From: Verrucomicrobiota bacterium
GTDB lineage: Bacteria; Verrucomicrobiota; Verrucomicrobiia; Limisphaerales; UBA9464
DNA: 49,578 nucleotides
Assembly (NCBI GenBank): GCA_947454705.1
Contig: CANGKZ010000038.1
Coordinates: 1 to 49,578 of the forward strand
Reading direction: 5' to 3'
Part shown: piece by piece, positions 1-49,578 of the stretch
Numbering within the stretch: position 1 is the stretch's first letter
How the letters are laid out: each line of letters opens with the position of its first letter
Notes under the pieces: generated by a model
Told to the model about the DNA's origin: nothing
What the model saw: the letters and a program-made list of their open reading frames with translations, nothing else
The model's database searches: none
Translations under genes and position numbers: made by a program

Positions 1-140
1 ACTGGTGGCAGAGCCTTCTGGAAAAACTGAGCTGTCGCTGGCTCAACTGCATTGCAGTCCCGCCAAAACCTCCAAACGCCTATGCCTGAGCACAAAAACT
101 TCACGCATATCCAACCCGGATTTAGCTCTCCAACTGCATA

Positions 141-240
141 GATACGGCTGAAGACGGGACTCCATACGAATGAGAAAACCCTCGCGGCAGCCTCGGATTC
201 CCCTTCTACGCTTTAACTTTTCAACCCTTCAACGGCCGCC
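141..240. repeat. Partial copy of dispersed repeat (families A and B)
   Basis: This stretch matches 6882-6978 closely along its whole length: half of the CCGTCTGAAGACGG palindrome, then 'GGGACTCCA.ACGAAT', then a 'CCCTCGCGG' block, ending with the pyrimidine-rich 'CCCCTTC.ACGCTT.AACTT' block at 200-233. It lies directly behind the stop codon of the minus-strand DUF4912 gene. The other copy has the same position behind the Nudix gene. Bases 1-140 show nothing I recognise. Confidence 0.75.
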
Positions 241-259
241 GCCCCTGCCAACCTGCCCA

Positions 260-2842
260 TCAAATCGCGGACGGCACCGGGGGCTTCAATTCCGGCGGGG
301 CCGGATGCACTCCCACATCGCCACGAATGGTCGTGGCCCGGGCAAAGGTGATATCGGCGGAACGTCCATCGGTCCGCGTCGCATTCACCGCCAACACCGG
401 CAATTCGAACTGACCATCCGGCAGCAAAAACCGGAATGAGAACGATCCGTCCTCACGCAACGTGACTGGACGACCGGCGATGGTGACCGTCGCGTCGCGC
501 TCCGTGCTTCCGTACAGAATCACCTCGGCATTCACGCGGAACCAGAATCCCGGCGCTGCGGGCACCGCCGGCGGCCTGGCCGGAGCTTCCGAGGAAACCG
601 GCTTCAACAACGGCACCACTTGCGACACCGAAGAGGACGACGGATTCGAAGGCTTAACCGAAACCCCAATCTCGGGCACAAACTCGACTCGCGAACGACG
701 CTCGGGAATCACGGTTTCCCGCTCGGTCCATTCCACCGCGCGATCCGAACTTCCCGCAAAGACTGTGTTGGCCTCGCGATTCAGAATTCGCTGCAGCGCT
801 TCCAGCACCACCCACTGCTGCGAATGCGCTGCAGATCCGGTCGGCTTGGAGGAATCGCCACGGAATCGATCGGAAACACTGCCGAGCAAATTCTCCGGAT
901 TCACCGGACCCGAGGCCGGGCGCTGCGGAGATTCGGTCGCGGAATCAGTCGGACGATCCGATTCCCAACCACGTCCCCGGTCGCGTTCGCGATCGCGACG
1001 GGAAGATTCGCGGGGTGAACTCACCGGCTGGCTGATGGCCCATCCGCACCAGTGGCCCGTCGCCTCCTGATATCCAATTTCCGCCACGTATCCCGCTCCG
1101 GGAATCATCACCGGAACAAAGCGGTGCGTGGTGTCGAGCGGAAGGGGTTGATCGGAAATCCGCGTTCCACCCACCCATTCCTGCCACAGCCGCAGACGCC
1201 ACTCACCCCGCGGGCTGCGCGTGCGTTCCGCATCCACCACGGCCGACGGCAGATCCCAGTGCACGCAAACCGTGAACGGATCGCGCGCAATCACCCACAC
1301 CGATCCCGACAACACCGGGGCCGGGCGTGACGCCGACGAACTCACGGGCGCCGGCGTGGGCGCTGGCGCCGGCTGACTCGGCTGGGAACTTCTTCCTTCT
1401 TGGTGAGTCGACGCAGAAACGCCGGAACCCGAATTCACCGGGCTCGGAGCAGTGCCGGCCACCGGAGCCGATGCCCCAGCGGCGTCGGAAGCCAAAATCG
1501 ACGGTGCATCTTTTTCGGAACCGCTCGGCTGCGACACACCTGCCGTGGACACCGCAGTCTTGGCGGCGCGCACTCGGGCCTTTGAGCTCGCTGGATCGGG
1601 GTCGCCGGAAAGCAGGATCGAAGGAAGACGCGGCTGCGTGGAGAAACCCTTCCCGGCTGGAGCCGCCAGGTCCTTCGAACGGGCCGGAGTAGACTCCTCC
1701 TCAAGCGCCCGCGCGGCCACCGAGATCGCCACCGGCTCCAGCTTCACCGGAGGGGCTTGTACCGATTTAGGGACAATCGCAGACGGCAGCGGCGCGGCAG
1801 CGGCCGATGGTTTCGAAGCGACGGTGGGTTTGGTTGCCGGCTTGGGGGAAGACTTCGGGGAAGGCTTGCTGGCGGTCTTCTTCGCGACCGCAGGCTTGGT
1901 CGGTTTCACCACGACGACCGCAGGCTTGGCCACGGGAGCCGCAACGACGACGGCTTGGGGAGCGGGAACCGCAGCGGCTTTTGGTGCGGATTGCACCGTC
2001 GGCGGAATTGATGCCGGAGCGGGCTTCGGCGCGACGGCTTTGGTCGCGGCTTTTGCCTCAGTTTTTTGAACCGAAGGAGGCGCCGACGGAACCACTCCAA
2101 CCTTTGCGGGCTTGGACGGAGGAACGACAGAAGCCTTGGCCACCGCGACGGGTTTCACCGGTTTCAATTTCGGTACAACCTTCGGAGCCGGCGGTGCCAC
2201 AGCAGTCGGTTTGGAACCCGCCGCGGAGAGTTTGGATTCGACCGCCTTGGGCACGACCACAGCCGATGGTGAAGGCTTCACCGGATTTTTCGCGACGGGA
2301 GCTGACGTCGGCTTCGGAGCCGGGACTTTCGCAACGGGGGAAACGGAAGGTTTTACCAGTGCCTTCGCCACCGGTTTTGACTCCGGCTTCGCGGCCGCGG
2401 GAGCTGGAGCCGGGGCTGGAGTTGGAGTTGGAGTTGGAGCTGGACCATTTTTGGGCATCGCCCTCTTCGCCGGGGGCGGAGTCGGTTTGACGACCGCCTT
2501 GAGCGCAGGCTTGGTGGCCGCCTTCAGAATCGGTTTCGCCGGAGCCGCGGGCTTCGCGACGATCGGCGCGGGAGGCGCCACGGGCTTGGACGTCGCGACG
2601 GGTTTCGCGGGCGACGACGTGGCGGCAGGTTTGCTCTGGGTCGCCGGAAGCTTAGGGGGCGCGGCCTTCGACTGGCCCTTGGGAGGAGGGGCTTTGGCGC
2701 CAGGTGAGGAGGCGAAAGGCGACGCAGCGGCGGGAGAACGAGTCGGTCCGGGTTTGGTCGGTTTCTTCACCGGCGCAAAGAGTGAAACGCCATCCCCTCC
2801 CGGTGCAATGGGTTTCCACGTTAGATGTGACCCCGCACGCAA
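260..2842 (-). CDS. DUF4912 domain protein with long Lys/Ala/Pro-rich N-terminus
   Basis: Protein of 860 residues. Residues from about 20 to 500 are low-complexity Ala/Pro/Lys/Val/Ser sequence, resembling histone-H1-like or TonB-like linkers. From about residue 510 a folded region starts with VWVIARDPFTVCVHWDLP, the DUF4912 signature (Trp-rich, 'D..YaYV.WDL'-like). It is followed by a charged Arg/Asp/Ser stretch and a C-terminal beta-rich part (about 760-860, FWFRVNAEVILYG...) also seen in verrucomicrobial DUF4912 proteins. The molecular function of DUF4912 is not established. No signal peptide is visible. The frame opens with TTG at 2842, so the start is uncertain; GTG at 2770 (giving MKKPTKPG) is an alternative. 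The lysine-rich tail could bind DNA or an anionic polymer, which is inference only. The nearest gene to its right is the divergent DsrE-like trio, separated by repeats. Confidence 0.8.
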   Translation of the reverse strand: MRAGSHLTWKPIAPGGDGVSLFAPVKKPTKPGPTRSPAAASPFASSPGAKAPPPKGQSKAAPPKLPATQSKPAATSSPAKPVATSKPVAPPAPIVAKPAAPAKPILKAATKPALKAVVKPTPPPAKRAMPKNGPAPTPTPTPAPAPAPAAAKPESKPVAKALVKPSVSPVAKVPAPKPTSAPVAKNPVKPSPSAVVVPKAVESKLSAAGSKPTAVAPPAPKVVPKLKPVKPVAVAKASVVPPSKPAKVGVVPSAPPSVQKTEAKAATKAVAPKPAPASIPPTVQSAPKAAAVPAPQAVVVAAPVAKPAVVVVKPTKPAVAKKTASKPSPKSSPKPATKPTVASKPSAAAAPLPSAIVPKSVQAPPVKLEPVAISVAARALEEESTPARSKDLAAPAGKGFSTQPRLPSILLSGDPDPASSKARVRAAKTAVSTAGVSQPSGSEKDAPSILASDAAGASAPVAGTAPSPVNSGSGVSASTHQEGRSSQPSQPAPAPTPAPVSSSASRPAPVLSGSVWVIARDPFTVCVHWDLPSAVVDAERTRSPRGEWRLRLWQEWVGGTRISDQPLPLDTTHRFVPVMIPGAGYVAEIGYQEATGHWCGWAISQPVSSPRESSRRDRERDRGRGWESDRPTDSATESPQRPASGPVNPENLLGSVSDRFRGDSSKPTGSAAHSQQWVVLEALQRILNREANTVFAGSSDRAVEWTERETVIPERRSRVEFVPEIGVSVKPSNPSSSSVSQVVPLLKPVSSEAPARPPAVPAAPGFWFRVNAEVILYGSTERDATVTIAGRPVTLREDGSFSFRFLLPDGQFELPVLAVNATRTDGRSADITFARATTIRGDVGVHPAPPELKPPVPSAI
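2400..2446. repeat. Microsatellite inside the DUF4912 gene (GGAGTT/GGAGCT units)
   Basis: Short direct repeats of a 6-base unit, read on the plus strand as GGAGCT/GGAGTT, encode an alternating Pro-Ala/Pro-Thr run (about residues 133-147) in the minus-strand protein. Being in multiples of six, length changes would keep the frame. Confidence 0.6.
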
Positions 2843-2854
2843 AAGCAGAAATCA

Positions 2855-2882
2855 GAACCGCTGATGAACGCAGATGGACTCG
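2855..2882. repeat. Dispersed repeat C (GATGAACGCAGATGGA type)
   Basis: 'AACCGCTGATGAACGCAGAT' here resembles the CCGCAGATG/ATGAACGCAGATG units at 4224-4254 (opposite orientation) and 6640-6664. Short degenerate repeats of this kind occur between genes in many verrucomicrobial and planctomycetal genomes. Together with the next entries it fills the 372-base gap 2843-3214, in which I see no gene. Confidence 0.5.
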
Positions 2883-2940
2883 CCGAATTTGGATTCATGC
2901 GATTGAAGAGGCATCCAACACGACGGCGAAAGCATCCTCA

Positions 2941-3066
2941 TTCGTTCGGAGTCCCGTCTTCAGACGGTTCGGGTAGGCGTGTTTGAAGTTATTCGGGGTC
3001 TTGAAATTCCTCCGACCGTTGTATTCCAAGTCCAACAGCAGAGCCGCGTAAACGCGGTACTCCATA
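2941..3066. repeat. Palindromic dispersed repeat B, copy 1 (inverted relative to copy 2)
   Basis: Two perfect 14-base palindromes, CCGTCTTCAGACGG (2954-2967) and CCGCGTAAACGCGG (3044-3057), flank about 75 less conserved bases. The reverse complement of 6786-6910 has the same two palindromes with the same flanks (GGAGTCCC before the first, GAG and TACTCC around the second) at the same spacing. This defines a mobile or REP-like unit of about 125 bases. Confidence 0.8.
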
Positions 3067-3088
3067 CACGCGGGCTGAACGCTGCTTA

Positions 3089-3123
3089 CCCCTTCAACGC
3101 TTCAACTTTTTAACCCTTCAACC
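3089..3123. repeat. Dispersed repeat A (CCCCTTCAACGCTTCAAC block)
   Basis: A pyrimidine-rich block of about 34 bases. It is also present at 200-233, 6941-6974 and, inverted, 4141-4175. It directly follows repeat B copy 1 here, while at 6.9 kb it follows the CCGTCTGAAGACGG arm, so A and B are often neighbours. Confidence 0.7.
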
Positions 3124-3214
3124 GCCGCTTCGCCCACACCTCTCGGCCCTCGCTCCAAGCTCCCTCCACGAATCGAAACTTGGTCGATGCCCCGGCACGC
3201 GCTATCTCTGGGGC

Positions 3215-3532
3215 GTGACGCCATCCGGCAAAAAACTTGGGGTTCTGCTTTCGGGTTCGCCGAAGCATCCCGCCTTCCTGCACGGCGTACGCTTCGCCGC
3301 AGCCGCGCTCGATGCGGGGCACGACGTGTACCTGTATTGCATCGATGAGGGCGTTCTCGGCATCGACCACCCCGAATTGCAGGCCCTCGGCCAACGCGGA
3401 TTGAAACTCTACGGCTGCGCCTACGGGGCCCATCATCACGGCGTGCCCGTCGATGACCGAGCCACCTTTGCCGGTCTCACCGTGGTCAGCGACATGGTCG
3501 GCGGCACCGATCGCTTCGTCAGTTTCCAGTAA
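3215..3532 (+). CDS. DsrE/TusD-like sulfur-relay family protein
   Basis: Protein of 105 residues opening with GTG. It has the DsrE-family fold pattern: a first strand LGVLLSG, an acidic-hydrophobic second strand DVYLYCIDEGV, and a late LKLYGCAYGAHHHG segment. The cysteine in that last segment (about residue 69) is in the position of the persulfide-carrying cysteine of DsrE/TusD. DsrE-type proteins relay sulfane sulfur in tRNA thiolation (TusBCD) or in sulfur oxidation (DsrEFH). It is the first of three small genes (spacings of 38 and 28 bases) whose products resemble the D, C and B subunits. No dsrC/tusE or tusA lies nearby, so the pathway is open. Confidence 0.7.
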   Translation: MTPSGKKLGVLLSGSPKHPAFLHGVRFAAAALDAGHDVYLYCIDEGVLGIDHPELQALGQRGLKLYGCAYGAHHHGVPVDDRATFAGLTVVSDMVGGTDRFVSFQ

Positions 3533-3570
3533 CGCGTCCGCTCGATTTTAATTCCCTCCCCTCCCCTGCC

Positions 3571-3921
3571 ATGCGACCCAGCTTGTTTGTCCTGGTTGAG
3601 AGCGATCCCCGCGAGAGCGAGCGCCCCGCCGAAGCCGTCCGCATCGCCGCCGGCGTGGGCGCGTGGAAAAAGGCCGACGTCACCCTGTATCTCCGCGGCC
3701 CCGCGATTCGCGCCCTCGGCGAGTGGGTGGACGATCTCAAGGAGGAGGACAATTTCACCCGCTACCTGCCTCTCCTCGGCGATTCCGGCCGCCCGGTGCT
3801 CGCTCAAAAAGGCGCCGCGGAACTCGACGATCTGGGCGAATCCCCGATTAAGTTCGAACTCGTGGACGACGCAGAACTCGCCCGCCGCATGGCCGGCGCA
3901 CGCCACGTCATGCGATTCTAA
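3571..3921 (+). CDS. DsrE/F-like small protein (TusC-like position)
   Basis: Protein of 116 residues starting at ATG. MRPSLFVLVESDP followed by a Ser/Arg loop and helix (PAEAVRIAAGVGAWKKADVTLYLRGPAIRAL) is the beta-alpha-beta arrangement of the DsrE/F superfamily. It contains no cysteine, as expected for a structural DsrF/TusC-type subunit but not for a sulfur carrier. It sits between a cysteine-bearing DsrE-like gene and a short DsrH-like gene, which supports a hetero-oligomer of three subunits. Family membership is inferred from fold pattern and context; confidence in a specific subunit name is low. Confidence 0.6.
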   Translation: MRPSLFVLVESDPRESERPAEAVRIAAGVGAWKKADVTLYLRGPAIRALGEWVDDLKEEDNFTRYLPLLGDSGRPVLAQKGAAELDDLGESPIKFELVDDAELARRMAGARHVMRF

Positions 3922-3949
3922 GGGCGTTCAAAGGTGTACCATTTCTGAT

Positions 3950-4129
3950 ATGACCTCCGTGCTCCACATCCTCACCCGGCCGGCCGATGACTGGGTCCGG
4001 GCGACGATCGAAGCCCAGTCGCAGCTTCCCGATCTGAAAGTCGAGGTCATCGACCTCACTCAGGGCACACCGGATTACGCCGCCCTGATCGAGCGCGTGT
4101 TCGCCTCCGATTCCGTGGCCTCGTGGTAG
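3950..4129 (+). CDS. Small DsrH/TusB-like protein, 59 residues
   Basis: Short frame MTSVLHILTRPADDW...ASDSVASW. Proteins of the DsrH/TusB family begin with 'LH.l..sp' and end with 'sD.vv.W', and both ends are recognisable here. The start codon ATG lies 28 bases after the previous stop. The protein has no cysteine, whereas DsrH proper has one, so direct sulfur transfer by this subunit is doubtful. A longer upstream start in the same frame (3587) would overlap the preceding gene over its full length and has shadow-like composition, so it was not used. The gene is easy to miss because of its size. Confidence 0.6.
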   Translation: MTSVLHILTRPADDWVRATIEAQSQLPDLKVEVIDLTQGTPDYAALIERVFASDSVASW

Positions 4130-4140
4130 GGGCCAGCTGA

Positions 4141-4175
4141 GGTTGAAAGGTTAAAAAGTTGAAGTGTTGAAGGGG
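4141..4175. repeat. Dispersed repeat A, inverted copy
   Basis: Reverse complement of the CCCCTTCAACGCTTCAAC block (GGTTGAAAGGTTAAAAAGTT... on the plus strand). It lies just behind the DsrH-like gene. Confidence 0.65.
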
Positions 4176-4223
4176 ACACCGACGCTGCGGCGAGGATTTT
4201 CTCAATCGGTGAATTGCTTTCTC

Positions 4224-4254
4224 CATCTGCGTTCATCCGCGTCCATCTGCGGTT
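4224..4254. repeat. Dispersed repeat C (ATCTGCGTTCATCCGCG type)
   Basis: Three short related units in a row: CATCTGCG, TTCATCCGCG, TCCATCTGCGG. Related sequence occurs at 2855-2882 and 6640-6664 on the opposite strand. It occupies the 219-base gap between the DsrH-like gene and the Fe-S carrier gene. Confidence 0.55.
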
Positions 4255-4348
4255 CAAATTCTCCGGTTTCCCGATGCGCAGAATTTCAAATCGGAGAAGA
4301 AGAGTCCGGTTTGACACGCAGGCACTCACCTCGTAGCCTCACCCAGTC

Positions 4349-4702
4349 ATGAGCGCTGTCGCCACACCTACCGATTCCGTCGTCACCCTCACCGAAGCCG
4401 CTGCCCGTCAGATCGCCAGCATGCTGGCGGAGGACAAGGAAAACGCCGGCAAACCGCTGCGCGTGTATGTCGAGTCCGGCGGTTGCTCTGGTCTCCAGTA
4501 CGGAATGACCTTCGACGAGAAGCGTGACGACGATCTGAGCGCCGAATATGGCGGCGTCGGCGTGGTCGTGGATCCCTTCAGCGCCAACTACCTTCGCGGC
4601 GCAGTCATCGATTTCAGCGACGCGCTGACCGGTGGCGGATTCAAGATCAACAATCCGAACGCCCACAGTTCCTGCGGTTGCGGCAAGTCGTTCAACGCCT
4701 GA
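4349..4702 (+). CDS. erpA: A-type iron-sulfur cluster carrier (ErpA/IscA/SufA family)
   Basis: Protein of 117 residues with the HesB/IscA fold and its three invariant cysteines: one in VESGGCSGLQYG (about residue 46) and the C-terminal pair SSCGCGKSF. These bind Fe-S clusters or iron and pass them to apo-proteins in the cytoplasm. The N-terminal segment LTEAAARQIASML is the usual family start. The gene stands alone, without isc or suf neighbours, as is typical for erpA; the symbol is a best guess among erpA/iscA/sufA. A strong Rho-independent terminator follows at 4751. Confidence 0.88.
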   Translation: MSAVATPTDSVVTLTEAAARQIASMLAEDKENAGKPLRVYVESGGCSGLQYGMTFDEKRDDDLSAEYGGVGVVVDPFSANYLRGAVIDFSDALTGGGFKINNPNAHSSCGCGKSFNA

Positions 4703-4750
4703 TCGGCGTCGACGCTGCATCCTTTCGGACTCGGACTTTTTCACTTTGGC

Positions 4751-4780
4751 AAGCCGCACGGTTCTCCGTGCGGCTTTTTT
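4751..4780 (+). terminator. Rho-independent terminator of the Fe-S carrier gene
   Basis: Perfect 11-base-pair stem AAGCCGCACGG / CCGTGCGGCTT with a TTCT loop (4762-4765), running into a T tract. It lies 48 bases after the stop codon. Confidence 0.92.
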
Positions 4781-4833
4781 GTAGCAATCGGACATTGGAC
4801 TTGGCCGCGCGGGAATGACTAGCCTTCGTCCGA

Positions 4834-6624
4834 ATGATCGGTGCCCTGCTGCTGCCAGAGCTGAAGGAGTTGATTCGCCAGCGCGATTTCGCGCAGCTGC
4901 GTGAGATTCTTTCGGAGTTCCATCCGCCCGATCTCGCGGAGTTGCTTGATGATTTGGAGCCCGCGGACACCGCGGTGCTGCTCCGAATCCTGCCCCGCGA
5001 CCTCGCAGCCGAGGTGTTCGAACACATCCCCCTCGCCGGACAGGAAGAACTGCTCCACGCGCTGGGCGATGCCGATGTCGCGAGCATTCTCAACGAACTC
5101 GCTGCAGACGATCGCACCGCCCTGTTCGAGGAAGTGCCACCCCGGATGGCCCAGCGGCTCCTCGGATTGTTGAGCCCCGAGGAACGGAAAATCGCTGCGG
5201 ACCTGCTCGGGTATCCCAAGGGCACGGTCGGTCGCCGGATGACGCCGCATTACGTGGCGATCGAGGAAAAATGGACCGTGGGCGAGGTCCTTGAACATCT
5301 CCGAAAAACCGCCGCGGAACACGAGCGCATCACGCTCAACCAGCTTTACGTCATCGACAGTTCGGGACAGTTGATCGACTGGGTCCGACTCCAGAACGTC
5401 GTCACCAGCGACCCCAAACGGCCGGTTGCCGAACTGCTCGAAGGCAGCAATCTCGCCCTCAAGGCCACCGACAAACAGGAGACCGCGGTCGCGGCGTTCA
5501 AGAAGTACGACGTCACCATCCTGCCCGTCGTCGATCGCAATGATCTCTTGCTCGGTGTCGTGACGGTGGACGACGTCCTCGACGTCGCCGAAAAGGAATC
5601 CACCGAGGACATCCAGAAACTCGGCGGTATGGAGGCGTTGGACGCCCCGTACCTCGAGATCGGTCTGCTCTCGATGGTGAAAAAGCGCGCAGGCTGGCTC
5701 GCGCTTCTGTTCATGGGCGAAATGCTCACGGCAACCGCCATGGGCTATTACGAGGGCGAGATCGAGAAGGCGGTCGTCCTTTCCATTTTCCTCCCGCTGA
5801 TTATTTCCTCCGGCGGAAATTCCGGTTCGCAGGCCACCTCGCTCATCATTCGATCCCTGGCGGTCGGCGACGTCGCGGTGGGCGATTGGTGGCGGGTGCT
5901 CCGACGCGAGATCGTCGCCGGCTCCCTGCTCGGGCTCGCGCTGGCGGTGTTGGGATTCAGCCGAATCTGGATCTGGCAGCTCGCCGGCATCAAGAACTAC
6001 GGCGAACACCACGGCCTCATCGCGGCCACCGTTGGATTCAGCCTCATCGGCGTCATCCTGTTCGGAAGTCTCGCGGGCGCCATGCTGCCGTTCTTGCTTC
6101 GCGCCGTCCGATTCGATCCCGCCGTGGCCTCCGCCCCCCTTGTGGCGACGTTGGTGGACGTCACGGGATTGGTCATTTATTTCACCATCGCCTCACAGGT
6201 GTTGCAGTCCACCATCCTCGCTCCGTCCAAGCCGGGCATCGTGGTGATGGAACACGAAAAGAGTGCCGACACCTTCGCGCGATTCCTCGGAACGATGCCG
6301 AAAGATGGCGAGAAGGAAGTTTGGAACATCCAGCGCATCGAGTGGATAAAAGATCGCGACACCGTGGTGGTGACCGTCGTGGATGGTGAGGATGTGACCG
6401 GCACCGCGGAATGCGCGGCCAAAGGAACCAAACTCGAGGTTTCGGGTCACGAACCGGAGCGCCGATGGAAGGTTGCCGAATCCATTTTTGGGCACCCTGT
6501 TGAGGTTGTTTGCGAGCTGCCGAAATTTAAGAACCTCACCACCGGCAAGGAGTGCGGGGTCACCTTCCCGCTGCCCTGGGAAGCACTTCCCAAGACGCTC
6601 GCCGCCCCGGCAGCAACGCCTTGA
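4834..6624 (+). CDS. mgtE: MgtE-type magnesium transporter with C-terminal extension
   Basis: Inner-membrane Mg2+ channel/transporter, 596 residues. Order of parts: helical MgtE N-domain (1-130), two CBS domains (about 135-255, with VDDVLDVAE near the end), then the membrane domain (about 280-462) with the signature SSGGNSGSQAT near residue 325 and the pore-lining DPAVASAPLVATLVDVTG near 435. Known MgtE proteins end soon after the fifth helix, at about 450 residues. Here about 130 further residues follow (MEHEKSADTFARFLG... to the end), soluble and of no family I recognise. Only 53 bases separate the start from the upstream terminator, so there is no room for an M-box riboswitch. Confidence 0.92.
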   Translation: MIGALLLPELKELIRQRDFAQLREILSEFHPPDLAELLDDLEPADTAVLLRILPRDLAAEVFEHIPLAGQEELLHALGDADVASILNELAADDRTALFEEVPPRMAQRLLGLLSPEERKIAADLLGYPKGTVGRRMTPHYVAIEEKWTVGEVLEHLRKTAAEHERITLNQLYVIDSSGQLIDWVRLQNVVTSDPKRPVAELLEGSNLALKATDKQETAVAAFKKYDVTILPVVDRNDLLLGVVTVDDVLDVAEKESTEDIQKLGGMEALDAPYLEIGLLSMVKKRAGWLALLFMGEMLTATAMGYYEGEIEKAVVLSIFLPLIISSGGNSGSQATSLIIRSLAVGDVAVGDWWRVLRREIVAGSLLGLALAVLGFSRIWIWQLAGIKNYGEHHGLIAATVGFSLIGVILFGSLAGAMLPFLLRAVRFDPAVASAPLVATLVDVTGLVIYFTIASQVLQSTILAPSKPGIVVMEHEKSADTFARFLGTMPKDGEKEVWNIQRIEWIKDRDTVVVTVVDGEDVTGTAECAAKGTKLEVSGHEPERRWKVAESIFGHPVEVVCELPKFKNLTTGKECGVTFPLPWEALPKTLAAPAATP

Positions 6625-6639
6625 AGCAAAAAGGCGGGT

Positions 6640-6664
6640 GAAACCGCGGATGGACGCAGATGGA
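6640..6664. repeat. Dispersed repeat C copy
   Basis: 'GAAACCGCGGATGGACGCAG' followed by ATGGA, related to the units at 2855 and 4224. The gap 6625-6988 (364 bases) holds this unit, repeat B copy 2 and repeat A, and no gene that I can support. Confidence 0.5.
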
Positions 6665-6785
6665 GAGGGAGATGAATCGTTGGATGCATCTCCAATGCAT
6701 TCCCCTGCTGGGTGGATCTCAACGGCCTCTGCCCTGCGCTTGTTTTCTCTCTTAATTCCCGAAATCGGCGGCGGGGCACCTCAGA

Positions 6786-6912
6786 CGTTTGGAGTACCGC
6801 GTTTACGCGGCTCCGCTGTTGGGCCGGGACCATCGAACGGTTGAAATTCAAGCGACCGCATACCTCGTAACACGCTTCCCCGAACCGTCTGAAGACGGGA
6901 CTCCAAACGAAT
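6786..6912. repeat. Palindromic dispersed repeat B, copy 2
   Basis: Contains CCGCGTTTACGCGG (6797-6810) and CCGTCTGAAGACGG (6885-6898), flanked by GGAGTA/CTCC and GGGACTCC. It is the inverted counterpart of 2941-3066, about 3.8 kb away. Each palindrome can form a small hairpin in RNA or single-stranded DNA. Confidence 0.8.
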
Positions 6913-6940
6913 AAGGAAACCCTCGCGGTAGCGTCGGATC

Positions 6941-6974
6941 CCCCTTCAACGCTTCAGCTTTTCAACCCTTCAAC
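6941..6974. repeat. Dispersed repeat A copy
   Basis: The CCCCTTCAACGCTTCA.CTT block with following TTCAACCCTTCAAC, ending 14 bases before the stop codon of the minus-strand Nudix gene. Confidence 0.7.
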
Positions 6975-6988
6975 TGCCGATTCCTGGC

Positions 6989-7456
6989 TCAAACCGCGGG
7001 CTCGCGCAGCTCGTTGAGCGCCTGAAGGCAATACCAGCGCACCGCGTTGGAAAGGGGCGGCTGAAGCTGATCGAGCCCTGCGGCATCGACCCAGCGGATG
7101 TCGTGATGTTCCGCGGCAGCGAGTGTCAAAGCCCCGCCCTTGATCCGGGCGAGGTAGATCATTCCGATGTGTTCGTGCGTGGCGCTTATCCGGTGGATGT
7201 CGAGGAACCGCGGCGCGATCAGCGCACGCGTGCCGTCCTCGGTGGTGGGAGGACGTTCGCCGACGAGTTCCAGCTCGTATCCGGTCTCCTCGAATCCCTC
7301 ACGCAAGGCGGCCTGTTCCGGGTCCTCATCCAGTTCGATGTGACCGCCGATCGGAAGCCACTTGCCCAGCTTGCGATGCAGGACCAGCAGAATGCGGTTC
7401 TCGTGAACGATCAGGAGGGCGACCGTGAAATCGATTTTCTCGTGGATATGAGCCAT
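6989..7456 (-). CDS. Nudix hydrolase
   Basis: Protein of 155 residues when started at the ATG giving MAHIHEKIDF; a longer in-frame start at 7519 adds only non-conserved residues. A perfect Nudix box lies at 38-60: G38, E44, R52-E53, E56-E57, G59 (GHIELDEDPEQAALREGFEE then TG). Nudix enzymes split nucleoside diphosphates linked to another group, using a divalent metal held by the box glutamates. The substrate cannot be told from sequence. It is transcribed away from the methyltransferase gene next to it; the 139 bases between the two starts hold an 8-base tandem repeat. Confidence 0.88.
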   Translation of the reverse strand: MAHIHEKIDFTVALLIVHENRILLVLHRKLGKWLPIGGHIELDEDPEQAALREGFEETGYELELVGERPPTTEDGTRALIAPRFLDIHRISATHEHIGMIYLARIKGGALTLAAAEHHDIRWVDAAGLDQLQPPLSNAVRWYCLQALNELREPAV

Positions 7457-7515
7457 GCGCGCCCCCGAACGATGCGATCCCGCCCCCCAGAGGGAAAGCC
7501 CCAACCCGCGCAACT

Positions 7516-7555
7516 CCACTCACCCACTCACCCACTCACCCACTCGCCCACTCAC
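7516..7555. repeat. Five tandem copies of an 8-base unit (CCACTCAC)
   Basis: Consecutive units CCACTCAC x3, CCACTCGC, CCACTCAC lie between two divergent starts (Nudix at 7456, methyltransferase at 7596). It is either slippage-prone filler or spacing in a shared promoter region. Confidence 0.8.
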
Positions 7556-7595
7556 CGCTCGCCTCCCGCTCCTTCCTCCGCCATGCTCTCCCGTC

Positions 7596-8339
7596 ATGGC
7601 GTCGCCCTATTCGTCCCGATATTACGAAGGTCTGAAGGAGGATTCCGCAGCCTCCGCGCGCGAGACCGTGCCGCTGGTGCTCCAGATGGCCCCGGCGCGC
7701 ACCGTCGTGGACGTCGGCTGCGGCTCCGGCACTTGGGCGCGCGCGTACGCGGATGCGGGGTGTACCATTATTGGTATCGATGGCGACATCGTGCAGGCGG
7801 ACCAACTGCTCATTCCGACCCAATCATTTCAACGCGCCAACCTGGCCCAGCCGTTTAAGCTGGATCGGACCTTCGATCTGGTGAACTGCCTCGAAGTGGC
7901 CGAACACCTCGATGGTTCCCGCGCCGATGGATTCGTGGCTGACCTCACCCGGCTGGGCGATGCGATCTTCTTCTCCGCCGCCGTGCCCGGACAGGGCGGC
8001 ACCCATCACGTGAACGAACAGTGGCAAAGCTACTGGAGTACCAAATTTGAATCCCACGGGTTCACCACCCTGGACTGCATCCGTCCGCAGATCTGGGACA
8101 ACACGAAGGTCGCCTGGTGGTACGTGCAGAATGCGCTGCTGTTTGTTCGCACGTCGCGTCTGTCGGAATTTCCCAAAGCCCGCGAAGCCGCGAAGCCCTG
8201 GCCCCGGGATCTGGTGCATCCCCGCGCCTACATGCGCGCGACGGTTCCATCGGAGATGTCGCCCCGCATGCTGAAGGAAGTGGCCCGCGCCCTGCCGCAT
8301 TTTCCGGGCAAGGTGCTGAAACACCTTCGCGGCGGCTGA
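7596..8339 (+). CDS. Class I SAM-dependent methyltransferase
   Basis: Protein of 247 residues. The start chosen gives MASPYSSRYYEGLKE; upstream in-frame sequence is the tandem repeat and is not coding-like. SAM-binding motif I is VVDVGCGSGTWARAYAD (37-53), the acidic residue of motif II is in TIIGIDGD, and FDLVNCLEVAEHL corresponds to motif IV. This is the Methyltransf_11/23 type, often acting on small molecules or sugars. The C-terminal part (VHPRAYMRATVPSEMSPRMLKE...) looks like sugar-locus methyltransferases. No neighbour suggests a substrate. Confidence 0.8.
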   Translation: MASPYSSRYYEGLKEDSAASARETVPLVLQMAPARTVVDVGCGSGTWARAYADAGCTIIGIDGDIVQADQLLIPTQSFQRANLAQPFKLDRTFDLVNCLEVAEHLDGSRADGFVADLTRLGDAIFFSAAVPGQGGTHHVNEQWQSYWSTKFESHGFTTLDCIRPQIWDNTKVAWWYVQNALLFVRTSRLSEFPKAREAAKPWPRDLVHPRAYMRATVPSEMSPRMLKEVARALPHFPGKVLKHLRGG

Positions 8340-8384
8340 CCTGCGGGCGTTGGGATTTTTCAATCCCCCGTTACGAACCCGTGT

Positions 8385-8774
8385 TCAGGCGGATTCGAGC
8401 AGCACGTTGGTGTAGATCCGTCGCTCGCCCGTGCGGATCAATCCGATCGATCCCGGCACCCGCGCCTTGAGTTGGAGATGCGGCACGGGGATCACCCGCG
8501 TGTCGCCAAAGGCCTGCGCGAATTCGCGACGGACCTCCTCCGGATTGTGTTCCTCGAATTCCGAAGCGATCCAGGCGCTGCCGGGCTTCCAATGTTGGAG
8601 GATGGCGCGGATGACATCGGGCACCGTGGGAATCCCATACACCAGGGAAAGATCCACCTCGGGAACATTCGGCCAGTGCGGGAACATGGAATCGGCGATG
8701 ACCAGCGTGTTGGTGTGACGCACCCGCGCGAGGAGCGAGAGCAGGTGCGGGTTGAGGATTCCGGACTGGATCAT
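8385..8774 (-). CDS. RbsD/FucU-family sugar mutarotase
   Basis: Protein of 129 residues starting at MIQSGILNPHLLSLLARVRHTN, which matches the N-terminus of D-ribose pyranase/L-fucose mutarotase including the catalytic histidine in RHTN and the conserved IADSMFP. The end IYTNVLLESA also fits (family 'Y.N.il'). These enzymes interconvert anomers of ribose or fucose. The family usually accompanies a sugar transporter or kinase; here it stands alone, between a methyltransferase and a phosphoglycerate mutase. A longer start at 8810 is possible. Confidence 0.82.
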   Translation of the reverse strand: MIQSGILNPHLLSLLARVRHTNTLVIADSMFPHWPNVPEVDLSLVYGIPTVPDVIRAILQHWKPGSAWIASEFEEHNPEEVRREFAQAFGDTRVIPVPHLQLKARVPGSIGLIRTGERRIYTNVLLESA

Positions 8775-8894
8775 GGAGCGAGCAAACCCGTCCGGGCTCG
8801 ACGGCGTCAAGCTTGCGACACCGGTTCGCGGCCGGATCGACGCCGGAACGGCGGTTGACCCGAACGCCCTCTGTCCGCAACCTCAGCGCGCTTT

Positions 8895-10124
8895 ATGAGC
8901 AAACTCGACGACGTCTACGCAAAGCTTCAGGTTAAAACCGGCGCCAAACTCGCCCTCGTGGTCCTCGACGGACTCGGCGACATCGCCACCCGCGAACAGG
9001 GCGGCATGACCCCTCTGGAAGCGGCCAAGACCCCGCACCTCGACGCCCTCGTGGGCCAAGGCGTGGCGCAGGGCCGCATGATCCCGGTCGCCCCCGGCAT
9101 CACCCCCGGCTCCGGCCCCGGCCATCTCGCGCTCTTCGGCTACGACCCCATCGAATGGGAAGTCGGCCGCGGGGTGATCGAAACCCTCGGCCTCGGCATT
9201 GAACTCAAGAACGGCGACGTCGCCGCCCGCGCAAACTTCTGCACCCTCGACGCCGCCGGGCTGGTCACCGACCGCCGCGCCGGCCGCATCGCCACCGAGG
9301 TCTGCGAACGCCTCTGCGGCATCCTCTCCTCGAAGATCAAGAAGATCGGCACCACCCAGGTGCTCATCTACCCTGGCAAGGAGCACCGCTTCGTGATCGT
9401 GTTCCGCGGCGCGGGACTCGAAGGACCGCTGACCGACACCGATCCGAACCGCGAAGGTCTGCCCATCGCCACCGCGAAGCCGATCGATCCCGCGAATGCC
9501 GGACAGAAGAAAGTCGCAAAGCTCATCGCCGATTTCTACAAGGCAGCACTGCCCCTGCTCGCCAAGGAAAAGCCCGCGAACGGCTTCCTCATGCGCGGCG
9601 TGGCGCACCAGCCCGACATCCCCACCTTCGAGCAGCGCTACGGACTCAAGGCCGCCGCGCTCGCCGTGTACCCGATGTACAAGGGACTCAGCCAGCTCGT
9701 GGGCATGACCAAAATTGAGGGACCCGAGACCATCGCTCAGCAGTTCGAGCGCTACGTGGCCGACTACGACAAGTACGACTTCTTCTTCATCCACTTCAAA
9801 TACACCGACAAGGCCGGTGAGGACGGCGACTTCGCCGCCAAGGTGAAGGCGATCGAAGATTTCGACGCCGCACTGCCGATCCTGCTCGCGCGCAAGCCGG
9901 ACGTGCTCGCCATCACCGGCGACCACTCCACGCCCGCCGCGGTCAAGGGCCACTCCTGGCATCCGCAGCCCGTGCTGCTGCACTCCGCGTACAGCGGTTC
10001 CGACAAGCTCCAGCGCTTCACCGAAACCGGCGCGAACAACGGCAGCCTGGGCATCTTTGAGGCCAAGTACCTCATGCGCCTGATGCAGGCGAACGCGAAG
10101 ATGTTCGACAAGTACGGGGCCTGA
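8895..10124 (+). CDS. apgM: Cofactor-independent phosphoglycerate mutase, archaeal (ApgM) type
   Basis: Protein of 409 residues interconverting 3- and 2-phosphoglycerate in glycolysis without 2,3-bisphosphoglycerate. Metal-site aspartate in VVLDGLGD (D25), the nucleophile serine region PGITPGSGPGHLALFGYDP (about 68-86), and the C-terminal metal motif ITGDHSTP (about 340-347) are all present, giving the alkaline-phosphatase-superfamily layout of ApgM. The length fits ApgM (about 400) rather than GpmI (about 510). A 12-base-pair hairpin separates it from the helicase gene 71 bases downstream. Confidence 0.92.
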   Translation: MSKLDDVYAKLQVKTGAKLALVVLDGLGDIATREQGGMTPLEAAKTPHLDALVGQGVAQGRMIPVAPGITPGSGPGHLALFGYDPIEWEVGRGVIETLGLGIELKNGDVAARANFCTLDAAGLVTDRRAGRIATEVCERLCGILSSKIKKIGTTQVLIYPGKEHRFVIVFRGAGLEGPLTDTDPNREGLPIATAKPIDPANAGQKKVAKLIADFYKAALPLLAKEKPANGFLMRGVAHQPDIPTFEQRYGLKAAALAVYPMYKGLSQLVGMTKIEGPETIAQQFERYVADYDKYDFFFIHFKYTDKAGEDGDFAAKVKAIEDFDAALPILLARKPDVLAITGDHSTPAAVKGHSWHPQPVLLHSAYSGSDKLQRFTETGANNGSLGIFEAKYLMRLMQANAKMFDKYGA

Positions 10125-10135
10125 TCCGGCCTTCA

Positions 10136-10175
10136 CACCCGGGGCGGATTGGCGAAACCGCTTCCGCCCCGGGTG
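10136..10175 (+). promoter_or_regulatory. Strong hairpin between apgM and the DEAD-box helicase gene
   Basis: Perfect 12-base-pair stem CACCCGGGGCGG (10136-10147) / CCGCCCCGGGTG (10164-10175) with a 16-base loop. No T tract follows, so it does not fit a standard Rho-independent terminator. It ends 20 bases before the helicase ATG and so would lie in the 5' leader of that gene. Confidence 0.6.
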
Positions 10176-10195
10176 GTATTCCGCTAGAAAACGCC

Positions 10196-11431
10196 ATGCA
10201 GTTTCACGAATTCGGGCTCCGCCTCGCCCTGCTCGACGCCGTTCAGGCCATGGGCTACAAGGAGCCGACCCCCATTCAGGAGAAAGCGATTCCCCTGATG
10301 CTGGAGGGCAAGGATGTCATCGGTTCCGCACAGACGGGCACCGGCAAGACCGCCGCATTTGCCCTTCCGATCATCCACCAGATTGGCACCCACGGCCCCG
10401 GGCCGCGCTGCCTCGTCCTCGAACCCACCCGCGAGCTCGCCTCGCAGACCGAGGAAAGCTTCAAGAAGTTCGCCCGCTTCACGAACCTCAACGTCAGCGT
10501 CGTCTTCGGCGGCGTCGGCTACGGCAAGCAGCGCGATGAACTCAAGGCCGGCGTGGACATCCTCGTCGCCACCCCGGGACGCCTGCTCGATCACATCCAG
10601 GAACGCCTGGTGGATCTCAGCGGCGTGAAGCACCTGGTCCTCGACGAAGCCGACCGCATGCTCGACATGGGCTTCCTGCCCGACGTCCGCCGCATCGTGG
10701 AACGCTGCGGCAAGGACCGTCAGACCGCGCTCTTCTCCGCCACCGTTCCCCCGGCGATCGAAACGCTCATCCAGTGGGCGATGCGGTCTCCGACAACGAT
10801 CGAAATCGGCCAGCGCCGCACCCCGGCCGAGACCGTCAACCACGTGCTCTATCCCGTGGCCGAAAAGCAGAAGAAGGACCTGCTTCGCGCGCTGCTGGAC
10901 CACGTTCACTACGAGTCCGTCATCATTTTCTGCCGCACCCGCCGCCGGGCGGACGACATCGAGGCCCTGCTCCGCCGCAACAATCACCGCGCCGCAGCCA
11001 TTCACTCCGACCGTTCGCAGAAGGACCGCGAACGCGCGCTCGAAGGCTTCAAGGAAGGCAAGTACGAGGTGCTCGTGGCCACCGACATCGCGGCCCGCGG
11101 ACTCGACATCGCCGACGTCACCCACGTCGTCAACTACGACGTCCCGCAGCATCCCGAGGATTACGTCCACCGCATCGGCCGCACCGGCCGCGCCAAGGCG
11201 TCGGGCGATGCCCTCACGCTCATGGTGGCCGAGGACGCGACCGCGGTGCGCTCCATCGAACGCTTCATCAGCCAGACCATCCCCCGAGTGAAGCTGGAAT
11301 CGTTCAAGTACGACTACACCGCGCTGTTCGACGACGGCAAGGATGGCCGCGGTCCCCTCGCGGATCGCAAGGTCAAGGGCGTGCGCCTCAGCGGCGGCTA
11401 CTTCTTCGGACCGGCCCGCCGGCGCAAGTAG
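10196..11431 (+). CDS. DEAD-box ATP-dependent RNA helicase
   Basis: Protein of 411 residues with the complete DEAD-box motif set: Q motif GYKEPTPIQ (20-28), motif I AQTGTGKT (45-52), PTRELA, TPGR, motif II DEAD (about 152-155), SAT, and motif VI HRIGRTGR (about 325-332). It unwinds short RNA duplexes with ATP, in ribosome assembly, RNA decay or cold adaptation. The C-terminal tail is short (GGYFFGPARRRK), as in RhlE-like core helicases, without an RNA-binding extension. A terminator follows at 11482. The leader hairpin at 10136 may bear on its expression. Confidence 0.93.
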   Translation: MQFHEFGLRLALLDAVQAMGYKEPTPIQEKAIPLMLEGKDVIGSAQTGTGKTAAFALPIIHQIGTHGPGPRCLVLEPTRELASQTEESFKKFARFTNLNVSVVFGGVGYGKQRDELKAGVDILVATPGRLLDHIQERLVDLSGVKHLVLDEADRMLDMGFLPDVRRIVERCGKDRQTALFSATVPPAIETLIQWAMRSPTTIEIGQRRTPAETVNHVLYPVAEKQKKDLLRALLDHVHYESVIIFCRTRRRADDIEALLRRNNHRAAAIHSDRSQKDRERALEGFKEGKYEVLVATDIAARGLDIADVTHVVNYDVPQHPEDYVHRIGRTGRAKASGDALTLMVAEDATAVRSIERFISQTIPRVKLESFKYDYTALFDDGKDGRGPLADRKVKGVRLSGGYFFGPARRRK

Positions 11432-11481
11432 TCGGTAATCGCTCCCCGCATTCCCAATTCCCAATTCAATTGGGTCAGAAC

Positions 11482-11511
11482 ATCCCGGCTTCCCGCCGGG
11501 ATTTTTCTTTT
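11482..11511 (+). terminator. Rho-independent terminator of the helicase gene
   Basis: Stem ATCCCGGC (11482-11489) / GCCGGGAT (11495-11502) with loop TTCCC, followed on the plus strand by TTTTCTTTTC. It sits between convergent genes; the T tract is on the helicase side only. Confidence 0.85.
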
Positions 11512-11512
11512 C

Positions 11513-13150
11513 CTACCGCCCCGCCAACCACGGCCAGTGCGCCATCGCCGCGACCCACAGGCCGATGCCAATCGCCAGCACCAACGAGTGCAGGAACACG
11601 AAGCGCAGAATCTTGCCCTCGATTCCGTGCTGATGCGTCGCCGTGCCCGCGACCACAATGCTCTGCGCATCGATCATTTTCCCCATCACCCCGCCGGTGG
11701 AATTCGCCGCTGCCATCAGGTGCGGATCGATTCCGAGCTGTTCCGCCGTGATGCGCTGGAGCGATCCGAACAACACGTTGGAGGCCGTGTCGGACCCAGT
11801 CAGCGCCACCCCGAGCCATCCCAAGAGCGTACCAAAAAAGGGATACCACGTGCCCGTCCCGGCGAGCGCGAGGCCGAGCGTGGCATCGGTGCCGGAGAAC
11901 TTGGTGACATTCCCCAGCGCGAGCATGGCCGCAATGGTGAGCAACGAGGGTTGAACGCGCTTGAGTGTGCTCAACCAAATCTGAAACAACCGGCGGGGTG
12001 AGAATCCCATCACCAATCCCGCAAACACACCCGCGAGGAGAATTCCGGTGCCGGTCGCGGAGAGCAGGTTCACCTTGAACACCGCCTTTTCAGGGCGCGC
12101 CTCGGCCACCACCGGCGGCGTGCGCTGCACCTGGAGGTGCAGGCCGGGAACCTCCACCGAGCGGGAGAAGGTTCGATCCAGCGAAGTCTTAACGCCGTTC
12201 ATTCCCCACACGAAAATGAAGACGGTGAGGATCAGCCACGGAACCCACGCGGCGAACTTCGAGGTTGAAGCCTTCGGGTGTGCCCCCGAGGACTCGACCG
12301 GTGCGTGCGCGTGGGACTCGGCGAGCGATTCCAACGGCTTCGGACTCCACACCTTCAGCACCGCGAGCACCGCGCCAATGCTGGCCAGCGCCGCGAGGGA
12401 ATCCACCACCCAGGGTCCGTGGTAATTCGAAACGAGAAACTGCGTCACCGCGAACGCACCGCCCGCGGCCACCGCCACAGGCCAGACCCCAATCGCGCCG
12501 CGCCATCCGCACATCGCGCAGACGATCCAGAACGGGATGATGGCCGAAAACACCGGAAGCTGCCGGCCGGCCATGGCGGACAATTTCATGAGGTCGAGCC
12601 CGGTCACCTCGGCCAGGGTGGTGATGGGAATGCCGATGCTTCCAAACGCGACCGGCGCGGTGTTGGCGATCAGGGAGAGGCCGCTGGCGTGGACCGGACT
12701 GAACCCCAACTGCATGAGCAACGCCGCGGTGATCGCCACCGGCGCACCGAATCCCGCCGCGCCTTCGATGAATGCGCCGAAGCAAAAGGCAATAAGGATC
12801 ACCTGCACGCGCGGATCGGGCGCAACCCCGGCGAGTTGGATCCGAAGGCTTTCAAACCGCCCCGACTCCACGGTCAAACGGTGGAGGAACATCACGTTGA
12901 GCACGATCCAGCCGATGGGAAAAAGACCATACGCCGCACCATATCCGGCGGCCCCCATCGCGGCGGACACCGGCATGCCGAATCCGAACACCGCCACCGC
13001 CAGGGCCGTCGCGAGTCCGGCCAATCCCGCGGTCCAGGCGCGGACGCGTCCGTGCGCCATCAATCCAAGCAGCACCACCACGGGCAAAAGCGCCACGGCA
13101 GTGGAGAGGACGCGTTGATGAAACGGGTCGTAGGATTGGGACCAGGGCAT
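11513..13150 (-). CDS. lldP: L-lactate permease (LctP family)
   Basis: Polytopic inner-membrane protein, 545 residues, close to the 551 of E. coli LldP. The start MPWSQSYDPF is the family's usual N-terminus; the frame continues 42 codons upstream without conservation. Signature segments are FCFGAFIEGAAGFGAPVAIT and the later ALTGSDTASNVLFGSLQ and GGVMGKMIDAQSIVVA. It takes up L-lactate (and often D-lactate or glycolate) with protons. About 90 residues in the middle (LAESHAHAPVESSGAHP...) form a less conserved loop. No lactate dehydrogenase gene is adjacent. The 197 bases to the divergent CotH gene probably hold both promoters, but I cannot assign boxes. Confidence 0.92.
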   Translation of the reverse strand: MPWSQSYDPFHQRVLSTAVALLPVVVLLGLMAHGRVRAWTAGLAGLATALAVAVFGFGMPVSAAMGAAGYGAAYGLFPIGWIVLNVMFLHRLTVESGRFESLRIQLAGVAPDPRVQVILIAFCFGAFIEGAAGFGAPVAITAALLMQLGFSPVHASGLSLIANTAPVAFGSIGIPITTLAEVTGLDLMKLSAMAGRQLPVFSAIIPFWIVCAMCGWRGAIGVWPVAVAAGGAFAVTQFLVSNYHGPWVVDSLAALASIGAVLAVLKVWSPKPLESLAESHAHAPVESSGAHPKASTSKFAAWVPWLILTVFIFVWGMNGVKTSLDRTFSRSVEVPGLHLQVQRTPPVVAEARPEKAVFKVNLLSATGTGILLAGVFAGLVMGFSPRRLFQIWLSTLKRVQPSLLTIAAMLALGNVTKFSGTDATLGLALAGTGTWYPFFGTLLGWLGVALTGSDTASNVLFGSLQRITAEQLGIDPHLMAAANSTGGVMGKMIDAQSIVVAGTATHQHGIEGKILRFVFLHSLVLAIGIGLWVAAMAHWPWLAGR

Positions 13151-13347
13151 GATGGGTCCGCGGATCAAACGGGAGCCACGTCGGTCGGGCAAGGCCTTCC
13201 CTTCGAATCGCAGTGGGGAGTTCCGGAAAGAATTGTGAAACTCCGTGCCATCGATGCCGGTTCTCCTGGAATCCACAGCCCCGCCGAGCCGATTGATTTT
13301 TCCGGCCAGGAGCTTGTCACCGCCGAAACCTCATCGTAACAAACTGC

Positions 13348-14991
13348 GTGCGTCCCCCTTGGAAATGGCTGCCCCGATCCGGCTGGAAACGTTGGCTCGG
13401 AATCCTCCTGATGACCTTCGGAGGCTTCGTGCTCTTCATCGTCGTCCTGATCGGGTCCGTGATTCTCGCCTGGCAGAATCCGTCGTTTCAGTCCTGGGCC
13501 ATCTCCAAGTTGGTAAACCTGCAGAAGCCAGCATTTGCGGAAGATCTCGAATCCGCACCGGCTCCCGTTCCGCAGTACAAGGGATTCGAAGGCCGGTTGG
13601 CCGACATGCAATCGATCGGTGACGTGTATCAGATCACCAACGTCTGGAACGTCCACCTCTCCTTCACCGAAAAGCAATGGACGGATCTGGGGCCGAACCG
13701 GGTTCCGCCGGTTTCCGGTTGGATGCGCGAACAAGGCCGCCCCGTGCTTCGCAATACCAATGCCCTTCGTTCCGGCCTAGCCGGTGTGCTGGGCTTCGAC
13801 TTTCCCTGGTCCGCCGCCACGGTCGAGTTTGGCGGCAAAACCTTCACCAATGCGGGAGTTCGCATCAAAGGCAACGGCACCTACCTGGCATCCATGGGTT
13901 CGTACAAACACCCATTCAAGGTGTCGCTCGACCACCACGTGAAGGGCCAGAAACTCCTGGGCAAGGGCACGTTCAATTTCGGAAATCTCGGCGCGGACTT
14001 CTCCTGTCTGGGCGATGCCCTGGGCTACGAGTTCCATCGCGAAGCGGGCGTTTATGCGCCACGAACCGCCTTCGCCCGGATGTTTCTCACCATCGAGGGA
14101 CGCGAGCAGCACCGCCTGCTGGGCCTCTACATCATGGCCGAGAATCCCGATGAAGCTTGGGCCAGGGAGCGCTTCGGACAAAAGGGCGCGGTGCTGTTCA
14201 AACCGGTTACTTATAACCTTTTTTCCGACCTCGGAACCGAGTGGACCCCGTACGCCGGCATTTACGATCCAAAGACGAAGATCACTTCGGAGCAAAAGGA
14301 GCGCGTCATCCGAATTATTCGCTTCGTGGCCAACAGCCCCGAGGATGCCTTCTCGGCCGGCCTCGCGGAGCACTTCGATCTCGAGGAAGTCGCCCGCTTC
14401 TTCGCCTGCGAGACGCTGCTGTCCAACTACGACGGCATCTACACCACCGGGCAGAATTTCCTGATGTACCTGCATCCACGGTCCAACCGGTTGGGGTTCA
14501 TTCCCTGGGACCTGGACCATTCCTGGGGCGAGGCTCAATTCATCAGCAACACCCACCAACGGGAGCATTCGGACATCTGGCAGCCCTGGGTCGGCAAGAA
14601 CCGATTCTTGGAACGACTGTTTTCCTCCCCGCCGTTTCGCGCCGCGTACCGCCAGGCATTGGAGGGACTTCTCGCCACGCAATTCGTTCCCTCGCGAGTG
14701 GCGCAGCGCATCGATGCCCTCGCCCCGGTCATTCGCCCGCTGCTCGCGGAGGTATCGACCAACCGGCTCAGCCGGTTCGAAATCGCGGTCTCGTCGAAAT
14801 TTACCGACGGACCACGCGACACCGAGCGGCCCGAGGATCCCAACCGCCCCGTCTGGCAGATCAAACGCTTTGTCGAGAATCGCTCCAAAAACGTGCGCGA
14901 TCAGCTCGACGGCAAGGTCAAGGGCGTCCGCGTTCAGCACGATGCTCCCAAGGACACGCAGCGCGAGACGCCGGACAAAAAGAAGCCCTGA
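13348..14991 (+). CDS. CotH-family (atypical kinase) membrane-anchored protein
   Basis: Protein of 547 residues, GTG start. One N-terminal membrane helix (about 17-42, WLGILLMTFGGFVLFIVVLI), then an extracytoplasmic part. The CotH core is visible: VRIKGNGTYLASMGSYKHPFKVSLD (about 172-196), NFGNLGADFSCLGDALGYEFHREAGV, YIMAENPD and the metal-binding FIPWDLDHSWG near residue 386. CotH proteins of Bacillus and eukaryotes are unusual protein kinases of the cell surface. In Verrucomicrobiota and Planctomycetes they are frequent secreted proteins of unknown substrate. The C-terminus is highly charged. It is followed by the ABC-F gene after 81 bases. Confidence 0.85.
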   Translation: MRPPWKWLPRSGWKRWLGILLMTFGGFVLFIVVLIGSVILAWQNPSFQSWAISKLVNLQKPAFAEDLESAPAPVPQYKGFEGRLADMQSIGDVYQITNVWNVHLSFTEKQWTDLGPNRVPPVSGWMREQGRPVLRNTNALRSGLAGVLGFDFPWSAATVEFGGKTFTNAGVRIKGNGTYLASMGSYKHPFKVSLDHHVKGQKLLGKGTFNFGNLGADFSCLGDALGYEFHREAGVYAPRTAFARMFLTIEGREQHRLLGLYIMAENPDEAWARERFGQKGAVLFKPVTYNLFSDLGTEWTPYAGIYDPKTKITSEQKERVIRIIRFVANSPEDAFSAGLAEHFDLEEVARFFACETLLSNYDGIYTTGQNFLMYLHPRSNRLGFIPWDLDHSWGEAQFISNTHQREHSDIWQPWVGKNRFLERLFSSPPFRAAYRQALEGLLATQFVPSRVAQRIDALAPVIRPLLAEVSTNRLSRFEIAVSSKFTDGPRDTERPEDPNRPVWQIKRFVENRSKNVRDQLDGKVKGVRVQHDAPKDTQRETPDKKKP

Positions 14992-15072
14992 CCCGGGCCC
15001 GCGAGGGCACCGCCGATTGATTCGCGGGAAACTTGGCCCTTTCCCGCCGTTTCGCGTAGGGTTGTTGGCTCT

Positions 15073-17013
15073 GTGAGTTCCGAAGCCGCCATCCTTACCG
15101 CGCAGGAGATCCTCCTGCGGCACAACGAACGCGTTCTCCTTGACCATGCCTCCTTCGGCCTGGCCCCGGGAGATCGCGTCGGCCTCGTCGGTCGCAACGG
15201 CGCCGGCAAGTCCACCTTCCTCCGCATTCTCGCCGGGGAACTCGAGCCCGACTCCGGCCTGATCACCCGCCAGCGCGGCACCATCGTAGGCTACCTTCCG
15301 CAGACCTTCGAACTCGCTCCTGATGAGACCGTGTACGATTCCGTTCGCGAGGGCGGACGCGCCGTGCTGGACCTGATCCACGAGTACGAAACGCTTCCCG
15401 GCCACACGCGCCGGCACGAGGAGCTCGAGGAACAGATCGTCCACCAGGACGGATGGAACCTCGACACGCGCATCCGCACCGCGCTGAACCAGCTCTCCTG
15501 TCCGCCCGACGACCGCAAGATCGCCCAGCTCTCCGGCGGTGAAAAACGCCGCGTCGCCCTCGCCCGCGCGCTGGTGGCGCAGCCCGACGTCCTCATGCTG
15601 GACGAGCCCACCAACCATCTCGATACCGACTCCGTCGAGTGGATCACCACCTTCCTCGCCAGCTACCCCGGCGCCCTGCTCGTGGTCACCCACGACCGCC
15701 ACTTCCTCGACCAGGTGGTCAACGGCATCGTCGAACTGCGCAACGGCGTGTTCGAACGCTACGAGGGCAACTACACCGACTACCTCGTGGCCCGCGCCGA
15801 GAAACTCGCCTCCGAGGAACTCGTCGAGCACAAGCGCCAGATGTTCCTGCGCAAGGAACTTGAGTGGGTCCGCCGCCGTCCGAAGGCGCAGACCAGCAAA
15901 TCCAAGGCCCGCCTCGATCGCTTCTTCGAAACCGAGGCCGATGCGCCCCCGGCCACCGAGGCCGACATGGACCTCGTCGTCCCGCCGCCTCCCCAGATGG
16001 GAAATCGCGTGGTGGACCTCGAAGGCGTGGCCATGGAATTCAGCGGCCGCACGCTGTTCTCCGATCTCAACATCTCCTTCGCCAACGGCACGCGCATTGG
16101 CATCACCGGCCGCAACGGCCTCGGAAAGACCACCCTGCTCAAGCTGATCCTGGGCGAACTCAAGCCGACCGCCGGCGAGATCAAGATTGGTCAACTCACG
16201 CGCTTCAACTACGTCGATCAATCCCGTCTTCAACTGCGCGACGACCGCACCGTGCTCGACGAAGTGAGCGACGGCACCGAGTGGGTGCAGTGGGGCGAAA
16301 CCAAGCTCTCCCTGCGCGGCTACCTCAAGCGCTTCCTGTTCACCGACGACCGCATCACCGCGGCCGTGAAGTGGTTGAGCGGCGGCGAACGCAGCCGTCT
16401 CCTCCTCGCCAAGGTGCTCAAGCGCGGCGGCAACTTCCTCATCCTCGACGAACCCACCAACGACCTCGACCTCCCCACGCTGCGGGTGCTTGAAGAGGCG
16501 TTGATTTCATTCCCCGGATGCGTGCTCGTGGTGAGCCACGATCGCTACTTCTTGAATCGCGTCTGCACCGGAATCCTCGCCTTCGAAGGCGAAGGCCGCG
16601 TGGCGTACAGCGATGGCAACTACGACTACTACGTGGACAAGAAGAAGCGCGCCGAAGCCGCGCTGAGTCGTCCCGCGGTGTCGGGAAAATCGAATTCAAA
16701 CTCGAGCCCCGCGCGTTCCGCAGCCCCTACGCCGGCTGCAGCCCCGGTGTCCGCGCCGACGCCCCCCAAGGCCAAGGGTCGCAAGCTCAGCTTCAAGGAG
16801 CAGCGCGAGCTCGAAGGCATGGAGGCGTTGATTCAATCCAACGAAGCCGAAGCCGCGAAGTTGGAGGCGCAACTGGCCTCACCTGAATTCTTCAAGACGC
16901 AGGGTGCCCGCGCCAACGCGGTGATCGGTGAGCTCGAAGCCCTGAAGGCAAAGATAGCCACCCTCTACGCCCGTTGGGAGGAACTCGAGGCGGTCCGCGC
17001 AGCCAGCGCCTGA
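15073..17013 (+). CDS. uup: ABC-F family ATPase, Uup-like
   Basis: Cytoplasmic protein of 646 residues with two ATP-binding cassettes and no membrane part. First Walker A GRNGAGKST (40-48), first signature LSGGE (about 153), Walker B LMLDEPTNHLD. The second cassette has Walker A GRNGLGKTT (about 346), signature LSGGERSR (about 435) and LILDEPTNDLD. A linker rich in Ala/Pro/Ser and a C-terminal coiled coil (about 575-646, with KLSFKEQRELEGMEALI) follow, the mark of Uup rather than EttA. ABC-F proteins act on the ribosome or, for Uup, on branched DNA and translation stress. GTG start. Confidence 0.9.
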   Translation: MSSEAAILTAQEILLRHNERVLLDHASFGLAPGDRVGLVGRNGAGKSTFLRILAGELEPDSGLITRQRGTIVGYLPQTFELAPDETVYDSVREGGRAVLDLIHEYETLPGHTRRHEELEEQIVHQDGWNLDTRIRTALNQLSCPPDDRKIAQLSGGEKRRVALARALVAQPDVLMLDEPTNHLDTDSVEWITTFLASYPGALLVVTHDRHFLDQVVNGIVELRNGVFERYEGNYTDYLVARAEKLASEELVEHKRQMFLRKELEWVRRRPKAQTSKSKARLDRFFETEADAPPATEADMDLVVPPPPQMGNRVVDLEGVAMEFSGRTLFSDLNISFANGTRIGITGRNGLGKTTLLKLILGELKPTAGEIKIGQLTRFNYVDQSRLQLRDDRTVLDEVSDGTEWVQWGETKLSLRGYLKRFLFTDDRITAAVKWLSGGERSRLLLAKVLKRGGNFLILDEPTNDLDLPTLRVLEEALISFPGCVLVVSHDRYFLNRVCTGILAFEGEGRVAYSDGNYDYYVDKKKRAEAALSRPAVSGKSNSNSSPARSAAPTPAAAPVSAPTPPKAKGRKLSFKEQRELEGMEALIQSNEAEAAKLEAQLASPEFFKTQGARANAVIGELEALKAKIATLYARWEELEAVRAASA

Positions 17014-17099
17014 GTCCGGCGGATCATCTCGGGGTTGGCTGGGATCAGAACGGCGTTCTCGGCCGGGTTTTCGATGGCCTGCGCGTTGTGGGCGCTGCC

Positions 17100-19193
17100 A
17101 TGATCCGGCCCATGATTCGGTCACATCCCAGCCTGCGCATCGCAGTCAGCCTCGGAATGGCTCTGGCCGCCTTCCAAAGCCACGCGGCGGAATCCGCCCC
17201 GCGCCCCATCCGATTCGACGACCTGCTCGCGACCCATCGGGTCTCGTCCCCCACCCCGTCGCCCGACGGACGCTGGATCGCCTACGTCAACACCGACGTG
17301 GACAAGGCCGCCAACCGCGGCAATTCCGACGTGTGGCTCATCCCCACCGCCGGCGGCACTCCGCGTCCCCTCACCACCTCGCCCAAACACGACCGTCACC
17401 CCACCTGGTCCCCCGATGGTCGCTGGATCGCCTTCGAATCGAACCGCGACGGGGAGTTTCAAATTTGGGTCATCCCCGTGGAGGGCGGCGAAGCCCGCAA
17501 GCTCACCACCGTTTCCACCGAGGCAACCCGCCCGATGTGGTCGCCCGACGGCAGCTCGATCGCGTTTGTCTCCGCGGTCTTCCCTGAATTCTCCGATCGG
17601 CCCTTTGCCGATTCGAACGCCGCCAACAAGGCGCAACTCGATGCCCGCGAAAAGAGCCCCGTGAAGGCGCGGGTCATGGATCAGCTCCTGTACCGGCATT
17701 GGGACTCCTGGGTGGATGATCGCCGACAGCACTTGTTTGTGGTGCCCGTGCGCGAAGGCCGGGCCGCCGGGGAACCGCGCGACCTCACCCCGGGCAAACG
17801 CGACGCCGTCCCCACCTCGACCACGTTTGAGGCGGGCGATGAATTCGCCTTTTCCCCCGATGGCGGCGAACTCACCTACACCGCCACTCCGGAGGACACT
17901 CGCACCGAGGCCTGGAACACGAACCACGATCTGTGGTCCGTCGATCTGAAGACCGGAAAGCGCCGCCAAATCACCTCCAATCCCGCCGCCGACGGCTGCC
18001 CGAAATACTCCCCGGATGGCAAGTGGCTCGCGTACCGCGCACAGGCCCGCGCAGGATTCGAGGCCGACCGGTGGCAATTGATGCTGCTTGAGCGCACCAC
18101 CGGGAAAACGCGGAGCCTGACTGCATCGTGGGACGCATCGGTCGAAGACCTCACGTGGTCTTCCACCTCCACCGCGCTGGTCATCACTGCGGAATCCAAG
18201 GCCACCAAACTGCTGTGGTCGCTCCCCATCACCGGAGGCACGCCTACTCCCCTCACCCGCGGCGGCGCTGCGGCCGAAGCGGTCGTTGCCACCGGCGACC
18301 AAGTGGTGTTCACCCGCAGCCGTCTGACAGAGCCCGCTGAAATTCATCGCGTTGCCCTGCAATCCAGGCAGGAGCCGGTGCCCGTCACCTCGCTGAACGC
18401 GGACTGGAAATCCAAATTGATCCTGTCCGAACCGGAGTCCTTCACCGTGCGCGGGGCCGGTGGCACGCCGGTGCAGATGTGGCTGATCAAGCCCCCGGGC
18501 TATGTGACCGGACGCAAGTATCCGCTGGTGTTCTGGGTCCACGGCGGCCCGCAGAGCGCCTTCATGGATTCATGGTCCTACCGATGGAACGCCCAACTCT
18601 GGGCCGCGCAGGGGTATTTGATCGCGATGCCGAATCCCCGCGGATCCACCGGGTTTGGGCAAAAGTTCACCGATGAAATATCCCGCGACTGGGGTGGCCG
18701 ATGCTTTGGCGATTTGATGGCCTGCATGGACGCCCTGGAGCAGCGGCCCGATGTGGATCGCTCGCGCATGGCGGCCGCTGGCGCCTCATTCGGCGGCTAC
18801 ATGATGAACTGGTTCCAGGGACACACCGACCGGTTCAAGACGCTGATCACCCACTGCGGCGTGTACGAATTCCATTCGATGTACGGAACCACCGAGGAAG
18901 TCTGGTTCGACGAATGGGAGCACGGCATTCCCTGGGAAAATGCGGAATTCGGAAAATGGAGCCCGCATCAGTACGCGGCCAAATTCAAAACCCCGAATTT
19001 GATCATCCACAACGAACTCGATTTCCGGGTTCCGATCGCCCAGGGCCTGAGCCTGTTCACAACGCTTCAACGGAAGGGAATTCCGTCCAAGCTTCTGTAC
19101 TTCCCCGACGAAGGCCACTGGGTGCTCAAACCGCAAAACAGCGAGCTCTGGCACAAAACCATCTTCGACTGGTTGAAGGTGTATTTGAAGTAG
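17100..19193 (+). CDS. Secreted S9 family peptidase (prolyl oligopeptidase type)
   Basis: Protein of 697 residues with a signal peptide (RIAVSLGMALAAFQSHA). Residues 30-400 form a WD40/TolB-like beta-propeller with repeated SPDGRWIAY/SPDGKWLAY elements. The C-terminal alpha/beta-hydrolase carries the triad: S563 in GASFGGYMMN, D641 in NELDFRVP and H673 in EGHW. It probably cleaves short peptides in the periplasm (dipeptidyl or acylaminoacyl peptidase type). The start could also be the ATG at 17112. It ends 20 bases from the convergent LamG gene. Confidence 0.9.
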   Translation: MIRPMIRSHPSLRIAVSLGMALAAFQSHAAESAPRPIRFDDLLATHRVSSPTPSPDGRWIAYVNTDVDKAANRGNSDVWLIPTAGGTPRPLTTSPKHDRHPTWSPDGRWIAFESNRDGEFQIWVIPVEGGEARKLTTVSTEATRPMWSPDGSSIAFVSAVFPEFSDRPFADSNAANKAQLDAREKSPVKARVMDQLLYRHWDSWVDDRRQHLFVVPVREGRAAGEPRDLTPGKRDAVPTSTTFEAGDEFAFSPDGGELTYTATPEDTRTEAWNTNHDLWSVDLKTGKRRQITSNPAADGCPKYSPDGKWLAYRAQARAGFEADRWQLMLLERTTGKTRSLTASWDASVEDLTWSSTSTALVITAESKATKLLWSLPITGGTPTPLTRGGAAAEAVVATGDQVVFTRSRLTEPAEIHRVALQSRQEPVPVTSLNADWKSKLILSEPESFTVRGAGGTPVQMWLIKPPGYVTGRKYPLVFWVHGGPQSAFMDSWSYRWNAQLWAAQGYLIAMPNPRGSTGFGQKFTDEISRDWGGRCFGDLMACMDALEQRPDVDRSRMAAAGASFGGYMMNWFQGHTDRFKTLITHCGVYEFHSMYGTTEEVWFDEWEHGIPWENAEFGKWSPHQYAAKFKTPNLIIHNELDFRVPIAQGLSLFTTLQRKGIPSKLLYFPDEGHWVLKPQNSELWHKTIFDWLKVYLK

Positions 19194-19213
19194 CATCCAC
19201 GATCTCCCTCCAC

Positions 19214-22200
19214 CTAGCGGGAGGTCACCACCACGCGGTAGAACATCCTGTTGGAATCGATCGGAAGCGGATCCGTGAACTCATGGTCCGCCTCCTCGTT
19301 GCTTGCATAGCCATCTCCCACCGGGGCCCAAATGCCGGTATCGAACGCATCCGACCGTTGCAGTTGGTAATTTCGCCCCGGGATCACATGAACCCGGATC
19401 CGAAGTTCACCCGTTGAAAGGCGGGCAATGCCGGTCTGAGTGGACACTCCTCGGAGGGTGATCGTCGATGAGCCTCTCGCGAGTTCGGCTCCGCTTGAAT
19501 TGACCAAACGAATTTCAAAGCGCGAGTCCGTCCCTGCATCCGCGTTGGGCAACAGCGTTACAGGAATGGTCTGAACCACCGTGCCCGGGCTGAACGTGAT
19601 AACCCCGGAGCTCGCATTGAAATCACGTCCCAGAAGAGCAGTTCCCTGCGCAAAGAAATAGGTCGCCTTCACCTCGTGGCTCGAAGGTCCGGAAAGCCGA
19701 ACCTCCACCGGGAGCACCTGGGAGGCTCCGATTGGAACCCCCACGGATTGATCCGCAGCCAGTGAAACAAAAACCGGCGCCTCGGTTCGCGCAATGAGCG
19801 ACGTTTGATTGTTTTTTCCGATGGGATCCGGCGTGGATGAACTCAACGTCAACGTAAACTCTCCAGCTCCCGTTGCCACCGCCGCAACGTCCAGATCCAA
19901 GGTCGCACGGGCGCCCGCTGCGAGAGACCCCACATTCCATCGCAGCGATCCGTCCGATACCTGCACGGTTCCAAGGGATCCGACGCTTGCCGCAACCCTC
20001 CATCCGGTGGGAACCGGCAACACCCCGGTGACATCGCTGGCCTGCACGGGCCCTTGATTATCAATCGCGAACGACAGGTGAACGGGATCGGGAATCGTGG
20101 AAACCCCGTCCGACACCGACCCCGACACCATCAAATCGGACAGCACCAGATGCGAGACTCGTACGGCGACGGTATCCCGGATGAGTACCGCACCAGAGAC
20201 GGAGGAGGCCACCACCTGAAAACCGAGATCTTCGATCACCGGATTGCCCGCCAGCAGTTCGACCTGCACCTCGGCGGAGCTGCTTCCTGCGGGAATCGTC
20301 ACCGTGGAGTGAATCGATGCGTAGTCCCGCCCTGCCACGGCGGTTCCATCCACTGTGTTGACCGAGAACTGCACCGCGGACGGCGCCGGTGCCGACAGAC
20401 GGAACTCGACCGGAACCGTGAACTTTCCCGACGCCGGAGCCGTTCCTGAAACATCGGCACCTGCAGTCAGGTTTGGCAGGAATTCCACATGATACAGCGA
20501 TGATACCTGATTGTTTGCACCATCCGCATCCGTGGACGCAGTGGTGGCGGAAGCAAGAATTTGCCCTGATCCCGCCAGCGAAGGTTGGAAGGAAACCTCG
20601 AGTTCAACGCGCCCTTCCGGATTCAGCTGCCCGACGGACCACCCAATTCCCTGGTCCGACAGCTCCGCAACTCCCTGGGTCGGCAGGAGTCCCTTGACCT
20701 TCCAGCCCGCGGGAACGGGGATGACGACCCCGGCCGCGATGGCGGCCCCGGTTCCACGATTCTCGAGGCGCCACCGCCCGACAACTGTTCCACCGGCCGG
20801 AACCGCCGCGTTAATCTCCGCGGTGCTCAATTTGAGATCTGAGGAATACGGAGCCTGAACGGCAAGGAACGTGGTCGTGGGGCCTGCGGCCCCACGAATG
20901 CCGGAAATCATCAGGACGAGACTTCCAAGATCGGTGGTGGTTCCCGCGAGGAGCGGAATGGGAATTCCAGATCTCAGGGTTCCAGCAGGAATCACCGCCG
21001 TGCCGAACGTGGCATCAAACCCACGTCCCCCCGCCCGGAAGATCGGATAGATGCCATAATCGACAAACACCGCCGTCGTTGAAGCCACATCGAGCGCTAG
21101 ATCAAATTGAAGAAGGTTGGTCCCCACCGCGGGCACCACCGCATTGCGGGGAGCGACGACGGATAGATTCGGCAAAGTCACGACCACGGGTTGGGCCACG
21201 GTGGTCAGAGCGACTGATTTGGTGCGTACCCCCCCGCTCCACCCCGAGAGTGCCCCCACCAACGTTGCCGTTCCGGCCTCGGAAGGTTTGATCGAAATGA
21301 GCAACGTGGCACGCGCGCCCGCCTCGAGGGTTCCCAGATTCCATCGAATCCCCGCACCGACCATCGATGCGCTGCCCCGGGACGGGGTCAAGGCTGGTGC
21401 CGCCCATCCGGCTGGAACCGGCTGGTCAAGAATGAGCTCAGAGATCGGGCCGACCGTGTTGTTCAGCACGGAATATTGGTATTCTACCGGGGAACCAAGC
21501 ACCGCGGGTTGAGAGCTCGTGACCAGGGCGGAAAGATCCACGCTGCCGGTCGTTTTCCCATTGGAGTAGGCCCGGTAGATGCTGAAGATTTCGTCTGCCG
21601 AAAGAGCACGGTTGTAGATGCTCAATTCGTCAATCCGTCCGGCAAAAGTCTCCACCCCTACTCCAGGAACGCTCTGTCCGAGCGCCCCGATTGCGAAGGG
21701 CGAATCAAAGTTGAACACAACCGGATATGAGCCCGAACCGGCGTCGGCTCCGTCGATGTAGAATCGGACGGAAGCCCCAGCGCGCGTTACCGCGACATGG
21801 TGCCAGTCAGTGTCGGTGACCGCCAGGGTGCTATCAATTTTGGTGACCCCAACCTCGGAAAAAGTGAGTCGCCCATCCGCCATCATGGCCAGCGTGTAGC
21901 TTCCAATACCGCCTCCGAACAGAGCGCCGGTTCCCGGTCCCACGGGGGACGGAGAAATGGCGGAGGAACGCTTCACCCACGTCTCGATGGTAATCTCATT
22001 CAAACCCAGGGAACTCGTTGGCCCCAGCTGGATCGACGAATCCGTCCCATCCAGGGAAAAGGCCCTTCCGACAAGTCCGGCGTCAAACTTGGTATGGCCT
22101 GAAAGCACCCCTTGGGCACTGCCCCAAGCGTCCAGTGGAGTCCCCTCACCCGGCCACCAGGAAACAAGCCCCCGGGGAACGAGCACGCTTCTTCCGATCA

Positions 22201-23836
22201 CCCGGCTCACCCTCAGCAGCGGTCCCACCGAATAACTTTGCCCATCCTGCTCCAGAGTGACGGAAAGCCGATTGGTGAGAAATGCGGATCCGATCAACTC
22301 TCCATCCACAGCGACATCGAGTACAACGACACCGCCAGGTTCCAGGATTGGAACTGCCAGCGCGGCCACCGAGCCTTCAATCGAAACCACGCCTCCGCCG
22401 GTTGAAACCGCACTTCGTATGACAGCGTCGGATGGAAGGGTTTGAACCAGTCGGAGATTCTGAACTGCCGTGGTGCCCGTGTTCGTTACACCTGAGCGGA
22501 AGATTCCCGGCTCCGGCAGGGTGATGCCGGCTGGCGACGGCGCCGCGCCAAATTTGAATCCGCGCGGTGATTTGCCGGACACGTTGGACTGAAAGATTCC
22601 AAAAATCTCTGCATCGGTAAGAGGTCGACCGTAAACCGACAACTCATCGATGTTTCCCACGAAACCGTAATAGACACCCAAATAACCACCGCCCAATCCA
22701 CCGATGGCATACGGGCCGGAAAGGGAAAATCTGACATCACATGCGAGCGTGCTTTTCAGCACGCCATCCACGTAGAACTTGATCGATCCTCCAACGCGAC
22801 TGAGGGCGAGATGGTGCCATCCGGAATCGCGAACCGCGGTGTCGCTGAAAAAAGAAACGATCCCGACATGACTGAGGTAGAGCCTCCCGTCGTCGGTGAT
22901 CCCGAAGGAAAAACCACCACTGCTTCCTCCAAAGATCTGGCCGCCTCCGCCGTCGGTGCTGGCCGCCTGGGTGGAACCCCGTTGAACCCACGCTTCCACG
23001 GTGAACTCCTGACCGGGGATTGCGAATTCGTTCGGAAGCACGAACCCCGAGGCTCCTCCTGTGAAAACCATGCCGTTCCCGATGAAACCGGGTCCAAACT
23101 TGCCGGTGGAACGAAAGAAACCCGTGCCTCCGGTGATCACATTCGCCTCGGAATCTGCCGGCCACCAGCCGATGGCGGCTGAGGAAGGAGGCACCGACGG
23201 CGGGACACTTTCCTGACTCAACTGGACATCGTCCAAATAGTACGTTCCAAGATTGGCACTTTCGTTGCGCAGAAGGATCTCGATCGTTTTGCCGAGAAAG
23301 GGCGAATCCGACGGAACAATCAGAGTCAGCTCCGTCGCTGTGAACACCCCTGCCAAAACCATGCCGGTGGTTTTGGCCAGCACATTCGTGCCTGAGACAA
23401 GGGACATGGAATAGCTCTGCACCAAGCCGGGCTGTGAGGTGATTTGCGCCCGAAACCGGTACAAGGTATCCCGCGAGTAGGTGGCATTGATCGCCTGCCG
23501 GATCGCAGCGCCCTTCCGCAAGAAACCCCAATTGCGCCCCCCTTGCACCGGTTGCTGACTCAGCACAGGAACGGCCGACAACACACCACCGTCGCCTTCA
23601 AGCCCCCAACCGGGCACCGGATCCGCGACAACGGCCGCCCTGGAATCAAAGACCGCGGAGGGGGACTGTGAGAAATGAAAGGGGATCAGGAATCCGTCAG
23701 AACCAAAATGGGCGGGATCCGATCCAGTAAACGATTCGAAGCCCGGATCCTGAACCGGAATTGCGACCGGCGCCGCAGCGGCTATCAATCGAATCCAGAA
23801 CGAAGCAACCAGCAACCGCATGCGTACAAATCTCAT
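19214..23836 (-). CDS. Very large secreted LamG / Calx-beta repeat protein
   Basis: Protein of 1540 residues. The start at 23836 is fixed by a strong Shine-Dalgarno site (GGAGGAGGTG 8 bases upstream) and is directly followed by a signal peptide (MRLLVASFWIRLIAAAAPVA). Parts in order: N-terminal beta domain (30-210), LamG-like domain (about 215-430, GWWPADSE ... WHHLALSRVGG ... NIDELSVYGRPL), a DUF11-like segment, second LamG (about 553-775, SWWPGEG ... WHHVAVTRAGA ... RIDELSIYNRAL), DUF11-like stretches, and two Calx-beta domains (about 1135-1230 with DGTAVAGRDY, and 1365-1460 with QGTALLGRDF). The C-terminal module (LRIRVHVIPGRNYQLQRSD...FYRVV) is common in secreted proteins of this phylum. 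Probably an adhesin or glycan-binding surface protein; the ligand is unknown. Confidence 0.88.
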   Translation of the reverse strand: MRFVRMRLLVASFWIRLIAAAAPVAIPVQDPGFESFTGSDPAHFGSDGFLIPFHFSQSPSAVFDSRAAVVADPVPGWGLEGDGGVLSAVPVLSQQPVQGGRNWGFLRKGAAIRQAINATYSRDTLYRFRAQITSQPGLVQSYSMSLVSGTNVLAKTTGMVLAGVFTATELTLIVPSDSPFLGKTIEILLRNESANLGTYYLDDVQLSQESVPPSVPPSSAAIGWWPADSEANVITGGTGFFRSTGKFGPGFIGNGMVFTGGASGFVLPNEFAIPGQEFTVEAWVQRGSTQAASTDGGGGQIFGGSSGGFSFGITDDGRLYLSHVGIVSFFSDTAVRDSGWHHLALSRVGGSIKFYVDGVLKSTLACDVRFSLSGPYAIGGLGGGYLGVYYGFVGNIDELSVYGRPLTDAEIFGIFQSNVSGKSPRGFKFGAAPSPAGITLPEPGIFRSGVTNTGTTAVQNLRLVQTLPSDAVIRSAVSTGGGVVSIEGSVAALAVPILEPGGVVVLDVAVDGELIGSAFLTNRLSVTLEQDGQSYSVGPLLRVSRVIGRSVLVPRGLVSWWPGEGTPLDAWGSAQGVLSGHTKFDAGLVGRAFSLDGTDSSIQLGPTSSLGLNEITIETWVKRSSAISPSPVGPGTGALFGGGIGSYTLAMMADGRLTFSEVGVTKIDSTLAVTDTDWHHVAVTRAGASVRFYIDGADAGSGSYPVVFNFDSPFAIGALGQSVPGVGVETFAGRIDELSIYNRALSADEIFSIYRAYSNGKTTGSVDLSALVTSSQPAVLGSPVEYQYSVLNNTVGPISELILDQPVPAGWAAPALTPSRGSASMVGAGIRWNLGTLEAGARATLLISIKPSEAGTATLVGALSGWSGGVRTKSVALTTVAQPVVVTLPNLSVVAPRNAVVPAVGTNLLQFDLALDVASTTAVFVDYGIYPIFRAGGRGFDATFGTAVIPAGTLRSGIPIPLLAGTTTDLGSLVLMISGIRGAAGPTTTFLAVQAPYSSDLKLSTAEINAAVPAGGTVVGRWRLENRGTGAAIAAGVVIPVPAGWKVKGLLPTQGVAELSDQGIGWSVGQLNPEGRVELEVSFQPSLAGSGQILASATTASTDADGANNQVSSLYHVEFLPNLTAGADVSGTAPASGKFTVPVEFRLSAPAPSAVQFSVNTVDGTAVAGRDYASIHSTVTIPAGSSSAEVQVELLAGNPVIEDLGFQVVASSVSGAVLIRDTVAVRVSHLVLSDLMVSGSVSDGVSTIPDPVHLSFAIDNQGPVQASDVTGVLPVPTGWRVAASVGSLGTVQVSDGSLRWNVGSLAAGARATLDLDVAAVATGAGEFTLTLSSSTPDPIGKNNQTSLIARTEAPVFVSLAADQSVGVPIGASQVLPVEVRLSGPSSHEVKATYFFAQGTALLGRDFNASSGVITFSPGTVVQTIPVTLLPNADAGTDSRFEIRLVNSSGAELARGSSTITLRGVSTQTGIARLSTGELRIRVHVIPGRNYQLQRSDAFDTGIWAPVGDGYASNEEADHEFTDPLPIDSNRMFYRVVVTSR

Positions 23837-24115
23837 AGTGAGAACACCTCCTCCAATGCTTTCGAAAACTGTACCGTTTTCTGGGTGATCGTTTCGAGCG
23901 GTTTTTTCCAATGTCCCCGCGCAAATGCCGGAGGAGAACTTTTCGAAACTTCGACCTGCATCATCCATAGTTGCATCCGCCTCTTCATTCAAAGCCAAGC
24001 CCGACTTCCTGCCACGGCGGCACCAGCTCGCGTCCGCAGCCGACGGCAGCATGGATTTGGTTGGATTCAGTCGATTCGCTGTCTAGCTTCTTGGCCGAAT
24101 CAATCAGTTGTCGTC
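23837..24115. promoter_or_regulatory. Divergent promoter region between the LamG gene and the CDP-sugar operon
   Basis: 279 bases without a supported gene, between a minus-strand start (23836) and a plus-strand start (24116). Lower GC than its surroundings, with T- and A-rich stretches such as GTACCGTTTTCTGGG near 23870. It must contain the promoters of both units unless they are read through; I cannot assign -35/-10 boxes with confidence. Confidence 0.5.
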
Positions 24116-24892
24116 ATGAAAGTTGTCATTCTTTGCGGTGGATTGGGAACTCGGCTCCGCGAGGAGACCGAGTATCGCCCGAAGCCGATGGTCCCCGTCG
24201 GCGGGCGCCCGATCCTATGGCACATCATGAAGTACTACGCCACCCACGGGCACAACGAGTTCATCCTGTGCCTCGGTTACAAGGGCGAGGTCATCCGCGA
24301 CTACTTCCGGAATTACCTTTGGAACACCAGCGACATCACGCTGAAGCTCGGTCGCAATCCCCAGATCACCTACCACAACAACCACGACGAGGCCGACTGG
24401 ACTGTCACCCTTCTGGAAACCGGCGCTGAAACACAGACCGGAGGACGGCTCCGCCGTGCGCTGGCCCATGTGGAAGATTCCACCTTTCTCTTCACCTACG
24501 GCGACGGGGTGACCAACAGCGACATCAACGGTTCGATCGAATTTCATAAATCGCACGGGGCGATCGCCACCGTGACCGCAGTAAAACCGTCGGGTCGCTT
24601 CGGTGAACTCGCGATGGACGGAAAGACGATTACCGCGTTCCGCGAAAAGCCCGAGCAGGAGAGCGCCTACATCAGCGGCGGCTACATGGTCCTCGACCGG
24701 CGGATCGAAAAGTACCTGGACCCCTCCGACAGCTGCGTCTTTGAGAAGGCCCCAATTGAACGCCTCGCCGCCGATGGCCAGCTGAAGGCGTGGTGCCACG
24801 AAGGCTACTGGCAGTGCATGGACACGTATCGCGAACAGCAGCTGCTCGAGCGCGAATGGAACTCCGGCAAGGCCCCGTGGAGGATCTGGTGA
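24116..24892 (+). CDS. rfbF: Glucose-1-phosphate cytidylyltransferase
   Basis: Protein of 258 residues making CDP-glucose from CTP and glucose-1-phosphate. The nucleotidyltransferase start MKVVILCGGLGTRLREETEYRPKP fixes the start codon, and the family-specific segments YRPKPMVPVGGRPILWHIMKYYA, FRNYLWNTSDIT and TYGDGVTNSDI are all present. The length equals that of Salmonella RfbF/DdhA. First gene of a ten-gene operon; its TGA overlaps the GTG of rfbG (GTGA), which indicates translational coupling. Confidence 0.95.
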   Translation: MKVVILCGGLGTRLREETEYRPKPMVPVGGRPILWHIMKYYATHGHNEFILCLGYKGEVIRDYFRNYLWNTSDITLKLGRNPQITYHNNHDEADWTVTLLETGAETQTGGRLRRALAHVEDSTFLFTYGDGVTNSDINGSIEFHKSHGAIATVTAVKPSGRFGELAMDGKTITAFREKPEQESAYISGGYMVLDRRIEKYLDPSDSCVFEKAPIERLAADGQLKAWCHEGYWQCMDTYREQQLLEREWNSGKAPWRIW

Positions 24893-26016
24893 CTCCGGGC
24901 CAGCCATTTGGTGGCACCTTTTCTGGTACGCGCGTCCTGGTGACCGGACACACCGGGTTCAAGGGCGCATGGCTCACCGAATGGCTGCTTCAACTTGGTG
25001 CCCGCGTCGGCGGCTTCTCGCTGAACGTCCCCACGCGTCCCGCCCTTTCCGAATCGCTCGACTGGGGCGGCCGCATTCAGGAGTGGACGGGCGACATCTG
25101 TGATCGCACCGCCATTCAGAAGGCAATCCTCGAATTCCAGCCGGCCTTCATCTTCCACCTCGCCGCGCAGCCGCTGGTTCGCACCAGCTACGCGGAACCG
25201 GTCGCCACGTTCCAAACGAACGTCATTGGTACCCTGCAAGTGCTGGATGCCGCACGGTCGCTGACTTCGCCGTGCACGATTCTCGGAATCACCACTGACA
25301 AGTGTTACGAGAATCGCGAATGGCTTCACGGATACCGCGAGTCGGACCCGCTCGGCGGCCACGATCCCTACAGTGCCAGCAAGGCCGCTGCGGAAATCGC
25401 CATTGCCTCGTTCCGCAGTTCGTTTCTTTCCCGCGGTCCGGTCCGACTCGCCAGCGCCCGAGCCGGCAACGTCATCGGCGGCGGAGACTGGGCGCTCGAC
25501 CGCATCGTTCCCGACGCCATGCGCGCCCTGTCGTCGGGCCGGGAAATTGAAGTCCGAAACCCCGCGGCCATCCGTCCCTGGCAACACGTGCTGGAACCCC
25601 TGGGCGGCTACCTTTGGCTGGCGGCACTGCTCGCCCGGGACAACGCGAACCCCGCTTCCCCGCTGGGCAGCGCGTTCAATTTTGGTCCGGCCGTGGACTC
25701 GCAACGCACCGTTCGCGACCTCGTTGAAACCATGCTCCAATTCTGGCCCGGCCAGTGGCGCGACGCTTCGAATCCGAATGCCGTTCACGAAGCGGGACGG
25801 CTTCAACTCTCGATCGACAAGGCCCACGCCCTCCTCGGATGGAAGCCGGTCTGGGATTTCAAACAAACGCTCGCGGCAACCGTTTCGTGGTATCGGGAGC
25901 ATGCCACCGGTTCGGACTCCAACTCGGTGCAAAACCTCACGCGCCGCCAAATCAGCGAGTACGTGACCGCCGCCACGCAAGCCGGTCTGCCATGGGCCAA
26001 GGGAACTCTTCCATGA
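24889..26016 (+). CDS. rfbG: CDP-glucose 4,6-dehydratase
   Basis: Protein of 375 residues, a short-chain dehydrogenase-type sugar dehydratase that makes CDP-4-dehydro-6-deoxyglucose. NAD-binding motif GHTGFKGAWL (20-29), the CDP-glucose-dehydratase segment TDKCYENREWLHGYRESDPLGGHDPYSASKAAAE, and the catalytic pair Y161/K165 are present. The GTG at 24889 overlaps the rfbF stop; GTG at 24877 is a less likely start. The end overlaps the next gene by ATGA. Confidence 0.95.
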   Translation: MTPGQPFGGTFSGTRVLVTGHTGFKGAWLTEWLLQLGARVGGFSLNVPTRPALSESLDWGGRIQEWTGDICDRTAIQKAILEFQPAFIFHLAAQPLVRTSYAEPVATFQTNVIGTLQVLDAARSLTSPCTILGITTDKCYENREWLHGYRESDPLGGHDPYSASKAAAEIAIASFRSSFLSRGPVRLASARAGNVIGGGDWALDRIVPDAMRALSSGREIEVRNPAAIRPWQHVLEPLGGYLWLAALLARDNANPASPLGSAFNFGPAVDSQRTVRDLVETMLQFWPGQWRDASNPNAVHEAGRLQLSIDKAHALLGWKPVWDFKQTLAATVSWYREHATGSDSNSVQNLTRRQISEYVTAATQAGLPWAKGTLP

Positions 26017-27239
26017 CCACCTTCTGCTGTCGGGCATGCGGCGCGGGGCGCGGGCGGTTGATTCTCGATCTCGGGAACCAGCCCCTGGCCAATCGCCTCC
26101 TCACCCAGGCCGACCTCTCCGCCCCCGAACCCCGCTTCCCGCTGCGCCTCGCCGCCTGCGAATCCTGCTGGCTGCTCCAGATCATTGACCTCGTCCCACC
26201 TGCGGACCTGTTCAGCGACTACCTGTATTTCTCTTCCTTCAGCGACGCACTCCTCCGTCATTCCGCCGCCGCGGTCGAACGCCACATCCGCGACTTCCAG
26301 CTCGGCCCGCAGAGCCGCGTAATCGAAATCGCCAGCAATGACGGCTATCTGCTGAAGAACTTCGTCGCCGCCGGAATCCCCTGCCTCGGCATCGAACCCG
26401 CCGCCAACATCGCCAAGGTGGCCAAGGAACGCGGCATCCCCACCTTGTGCCGGTTCTTCGGCGAGGAACTGGCGAAGGAATTGACGGCGTCGAACCAGCA
26501 GGCCGACCTGATCCTCGCCAACAACGTCTTCGCCCACGTTCCCGACATCAACGGCTTCGTCGCCGGCATCGCCACCCTGCTCCGCCCGGGTGGACGCGCC
26601 GTGATCGAGTTCCCGTACGGATGCGACATGGTGGAGCACGTGGAGTTCGACACGATCTACCACGAGCACGTGTTCTACTTCACCCTGACCGCCCTCGTGC
26701 CGCTCATGGCCCGGCACGGAATGGAAGTGTTCAACGTGGAACGCCTCGCCATCCACGGCGGATCGCTTCGCCTTTCCATCGCCCGCACCGGCACCCACGC
26801 GGTGCTCCCCGCCGTCGCCGCACTGGCCGCCGAGGAACGCGGCAAAGGCGTAGGTTCCGCCGGCTACTACGATGACTTCGGCCGGCGCGTTCAAGGCATC
26901 AAGCAGGACCTCCTCACGCTGCTCGACCGCCTCCAATCCGAGGGCAAATCCATCGCCGCGTATGGCGCCTCGGCGAAGGGCAGCACGCTGCTGAATTTCT
27001 ACGGGCTCGATTCCCGGCGCATTTCCTTCGTCGTCGATCGCAGCACCGCCAAGCAGGGACGGTTCACTCCAGGCACCCACATCCCCATCGTGCCGCCCGA
27101 GGAACTGGTCCGCCGACGCCCCGATTACGCGATGCTGCTCACGTGGAATTTTGCCGAGGAAATCCTGGCGCAACAGCAGGCGTATCGCGACGCGGGCGGA
27201 CACTTCATCGTGCCCGTGCCCACGGTGCGCGTCGTGTAG
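26013..27239 (+). CDS. Zinc-type SAM-dependent C-methyltransferase (NovU/TylC3-like)
   Basis: Protein of 408 residues in the three-part arrangement of sugar C-methyltransferases. N-terminal zinc-binding part with C6/C9 (CRACG) and C49/C52 (CESCW), a SAM-binding core with VIEIASNDGYLLKNF (about 102-116), and a C-terminal domain with GASAKGSTLLNF and VDRSTAKQGRFTPG. Members of this family methylate a sugar nucleotide at C-3 next to a 4-keto group. Located directly after rfbG, it could act on CDP-4-dehydro-6-deoxyglucose; that substrate is inferred. ATGA overlap with rfbG. Confidence 0.85.
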   Translation: MTTFCCRACGAGRGRLILDLGNQPLANRLLTQADLSAPEPRFPLRLAACESCWLLQIIDLVPPADLFSDYLYFSSFSDALLRHSAAAVERHIRDFQLGPQSRVIEIASNDGYLLKNFVAAGIPCLGIEPAANIAKVAKERGIPTLCRFFGEELAKELTASNQQADLILANNVFAHVPDINGFVAGIATLLRPGGRAVIEFPYGCDMVEHVEFDTIYHEHVFYFTLTALVPLMARHGMEVFNVERLAIHGGSLRLSIARTGTHAVLPAVAALAAEERGKGVGSAGYYDDFGRRVQGIKQDLLTLLDRLQSEGKSIAAYGASAKGSTLLNFYGLDSRRISFVVDRSTAKQGRFTPGTHIPIVPPEELVRRRPDYAMLLTWNFAEEILAQQQAYRDAGGHFIVPVPTVRVV

Positions 27240-27258
27240 TCACGCCGGTTCGAACGCC

Positions 27259-27795
27259 ATGCACTTCCACCCCCTTACCCTCGAAGGCGCGTGGCGAATC
27301 GAACCCGATCGACGCGAGGACCCGCGCGGTTTTTTCGCACGCACCTTCTGCGAAACCGAATTCGCCGCCCACGGACTCAACACGCGCTGGCCGCAGGGAA
27401 ATGTCACCCGAACGCTGAATCGCGGAATGATTCGCGGCATGCACTGGCAGGCAGCGCCGAAACCCGAAATCAAACTGGTTCGCTGCTCGAAGGGGCGCGT
27501 GTGGGATGTGGTGGTCGATGTCCGCCGCGGCTCCGCCACCTTCGGCCGATGGGAGGCGTTCGAACTCTCCGCCGACAACGGACGCCAGCTCTACATTCCC
27601 GCCGGATTCGCCCACGGCTTTCAATGCCTCGAAGACGGCTCCGAAGTGTCCTACCTGATGGGAGAATTCTACGTGCCCGAGCTCGCACGCGGGTTGCGTT
27701 GGAACGATTCCACCGTGCGAATTCCATGGCCGATCCCGGATCCGATGCTCTCCGATCGCGATCGCGCACTCCCCGGTCTCGACGCCTGCGATTGA
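27259..27795 (+). CDS. RmlC-like dTDP-4-dehydrorhamnose 3,5-epimerase family protein
   Basis: Protein of 178 residues, cupin fold. RmlC catalytic features are visible: RGMHWQ with H62, VVVDVRRGS, the IPAGFAHGF segment with H119, and GEFYVP with Y138. In dTDP-rhamnose synthesis the family epimerises C-3 and C-5 of the 4-keto sugar. Here, with CDP-glucose genes and no rmlA/B/D in the window, it probably epimerises a CDP-4-dehydro-6-deoxysugar, possibly only at one carbon. It starts 19 bases after the methyltransferase stop. Confidence 0.85.
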   Translation: MHFHPLTLEGAWRIEPDRREDPRGFFARTFCETEFAAHGLNTRWPQGNVTRTLNRGMIRGMHWQAAPKPEIKLVRCSKGRVWDVVVDVRRGSATFGRWEAFELSADNGRQLYIPAGFAHGFQCLEDGSEVSYLMGEFYVPELARGLRWNDSTVRIPWPIPDPMLSDRDRALPGLDACD

Positions 27796-27802
27796 ACCCG
27801 TC

Positions 27803-28684
27803 ATGCGGATCCTCGTCACCGGCGGCACTGGATTTCTCGGCTCGGCGTTCGTGCAACACGCGATCGCTGCGGGACATTCCGTCGGCTGCCTCGTCCGTTC
27901 CACCGCCTCGCCGCTGCCCGAAGGCGTGACCCGCTTGACGGGCACCGTGGGCAATCCTCCCTGGACCACCATTGAGGCGTTCCGTCCCGAGGCCTGCGTC
28001 CACTCGGCCTGGATTGCCACGCCCGGAGTGTATCTGGAATCGCCGGAGAACGACGACTGGGTCACTTGGAGCCAGTCGTTTCTCGAAGGGTTGGTCGAAC
28101 GGGGCGTGACCCGCGTGGTCGCGCTCGGCACCTGCATCGAGTACAGAATCACCGGTGCCCCGCTCTCGGACCACTCCACCCCGCTCGCCCCGGTGTCGCG
28201 CTATGCCCGGGCCAAGCAACGGTTACACGAAACCCTCCGCCCCAGTCTGGAGGCCCAGGGCGTGTCCCTGGCGTGGGCCCGTGTGTTTTATCCCTACGGC
28301 GAACACGAACACCGCGATCGGTTCATATCTTCCCTTCTCCGACGCCTCCGCGCCGGGGAGATCGTAGCGCTGCGCACTCCAACGAGCGTGAAGGACTACA
28401 TCCACGCGGACGATGTTGCCTCCGCCCTCGCAGCGGTGCTCGACCACGCGCACGACGGGGCGATCAATATTGGTACAGGCACCGGAGTGGCTGTGGGCGA
28501 CATCGCCAGAATCCTGGCCGATAGGATCGGGCGACCTGAGTTGATCCGCCTGCCGGAGCACCCGGTCGCTGACCCGCTGGATCACGTGGTTGCGGATGCC
28601 ACACTGCTTCGCTCCCTTGGATGGAGCCCGCAGGTGACGCTTGAACGCGGGCTGGACCGGATGATACAGGCTTCCCTTCCATGA
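27803..28684 (+). CDS. NAD(P)-dependent epimerase/reductase of sugar nucleotides
   Basis: Protein of 293 residues of the extended short-chain dehydrogenase family. NAD(P) motif GGTGFLG (7-13), catalytic Y134 and K138 in SRYARAKQRL, and the sugar-nucleotide segment SVKDYIHADDVASAL. In this context the likely role is reduction of the 4-keto group, giving the final CDP-deoxysugar; an epimerase role is also possible. It starts 7 bases after the RmlC-like gene and its end overlaps the next gene (ATGA). Confidence 0.85.
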   Translation: MRILVTGGTGFLGSAFVQHAIAAGHSVGCLVRSTASPLPEGVTRLTGTVGNPPWTTIEAFRPEACVHSAWIATPGVYLESPENDDWVTWSQSFLEGLVERGVTRVVALGTCIEYRITGAPLSDHSTPLAPVSRYARAKQRLHETLRPSLEAQGVSLAWARVFYPYGEHEHRDRFISSLLRRLRAGEIVALRTPTSVKDYIHADDVASALAAVLDHAHDGAINIGTGTGVAVGDIARILADRIGRPELIRLPEHPVADPLDHVVADATLLRSLGWSPQVTLERGLDRMIQASLP

Positions 28685-29850
28685 AGTTCAAGGCACGCAC
28701 CGAATGTCCGGGTTGCGGCGGAGGTTCCCTCTCGCCGGTGCTGCGCCTCCCCAAGCAGCCCGCGGTGTTGAACTACCGTTTTCCCACCGTGGCCGCGGCC
28801 CAGAAGGTCGCGCGACGCGACGTTACGCTGGTCTCCTGCGACGCGTGCGGGCTGGTGTTCAATTCCACGTTTGATGCGGATGCCGTTCCGTACGACGACC
28901 GATACGAGAACCGCCAATGCTTCTCCCCGGCGTTCAACGACCATCTCGATTCGCTTTCGAAGGGGTTGATTCGCCGCAACAAGCTCAACGGCGGACGCAT
29001 CCTCGAAGTGGGCTGCGGCAAGGGCGATTTCCTGCGTCGGATTTGCTCCGACGCCGAAGCGTCGGGCGATGGATACGACACGTCCTTCGAGGCCGGAGCC
29101 GAGCCGGACCCTCAGGGGCTCCGCTTCTTCGCGCGCTATGTCGCGCCGGAGGACATCCGGCATTCGTACGACGCCATCCTGTGCCGCCACGTCGTGGAAC
29201 ACGTGCCGGAGATCGGCCAGTTTCTCGAACTGCTTCACGACCTTGCCGTGGCCTCGGGCGATCCCGTGGTGGTGCTGGAAACGCCGCGGTTCGAATGGAT
29301 CGTGGAACACACCTGCCTCTGGGATGTGTTCCACGAGCACTGCAATTACTTCCTCGAATCCGCACTGGCCACCTTGTGCCGGAATGCCGGATTCCGGGTG
29401 GTTCGCCAGCGACCGGTCTTTGATGACCAGTACCAATTGGTGGAACTTCGACTCGCCAAGAATTCAAAACGAGGACGATCCCCCTCCAGCCAAACCGAAA
29501 GCCAAAAGCAGGTGAAGGCATTCGGCCGGCGCGCACTTCTGGGACTCGCGAAGTTGGAGCAAAAAATCGGTCGTGCTGCTGCGGAGAAACCGTGGGCGGT
29601 TTGGGGTGCGGGAGCCAAGGGGGTGGCCCTGGTCAACCAATTGCCCACCGCGAAGCCCCGCTGTGTGATCGACTCCAATCCCGCAAAACAGGGTGGCGTG
29701 CTGCCGGGAACCGCCGTTCGCATCGTCGCCCCAGCGGACCCGGTGGTCTCCAAACTGGGACTCATCGTCATTGCCAACCCGAACTATGCCGTCGAGATTC
29801 GACGCGATCTCGCGCGGCTCGGCTTCACCGGACGCACCTTCACGCTTTGA
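28681..29850 (+). CDS. Second zinc-type class I methyltransferase of the operon
   Basis: Protein of 389 residues with the same three-part layout as the methyltransferase at 26013 but clearly divergent sequence. Zinc ligands C9/C12 and C53/C56, SAM motif ILEVGCGKGDFLRRI (about 106-120), and a C-terminal domain with WAVWGAGAKGVALVNQL and VIDSNPAKQGGVLPGT. It could methylate a second sugar or a different position. The N-terminal substrate part (LPKQPAVLNYRFPTVAAA) differs from that of the first enzyme, so a distinct substrate is likely. ATGA overlap with the gene before, 3 bases to the one after. Confidence 0.82.
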   Translation: MKFKARTECPGCGGGSLSPVLRLPKQPAVLNYRFPTVAAAQKVARRDVTLVSCDACGLVFNSTFDADAVPYDDRYENRQCFSPAFNDHLDSLSKGLIRRNKLNGGRILEVGCGKGDFLRRICSDAEASGDGYDTSFEAGAEPDPQGLRFFARYVAPEDIRHSYDAILCRHVVEHVPEIGQFLELLHDLAVASGDPVVVLETPRFEWIVEHTCLWDVFHEHCNYFLESALATLCRNAGFRVVRQRPVFDDQYQLVELRLAKNSKRGRSPSSQTESQKQVKAFGRRALLGLAKLEQKIGRAAAEKPWAVWGAGAKGVALVNQLPTAKPRCVIDSNPAKQGGVLPGTAVRIVAPADPVVSKLGLIVIANPNYAVEIRRDLARLGFTGRTFTL

Positions 29851-29853
29851 TTC

Positions 29854-30621
29854 ATGAAACTGACGCTCGATACGGAACAAAAAACGCTGGTCTGCGAGGT
29901 CGATGGAAAATCGGAAACCCTGCCCCTGTACTCGGATCGCGCGTTTGACCTGATCGCCGAGCAGTGGGTCAACGTGGGTTGGAACCAGAAGTACTCCTAC
30001 ACGTTTTCCTGGATGGGACGCCCCATCATCCAGCTCCCCGAGGACATGGTGCGGACCCAGGAGGTCATTTATCGCGTCCGGCCCGATGTGATCGTCGAGA
30101 CCGGCGTGGCCCACGGCGGTTCCCTGATCTACTACGCGTCGCTGTGCAAGATGCTCGGCAAGGGACGCGTGATCGGCATCGACATCGAGATCCGTCCCCA
30201 CAACCGCGCCGCCATCGAGTCGCATGAACTCGGTGCCGGCATCACGCTTGTGGAAGGAAGCTCCACCGCGCCAGAAATCGTGAAGCGGGTTCACGACATG
30301 ATCCGCCCCGGCGAAACCGTGCTCGTGCTGCTGGACTCCAATCACACCCGTCAGCACGTCCTCGATGAGTTGGAAGCCTACCACGATTTGGTCAGCCCCG
30401 GATCGTACATCGTTGCCACCGACGGCGTGATGAAGGATCTCCACGCCACGCCGCGCGGATCCGCCGAATGGACCTGGGACAACCCCACCGATGCCGCGAT
30501 TGAATTCGCCGGGAAGCATCCGCAGTTCGTCATCGAGCAGCCCGAGTGGCCGTTCAACGAAAGCGGGCTCAGCCGGAATCTGACCCACTGGCCCGGCGCA
30601 TGGCTGCGTCGGGTGTCCTGA
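29854..30621 (+). CDS. Cephalosporin hydroxylase (CmcI)-family protein, probable O-methyltransferase
   Basis: Protein of 255 residues of the CmcI/rhamnosyl-O-methyltransferase family. SAM-binding core VIVETGVAHGGSLIYYASL (about 80-98), the acidic residue in RVIGIDIEIRPHNR, and the metal-site LLDSNHTRQHV (about 157-167) are characteristic. Despite the name, most members near sugar genes are thought to be SAM- and metal-dependent O-methyltransferases, which fits a glycan operon. The reaction here is inferred. Confidence 0.85.
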   Translation: MKLTLDTEQKTLVCEVDGKSETLPLYSDRAFDLIAEQWVNVGWNQKYSYTFSWMGRPIIQLPEDMVRTQEVIYRVRPDVIVETGVAHGGSLIYYASLCKMLGKGRVIGIDIEIRPHNRAAIESHELGAGITLVEGSSTAPEIVKRVHDMIRPGETVLVLLDSNHTRQHVLDELEAYHDLVSPGSYIVATDGVMKDLHATPRGSAEWTWDNPTDAAIEFAGKHPQFVIEQPEWPFNESGLSRNLTHWPGAWLRRVS

Positions 30622-30629
30622 GGCCCGCC

Positions 30630-31616
30630 GTGACGGAACTCACCACCGTCATCCCGGTGTTCAACGGCGAGCGGTTCCTGCCGGCCACGCTCGCATGCCT
30701 CGCGGCCCAGACGCGTCCGGCGGACCGCATCGTGGTGATCGACAACGGCTCGACCGACTCGACGCCCGAGATCGTCCGCAACGCCCCCGGACTTCGCTGC
30801 GAATTCCGTCGCAACGAATCCAATCTCGGCGTCCTCGGTAACCTCAATCGCTGCCTCGCCCTTTCACGCGAGACCCGGTACCTGCATCTGCTCATGGCGG
30901 ACGACCTGGTCACGCCGGAGTTCAACGCATCGATGCTCGAGGCGATGAAACTCCTTCCCGGCCCGGGCCTCGGCTACTGCTTCAACGAGACCATTTCGCA
31001 GACCGGCGCCGTGCTGGGAAAAAACCAGCAGCGTCCCACGGGCCCGGCGTTGCGGGTTTCCTTGAACGAATTTCTCGGCCCGCAATCGGAACTCGCCACC
31101 GTGCTGCTCCCCGGGGTCATTTTCAAAACCGAGTTCCAGGATCCGGTGTGCCTGTTTCGCGACATGCCCCAGGTGGCCGATGGACTCTTCCTCGCCGAAT
31201 GGGCCGCAAAATCGGGCGGCGTGGTGGAACTGCCCCAGTTCTACTGCCAGTACCGCGTTCACCCATTCAACGCGTCGAGCCGCCACATGTACGATTTGAA
31301 ATGCTTCGTGGAGGACGAATGGGAGGTGAGCTGGAGCGTGTTCAACTGGTTCCAAGAATCCGCCTTCGCCCACGCCCGTCGCGCGCTTCGACTGCGCCTC
31401 CTGCACGCCGCACGCATGCAGGTGAAGATCGACATGATGGACCACCTGCGTCCCGACTTCGCCAACACCATCCGCAGGCGCCGACGCGAACTCGTCGGCA
31501 CCCCGGCCACTGCCTTGGGCTGGACAGTCGTCCGGCTGCGTGATGCGCTCCGTCGTCTCAACGGGCGCCCCGGGCGCGCCGAAGAATTAATTTCCAACGC
31601 CCACGTCGCCACCTGA
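30630..31616 (+). CDS. Family 2 glycosyltransferase
   Basis: Protein of 328 residues, GT-A fold, cytoplasmic face. The start TTVIPVFNGERFLPATLACLAAQ, the nucleotide-site IDNGSTDST (about 38-46) and the metal-binding acidic pair in LMADDLVTPEF (about D91/D92) are clear. The GTG at 30630 is preceded by GAGG at a 6-base spacing; ATG at 30600, which overlaps the previous gene, is an alternative. It probably adds the sugar made by this operon to a lipid-linked or surface acceptor. Confidence 0.87.
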   Translation: MTELTTVIPVFNGERFLPATLACLAAQTRPADRIVVIDNGSTDSTPEIVRNAPGLRCEFRRNESNLGVLGNLNRCLALSRETRYLHLLMADDLVTPEFNASMLEAMKLLPGPGLGYCFNETISQTGAVLGKNQQRPTGPALRVSLNEFLGPQSELATVLLPGVIFKTEFQDPVCLFRDMPQVADGLFLAEWAAKSGGVVELPQFYCQYRVHPFNASSRHMYDLKCFVEDEWEVSWSVFNWFQESAFAHARRALRLRLLHAARMQVKIDMMDHLRPDFANTIRRRRRELVGTPATALGWTVVRLRDALRRLNGRPGRAEELISNAHVAT

Positions 31617-31617
31617 A

Positions 31618-34392
31618 ATGAAAGATTCCCCCTCCGGTTCCTGGAAGCGCCACGTCGCCTGCCTCGCCGTCGCCCTCTTCCTCCCTCTGGCCATTCTCTT
31701 TCAAGCCAGTCTTGATCCCGCGATGGTGCTGTTCTCCAACGACGGCCCGCTCGGAACCCTGGTGTCCCAGGCCGACAATGTTCTCCACACCTTCACCGGC
31801 CTCTGGCGTCCGCTGAACTGGGTGGGAAATCAGGACCCCAGCTCGCAGCCGGACCTGACCATGGCGCTGTTCATCGCGCTCCGCAGCCCGATCCTCTTCG
31901 CCAAGTTCTACGCCCCGCTCGCTCTCCTTTTGCTCGGACTTTCCGCGTGGTTCTTCTGCCGCTGCGCCGGATTTAATCCGCTGGTCGGAGTCCTCACTGC
32001 CTCGGCCGCAGCGCTCAACAGCAATCCTGTGTCCTACGCCTGCTGGGGTCTCCCGCCGAAAGCCCTGGCCCTCGCCGCCACCCTTTGCGCGCTTGGACTC
32101 CTGCTCAAGACATCCTCCGCGGGATGGAAGGGCTGGCTTCGCGTCGTCCTCGCCGGGTTCTGCGTCGGCATCAATGTGGTCGAGGGCGCCGACGTCGGCG
32201 CCATCCTGAGCCTCTACGTCGCCGCCTTTGCCGCCTGGCAGATCTGGATCGAATCCTCCGCCGGCGTGGGACTCAGCGTCTGGATCCGCGGCGGGGCCCG
32301 TCTCGCGCTGGTCGCCGTCTGCGCCGGGTGGATCGCCGCCCACGCGCTTGCCTCGCTGGTCGGAACCCAGATCAAGGGCATCTCAGGCCTCGACTCCTCC
32401 CCCGAATCAAAAGCCGAACGCTGGGAATTCGCCACCGGCTGGAGCTATCCCAAACTTGAAACGCTTCGAATCCTGATCCCCGGCCTGTTCGGCTATCGCA
32501 TGGACACCCCGGGCGGCGGCGCCTACTGGGGCGGAGTCGGTCAGGACGGCACCCCGCAATCCCGGTTCAGCGGGTCCGGGGAATACGCCGGTGCCCTCGT
32601 CCTCGTCATCGCAGGACTCGCCTGTGTTCGTTCCTTCCGGGGACGCGCTTCCGGTGTCGGCCCCTACACCCACACCGAACAGCGCGTGATCTGGTTCTGG
32701 ATGCTCGCAGCCCTCGTGTCGCTGGCGCTGGCCTACGGCCGATTCGCCCCCTTCTACCAGTACATCTTCCAACTGCCCTACTTCTCCACCATCCGCATTC
32801 CGATGAAGTTCCTCCACGGGATGCACCTCTCCCTGTGGATCCTCTTCGCCTACGGACTCGAAGGCATTGCCCGTACCGGATTTGATACCACCACTGCCCG
32901 GAAAGGATCCTTCCTCGACCAGATCCGCGAATGGCTCCGCAAGGCCCCTGCGTCGGACCGCGCGTGGTGGACTCTCTCGCTGGTGGTCCTCGGAATCAGC
33001 GTCCTCGGCGCCGTGCTCTACGCCAGTCGCGCGCCCCAGATCGAACAGTATCTCGGAACCATCCAGTTCGGTGAAAGCGAACGGGCCACCGCCGCATTCA
33101 GCGTGGGCGAGGTCTGGACCGCGCAGTTCTTCTTGATCGCCTCGGTCGCCGTGGTGGTCGCGAGCCTGTCGGGATGGTTTGCCGGCACCCGCTCCAAGGT
33201 CGCCTGGTACCTCCTCGGGTTCGTGCTGGTGTTCGATCTCTTCCGCGCCGACCGGCCGTGGATCAAGCACTACGACTATCAAATCCGGTACCAGAGCAAT
33301 GCCGTGATCGACCTGCTTCGGGAGCGTCCGTGGGAAGGTCGCGTCACCGCCCACCTCTCCCCGCGCCGGGCCGGAGTGCTGGCCCCGAACAATGAGTTCT
33401 CCTACCTGCAAAAGGAGTGGCTCGAACACCCCTTCCAGTATTTCAACATCCAGAGCCTCGACATCGACCAGATGCCGCGCACTCCGGAAATGGAAGCCGC
33501 CTTCTTCTCGGCCATGGGAGTCACCCCGGAGGATGATGCCTCGCGCAACAAACTCTCCATGCTCGTGCTGGCGGTGACCTACGGCCCGCTCGCCGACAGT
33601 CTCCCGCCGCAGACCGCAGCCCAACTCCCCGCGGCCCGCGAGGTCTCCCGCGAGGCGGGTCTCTCGCTCGTGCGCATGTGGCAGCTGACCAACACCCGGT
33701 TTTTCATCGGCTGGCGGAAGAGTGCTGAAATCTTCAACGACTTGTTCGACCCCGCGCAGCGCCGGTTCACCAACCGCATTGTTTTCGATCTGGCCTTCAA
33801 ACCCGGGGTCCCGCCGCCGCCCAAGAACATGCCGTTTGCCGACGTCATTTCCCGCGTGACCACCCAGCCCAATCCGCAGGGAGCATTCGCCTTGTTCGAG
33901 TTCTCCGGAGCCCTGCCCCGCGCCCGGCTGTTCAATCAGTGGTCGGTGCAGGCGGACGGAACCAAGACGCTCGAAGCGCTCCGCTCCCGCAGCTTCAATC
34001 CGGAATCCTCCGTGATCCTGAGCGAGGCCCCGTCGATCGCAGCTCCCGCCGCCACGGGCACCGTTGGATCATCGAAGATCACCACCTACGAACCCCGACG
34101 CGTGGTGGTGCAGACCGAGTCCAAGTCCGCTGGAATCCTTCTCCTGAACGACCGCTGGACGCCGGATTGGAAAGTCACCATCGACGGCAAACCCGCTCCG
34201 CTCCTCCGCGCGAATTTCCTCATGCGCGCGGTGGCCGTGGGCGAAGGAAGCCACACGGTGGAGTTCCGCTTTGAACCGCCGGCCGGCACCCTGTGGATCA
34301 GCGTCGCCGCACTCGCCGCCGCTGCGGCGTGCATCGGCATCCTGGTGGTGAGCGGACGACGCGATGCGGTCGCCTCCGATTCCAAGCGTTAA
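31618..34392 (+). CDS. YfhO-like polytopic membrane protein (GT-C type)
   Basis: Protein of 924 residues. N-terminal membrane helix at about 12-30, a large first loop (DNVLHTFTGLWRPLNWV), many helices to about residue 540, then a soluble C-terminal region (540-890) ending in a membrane helix (LWISVAALAAAAACIGILVV). The C-terminal segment ILLLNDRWTPDWKVTIDGKPAP...VEFRF is the typical end of YfhO-like proteins, which glycosylate teichoic acids or other surface polymers in Firmicutes. It starts one base after the GT2 gene. A glycosyl-transferring role is an inference from family and place. Confidence 0.8.
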   Translation: MKDSPSGSWKRHVACLAVALFLPLAILFQASLDPAMVLFSNDGPLGTLVSQADNVLHTFTGLWRPLNWVGNQDPSSQPDLTMALFIALRSPILFAKFYAPLALLLLGLSAWFFCRCAGFNPLVGVLTASAAALNSNPVSYACWGLPPKALALAATLCALGLLLKTSSAGWKGWLRVVLAGFCVGINVVEGADVGAILSLYVAAFAAWQIWIESSAGVGLSVWIRGGARLALVAVCAGWIAAHALASLVGTQIKGISGLDSSPESKAERWEFATGWSYPKLETLRILIPGLFGYRMDTPGGGAYWGGVGQDGTPQSRFSGSGEYAGALVLVIAGLACVRSFRGRASGVGPYTHTEQRVIWFWMLAALVSLALAYGRFAPFYQYIFQLPYFSTIRIPMKFLHGMHLSLWILFAYGLEGIARTGFDTTTARKGSFLDQIREWLRKAPASDRAWWTLSLVVLGISVLGAVLYASRAPQIEQYLGTIQFGESERATAAFSVGEVWTAQFFLIASVAVVVASLSGWFAGTRSKVAWYLLGFVLVFDLFRADRPWIKHYDYQIRYQSNAVIDLLRERPWEGRVTAHLSPRRAGVLAPNNEFSYLQKEWLEHPFQYFNIQSLDIDQMPRTPEMEAAFFSAMGVTPEDDASRNKLSMLVLAVTYGPLADSLPPQTAAQLPAAREVSREAGLSLVRMWQLTNTRFFIGWRKSAEIFNDLFDPAQRRFTNRIVFDLAFKPGVPPPPKNMPFADVISRVTTQPNPQGAFALFEFSGALPRARLFNQWSVQADGTKTLEALRSRSFNPESSVILSEAPSIAAPAATGTVGSSKITTYEPRRVVVQTESKSAGILLLNDRWTPDWKVTIDGKPAPLLRANFLMRAVAVGEGSHTVEFRFEPPAGTLWISVAALAAAAACIGILVVSGRRDAVASDSKR

Positions 34393-34415
34393 CCCCGGCC
34401 ACCTCCCGACCCTCC

Positions 34416-35195
34416 ATGTCCGGCCACTCGAGTCATCTGGATCGCGTTCGCGACGACACCGCGTACGCCGGAATCCTCGCGGGATGGGATGCGGCGTTCT
34501 ATCGCAAGTTCACCGATGCACTCCGTCCGCCGAATCCCGGCGGAAAGGTGCTCGACGTGGGATGCGGCGTGGGACAGGTGGTGGTCACCCTTGCGTCCGC
34601 GGGAATCGATGCCTGGGGCGTGGATGTCGCGCAAGCCAACATCGATCGCGCCTCCAAGGCCACCCATCGCTGCCTGTGGTACGACGGCAATCGCCTGCCG
34701 TTTGCCGACCGGGAGTTCGACGTCGTCGGAGCCTTGAACGTGCTCGAACACGTGGAGGAACCCGAGGCCTTCGTTGCCGAGGTGGTCCGCGTCACCAAGC
34801 CCGGCGGTCGAATCGTTCTCAGCAGTCCAAATTTTCTGCGGGCCCTCGGATGGCGCGATTACCACCCGCGCATGCGTGGAGTGGGCAACAAGTGGAAGAA
34901 CGCCCTCGCCCTGCTCGACCGTCGGAGCCAGATGCGACGTCAGCCCGATTCGGTGCGGTTCGAACGCATGACGCCGATCATCAAGACGCCCTTCACTCCG
35001 GATGATGACGCGATCGTGTGCACCAACGCACTCGACATGTCGTTCTTCCTCGAGCGCAACGGATGCACGGTGGAAACCGTCGCCTGCACCGATCGTGTGG
35101 TGTCGCCACTCGTGGATGCGGTGCTCAACGCCACACCGCTGCGGTACGCGATGTTCAACGCCTTCGTGGTGGCGCGGAAGTCAGGCGGCCGCTGA
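34416..35195 (+). CDS. Class I SAM-dependent methyltransferase
   Basis: Protein of 259 residues, last gene of the sugar operon. Motif I KVLDVGCGVGQVVVTLA (44-60), acidic residue in AWGVDVAQANI, motif IV FDVVGALNVLEHVEEPEAF, and the PGGRIVLSSPN loop are those of the Methyltransf_11 family. It starts 23 bases after the YfhO-like gene and ends 34 bases from the convergent lpxA. Confidence 0.85.
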   Translation: MSGHSSHLDRVRDDTAYAGILAGWDAAFYRKFTDALRPPNPGGKVLDVGCGVGQVVVTLASAGIDAWGVDVAQANIDRASKATHRCLWYDGNRLPFADREFDVVGALNVLEHVEEPEAFVAEVVRVTKPGGRIVLSSPNFLRALGWRDYHPRMRGVGNKWKNALALLDRRSQMRRQPDSVRFERMTPIIKTPFTPDDDAIVCTNALDMSFFLERNGCTVETVACTDRVVSPLVDAVLNATPLRYAMFNAFVVARKSGGR

Positions 35196-35229
35196 ATCTT
35201 CGGTCGCAGCTGCGGCCGACTTACCTGGC

Positions 35230-36006
35230 TTACTTGGAAATCCCGCGGGCGCTCGAACGGCAGAAGGCCACCAGGTGTTCCAATTCTGGAAGCTTGGGAA
35301 GCTCGGCTTCGATCTGGGTCAGAGCGTTCGACACCGTGAGCCCCTCGCGGAACAGAATCTTGTAGGCCTGGGTCAGTGCCTTGACCGCCTCCGGGGAGAA
35401 TCCGTTGCGCTCCAGTCCCACCTTGTTGATGAAGCGCGTCTCGGCCGGGTTGCCGTCGCCCATCATGAACGGGGGAATGTCCTGCACCACTTTGGAGCAT
35501 CCGCCGATCATCGAGAATTTCCCGATGCGGCAGAACTGATGCACCGCGGCGAGGCCTCCGATGACCACGTGATCTTCCACCACCACATGCCCGGCCAGGG
35601 TGGCGACGTTCGACATCACAATGTGGCTGCCGAGCTGCACGTCGTGCGCGAGATGGACGTAGGCGAGGAAATGATTGTCCGATCCCACCCGCGTCACGCC
35701 GCCGTCGGCCGTCGCGCTGTGGACCGTCACGTTTTCGCGGAAGACGTTTCGATCCCCGATCTCCACGCGCGTCACGCCGCCCTTCCACTTCAGGTCCTGG
35801 GTCTTCAGGCCGAGGCAGGCGAAAGGAAACAATTCGTTGTCGGAGCCCAGCGTGGTCACGCCGTCGATCACCACGTGGGAGTGGAGCCGGCAGCGGTCGC
35901 CCAGACGGACCTGCGCGCCAATCACACAGAACGGACCGATCTCGCACTCGTCCCCAAGGACGGCTGCTGGATCGATGACGGCGGAAGGATGAATGCGGTT
36001 CGCCAT
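35230..36006 (-). CDS. lpxA: Acyl-ACP--UDP-N-acetylglucosamine O-acyltransferase
   Basis: Protein of 258 residues catalysing the first step of lipid A synthesis (3-O-acylation of UDP-GlcNAc). Left-handed beta-helix hexapeptide repeats run from HPSAVIDPAAVLGDECEIGPFCVIG onward. The catalytic histidine is H121 in AYVHLAHDVQLG, matching H125 of E. coli LpxA. The helical C-terminus RNGFSPEAVKALTQAYKILF is also typical. The ATG giving MANRIHPS was chosen; the frame extends 25 codons upstream into lpxC-fabZ. It follows that gene by 11 bases on the same strand. Confidence 0.95.
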   Translation of the reverse strand: MANRIHPSAVIDPAAVLGDECEIGPFCVIGAQVRLGDRCRLHSHVVIDGVTTLGSDNELFPFACLGLKTQDLKWKGGVTRVEIGDRNVFRENVTVHSATADGGVTRVGSDNHFLAYVHLAHDVQLGSHIVMSNVATLAGHVVVEDHVVIGGLAAVHQFCRIGKFSMIGGCSKVVQDIPPFMMGDGNPAETRFINKVGLERNGFSPEAVKALTQAYKILFREGLTVSNALTQIEAELPKLPELEHLVAFCRSSARGISK

Positions 36007-36017
36007 GGCAGACAGAC

Positions 36018-37418
36018 TCAGCGATCCATGAACATGCAGGTGACCACGGCCTCGCTCACCACGTCGCCATCCACATAGCACGTGCCGCGGGCGCGACCGA
36101 TCTTGCCGCGCGATTTGGTCAGCTCGACCTCAATCGTCAGCGTGTCGCCTGGGCGCACCGGCTTGCGCCACTTCACATCTTCGGCCGACATGAAGTAGGC
36201 GAGTTTCCCGGCATTCTCGGCCTGGCGCATCATGAGGATGCCGGCCACCTGCGCGATGGCCTCGAGCTGCAGCACACCCGGCATGATCGGATGCCCGGGG
36301 AAGTGCCCCGCGAAATACGGCTCGCCGATGGTGACCTGCTTGATGGCGGTGATCTTGTTGCCCTCGATGCGGAGCACGCGATCCACCATGAGAAACGGCG
36401 GACGGTGCGGCAGGAGCTTCATCACCTCGCCGATGTCGAGGGAAACACCGTCCCGGACGACGGCTTCAGTGGCGGTGGGGGTGGACACGGTACGGGGTTC
36501 GATGGGGGTCGGTTCGGCCTTGGGTTTGGCCGGGGCTTTTTCGACGGGAGCGGGAGGCGGGGCGAAGGTCTGCGCCTGTTCGAGCGGACGGCGCATCTGC
36601 GCCACCAACGCACGGGTCAGTTCCGCATTGGCGTGATGGCTCGGCTTCACCGCGATCACATGACCGCGGATCGGACGCCCGGCCAGCGCGAGGTCCCCGA
36701 CGATGTCGAGGATCTTGTGCCGCACGAATTCCTCCGGATACCGCAGCGGCTCGGTGGTGAGCACCGCGTCGTCCCGGATCACGATCGCATTCTCCAGGCT
36801 TCCGCCCTTGATCAATCCGTTGCGGATCAGGAATTCGATTTCCTCAAAAAAGCAGAAGGTCCGCGCATGGCTTAACTCGCGCGCCCAGGTCTCGGGATTC
36901 ACCTCCAACGAGAAGAACTGGGTGAAGCGCCCGTTCTTGTCAGAACTGGTACAGGTGATCTTGAACCCGGGGTGCGGGAACACGGCCATCTGGGTTTCGC
37001 CGACGGTGATCTCGATCGGCTGGGTGACGGCGTAGGGTTCGACCGGATCGGTCTGCGCCACGAGGCCGGCCTCCTGGATGATCCGGGCAAACTCGCGAGA
37101 GCTGCCATCGGCGATCGGAGGCTCATTGGCGTCGAGCTCCACGATGGCGTTGGTGATCCCGGCGCCGACCAGTGCGGCGAGGACATGTTCCACCGTGTGG
37201 ATTTTGACCGACCCCTTGCCCAGCGTGGTGGAGCGTTGGGTGTCGGTCACGAACTCCACGCGCGCCTCGACCTCGGGTTTGCCCTCGAGGTCCACGCGGC
37301 GGAATCGGAGACCCGAATTCGCCGGCGCGGGGAGAAAGCTCATGTTCACCCGGTTTCCCGAGTGCAGACCGATTCCCGAATACGAGACGGTCTCACGAAG
37401 TGTTTGTTGTTGAGGCAC
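36018..37418 (-). CDS. lpxC-fabZ: Bifunctional LpxC-FabZ fusion
   Basis: Protein of 466 residues. Residues 1-283 are UDP-3-O-acyl-N-acetylglucosamine deacetylase: zinc ligands H78 (HTVEHVLAAL), H234 and D238 (HKILDIVGD), and the SHHANAE histidine near 261. A Pro/Ala/Lys-rich linker (285-325) joins it to 3-hydroxyacyl-ACP dehydratase: LPHRPPFLMVDRV (336-348) and active-site H372 with E386 in GHFPGHPIMPGVLQLEAIAQ. The fusion, known from Bacteroidota and the PVC group, links the committed lipid A step with fatty acid elongation. It is cotranscribed with lpxA. Confidence 0.95.
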   Translation of the reverse strand: MPQQQTLRETVSYSGIGLHSGNRVNMSFLPAPANSGLRFRRVDLEGKPEVEARVEFVTDTQRSTTLGKGSVKIHTVEHVLAALVGAGITNAIVELDANEPPIADGSSREFARIIQEAGLVAQTDPVEPYAVTQPIEITVGETQMAVFPHPGFKITCTSSDKNGRFTQFFSLEVNPETWARELSHARTFCFFEEIEFLIRNGLIKGGSLENAIVIRDDAVLTTEPLRYPEEFVRHKILDIVGDLALAGRPIRGHVIAVKPSHHANAELTRALVAQMRRPLEQAQTFAPPPAPVEKAPAKPKAEPTPIEPRTVSTPTATEAVVRDGVSLDIGEVMKLLPHRPPFLMVDRVLRIEGNKITAIKQVTIGEPYFAGHFPGHPIMPGVLQLEAIAQVAGILMMRQAENAGKLAYFMSAEDVKWRKPVRPGDTLTIEVELTKSRGKIGRARGTCYVDGDVVSEAVVTCMFMDR

Positions 37419-37473
37419 CGCCCCTTTTGTAACGAATCGGGGAAGCCCTAGGCAATCGCCCGTTGCAGGAACC

Positions 37474-38196
37474 TCAACCTATTTGAACCCCGGGGATGGA
37501 AGGGATTTCCAGCATTCGCCACTTGCCGACCTCCAGGGACTCCACGGTGTAGGTGCCAAAATGGCTTCGATGCAGCTTCAGCACGTTCAATCCCTGCTCT
37601 CCGAACATGCGTTTCACCTGGTGATACCGCCCTTCGGTCAACTCCAGACGCGCCTCGCTCGGACCCGTGATCTCCAGCCGGGCTGGAAGGCAGGGCTTTT
37701 CCTCGTCCGCCAGCATCAGGTCGCCGCGGGCAAAGACCTCAATGAGTGACTCAGGAATGGTACCATCCACCACCACCTCGTAGAGCTTGGGCACCTTGTG
37801 TCGGGGCGAGGTCCAGTGCTGCACCAGCGGCCCGATGTCGGTCAGCAGCAGCACGCCGGTGGTATCCTTGTCGAGACGCCCCACGGTCGTGACCACCGGA
37901 TTACGCTTCATCCAGCGCGCCGGAAGCAGATCGAACACCGACGGTCCCTCGCGTCCATCATGGGAACACACATAGCCCGCCGGCTTGTGAAATACCGCGA
38001 GCAATCCCTCCGGCGCTTCGATGGGTTCGCCGTTGATGCGAATCGATTCGGAACGGACCTTCTCCCCCGGATCGGTGGCGCGCTCGCCGTCGATCGTCAC
38101 GCGACCTGATCGGACCAGAGGACGCGCCTCGCTGCGGCTGCAGTAACCACAATTTGCCAGCCATTGATCGAGTCGCCGCGGTTTGGAGGATGCCAT
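37474..38196 (-). CDS. RsuA-family rRNA pseudouridine synthase
   Basis: Protein of 240 residues. N-terminal S4 RNA-binding domain (RLDQWLANCGYCSRSEARPLVRSGRVTIDG, 8-37), then the synthase core with the catalytic aspartate D109 in VGRLDKDTTGVLLLT, and the late motif EGRYHQVKRMF. This is the RsuA/RluB/RluE group; the substrate is 16S U516 if RsuA proper. A shared upstream region of about 125 bases separates it from the divergent CBM9-like gene. Confidence 0.9.
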   Translation of the reverse strand: MASSKPRRLDQWLANCGYCSRSEARPLVRSGRVTIDGERATDPGEKVRSESIRINGEPIEAPEGLLAVFHKPAGYVCSHDGREGPSVFDLLPARWMKRNPVVTTVGRLDKDTTGVLLLTDIGPLVQHWTSPRHKVPKLYEVVVDGTIPESLIEVFARGDLMLADEEKPCLPARLEITGPSEARLELTEGRYHQVKRMFGEQGLNVLKLHRSHFGTYTVESLEVGKWRMLEIPSIPGVQIG

Positions 38197-38321
38197 CGGG
38201 TTCCAGCCTCACGGAAGCCCGGCCGGAGAGCAATGCAGGAAGCAACCGCAAGATTTTACGGATTTCCTCAGATTTTCGCGTAATTCCTCGACGCCGTGGC
38301 CCGCGCCCACAGACTTCGCTC

Positions 38322-39275
38322 ATGCTGCGTTGCTCAACGTTGATGAATGGACCCGCCTCGTGTTTGTGGCGTAGCGCTGCGGCATTTGTTCTTTCCACCT
38401 GCGCCTCGGCGATACTCGCACTCGCGGCCGAACCGGCGGCCACCCACACAAACTCCATCGCGTCGAAATTCCCCTGCCCCGAATCCGAGGTCGCACGCTA
38501 CACCGCCTTCAAGATCTCGAAGCCGATTCGTATCGACGGCAAACTCGACGAGGACGTTTGGAAACGGGCACCGCAGTCCCCGCGGTTTATCGACATCCTA
38601 ACCGGAGGCCCAGTGATCCACGATACCCGCGCGACGATCGTGTGGGACGACGAAAACCTCTACATCGGCCTCCGCGCCGAAGAGCCCTTTCTCCACGCCA
38701 AGTTCACGGAGAACAATTCGCCAATTTACGAGGACAACGACCTCGAGGTGTTCATCGCCGGGCGCGACGCCTACTACGAATTTGAGATCAATGGGTACAA
38801 CACCACCTACGAAGTCTTCTTCGTGTGGGAGGACGCCTACGAACGTGGCGGATTCTCCAAGGCCCCGGAGTTCGCCCGGTCCAAATTGCGACCCTTCAAC
38901 GGAGTCGGCTTCACCACCCACCCGCGCGGACCGCGCCTGGGGCAGTTCGACTGGCACTTCCCGGGCAAGCGGACCGCGGTGTTTCTCGACGGCACCGTGA
39001 ACGATGACAAGGACCGCGATCGCGGTTGGACTGCCGAACTTTGCTTCCCATGGAAAGGCATGGAGTGGCTGGCCAAGGCGGACGGACGCGCCTTCCCACC
39101 CAAGGACGGCGACGTGTGGCGGATCGATTTTTCGCGGTTCAACCAGTACAAGGAAGCGCCTCCGGCGAAGGATTCCGGCGGCTGGTTCTGGAGCCGCCAC
39201 GGCGTGTGGGATTCCCACATTCCCGAGTGCTTCCCGTACATTCGCTTCTCCACCAATCAGGTTGCAGCGCCTTGA
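38322..39275 (+). CDS. Secreted CBM9-like carbohydrate-binding protein
   Basis: Protein of 317 residues with a signal peptide (SCLWRSAAAFVLSTCASAILALAA). The mature part starts with the family 9 carbohydrate-binding pattern: PIRIDGKLDEDVWKRAP, ATIVWDDENLYIGLRAEEP, YEDNDLEVFIAGRDAYYEFEINGYNTTYE. The RGWTAELCFPWKGME segment and the C-terminal WRIDFSRFNQYK...FWSRHGVWDSHIP complete the single-domain form. It presumably binds glycans outside the cell. ATG at 38343 is an alternative start. Confidence 0.87.
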   Translation: MLRCSTLMNGPASCLWRSAAAFVLSTCASAILALAAEPAATHTNSIASKFPCPESEVARYTAFKISKPIRIDGKLDEDVWKRAPQSPRFIDILTGGPVIHDTRATIVWDDENLYIGLRAEEPFLHAKFTENNSPIYEDNDLEVFIAGRDAYYEFEINGYNTTYEVFFVWEDAYERGGFSKAPEFARSKLRPFNGVGFTTHPRGPRLGQFDWHFPGKRTAVFLDGTVNDDKDRDRGWTAELCFPWKGMEWLAKADGRAFPPKDGDVWRIDFSRFNQYKEAPPAKDSGGWFWSRHGVWDSHIPECFPYIRFSTNQVAAP

Positions 39276-39410
39276 TTCCCTGCCGCGGGAAACATCCGCG
39301 GTAACCTCACCTGCCGGTTCCACGTCTCTTTTGGCGGGGGGCGTTTGACTCCAACGCCAGTGCCCGCGAATGAACATTCCGGGCGCGATCGGAGTCGTTC
39401 GGGATATCTC

Positions 39411-40541
39411 GTGAAAACTTTTCTATTGGTCCTTGGCATCGCCTGGTTGGGATTGGGAACCGCGCTGGGAGCCAACCCCGCAGCCGTTGATGAAATCCTC
39501 AAGCTGAAGAACGCCGGCGTGAACGAGGAGACCGTGGTGGCCTTCATCAAAAGTAAAAACCTTGCGTACGGATTGTCGTCCGACGATCTGATTTCCCTCC
39601 GCGACAAGGGACTCACGCCCGCGATCCTCAACGCCATGCTTGGTTCCGGTGGCAGCCCCGCTGCAACCAGCCAGCCGAGCACCGCTTCGAACGCCCCGCG
39701 CTCCCCCATCACCTACCCGGGACAACCCACCGCCACGCCGCCTTCTCCCGCGCCAAGCGTCCAACCGGCAGTGCCCGCCGCTCCCACCGTCGCTGCGGCG
39801 CCGAGCGTGCCCGTGGTCGCGCCGCCCCTGTCCGGAGACGCCACCCATTACGCCCCCGAATTGAACGCCTACGGACGCTGGATCCTTGGCGATGACGGCC
39901 AATGGTACTGGCAGCCTTCCGTTGTTCTGTCCTCCCCCGGTTGGCGCCCGTACTGGGACGCCGGCCATTGGGTCAACACAGACCAAGGCTGGTACTGGGC
40001 CTCCGACTATCCCTGGGGCGGCATCACCTTTCACTACGGCCGTTGGTCGCTGCATCCCCGCCACGGATGGGTGTGGCTGCCGGATCGTGTCTGGGGTCCC
40101 TCCTGGGTGGTTTGGCGCACCGGGGGCGAGTATTGCGGATGGGCTCCGCTGCCTCCGGGCGTGGTGTTCAACGTCAATGCCGGAGTCTTTTTCCATCACG
40201 GACACGCGGTCGCCACCGGATTCGATTTCGGCCTGAATTGGCACCATTACAACTTCTCCCTGGTCTCCGATTTGGGATCCCGCCCCGTGCTCCGCCTGCG
40301 AACCGAAGTGGAAATCCAGGGCGTGTTCCGCAGTTCCGTCGTGCTCCATGGCTACACCACCGTCCGCTCCGGCGGAACGGTGCGAATCGTCAACCGGGGA
40401 CTCGAACCCACACACGTCGCCGCCGTGCGCGGGCACCCAGTGGAAACGGTGCGAATTCACGATGTCCGATCCGTCGAACCCGGCCGCTCGCGCGAGCGCG
40501 TCGATTCCCGCAAGGGACGGATCGACGTGTATCGACACTGA
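39411..40541 (+). CDS. Secreted tryptophan/tyrosine-rich protein (DUF6600-like)
   Basis: Protein of 376 residues; GTG start giving the signal peptide KTFLLVLGIAWLGLGTALG. Residues 25-90 form a small helical segment (AVDEILKLKNAGVNEETVVAFIKSK). Then comes a Pro/Ala-rich linker, then a region of W/Y/P repeats (GRWILGDDGQWYWQP, GWRPYWDAGHWV, YGRWSLHPRHGWVWLPD, CGWAPLPP) like the YXWXP repeats of DUF6600 proteins. The C-terminus is basic. Function unknown; probably periplasmic or surface. A TTG at 39345 would lengthen the protein by 22 residues without a better signal peptide. Confidence 0.78.
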   Translation: MKTFLLVLGIAWLGLGTALGANPAAVDEILKLKNAGVNEETVVAFIKSKNLAYGLSSDDLISLRDKGLTPAILNAMLGSGGSPAATSQPSTASNAPRSPITYPGQPTATPPSPAPSVQPAVPAAPTVAAAPSVPVVAPPLSGDATHYAPELNAYGRWILGDDGQWYWQPSVVLSSPGWRPYWDAGHWVNTDQGWYWASDYPWGGITFHYGRWSLHPRHGWVWLPDRVWGPSWVVWRTGGEYCGWAPLPPGVVFNVNAGVFFHHGHAVATGFDFGLNWHHYNFSLVSDLGSRPVLRLRTEVEIQGVFRSSVVLHGYTTVRSGGTVRIVNRGLEPTHVAAVRGHPVETVRIHDVRSVEPGRSRERVDSRKGRIDVYRH

Positions 40542-40579
40542 TACACCCGTTCAGATCCGGGTCCCACCGTCAGGTCACG

Positions 40580-41530
40580 TCACGCCCTGCCGGCGGAACG
40601 TTTCACCGCATCGATGATCTTGCGGTCGTCCGATCCACAATCGCGCACCAACTTGAGGAACGCGGGAAGCGACATGCGGATGCTTGCCAAAAACTGACGG
40701 TCTCCGCCGCAGCCGTACATCAGATCTCCGGGCATCTCACCGCGCAGCTTGAGCCGAGCCTTCACGATGATCCGTGGGAGCCATGAGATCCCATCGACGG
40801 CAGCCGCCTTGGGGGGAAGCTCATCCATCGACATCCGCGTGGTGGCGTGAACCCCGCCGAGTTGATTCAGAAAGAAGTCGCGCCGGATCGAAGCCACCTC
40901 GAGCGCGTCCTCGAAACTCGGCTCACCGTAGCGGATGAAGTCATCGACGAAATCAAACGCCTCCTGCGCGGTGCAGCCGATCCCGTGAAGGAACGCCTGA
41001 TCGGGTTCCGAAAACATGGATGCAGGCGATTTGCGCCCCGCCCGCCAGGCCTCCACTCCACGGGCATACACGTTGCGAAATTCAGTAACCCAGGCGTCGT
41101 TGCTCATGGGCGACGACCCTAGCCCGGAGGACTCCGATCCGCCAGTGACGATCGCCCCGACGAGGCCCGGACCTGATCGACGATCCACTCCCCGCCACAA
41201 CCACGCGCGATACCCTCCCAGCACCAAGGCAAACGCAGCGGCGCAGAGGTAGAAACCCAAATGATCGTGCTCCCGGATCAGGAATGCTTCGAGCACCACA
41301 TCCAGGATCACCAGCGCATGCCCGAGGGCGTCCCACTGGTCCAGGAAATAGGATCCCCGCACCGCCCGCGCGAAGCCCCAACTCATCAATCCCGCACCTG
41401 TCAGACCTGTCGCGACGATCCAAGGCCGCCTCGATCCGAACCAAAGATGGAACATCGCGAGGTACCCCGCGAGCAGCAGCAGGCTGAAGCCCCAGCGCTC
41501 AACTAGGTTGGACCGGTTCATTCCAGACAT
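40580..41530 (-). CDS. Membrane protein fused to a DUF5069 domain
   Basis: Protein of 316 residues. Residues 1-125 contain about four membrane helices (WGFSLLLLAGYLAMFHLWF, WIVATGLTGAGLMSWGFA, ALGHALVILDVVLEAFL, LGFYLCAAAFALVLGGY). Residues 142-316 (from MSNDAWVTEFRNVYARGVEAW) are a DUF5069-like domain with WLPRIIVKARLKLRGEMPGDLMYGCGGDRQFL. No stop codon separates the two parts, so the sequence shows one frame. A separate DUF5069 gene starting at ATG 41107 (175 residues) is the alternative. DUF5069 has no known function. The exact N-terminal start (41530 or 41521) is uncertain. Confidence 0.72.
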   Translation of the reverse strand: MSGMNRSNLVERWGFSLLLLAGYLAMFHLWFGSRRPWIVATGLTGAGLMSWGFARAVRGSYFLDQWDALGHALVILDVVLEAFLIREHDHLGFYLCAAAFALVLGGYRAWLWRGVDRRSGPGLVGAIVTGGSESSGLGSSPMSNDAWVTEFRNVYARGVEAWRAGRKSPASMFSEPDQAFLHGIGCTAQEAFDFVDDFIRYGEPSFEDALEVASIRRDFFLNQLGGVHATTRMSMDELPPKAAAVDGISWLPRIIVKARLKLRGEMPGDLMYGCGGDRQFLASIRMSLPAFLKLVRDCGSDDRKIIDAVKRSAGRA

Positions 41531-41540
41531 TTGCCACGCT

Positions 41541-42383
41541 TTAGGGGGCGACGGTGCGAACGTAGAGCGTGGTCGCCGCGGAATTCGGCGGAAGATCCAC
41601 CAGGCGTTTTCCATCCACGACCCGCAACGAACCCATCGGAACATCGGTCCAGGGTCCATTCGGCGTCGGGGCCGTTTGCGGTGTGTGGACAGGAATGGAA
41701 TCACTCCAGGCAAGAACCCACGTGTTGCCCGAACGCACCGGAAGGTCCAGCTCTGGAGGCGACTGTCGGGGCACCGGAACGATGGACACTGCATCCACCG
41801 CGGCCTCGGTATCGGGATTCGTGGACAGGTTCGAGAATTCGATGGTGGCCACGCCCGTACCAGGAATGGGCGGCACGTAGAGGGTGTACGAGTGAAACCC
41901 CGTGGTGCCACCGCCTCCGAGGACCGGGGTATCGGTGGACTCCGCCAGGGAAGTCCCGGATTCATCGAGCACGCGGGCACGCAGCACGGCGAACGCCCGG
42001 ACAATGTTCATGCTCTGAGCCCAGTACGTGAGCTCGTAGGCGCGCCCCGGCTGGAGCGTCACCTTCTGGAACATGGTGTGTGAGGTGTAGTTCGGATGGT
42101 CCGGCCAGATGCCGGCGGAACAGTTGCCCTGGGCGCCGATCGGCGTCGCCGCAGGGACGAGAATATTCCCACCAAACGGTCCTGCAGGCCGAGAAACCAG
42201 CGGGGTTCCACGGGGCTGCCCCAGTTGAATTCCCCCGGTCCACCCGGTCATCGCCCCGGGAAATCCAGTGGCGGGCCAGGGATCATCTTCGAAGCTCCCG
42301 TTGACGATTTGAGCCTCAATCGAGAAACAGGCGGCAAATGCCAAAACAATGATTCCCGGGGTTAACCTCCAGTGCGGGGACAT
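41541..42383 (-). CDS. Secreted jelly-roll protein of unknown function
   Basis: Protein of 280 residues with signal peptide (LTPGIIVLAFAACFSIEAQ) directly followed by IVNGSFEDDPWP, the usual start of a 'NGSFE' carbohydrate-binding-like beta-sandwich. GRAYELTYWAQSMN and GVATIEFSNLSTNPDTEAAVDAVSIV fit the same fold. The C-terminal part (PWTDVPMGSLRVVDGKRLVDLPPNSAATTLYVRTVAP) resembles the end module of other secreted proteins of this phylum. It lies 10 bases upstream of the membrane-DUF5069 gene on the same strand, so the two may be cotranscribed. Confidence 0.75.
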   Translation of the reverse strand: MSPHWRLTPGIIVLAFAACFSIEAQIVNGSFEDDPWPATGFPGAMTGWTGGIQLGQPRGTPLVSRPAGPFGGNILVPAATPIGAQGNCSAGIWPDHPNYTSHTMFQKVTLQPGRAYELTYWAQSMNIVRAFAVLRARVLDESGTSLAESTDTPVLGGGGTTGFHSYTLYVPPIPGTGVATIEFSNLSTNPDTEAAVDAVSIVPVPRQSPPELDLPVRSGNTWVLAWSDSIPVHTPQTAPTPNGPWTDVPMGSLRVVDGKRLVDLPPNSAATTLYVRTVAP

Positions 42384-42431
42384 GGGGACAAGATACGGGG
42401 GACAAAGTTCAAAGTCCAAACTCTGGTTTTT

Positions 42432-42583
42432 CGTAGCCGCCGCCGGGGGAAGGCGGATCACCCGAAGTTGCCAAGTTACCCGTCCCCATCATTGGGGTTT
42501 CTCCGACGTAAGCCCGCGTACGCTGACTTTGGAGTGCGGCGGGAAGCGCAGCGCCACGCCGCTTTGCTCAACGCCCACCCACG
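42432..42583. repeat. Dispersed palindromic repeat D, copy 1
   Basis: Begins CGTAGCCGCCGCCGG, holds an inverted CCGCC...GGCGG pair, then CATCATTGGGG, AAGCCCGCGTACGCTGACTT, and ends with a GC-rich hairpin tail (TTTGGAGTGCGGCGGGAAGC then GCAGCGCCACGCCGCTTTG). The second copy is at 42726, a truncated one at 49336. The gap 42384-43066 (683 bases) consists mainly of these units and has no supported gene. Confidence 0.82.
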
Positions 42584-42597
42584 GGCGCAGGCAAGGA

Positions 42598-42628
42598 ACC
42601 GCAGAGGCGCGGAGACGCAGAGGGATTG
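42598..42628. repeat. Short purine-rich repeat (CGCAGAGGCGCGGAGACGCA)
   Basis: Imperfect tandem of ACCGCAGAGGCGCGGAGACG-type units. A related piece (GACGCAGAGACGCG) occurs at 42900-42913, in each case just behind a copy of repeat D. This is a known style of filler repeat in GC-rich environmental genomes. Confidence 0.5.
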
Positions 42629-42725
42629 AATCTGGAAAGCATGAAAGCAGGAGCAGAAATCCAGCATCCAGCATCCTCAGATCGATCTCCCATCTGCGAT
42701 CGCCGATCGTCGATCTCTCCTTCCC

Positions 42726-42876
42726 CGTAGCCGCCGCCGGAAGAAGGCGGATTACCCGAAGTCACCAAGTCATCCGCCCCCATCATTGGGCTACCCCAAC
42801 CCAAGTCCGCGAACGGCGACTTTGGAGTGCGGCGGGAAGCGCAGCGCCACGCCGCTTTGCTCAACGTCCACCCACA
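42726..42876. repeat. Dispersed palindromic repeat D, copy 2
   Basis: Same orientation and same length as copy 1, with about four fifths of the bases shared by eye; the TTTGGAGTGCGGCGGGAAGC tail is identical. Confidence 0.82.
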
Positions 42877-42980
42877 AACTGAGGCACGAGACCCAAGCGA
42901 CGCAGAGACGCGAACATCTCGGGAGTTCCGTTTTTGATACGGAGGCGATGAGAGCCGGTCGGTCTTACTCCGCAACCGGC

Positions 42981-43023
42981 CTCAAAAGCGGTGTCGACGC
43001 TGCGCTCTGCCACCGCACTCCAA
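42981..43023. repeat. Inverted partial copy of the repeat D tail
   Basis: AAAAGCGGTGTCGACGCTGC...CACCGCACTCCAAAA is the reverse complement, with several changes, of the repeat D tail hairpin. It lies between copy 2 and the moeB end. Confidence 0.6.
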
Positions 43024-43066
43024 AATGACCGGGCGCGGATTCACACCCGGCGATAGCCTGAACCAC

Positions 43067-44218
43067 TCAGTACTTCGGGATGTTGTGATCGATCTCGTCG
43101 CTCCAGGCACTAATGCCGCCCTTCACGGACTTCACATACTTGAAGCCCTGTTGACGCAGGAATTCGAGGGCCTTCATCGAGCGTTTGCCCGATTTGCAGT
43201 GGAGATAGATCTGCGTGTTCGGATCCAGCTCGGTGAAGCGCTGCGGCAACGATCCCAGCGGGATCTGCGGCACTCCGGCCACGTGCGCGATCTCGTACTC
43301 GTCCGGATCGCGGACATCGATCACCCGGATCCCGAGCTTAGGATCGTCGAGCGCCTTCTTCATGTCGTGCACCGTGACTTCGTCCGGATTGTGTCCGGGA
43401 GTCGTGGGCTCGGGGACCACACCGCAGAACATTTCGTAATCGATCAGTTCCTTGATGGTGGGGTTGTCGCCGCACAACGGGCACTTCGGATCGCGCCGCA
43501 ACTTCAACTCGCGGAACTTCATGTCCAGCGCGTTGAACAATTGCAGACGCCCAATCAGTGAGGTGCCCTTGCCGAGCGCGAGCTTGAGAATTTCGGTGGC
43601 CTGGATGCACCCGATGATGCCCGGCAGCACGCCCAGCACGCCGCCCTCGGCGCAGCTCGGAACCATGCCGGGAGGCGGAGGCTCGGGATAAAGGCAGCGG
43701 TAGCAGGGCCCGCCCAAGTGCGGCGCAAACACGCTCGCCTGGCCTTCGAAGCGGAAGATCGACCCGTAAACATTGGGCTTCTTCAGCAGGACGCAGGCGT
43801 CGTTGGTGAGGTAGCGCGTGGGGAAATTGTCGGTCCCGTCCACCACGATGTCGTACGGACGGATCAGGTCCATCGCGTTGTCCGAGGCGATGCGGGTCTT
43901 GTGCAGGACCACATCCACGTTCGGATTCAGTGCGTTCAGCGTGGCCTTTGCGGATTCGGCCTTCGAAACGCCGACGTCGGCATCGCTGTGCAGAATCTGG
44001 CGCTGGAGATTGGAGTAATCGACCGTGTCAAAGTCCACGATGCCGATCCGGCCAATGCCGGCGGCAGCCAGATACATCGCGATGGGGGACCCGAGTCCAC
44101 CAGCTCCAATGCAAAGCACACTCGTATTCCGGATTTTCTTTTGGCCGGCGAGGCCGACTTCCGGAAGGATCAGGTGGCGCGAGTAACGACGAATTTCCTC
44201 GTTCGACAGGTCGATCAT
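43067..44218 (-). CDS. moeZ: MoeB/ThiF-type adenylyltransferase with C-terminal rhodanese domain
   Basis: Protein of 383 residues. The start MIDLSNEEIRRYSRHLILPEVG is the usual one. The E1-like domain has the nucleotide motif CIGAGGLGSP (37-46), zinc cysteine pairs in PCYRCLYP and CPLCGD, and VDGTDNFPTRYL. From about residue 285 follows a rhodanese domain with active-site C341 in LHCKSGKRS. Such fusions activate the C-terminus of a sulfur-carrier protein (MoaD, ThiS, CysO) by adenylation and then supply the sulfur. No carrier gene lies in the window. The symbol follows the actinobacterial two-domain protein and is tentative. Confidence 0.9.
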   Translation of the reverse strand: MIDLSNEEIRRYSRHLILPEVGLAGQKKIRNTSVLCIGAGGLGSPIAMYLAAAGIGRIGIVDFDTVDYSNLQRQILHSDADVGVSKAESAKATLNALNPNVDVVLHKTRIASDNAMDLIRPYDIVVDGTDNFPTRYLTNDACVLLKKPNVYGSIFRFEGQASVFAPHLGGPCYRCLYPEPPPPGMVPSCAEGGVLGVLPGIIGCIQATEILKLALGKGTSLIGRLQLFNALDMKFRELKLRRDPKCPLCGDNPTIKELIDYEMFCGVVPEPTTPGHNPDEVTVHDMKKALDDPKLGIRVIDVRDPDEYEIAHVAGVPQIPLGSLPQRFTELDPNTQIYLHCKSGKRSMKALEFLRQQGFKYVKSVKGGISAWSDEIDHNIPKY

Positions 44219-44327
44219 AGCACGTTGAATGCGCGCGTAGCGTAGGCGGCGGGTCGGATCGGGCAAGGGAAGTTTGTTGTTCCGCGTTGTTGAATCCGAA
44301 TCCACTTCGAACCCAGACCGCACCGCC

Positions 44328-45161
44328 ATGCCTACCAAGACCCGCCTTCCCCGCCCTTCGGTCACCGCTGCACTGATTTTGAAACGCACCGATGTGCGTC
44401 CCCGGCTGGGAATCGTGCTCGGCAGCGGCTTCGGAGCCATTGCCCGCGCCATCCAGGTGGAGCGCGAGTTTCCCTATCGCGATCTGCCGGGATTCCCGGT
44501 CGGTAGCGTCCAGGGCCACGCCGGACGCCTGTTGCTCGGGTTGTGGCATGACATTCCGGTGGCGGTGCTCGCCGGGCGCGCCCATTACTACGAGGGATTC
44601 GAACTCGCCGAATCCACCTTCCCCACACGCGTTCTTGCCGCACTCGGGGTCACCACGCTGGTGCTCACCAACGCGGCCGGCGGCATCAATTCCAAGTTCC
44701 GCGTGGGCGATTTCATGGCACTGACTGACCACATCAACCTGCTCGGCGCGAATCCGCTCCGCGGACCCGAACCCGAGGGAATGAACCGCTTCGTGGACCT
44801 CACCCAGGCCTACGACGCCTCGCTTCGCACGCACTGGAAGGCGGCGGCCAAGGCGGCCAAGGCGAAGATTCACGAGGGCGTGTACATCGCCGTCAGCGGT
44901 CCCAGTTTTGAAACACCGGCGGAAATCCGCGCCTTCCGAACCCTCGGGGCCGATGCGGTGGGCATGAGTACCGTTCCTGAAACCATCGTCGCGCGCCAAT
45001 GCGGGATGAAGGTGGCTGCGGTGAGCTGCATCACCAACGCCGCCGCCGGACTCGGCGGCAAGGGCCAGGTGGTGTCGCACCTCGAAGTACTCGAACTCGC
45101 GCGCCAACGCGAAGACATCGCCACCCAATTGGTGGGTGGATTCGTGAAACGGATCGGCTGA
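44328..45161 (+). CDS. Purine nucleoside phosphorylase (trimeric PNP type)
   Basis: Protein of 277 residues that splits purine nucleosides with phosphate. Phosphate-site GIVLGSGFG, the segment LAGRAHYYEGFELAESTFP, TNAAGGIN, and the purine-site VSGPSFETPAEIRAFRTLGADAVGMSTVPE are all conserved, as is SCITNAAAGL. This is the PunA/PNP class II type, usually specific for inosine and guanosine. The ATG giving MPTKTRLPRPSV was chosen. The 109 bases to moeZ form a divergent promoter region. It ends convergent with the histidine kinase gene. Confidence 0.92.
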   Translation: MPTKTRLPRPSVTAALILKRTDVRPRLGIVLGSGFGAIARAIQVEREFPYRDLPGFPVGSVQGHAGRLLLGLWHDIPVAVLAGRAHYYEGFELAESTFPTRVLAALGVTTLVLTNAAGGINSKFRVGDFMALTDHINLLGANPLRGPEPEGMNRFVDLTQAYDASLRTHWKAAAKAAKAKIHEGVYIAVSGPSFETPAEIRAFRTLGADAVGMSTVPETIVARQCGMKVAAVSCITNAAAGLGGKGQVVSHLEVLELARQREDIATQLVGGFVKRIG

Positions 45162-45194
45162 GCCCGTTCGCCGTTTGTTTCACCGGGCTTCGCT

Positions 45195-48100
45195 TCAGCC
45201 GCGAAAAGGCTGGAGCGCGGCTTCAAAATCCGCCGCGTCCTGGCGAACCCGAAGGCGCAGCGCCTCCATGGTGTCCCAGCGCGATTCCCGCGACGCTTCC
45301 TCGATCGCGGAGCATGTGGCGGCGAGACGCAGCCCACCCAGGTTGCTCGCGCTGCCCTTGAGCGTGTGGGCGGCGTCCTTGAGCGCGACCGATTCCCGGC
45401 GCGTCATCGCAGCTTCAATCGCAGCGAGGCGCACCGGAAGATCACGGAGAATGAGTCCAACCAATTCTCCAAGCACCGACGGATCATCGGGAACGCGGTA
45501 GGGCGACAACGATTCCTCGCGCAGCACCGGGAGCGATTCTGGCGCGGGCTTGGTCGGGGCCGGGGCCGGGACCGCAGCCTGTCCAGACGGGGAATCGGCA
45601 GCCCCGGGCGCGGGCTCGGCAGTGCCCTCGATCCGGCGAACCGCGAGCGCCAGCGCAGAAATCAACGCGGGTTCTTCCAAGGGCTTGGTGAGGAAATCAT
45701 CCATGCCCGCCGCGAGGCATCGTTCGCGATCGCCGGCCATGGCGTTGGCCGTCAGGGCAATCACGTAATGCGGCGGACGCGGACCGTAGTCGCCGTCGGC
45801 CTCCGCCCGACGAATGCTCAGCGTGGTCTCGTACCCGTCCATTTCGGGCATCTGGCAATCCATGAGGATCACATCGACCGTGTTGCGCGCAATGGCCTCC
45901 ATCACTTCCCTGCCGTTCGAGGCAATGCCGGTGAGCGTATATCCCATCTTTTTCAGCAGGGCTTGAGCCACGCGCTGATTCACCACGTTGTCCTCGGCAA
46001 GCAGGATGCGGAGCGACTTGTTTCCCGCTGTGACCGCCTTGGTGCTTTCGCGACGGAAGGTGCGCGTTTCGGATTCCGACAGCAGGTCCTCCCCGCGGAT
46101 CAACCGTGCCACGACCTCGGCGAGGCGTGCCTGCTTCACCGGCTTCACCAGATGCCCGGCCACACCGACCGTTCGCAACAGTCCGGGATCGAGCCGTTGC
46201 CCGAGCGGCGCCAGCATCACGATGCCGAGCTTGTCCAAGCCTGGGAGCGAATGGGCCTCGTGCGCGAAAGTGAGTCCGTCCATGTCGGCCAGCTGGAGAT
46301 CCACGAGGGCCGCCATGAACATGCCCCCGGAGTTGCCGCTGGAACGAAGAACGTCGAGCGCTTCGGCGGCTGAGGCCGCAAATTCTGCGCGGACAGGCAG
46401 ACGTTCCAACTGATGCCGAATGGCTTCCCGCGTGCTCGCGTGATCATCCACCACCAGGAGCCGCGGTAAGGTCGGATCCAACGATTCCCCAAGCACCGCC
46501 GGCGCCGGCGGCGTCCCCGGGGCAGGCTGTGCGGCGAGATTGAACTTCGCGGTGAACCAAAACGTGCTCCCCTGCCCTTCGGCACTGTCCAGACCGATAT
46601 CGCCGGCCATGCGCTCGACCAATTGACGGCTGATGGCCAGGCCCAGACCCGTGCCGCCAAATTTCCGCGTCGTGGAACCATCCGCCTGCTCAAAGGCCTC
46701 AAAAATCTTGGCCTGCGCCTCCGGCCGGATGCCAATGCCGGTGTCGTGGACTTCGAACCGAACCACGAGTTCAGTGGCCGTGATCGAATGCACCAGCGCC
46801 TTCAGGGTCACCTCGCCCTCGAGGGTGAACTTGATGGCATTCCCCAGAAGGTTGGTAAGCACCTGACGCAGGCGGTCGCCATCGCCCTGAACGACCTGCG
46901 GGATCGCGTGATCAATCCACACCGAGAATTCGAGCTGACGGCTGTAGGCCCGCTCCGCCAGCAGCTCGGCAGTGTCCTCCAGCGTTTCGCGCAGATCGAA
47001 GTCGCGCGACAGGAAGCTCACCTTGCCCGACTCCAGCTTCGAGAAGTCGAGGATGTCGTTGATGATGTTCAGCAACGACTGCGCCGCATCGCGCACCGTC
47101 TCCGCGTAGTCCCGCTGCTCCGGCGTCATCGGCGTGTCGAGCAGCAGCCGCGTCATGCCGATGACCGCATTCATCGGCGTGCGGATTTCATGGCTGGTGT
47201 TGGCCAGGAACTGCGACTTGGCGTGCGCACTCGCCAGCGCGGCATCGCGCGCCGCCGCCAGCTCGGCATTCGCCCGGCTCAACTCCTCTTCCGCGCGCTT
47301 CCGGGCGGTGACATCCTCCACCGTGCCCTCGTAGTACATCAGCCGGTTCTGCTGATCCCGCACCGCGCGCGCATTTTCCGAGATCCAGATGACCGTGCCA
47401 TCCTTGCGGTAAACCTCGCTCTCGAACTTGTCGAGCTTGTCGGACCGCTGCAGCGCCTGCGCGAACTCGTGCCGGCGGTTCGGATTCACGTACAGCTCGT
47501 GCGCGATGTCGGTGCGCTTCTGGATCAACTCGGTGGTGGAATCGAATCCGTAGATCTTGGCCAGCGCCAGGTTCGCGCTGCGGTAATGACCATCCGGCGT
47601 GGTTTGGAAGATGCCTTCCACCGCGTTTTCCACAATACCGCGGTAGTTCGCCTCCGCCTGTTCGAGCCGCTCCTGCGCGGCCTTCAGGTCGGTGATGTCC
47701 TTGCTGATGCCGAAGGTGCCGATCACCGCCTTCTTCTCATCAAACAACGGCAGCTTGCTGGTCAGCGCCCAGCTCACACGCCCATCCGGCCAGGTTTCTT
47801 TTTCGGTATAGCCCAACAGCGGTTTGCCGGTTTCAAGCACCCGACGCTCATCGGCCAGCGCGAGATCCGCATGCTCGCGGCTGAAGAAATCGTGATCCGT
47901 CTTTCCCTCCAGTTCCCGCGCGTCCTTGAGCCCCAGCTTGATCGCCAGCGCGCGGCTGGCGCGGATGATCTTCGAGTCACGATCCTTGAAGTAGATCGCA
48001 TCGGGCGCGGAATCGAGCAGCGACCGGAGCAGGTCCCGCTCATGCGCCAGATCCGCCTGCGCACGGTGCTCCGCGGTGACGTCCCAAAAGATGCCCTGCA

Positions 48101-48893
48101 AGCCGATCGGCTGCCCGGTGGAGTCGGACAACGAAGTCTTGATGACGTGAAACCAGTGCGTGGTCCCGTCCGGCGTGACATTGACTTCGGTGGTCTCAAA
48201 CGGCTCACCGGTGGTCAGCACCTTTTCGTCGTCGCGCTGATACTTCGCCGCCAAATCGCGCGGAAAGAGGTCGTAGTCGGTCAACCCGATCACCTCGGAC
48301 CGGCTGCGTCCCACCGTCTGGCAAAACCGGCGGTTTACAAACGTGAATCGTCCCGAGAGGTCCTTGCGGAAAATGTTCTGCGGGAGGCTTTCCACCAGCG
48401 CCTCAAAAAAGGTCTCGCTGTCGCGGAGAGCCACTTCGGTGCGACGACGCTCCTCGGTGGCCCGGGTGAGGTTCTTGGCGTGGAGGCGGAGGTCCAGGTG
48501 GATGACCACCTCGTGTCCCACAGTCTGGAGACCCGCCCGCTGACGCGGCGTGAGCTTGCGCGGCGTGCGATCCAGCGCGCCGAGCACGCCCACCACATCG
48601 CCATCGGAATTGGTCAGCGGAATGCCGGCAAACCAACGGAGGCCGACTGATTTTCCCCGCGGATCATCGCGCAGCTCCACCCAGGTGCGCTGTCCGAGGG
48701 TGTGGCGGCACCATTCGATCGCCACCGAACGCTCCACGCCGGCGAGGCCGAACTGGCCATCAATGTGGATTTCATCCCCGTCGAGCAGGGCCACCACCAC
48801 CACCGGAATGAAGCCGACCTGCGCCGCGAGATTCGCCAGATCGTCGAACGGCCCTCCCACGGAAGCGGGAGGCATCGGTGCCGGAGTGGACAT
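45195..48893 (-). CDS. Hybrid sensor histidine kinase (GAF-PAS3-HisKA-HATPase-REC-REC-HPt)
   Basis: Protein of 1232 residues. No membrane helices are evident, so the sensor is probably cytoplasmic. Order: GAF-like domain (about 10-150), three PAS domains (about 175-300, 300-425, 430-550, each with a closing [24 protein letters not shown] element), HisKA with H568 in SHEIRTPMN, HATPase ([35 protein letters not shown]), a first receiver with D865 ([10 protein letters not shown]), a second with D1012 ([11 protein letters not shown]), and a C-terminal HPt with H1176 in [12 protein letters not shown]. The parts allow a full internal His-Asp-His relay of the BarA type. No separate response regulator gene is adjacent. 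The start giving [11 protein letters not shown] was chosen. Confidence 0.93.
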
Positions 48894-49041
48894 GCGGTCG
48901 CCAATAAAACCCGCCGGGGGAAAACTCCAAGCCTCAAATGATCGCGAAGCGGAACGGGAGCAATTCGCGGTCGTTGACATCGACGTCGCCCGGGCTATTC
49001 CTCAACGGCCGTTCAGCGGCATCCTTTTTTCATCCAGCATC

Positions 49042-49329
49042 ATGGCCCGCATCACCATCCTTCCCGCCCAGGTATCCGCCGAAGTCCCCGATGGCGAGGA
49101 ACTCATCGAGGCGGGCGAAAAAGCCGGCGTCGAAATGGAAGCCGGCTGCTTCAACTGCTCCTGCGGCACCTGCGTGGCCGAGGTCGTGTCGGGCATGGAG
49201 AACATCACCCCGCCGACGGATGAGGAACTCGACGTCCTCGATCAATGGAACAAGGACCCGGAGAAGTACCGCCTGACCTGCTGCAACAAGATCCTCCGCG
49301 GCGAAGTGACTCTGCGCGCGGGCCATTAA
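49042..49329 (+). CDS. [2Fe-2S] ferredoxin
   Basis: Protein of 95 residues, plant-type ferredoxin fold. Cluster ligands are C36, C41, C44 in AGCFNCSCGTCVAEV and one of C80/C81 in YRLTCCNKI. An additional cysteine (C39) within the loop and the paired C80-C81 are unusual and leave some doubt which four bind the cluster. The acidic region PPTDEELDVLDQWNKDPE is typical of partner recognition. It transfers electrons in the cytoplasm; the partner is unknown. It is divergent from the histidine kinase, with 148 bases between the starts. Confidence 0.9.
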   Translation: MARITILPAQVSAEVPDGEELIEAGEKAGVEMEAGCFNCSCGTCVAEVVSGMENITPPTDEELDVLDQWNKDPEKYRLTCCNKILRGEVTLRAGH

Positions 49330-49335
49330 TCTGCG

Positions 49336-49436
49336 CGTAGCCGCCGACGGGAGAAGGCGGATCAGCCGGGCGTTCAAAGTCACCCGCGCATCCATTGGGC
49401 CACCCCAACCCAAGCCCGCGTACGCTGACTTTGGAG
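49336..49436. repeat. Dispersed palindromic repeat D, copy 3, truncated
   Basis: Matches copies 1 and 2 from CGTAGCCGCC to GTACGCTGACTTTGGAG. It then stops abruptly: where the others continue TGCGGCGGGAAGC, this one reads CAATGGTGTTAGCC, which belongs to the IS110-type element. Confidence 0.8.
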
Positions 49437-49578
49437 CAATGGTGTTAGCCAACAAGGTGGAAGTTGGGATTTTTGAGGAGGCGGTTGAGGAGAATGAGAA
49501 GCTTGCGAAGGCAGGCTGTGAGAGCGACGAGGGGTTTTTTGCCGCGTGCCAAGAGTTGCTGGTAGTGAGCCTTGAGGA
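49437..49578 (-). mobile_element. IS110-family insertion sequence, right end (cut by window edge)
   Basis: The element begins where repeat D is broken off at about 49436/49437 and runs out of the window. Only about 8 bases separate the presumed end from the transposase stop codon. This fits the IS110 group, which has a short 3' non-coding end and a longer 5' end that encodes the bridge RNA. Confidence 0.7.
49445..49578 (-). CDS. IS110-family transposase, C-terminal 44 residues (partial)
   Basis: Reading the minus strand from the window edge gives LKAHYQQLLARGKKPLVALT, then ACLRKLLILLNRLLKNPNFHLVG and a TAA stop at 49445-49447. 'YQ.L.ARGK...VAL.A..RKLL.ilN.ll+' is the well-known C-terminal end of IS110/IS116/IS902 transposases (Transposase_20 region with the catalytic serine upstream). 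The 5' part lies beyond the window, so intactness cannot be judged. Confidence 0.85.
   Translation of the reverse strand, partial: LKAHYQQLLARGKKPLVALTACLRKLLILLNRLLKNPNFHLVG

What the first reader, a model, noticed from the sequence alone, without database searches (positions are those of the whole stretch)
49336..49578. IS110-type element inserted into a dispersed palindromic repeat
Repeat D copy 3 is identical in layout to copies at 42432 and 42726 up to TTTGGAG, then breaks exactly where a sequence begins that ends an IS110-family transposase. IS110-family elements use a bridge RNA to choose their target, and several are known to enter REP-type palindromes. So this is a visible natural target junction, and repeat D may be the preferred landing site in this genome. 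With the full element one could read the target loop of its bridge RNA against TTTGGAG/TGCGGCGG.
Basis: partly seen in the sequence, partly recalled or inferred. Interest (0 to 1): 0.8.

Follow-up and report, generated by a model that had tools for sequence, protein, structure and literature searches.

The report
RNA-guided jumping gene in palindromic repeat
The end of this contig is the right end of a multicopy IS110-family jumping gene sitting exactly in the head of a dispersed palindromic repeat, a well-formed example of guide-RNA-directed insertion that is known in kind.

Summary
The window is a whole contig (G000:C38) of a Verrucomicrobiota genome that stops inside a multicopy IS110-family element. 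The same right end occurs at 8 contig ends, 7 of them identical over 143-147 bases. A same-genus relative supplied the left end and bridge RNA. With it I found 6 left-end junctions in this genome: all 6 flanks end CCGCA|CT in REP-type repeats, and all 8 right flanks begin CT|CCAWA. Uninterrupted copies (two in this window) read CCGCCGCA-CT-CCAAA, so the boundary at 49436/49437 is exact. In 16 relatives (14 usable for the left target, 15 for the right) the predicted guides match each element's own site better than the others' (0 of 20,000 permutations). The landing site is the GGAG head of a repeat unit with 178 intact CCGCACTCCAWA sites, not repeat D as such. This genome's own target loop is not assembled. 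The partner flank of the window's copy is unresolved: gene order points to contig C70, which also begins with a right end, suggesting two head-to-head copies. REP-targeting IS110 elements are known; this is a new member of a known kind.

The parts
49437..49578 (-). right end (RE) of an IS110-family element, cut by the contig end; only 8 non-coding bases (49437-49444) follow the transposase stop
   Evidence: 100% identical at 7 contig ends plus 24 bases (5 of them flank) at an eighth; flanks diverge at the same point in all 8
49445..49576 (-). C-terminal 43 codons of the transposase (49448-49576) plus stop codon (49445-49447)
   Evidence: NF033542 positions 308-340/343, E 8.8e-4; 88% identical over 43 aa to G008, whose main open frame has both IS110 Pfam domains
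49435..49436 (-). core dinucleotide CT (AG on +), the presumed recombination core found at both element ends
   Evidence: LE junctions ...CCGCA|CT|TGTAT and RE junctions ...ACCATTG|CT|CCA; a single CT in empty copies
49430..49436 (+). TTTGGAG, the remaining half of the target: GGAG head of the REP unit (right target, CTCCAAA on -)
   Evidence: shared with intact copies at 42528-42534 and 42821-42827
49336..49436 (+). repeat D copy 3: GTAG-headed REP unit plus spacer, interrupted at its second REP unit
   Evidence: 75.8-80% identical over 89-91 bases to 5 intact D copies; whole-genome matches to the D stretch
42432..42573 (+). repeat D copy 1, uninterrupted (empty site); target TTTGGAG|TGCGG at 42528-42539
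42726..42866 (+). repeat D copy 2, uninterrupted (empty site); target at 42821-42832
49042..49329 (+). [2Fe-2S] ferredoxin-type gene next to the insertion; in 4 of 6 genus relatives that have it, the gene that starts contig C70 follows 220-440 bases downstream
   Evidence: Fer2 E 1.6e-10; gene order

Best explanation
The feature is the right-end junction of a recently active, multicopy IS110-group element (IS621-like layout: long non-coding left end, transposase, 8-base right end). Most likely the transposase, loaded with a bridge RNA from the left end, recombines the circular element's donor site (ACCATTG-CT-TGTAT) with a chromosomal target (CCGCCGCA-CT-CCAAA). Both are read by short guides in two RNA loops. 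That target is the GGAG head plus the first stem bases of a REP-type palindromic repeat, so copies land at repeat ends and carry CT at both ends. Shown here: element identity, the two ends, core, target consensus and empty sites in this genome; the donor guide in this genome's C63 copy; a conserved RNA structure and guide-target matching in relatives. Inferred: that the RNA is made and used in this genome, the recent activity (from near-identical copies), and the circular intermediate.
For: RE at 8 contig ends, 7 identical. LE junctions 6 of 6 end CCGCA-CT in REP repeats; RE flanks 8 of 8 begin CTCCAWA. Empty-site paralogues with the REP end upstream, among fetched stretches only: C38 5, C60 1 (97.8% over 90 bases), C59 5. 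178 CCGCACTCCAWA sites, 0 for the reversed control. G008 main open frame: PF01548 E 5.1e-17, PF02371 E 1.7e-17; its left end folds at z -5.4. Consensus RNA over 11 of the 16 left ends: 47 pairs, 31 with compensatory changes. Guide test: LT8 own 6.86 vs 5.54 (14 loci), RT7 own 6.20 vs 5.07 (15 loci), 0 of 20,000 permutations each; without the core, 31 (left) and 2 (right) of 20,000. G008 left guide AGCGCACT equals its left target, right guide CTTGGAG vs TTTGGAG. G038 left guide TCCGCACT (seen in 2 of its 3 left ends) fits the 3 left targets in 7 of 8 positions. Donor guide and right end both carry ACCATTG in G000 and G008, ACCGTTG in 15 other relatives; this is probably one change in one lineage.
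Against: No IS110 transposase domain is assembled anywhere in G000, so the full element is inferred from relatives. The target loop is absent from the G000 left ends found; the one longer left end (C63) is 74 nt shorter than G008's between core and donor guide and lacks it. The far flank of the window's own copy is not identified. G038 right flanks begin CTCC in 3 of 3 but CTCCA in only 1, so the right half of the target is not fully kept there. The permutation test treats related elements as independent, and left-guide matches are imperfect in several relatives (L111, L115, L142 5 of 8; L107, L110 6 of 8). Two partial matches of right flanks (C59 flank on C39, 64 bases; C70 flank on C43, 63 bases) have no REP end upstream.
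Confidence: 0.93

Rival explanations
1. The transposase recognises the hairpin shape of REP DNA itself (as RAYTs do) rather than its sequence through a guide RNA.
For: All 6 G000 left ends lie at the end of palindromic repeats; the single G008 left end lies at the end of a repeated stretch; the 3 G038 flanks look alike by eye.
Against: Rebuilt empty sites of 13 of the 16 relatives (3 had too little flank), G008 included, are not unusually foldable: 0 of 13 in the 5% tail of own-locus background, best 0.083. Their guides match their varied targets.
Confidence: 0.04
2. The junction is an assembly chimera, with an unrelated multicopy end wrongly joined to repeat D.
For: It lies at a contig end of a fragmented assembly, and contigs here break at this element.
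Against: Eight right ends with different flanks break at the same point; 6 left ends break at the complementary point; G008 carries the whole element between matching halves.
Confidence: 0.02
3. The element belongs to the IS1111 group, with its guide RNA downstream of the transposase.
For: IS1111-group ISPa11 targets REPs (PMC11187229, passages read).
Against: Only 8 non-coding bases follow the stop codon; the structured, guide-bearing region lies upstream.
Confidence: 0.01

Closest known systems
IS621 (IS110 group, E. coli) and its bridge RNA
   Same: DEDD/Tnp_20 transposase, long left end with a two-loop RNA, insertion into specific sites such as REPs (PMC11208160, passages read); CT core and left end beginning CT-TGTAT (IS621 donor recalled from memory, no call)
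   Different: Other host phylum, other target (CCGCCGCA-CT-CCAAA), other donor half (ACCATTG)
ISPpu9, ISPpu10, ISPa11, ISPsy8 and other REP-targeting insertion sequences
   Same: Specific insertion into REP sequences (Tobes and Pareja, PMC1525189, abstract read; ISPpu9 with seven copies in REPs, PMC8450116, search listing)
   Different: The examples named there are from Pseudomonas and Sinorhizobium; ISPa11 is of the IS1111 type with its RNA downstream of tnp (PMC11187229, passages)
GTAG-tagged REP repeats with RAYT transposases
   Same: Repeat D is a pair of short palindromes, one with a GTAG head; one Y1_Tnp protein is in the genome; a Verrucomicrobium, O. terrae, is reported as highly enriched in GTAG repeats (PMC3733652, passages)
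   Different: The unit that is hit has a GGAG head; no RAYT link was shown here

Membership tests
IS110 family (IS110 group) | Transposase with DEDD (PF01548) and Transposase_20 (PF02371) domains | tested here: met
   Met in the G008 relative (88% identical over the 43 aa) over its main open frame. In the window only 43 aa, NF033542 E 8.8e-4; no full gene assembled in G000
IS110 family (IS110 group) | Structured non-coding left end upstream of tnp, short right end | tested here: met
   G008 left end folds at z -5.4; 31 of 47 consensus pairs with compensatory changes in 11 left ends; right end 8 nt
IS110 family (IS110 group) | Donor guide matches the element's own ends | tested here: met
   G000 C63 left end has CGAACCATTG, right ends ACCATTG-CT; other relatives ACCGTTG in both. 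The 16 relatives were chosen by ACC[AG]TTG, so only the A/G change is informative, and it may be a single event
IS110 family (IS110 group) | Target guide matches the insertion site | tested here: met
   Met in relatives by permutation test and, left guide, in G008 and G038; not testable in G000, whose target loop is not assembled
IS110 family (IS110 group) | Insertion at a short core without long target duplication | tested here: met
   CT at both ends, one CT in empty paralogues
IS110 family (IS110 group) | Circular double-stranded intermediate | not testable with these tools
   needs reads or PCR
IS1111 group | Long non-coding region with guide RNA downstream of tnp | tested here: not met
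   8 nt between stop and core
REP / BIME repeats | Short palindromes, high copy number, conserved head, paired in BIMEs | tested here: met
   178 CCGCACTCCAWA sites; at least 15 inverted pairs about 150-200 bases apart among the rows listed, which are a part of the 178; GTAG and GGAG heads and single-strand folds. Not tested: that all 178 lie in repeats or between genes
REP / BIME repeats | Cognate RAYT transposase | tested here: inconclusive
   One Y1_Tnp gene at C26:62346-62693; nearest GTAGCCGCC about 1 kb away, nearest GGAGTGCGG about 3.5 kb, within C26:59000-71000

The most novel reading that the evidence does not exclude
The C63 copy in this genome carries a left end 74 nt shorter than its relative's. 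It has lost the whole target loop while keeping the donor loop. If the deletion is real and the RNA is still made, it would be a natural half bridge RNA able to recognise the element but not a target, for example an excision-only or inhibitory derivative. Alongside it, two head-to-head copies appear to sit on either side of one unassembled piece, perhaps a repeat, between C38 and C70, which could make a composite unit mobile.
Probability: 0.07. Interest if true: 0.55.

Novelty: new member of a known kind. Interest (0 to 1): 0.35.

Why it matters
It gives a natural data set for bridge-RNA targeting in Verrucomicrobiota: occupied and empty sites in one genome, a consensus of 8 right and 6 left junctions, and relatives whose guides change with their targets. 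It also explains why this assembly breaks at these points. The principle (IS110 elements read REPs through a bridge RNA) is established, so the gain is a further element with a target of about 15 bases, not a new mechanism.

Tried and rejected
Looking for the full element in G000 with PF01548 and PF02371 gave nothing: the interior of the element is not in the assembly. The 43-aa fragment against plasmid records gave 25 records with weak matches (best E 0.05 of those listed), none covering 80% of it, most of the listed ones annotated as IS110 or plain transposase. A viral-contig scan found no relative. Rfam gave nothing above a gathering score for the G008 left end. A first bridge-RNA alignment (A2) had loose coordinates and was replaced by A3. 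Hairpin-shape targeting was tested and not supported.

To find the partner of the window's copy I compared gene order. In 4 of 6 genus relatives with the ferredoxin gene (G004, G005, G006, G008) the gene that starts C70 lies 220-440 bases downstream; G007 and G009 did not show it, and no ferredoxin match was found in G010. C70 starts with a right end, so no left-end contig could be assigned. The fetched stretches of those 4 relatives hold none of the four REP motifs searched, so the repeat there seems to be of the G000 lineage. Whether C54, the only contig found with left ends at both ends, lies between C38 and C70 was not settled: a 2-kb query from C54 gave no match in G006, and in G008 only the element itself and a 60-base match.

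The C63 deletion is placed by eye. MAFFT put the 74-nt gap near the start of the left end, not over the target loop. My placement rests on C63 being identical to the left ends of C39, C54 (end), C69 and C20 up to GTTGCGGGCCGGC and then rejoining the G008 sequence at GCCGGCTCC. That the junction occurs in reads is inferred from the contig ending about 143 bases beyond it, not shown.

Rows dropped: of 80 loci, 16 were kept for the guide test because they had GAACC[AG]TTG upstream, ACC[AG]TTGCT downstream and a left-end start 154-181 nt before the guide (L107 had two candidate starts and the 176-nt one was taken). For the LT test 2 more were dropped (flank cut at the contig end); for the RT test 1 (only 6 bases). 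One search ran the same test with all 16, with the same 0 of 20,000. Of the 16, 11 went into the structure alignment.

Full report
What is there. The window is the whole of contig C38 of a 5.45-Mb, 80-contig genome. A same-genus genome, G008, corresponds to a named uncultured Verrucomicrobia MAG (CAIXUG01; its contig 40 has the same length and a 100% match), so the host is a Verrucomicrobiota bacterium. Repeat D copy 3 ends with TTTGGAG at 49430-49436, and foreign sequence begins at 49437. Copies 1 and 2 continue with TGCGGCGGGAAGC. On the minus strand the foreign part encodes the last 43 residues of an IS110 transposase (NF033542 308-340/343, E 8.8e-4).

Why the contig stops. The last 147 bases are identical at the ends of C60, C44, C38 and C5, over 146 bases at the end of C7, and over 143 at the starts of C70 and C43; 24 bases are at the end of C59. 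The near-identity points to recent spread (inference). The contig ends where the copies become indistinguishable to the assembler (inference).

The other end. The same-genus genome G008 holds one complete element. Its transposase gene seems frameshifted: the reading from the first ATG meets a stop, and the main open frame starts further on. Its left end, used as a query, found 6 left-end contig ends in G000: C39, C54 at both ends, C63, C69, C20. It also found 3 in G038, a genome of another genus in the family. The left flank ends CCGCCGCA|CT in 5 and CCACCGCA|CT in 1 of the 6 in G000. In G038 the three flanks end GCCGCA|CT, CCCGCA|CT and GCCGCA|CT, and its three right flanks begin CTCCACGG, CTCCGACG and CTCCCACG. 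In G008 the flank (CAGCGCA|CT) is the end of a repeated stretch: 14 further places in G008 match it (40 of 120 candidates were scored), and 11 of them stop at query positions 138-140, the core being 139-140.

Empty sites. The sequence next to the window's right end occurs uninterrupted in 5 other places among the fetched stretches, that of C60 in 1 and that of C59 in 5. In these 11 the sequence upstream is the REP end ...CCGCCGCA joined by a single CT. Two further partial matches (C59 flank on C39, 64 bases; C70 flank on C43, 63 bases) have no REP end upstream. No empty paralogue was found for C44, C5, C7, C70 or C43, but only fetched stretches were searched. The pattern CCGCACTCCAWA occurs 178 times in G000 and its reversed control 0 times.

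Guides. In G008 the left end folds well (z -5.4). Over 11 left ends a consensus of 47 pairs has 31 with compensatory changes, including the stem that closes the target loop. In 16 relatives whose two ends could be called (of 80), the zone before the donor guide matches the element's own left and right targets better than those of the other elements: 0 of 20,000 permutations (14 loci left, 15 right); without the core bases 31 (left) and 2 (right) of 20,000. L129 and L131 have nearly identical RNAs whose left guides differ in step with their targets. The G008 left guide AGCGCACT is identical to its left target; its right guide CTTGGAG differs by one base from TTTGGAG. The relation of guides to strands follows Durrant et al. 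(PMC11208160, passages read). Rebuilt sites of 13 relatives, G008 included, fold no better than their surroundings (0 of 13 in the 5% tail), which speaks against reading of hairpin shape.

Limits. The target loop of G000's own element is not assembled. The only longer left end, C63, has 98 nt between core and donor guide against 172 in G008 and lacks that loop; the placement of the gap is by eye (see Tried and rejected), and deletion or artefact is open. The window copy's partner flank is unknown. In 4 of 6 relatives the ferredoxin gene (49042-49329) is followed by the gene that begins C70, and C70 begins with a right end in the opposite orientation. The simplest reading is two copies head to head around an unassembled piece; this is an inference.

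Comparison. REP-targeting insertion sequences have been described since at least 2003-2006 (IS621, reference entry seen; PMC1525189, abstract), and their RNA guides since 2024 (PMC11208160, PMC11187229, passages). Two searches, IS110 with Verrucomicrobia and transposase (7 papers) and Verrucomicrobia with repetitive extragenic palindromic (4 papers), listed no title on IS110 insertion into REPs in this phylum; PMC3733652 (passages) reports GTAG repeats in O. terrae. The finding is a new member of a known kind, well documented but not surprising.

Noticed in passing
G000:C63 about 18803-19016 (L200): Left end of one copy is 74 nt shorter than in G008 between core and donor guide and lacks the target loop while keeping the donor guide; the contig continues into the transposase start.
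   Followed up: partly
window 49437-49578 and L208 (G000:C70 start): Contigs that should be neighbours by gene order both end in the right end of the element, pointing to two head-to-head copies or a rearrangement.
   Followed up: partly
L129 and L131 (Kiritimatiellae MAGs): Two nearly identical bridge RNAs differ in the left target guide in step with their insertion sites, a natural retargeting pair.
   Followed up: partly
G000:C26:62346-62693 (L203): A single Y1_Tnp (possible RAYT) gene, with GTAG- and GGAG-headed REP motifs about 1 to 6 kb away.
   Followed up: partly
L066 about 2328-3278 (G008): The only complete close relative of the element seems to have a frameshifted transposase gene.
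   Followed up: no
window 11393, 18792, 24677, 25603 (-), 6549 (+), 43013 (-): Further REP heads (GTAGCCGCC on the first four, GGAGTGCGG on the last two) elsewhere in the window.
   Followed up: no
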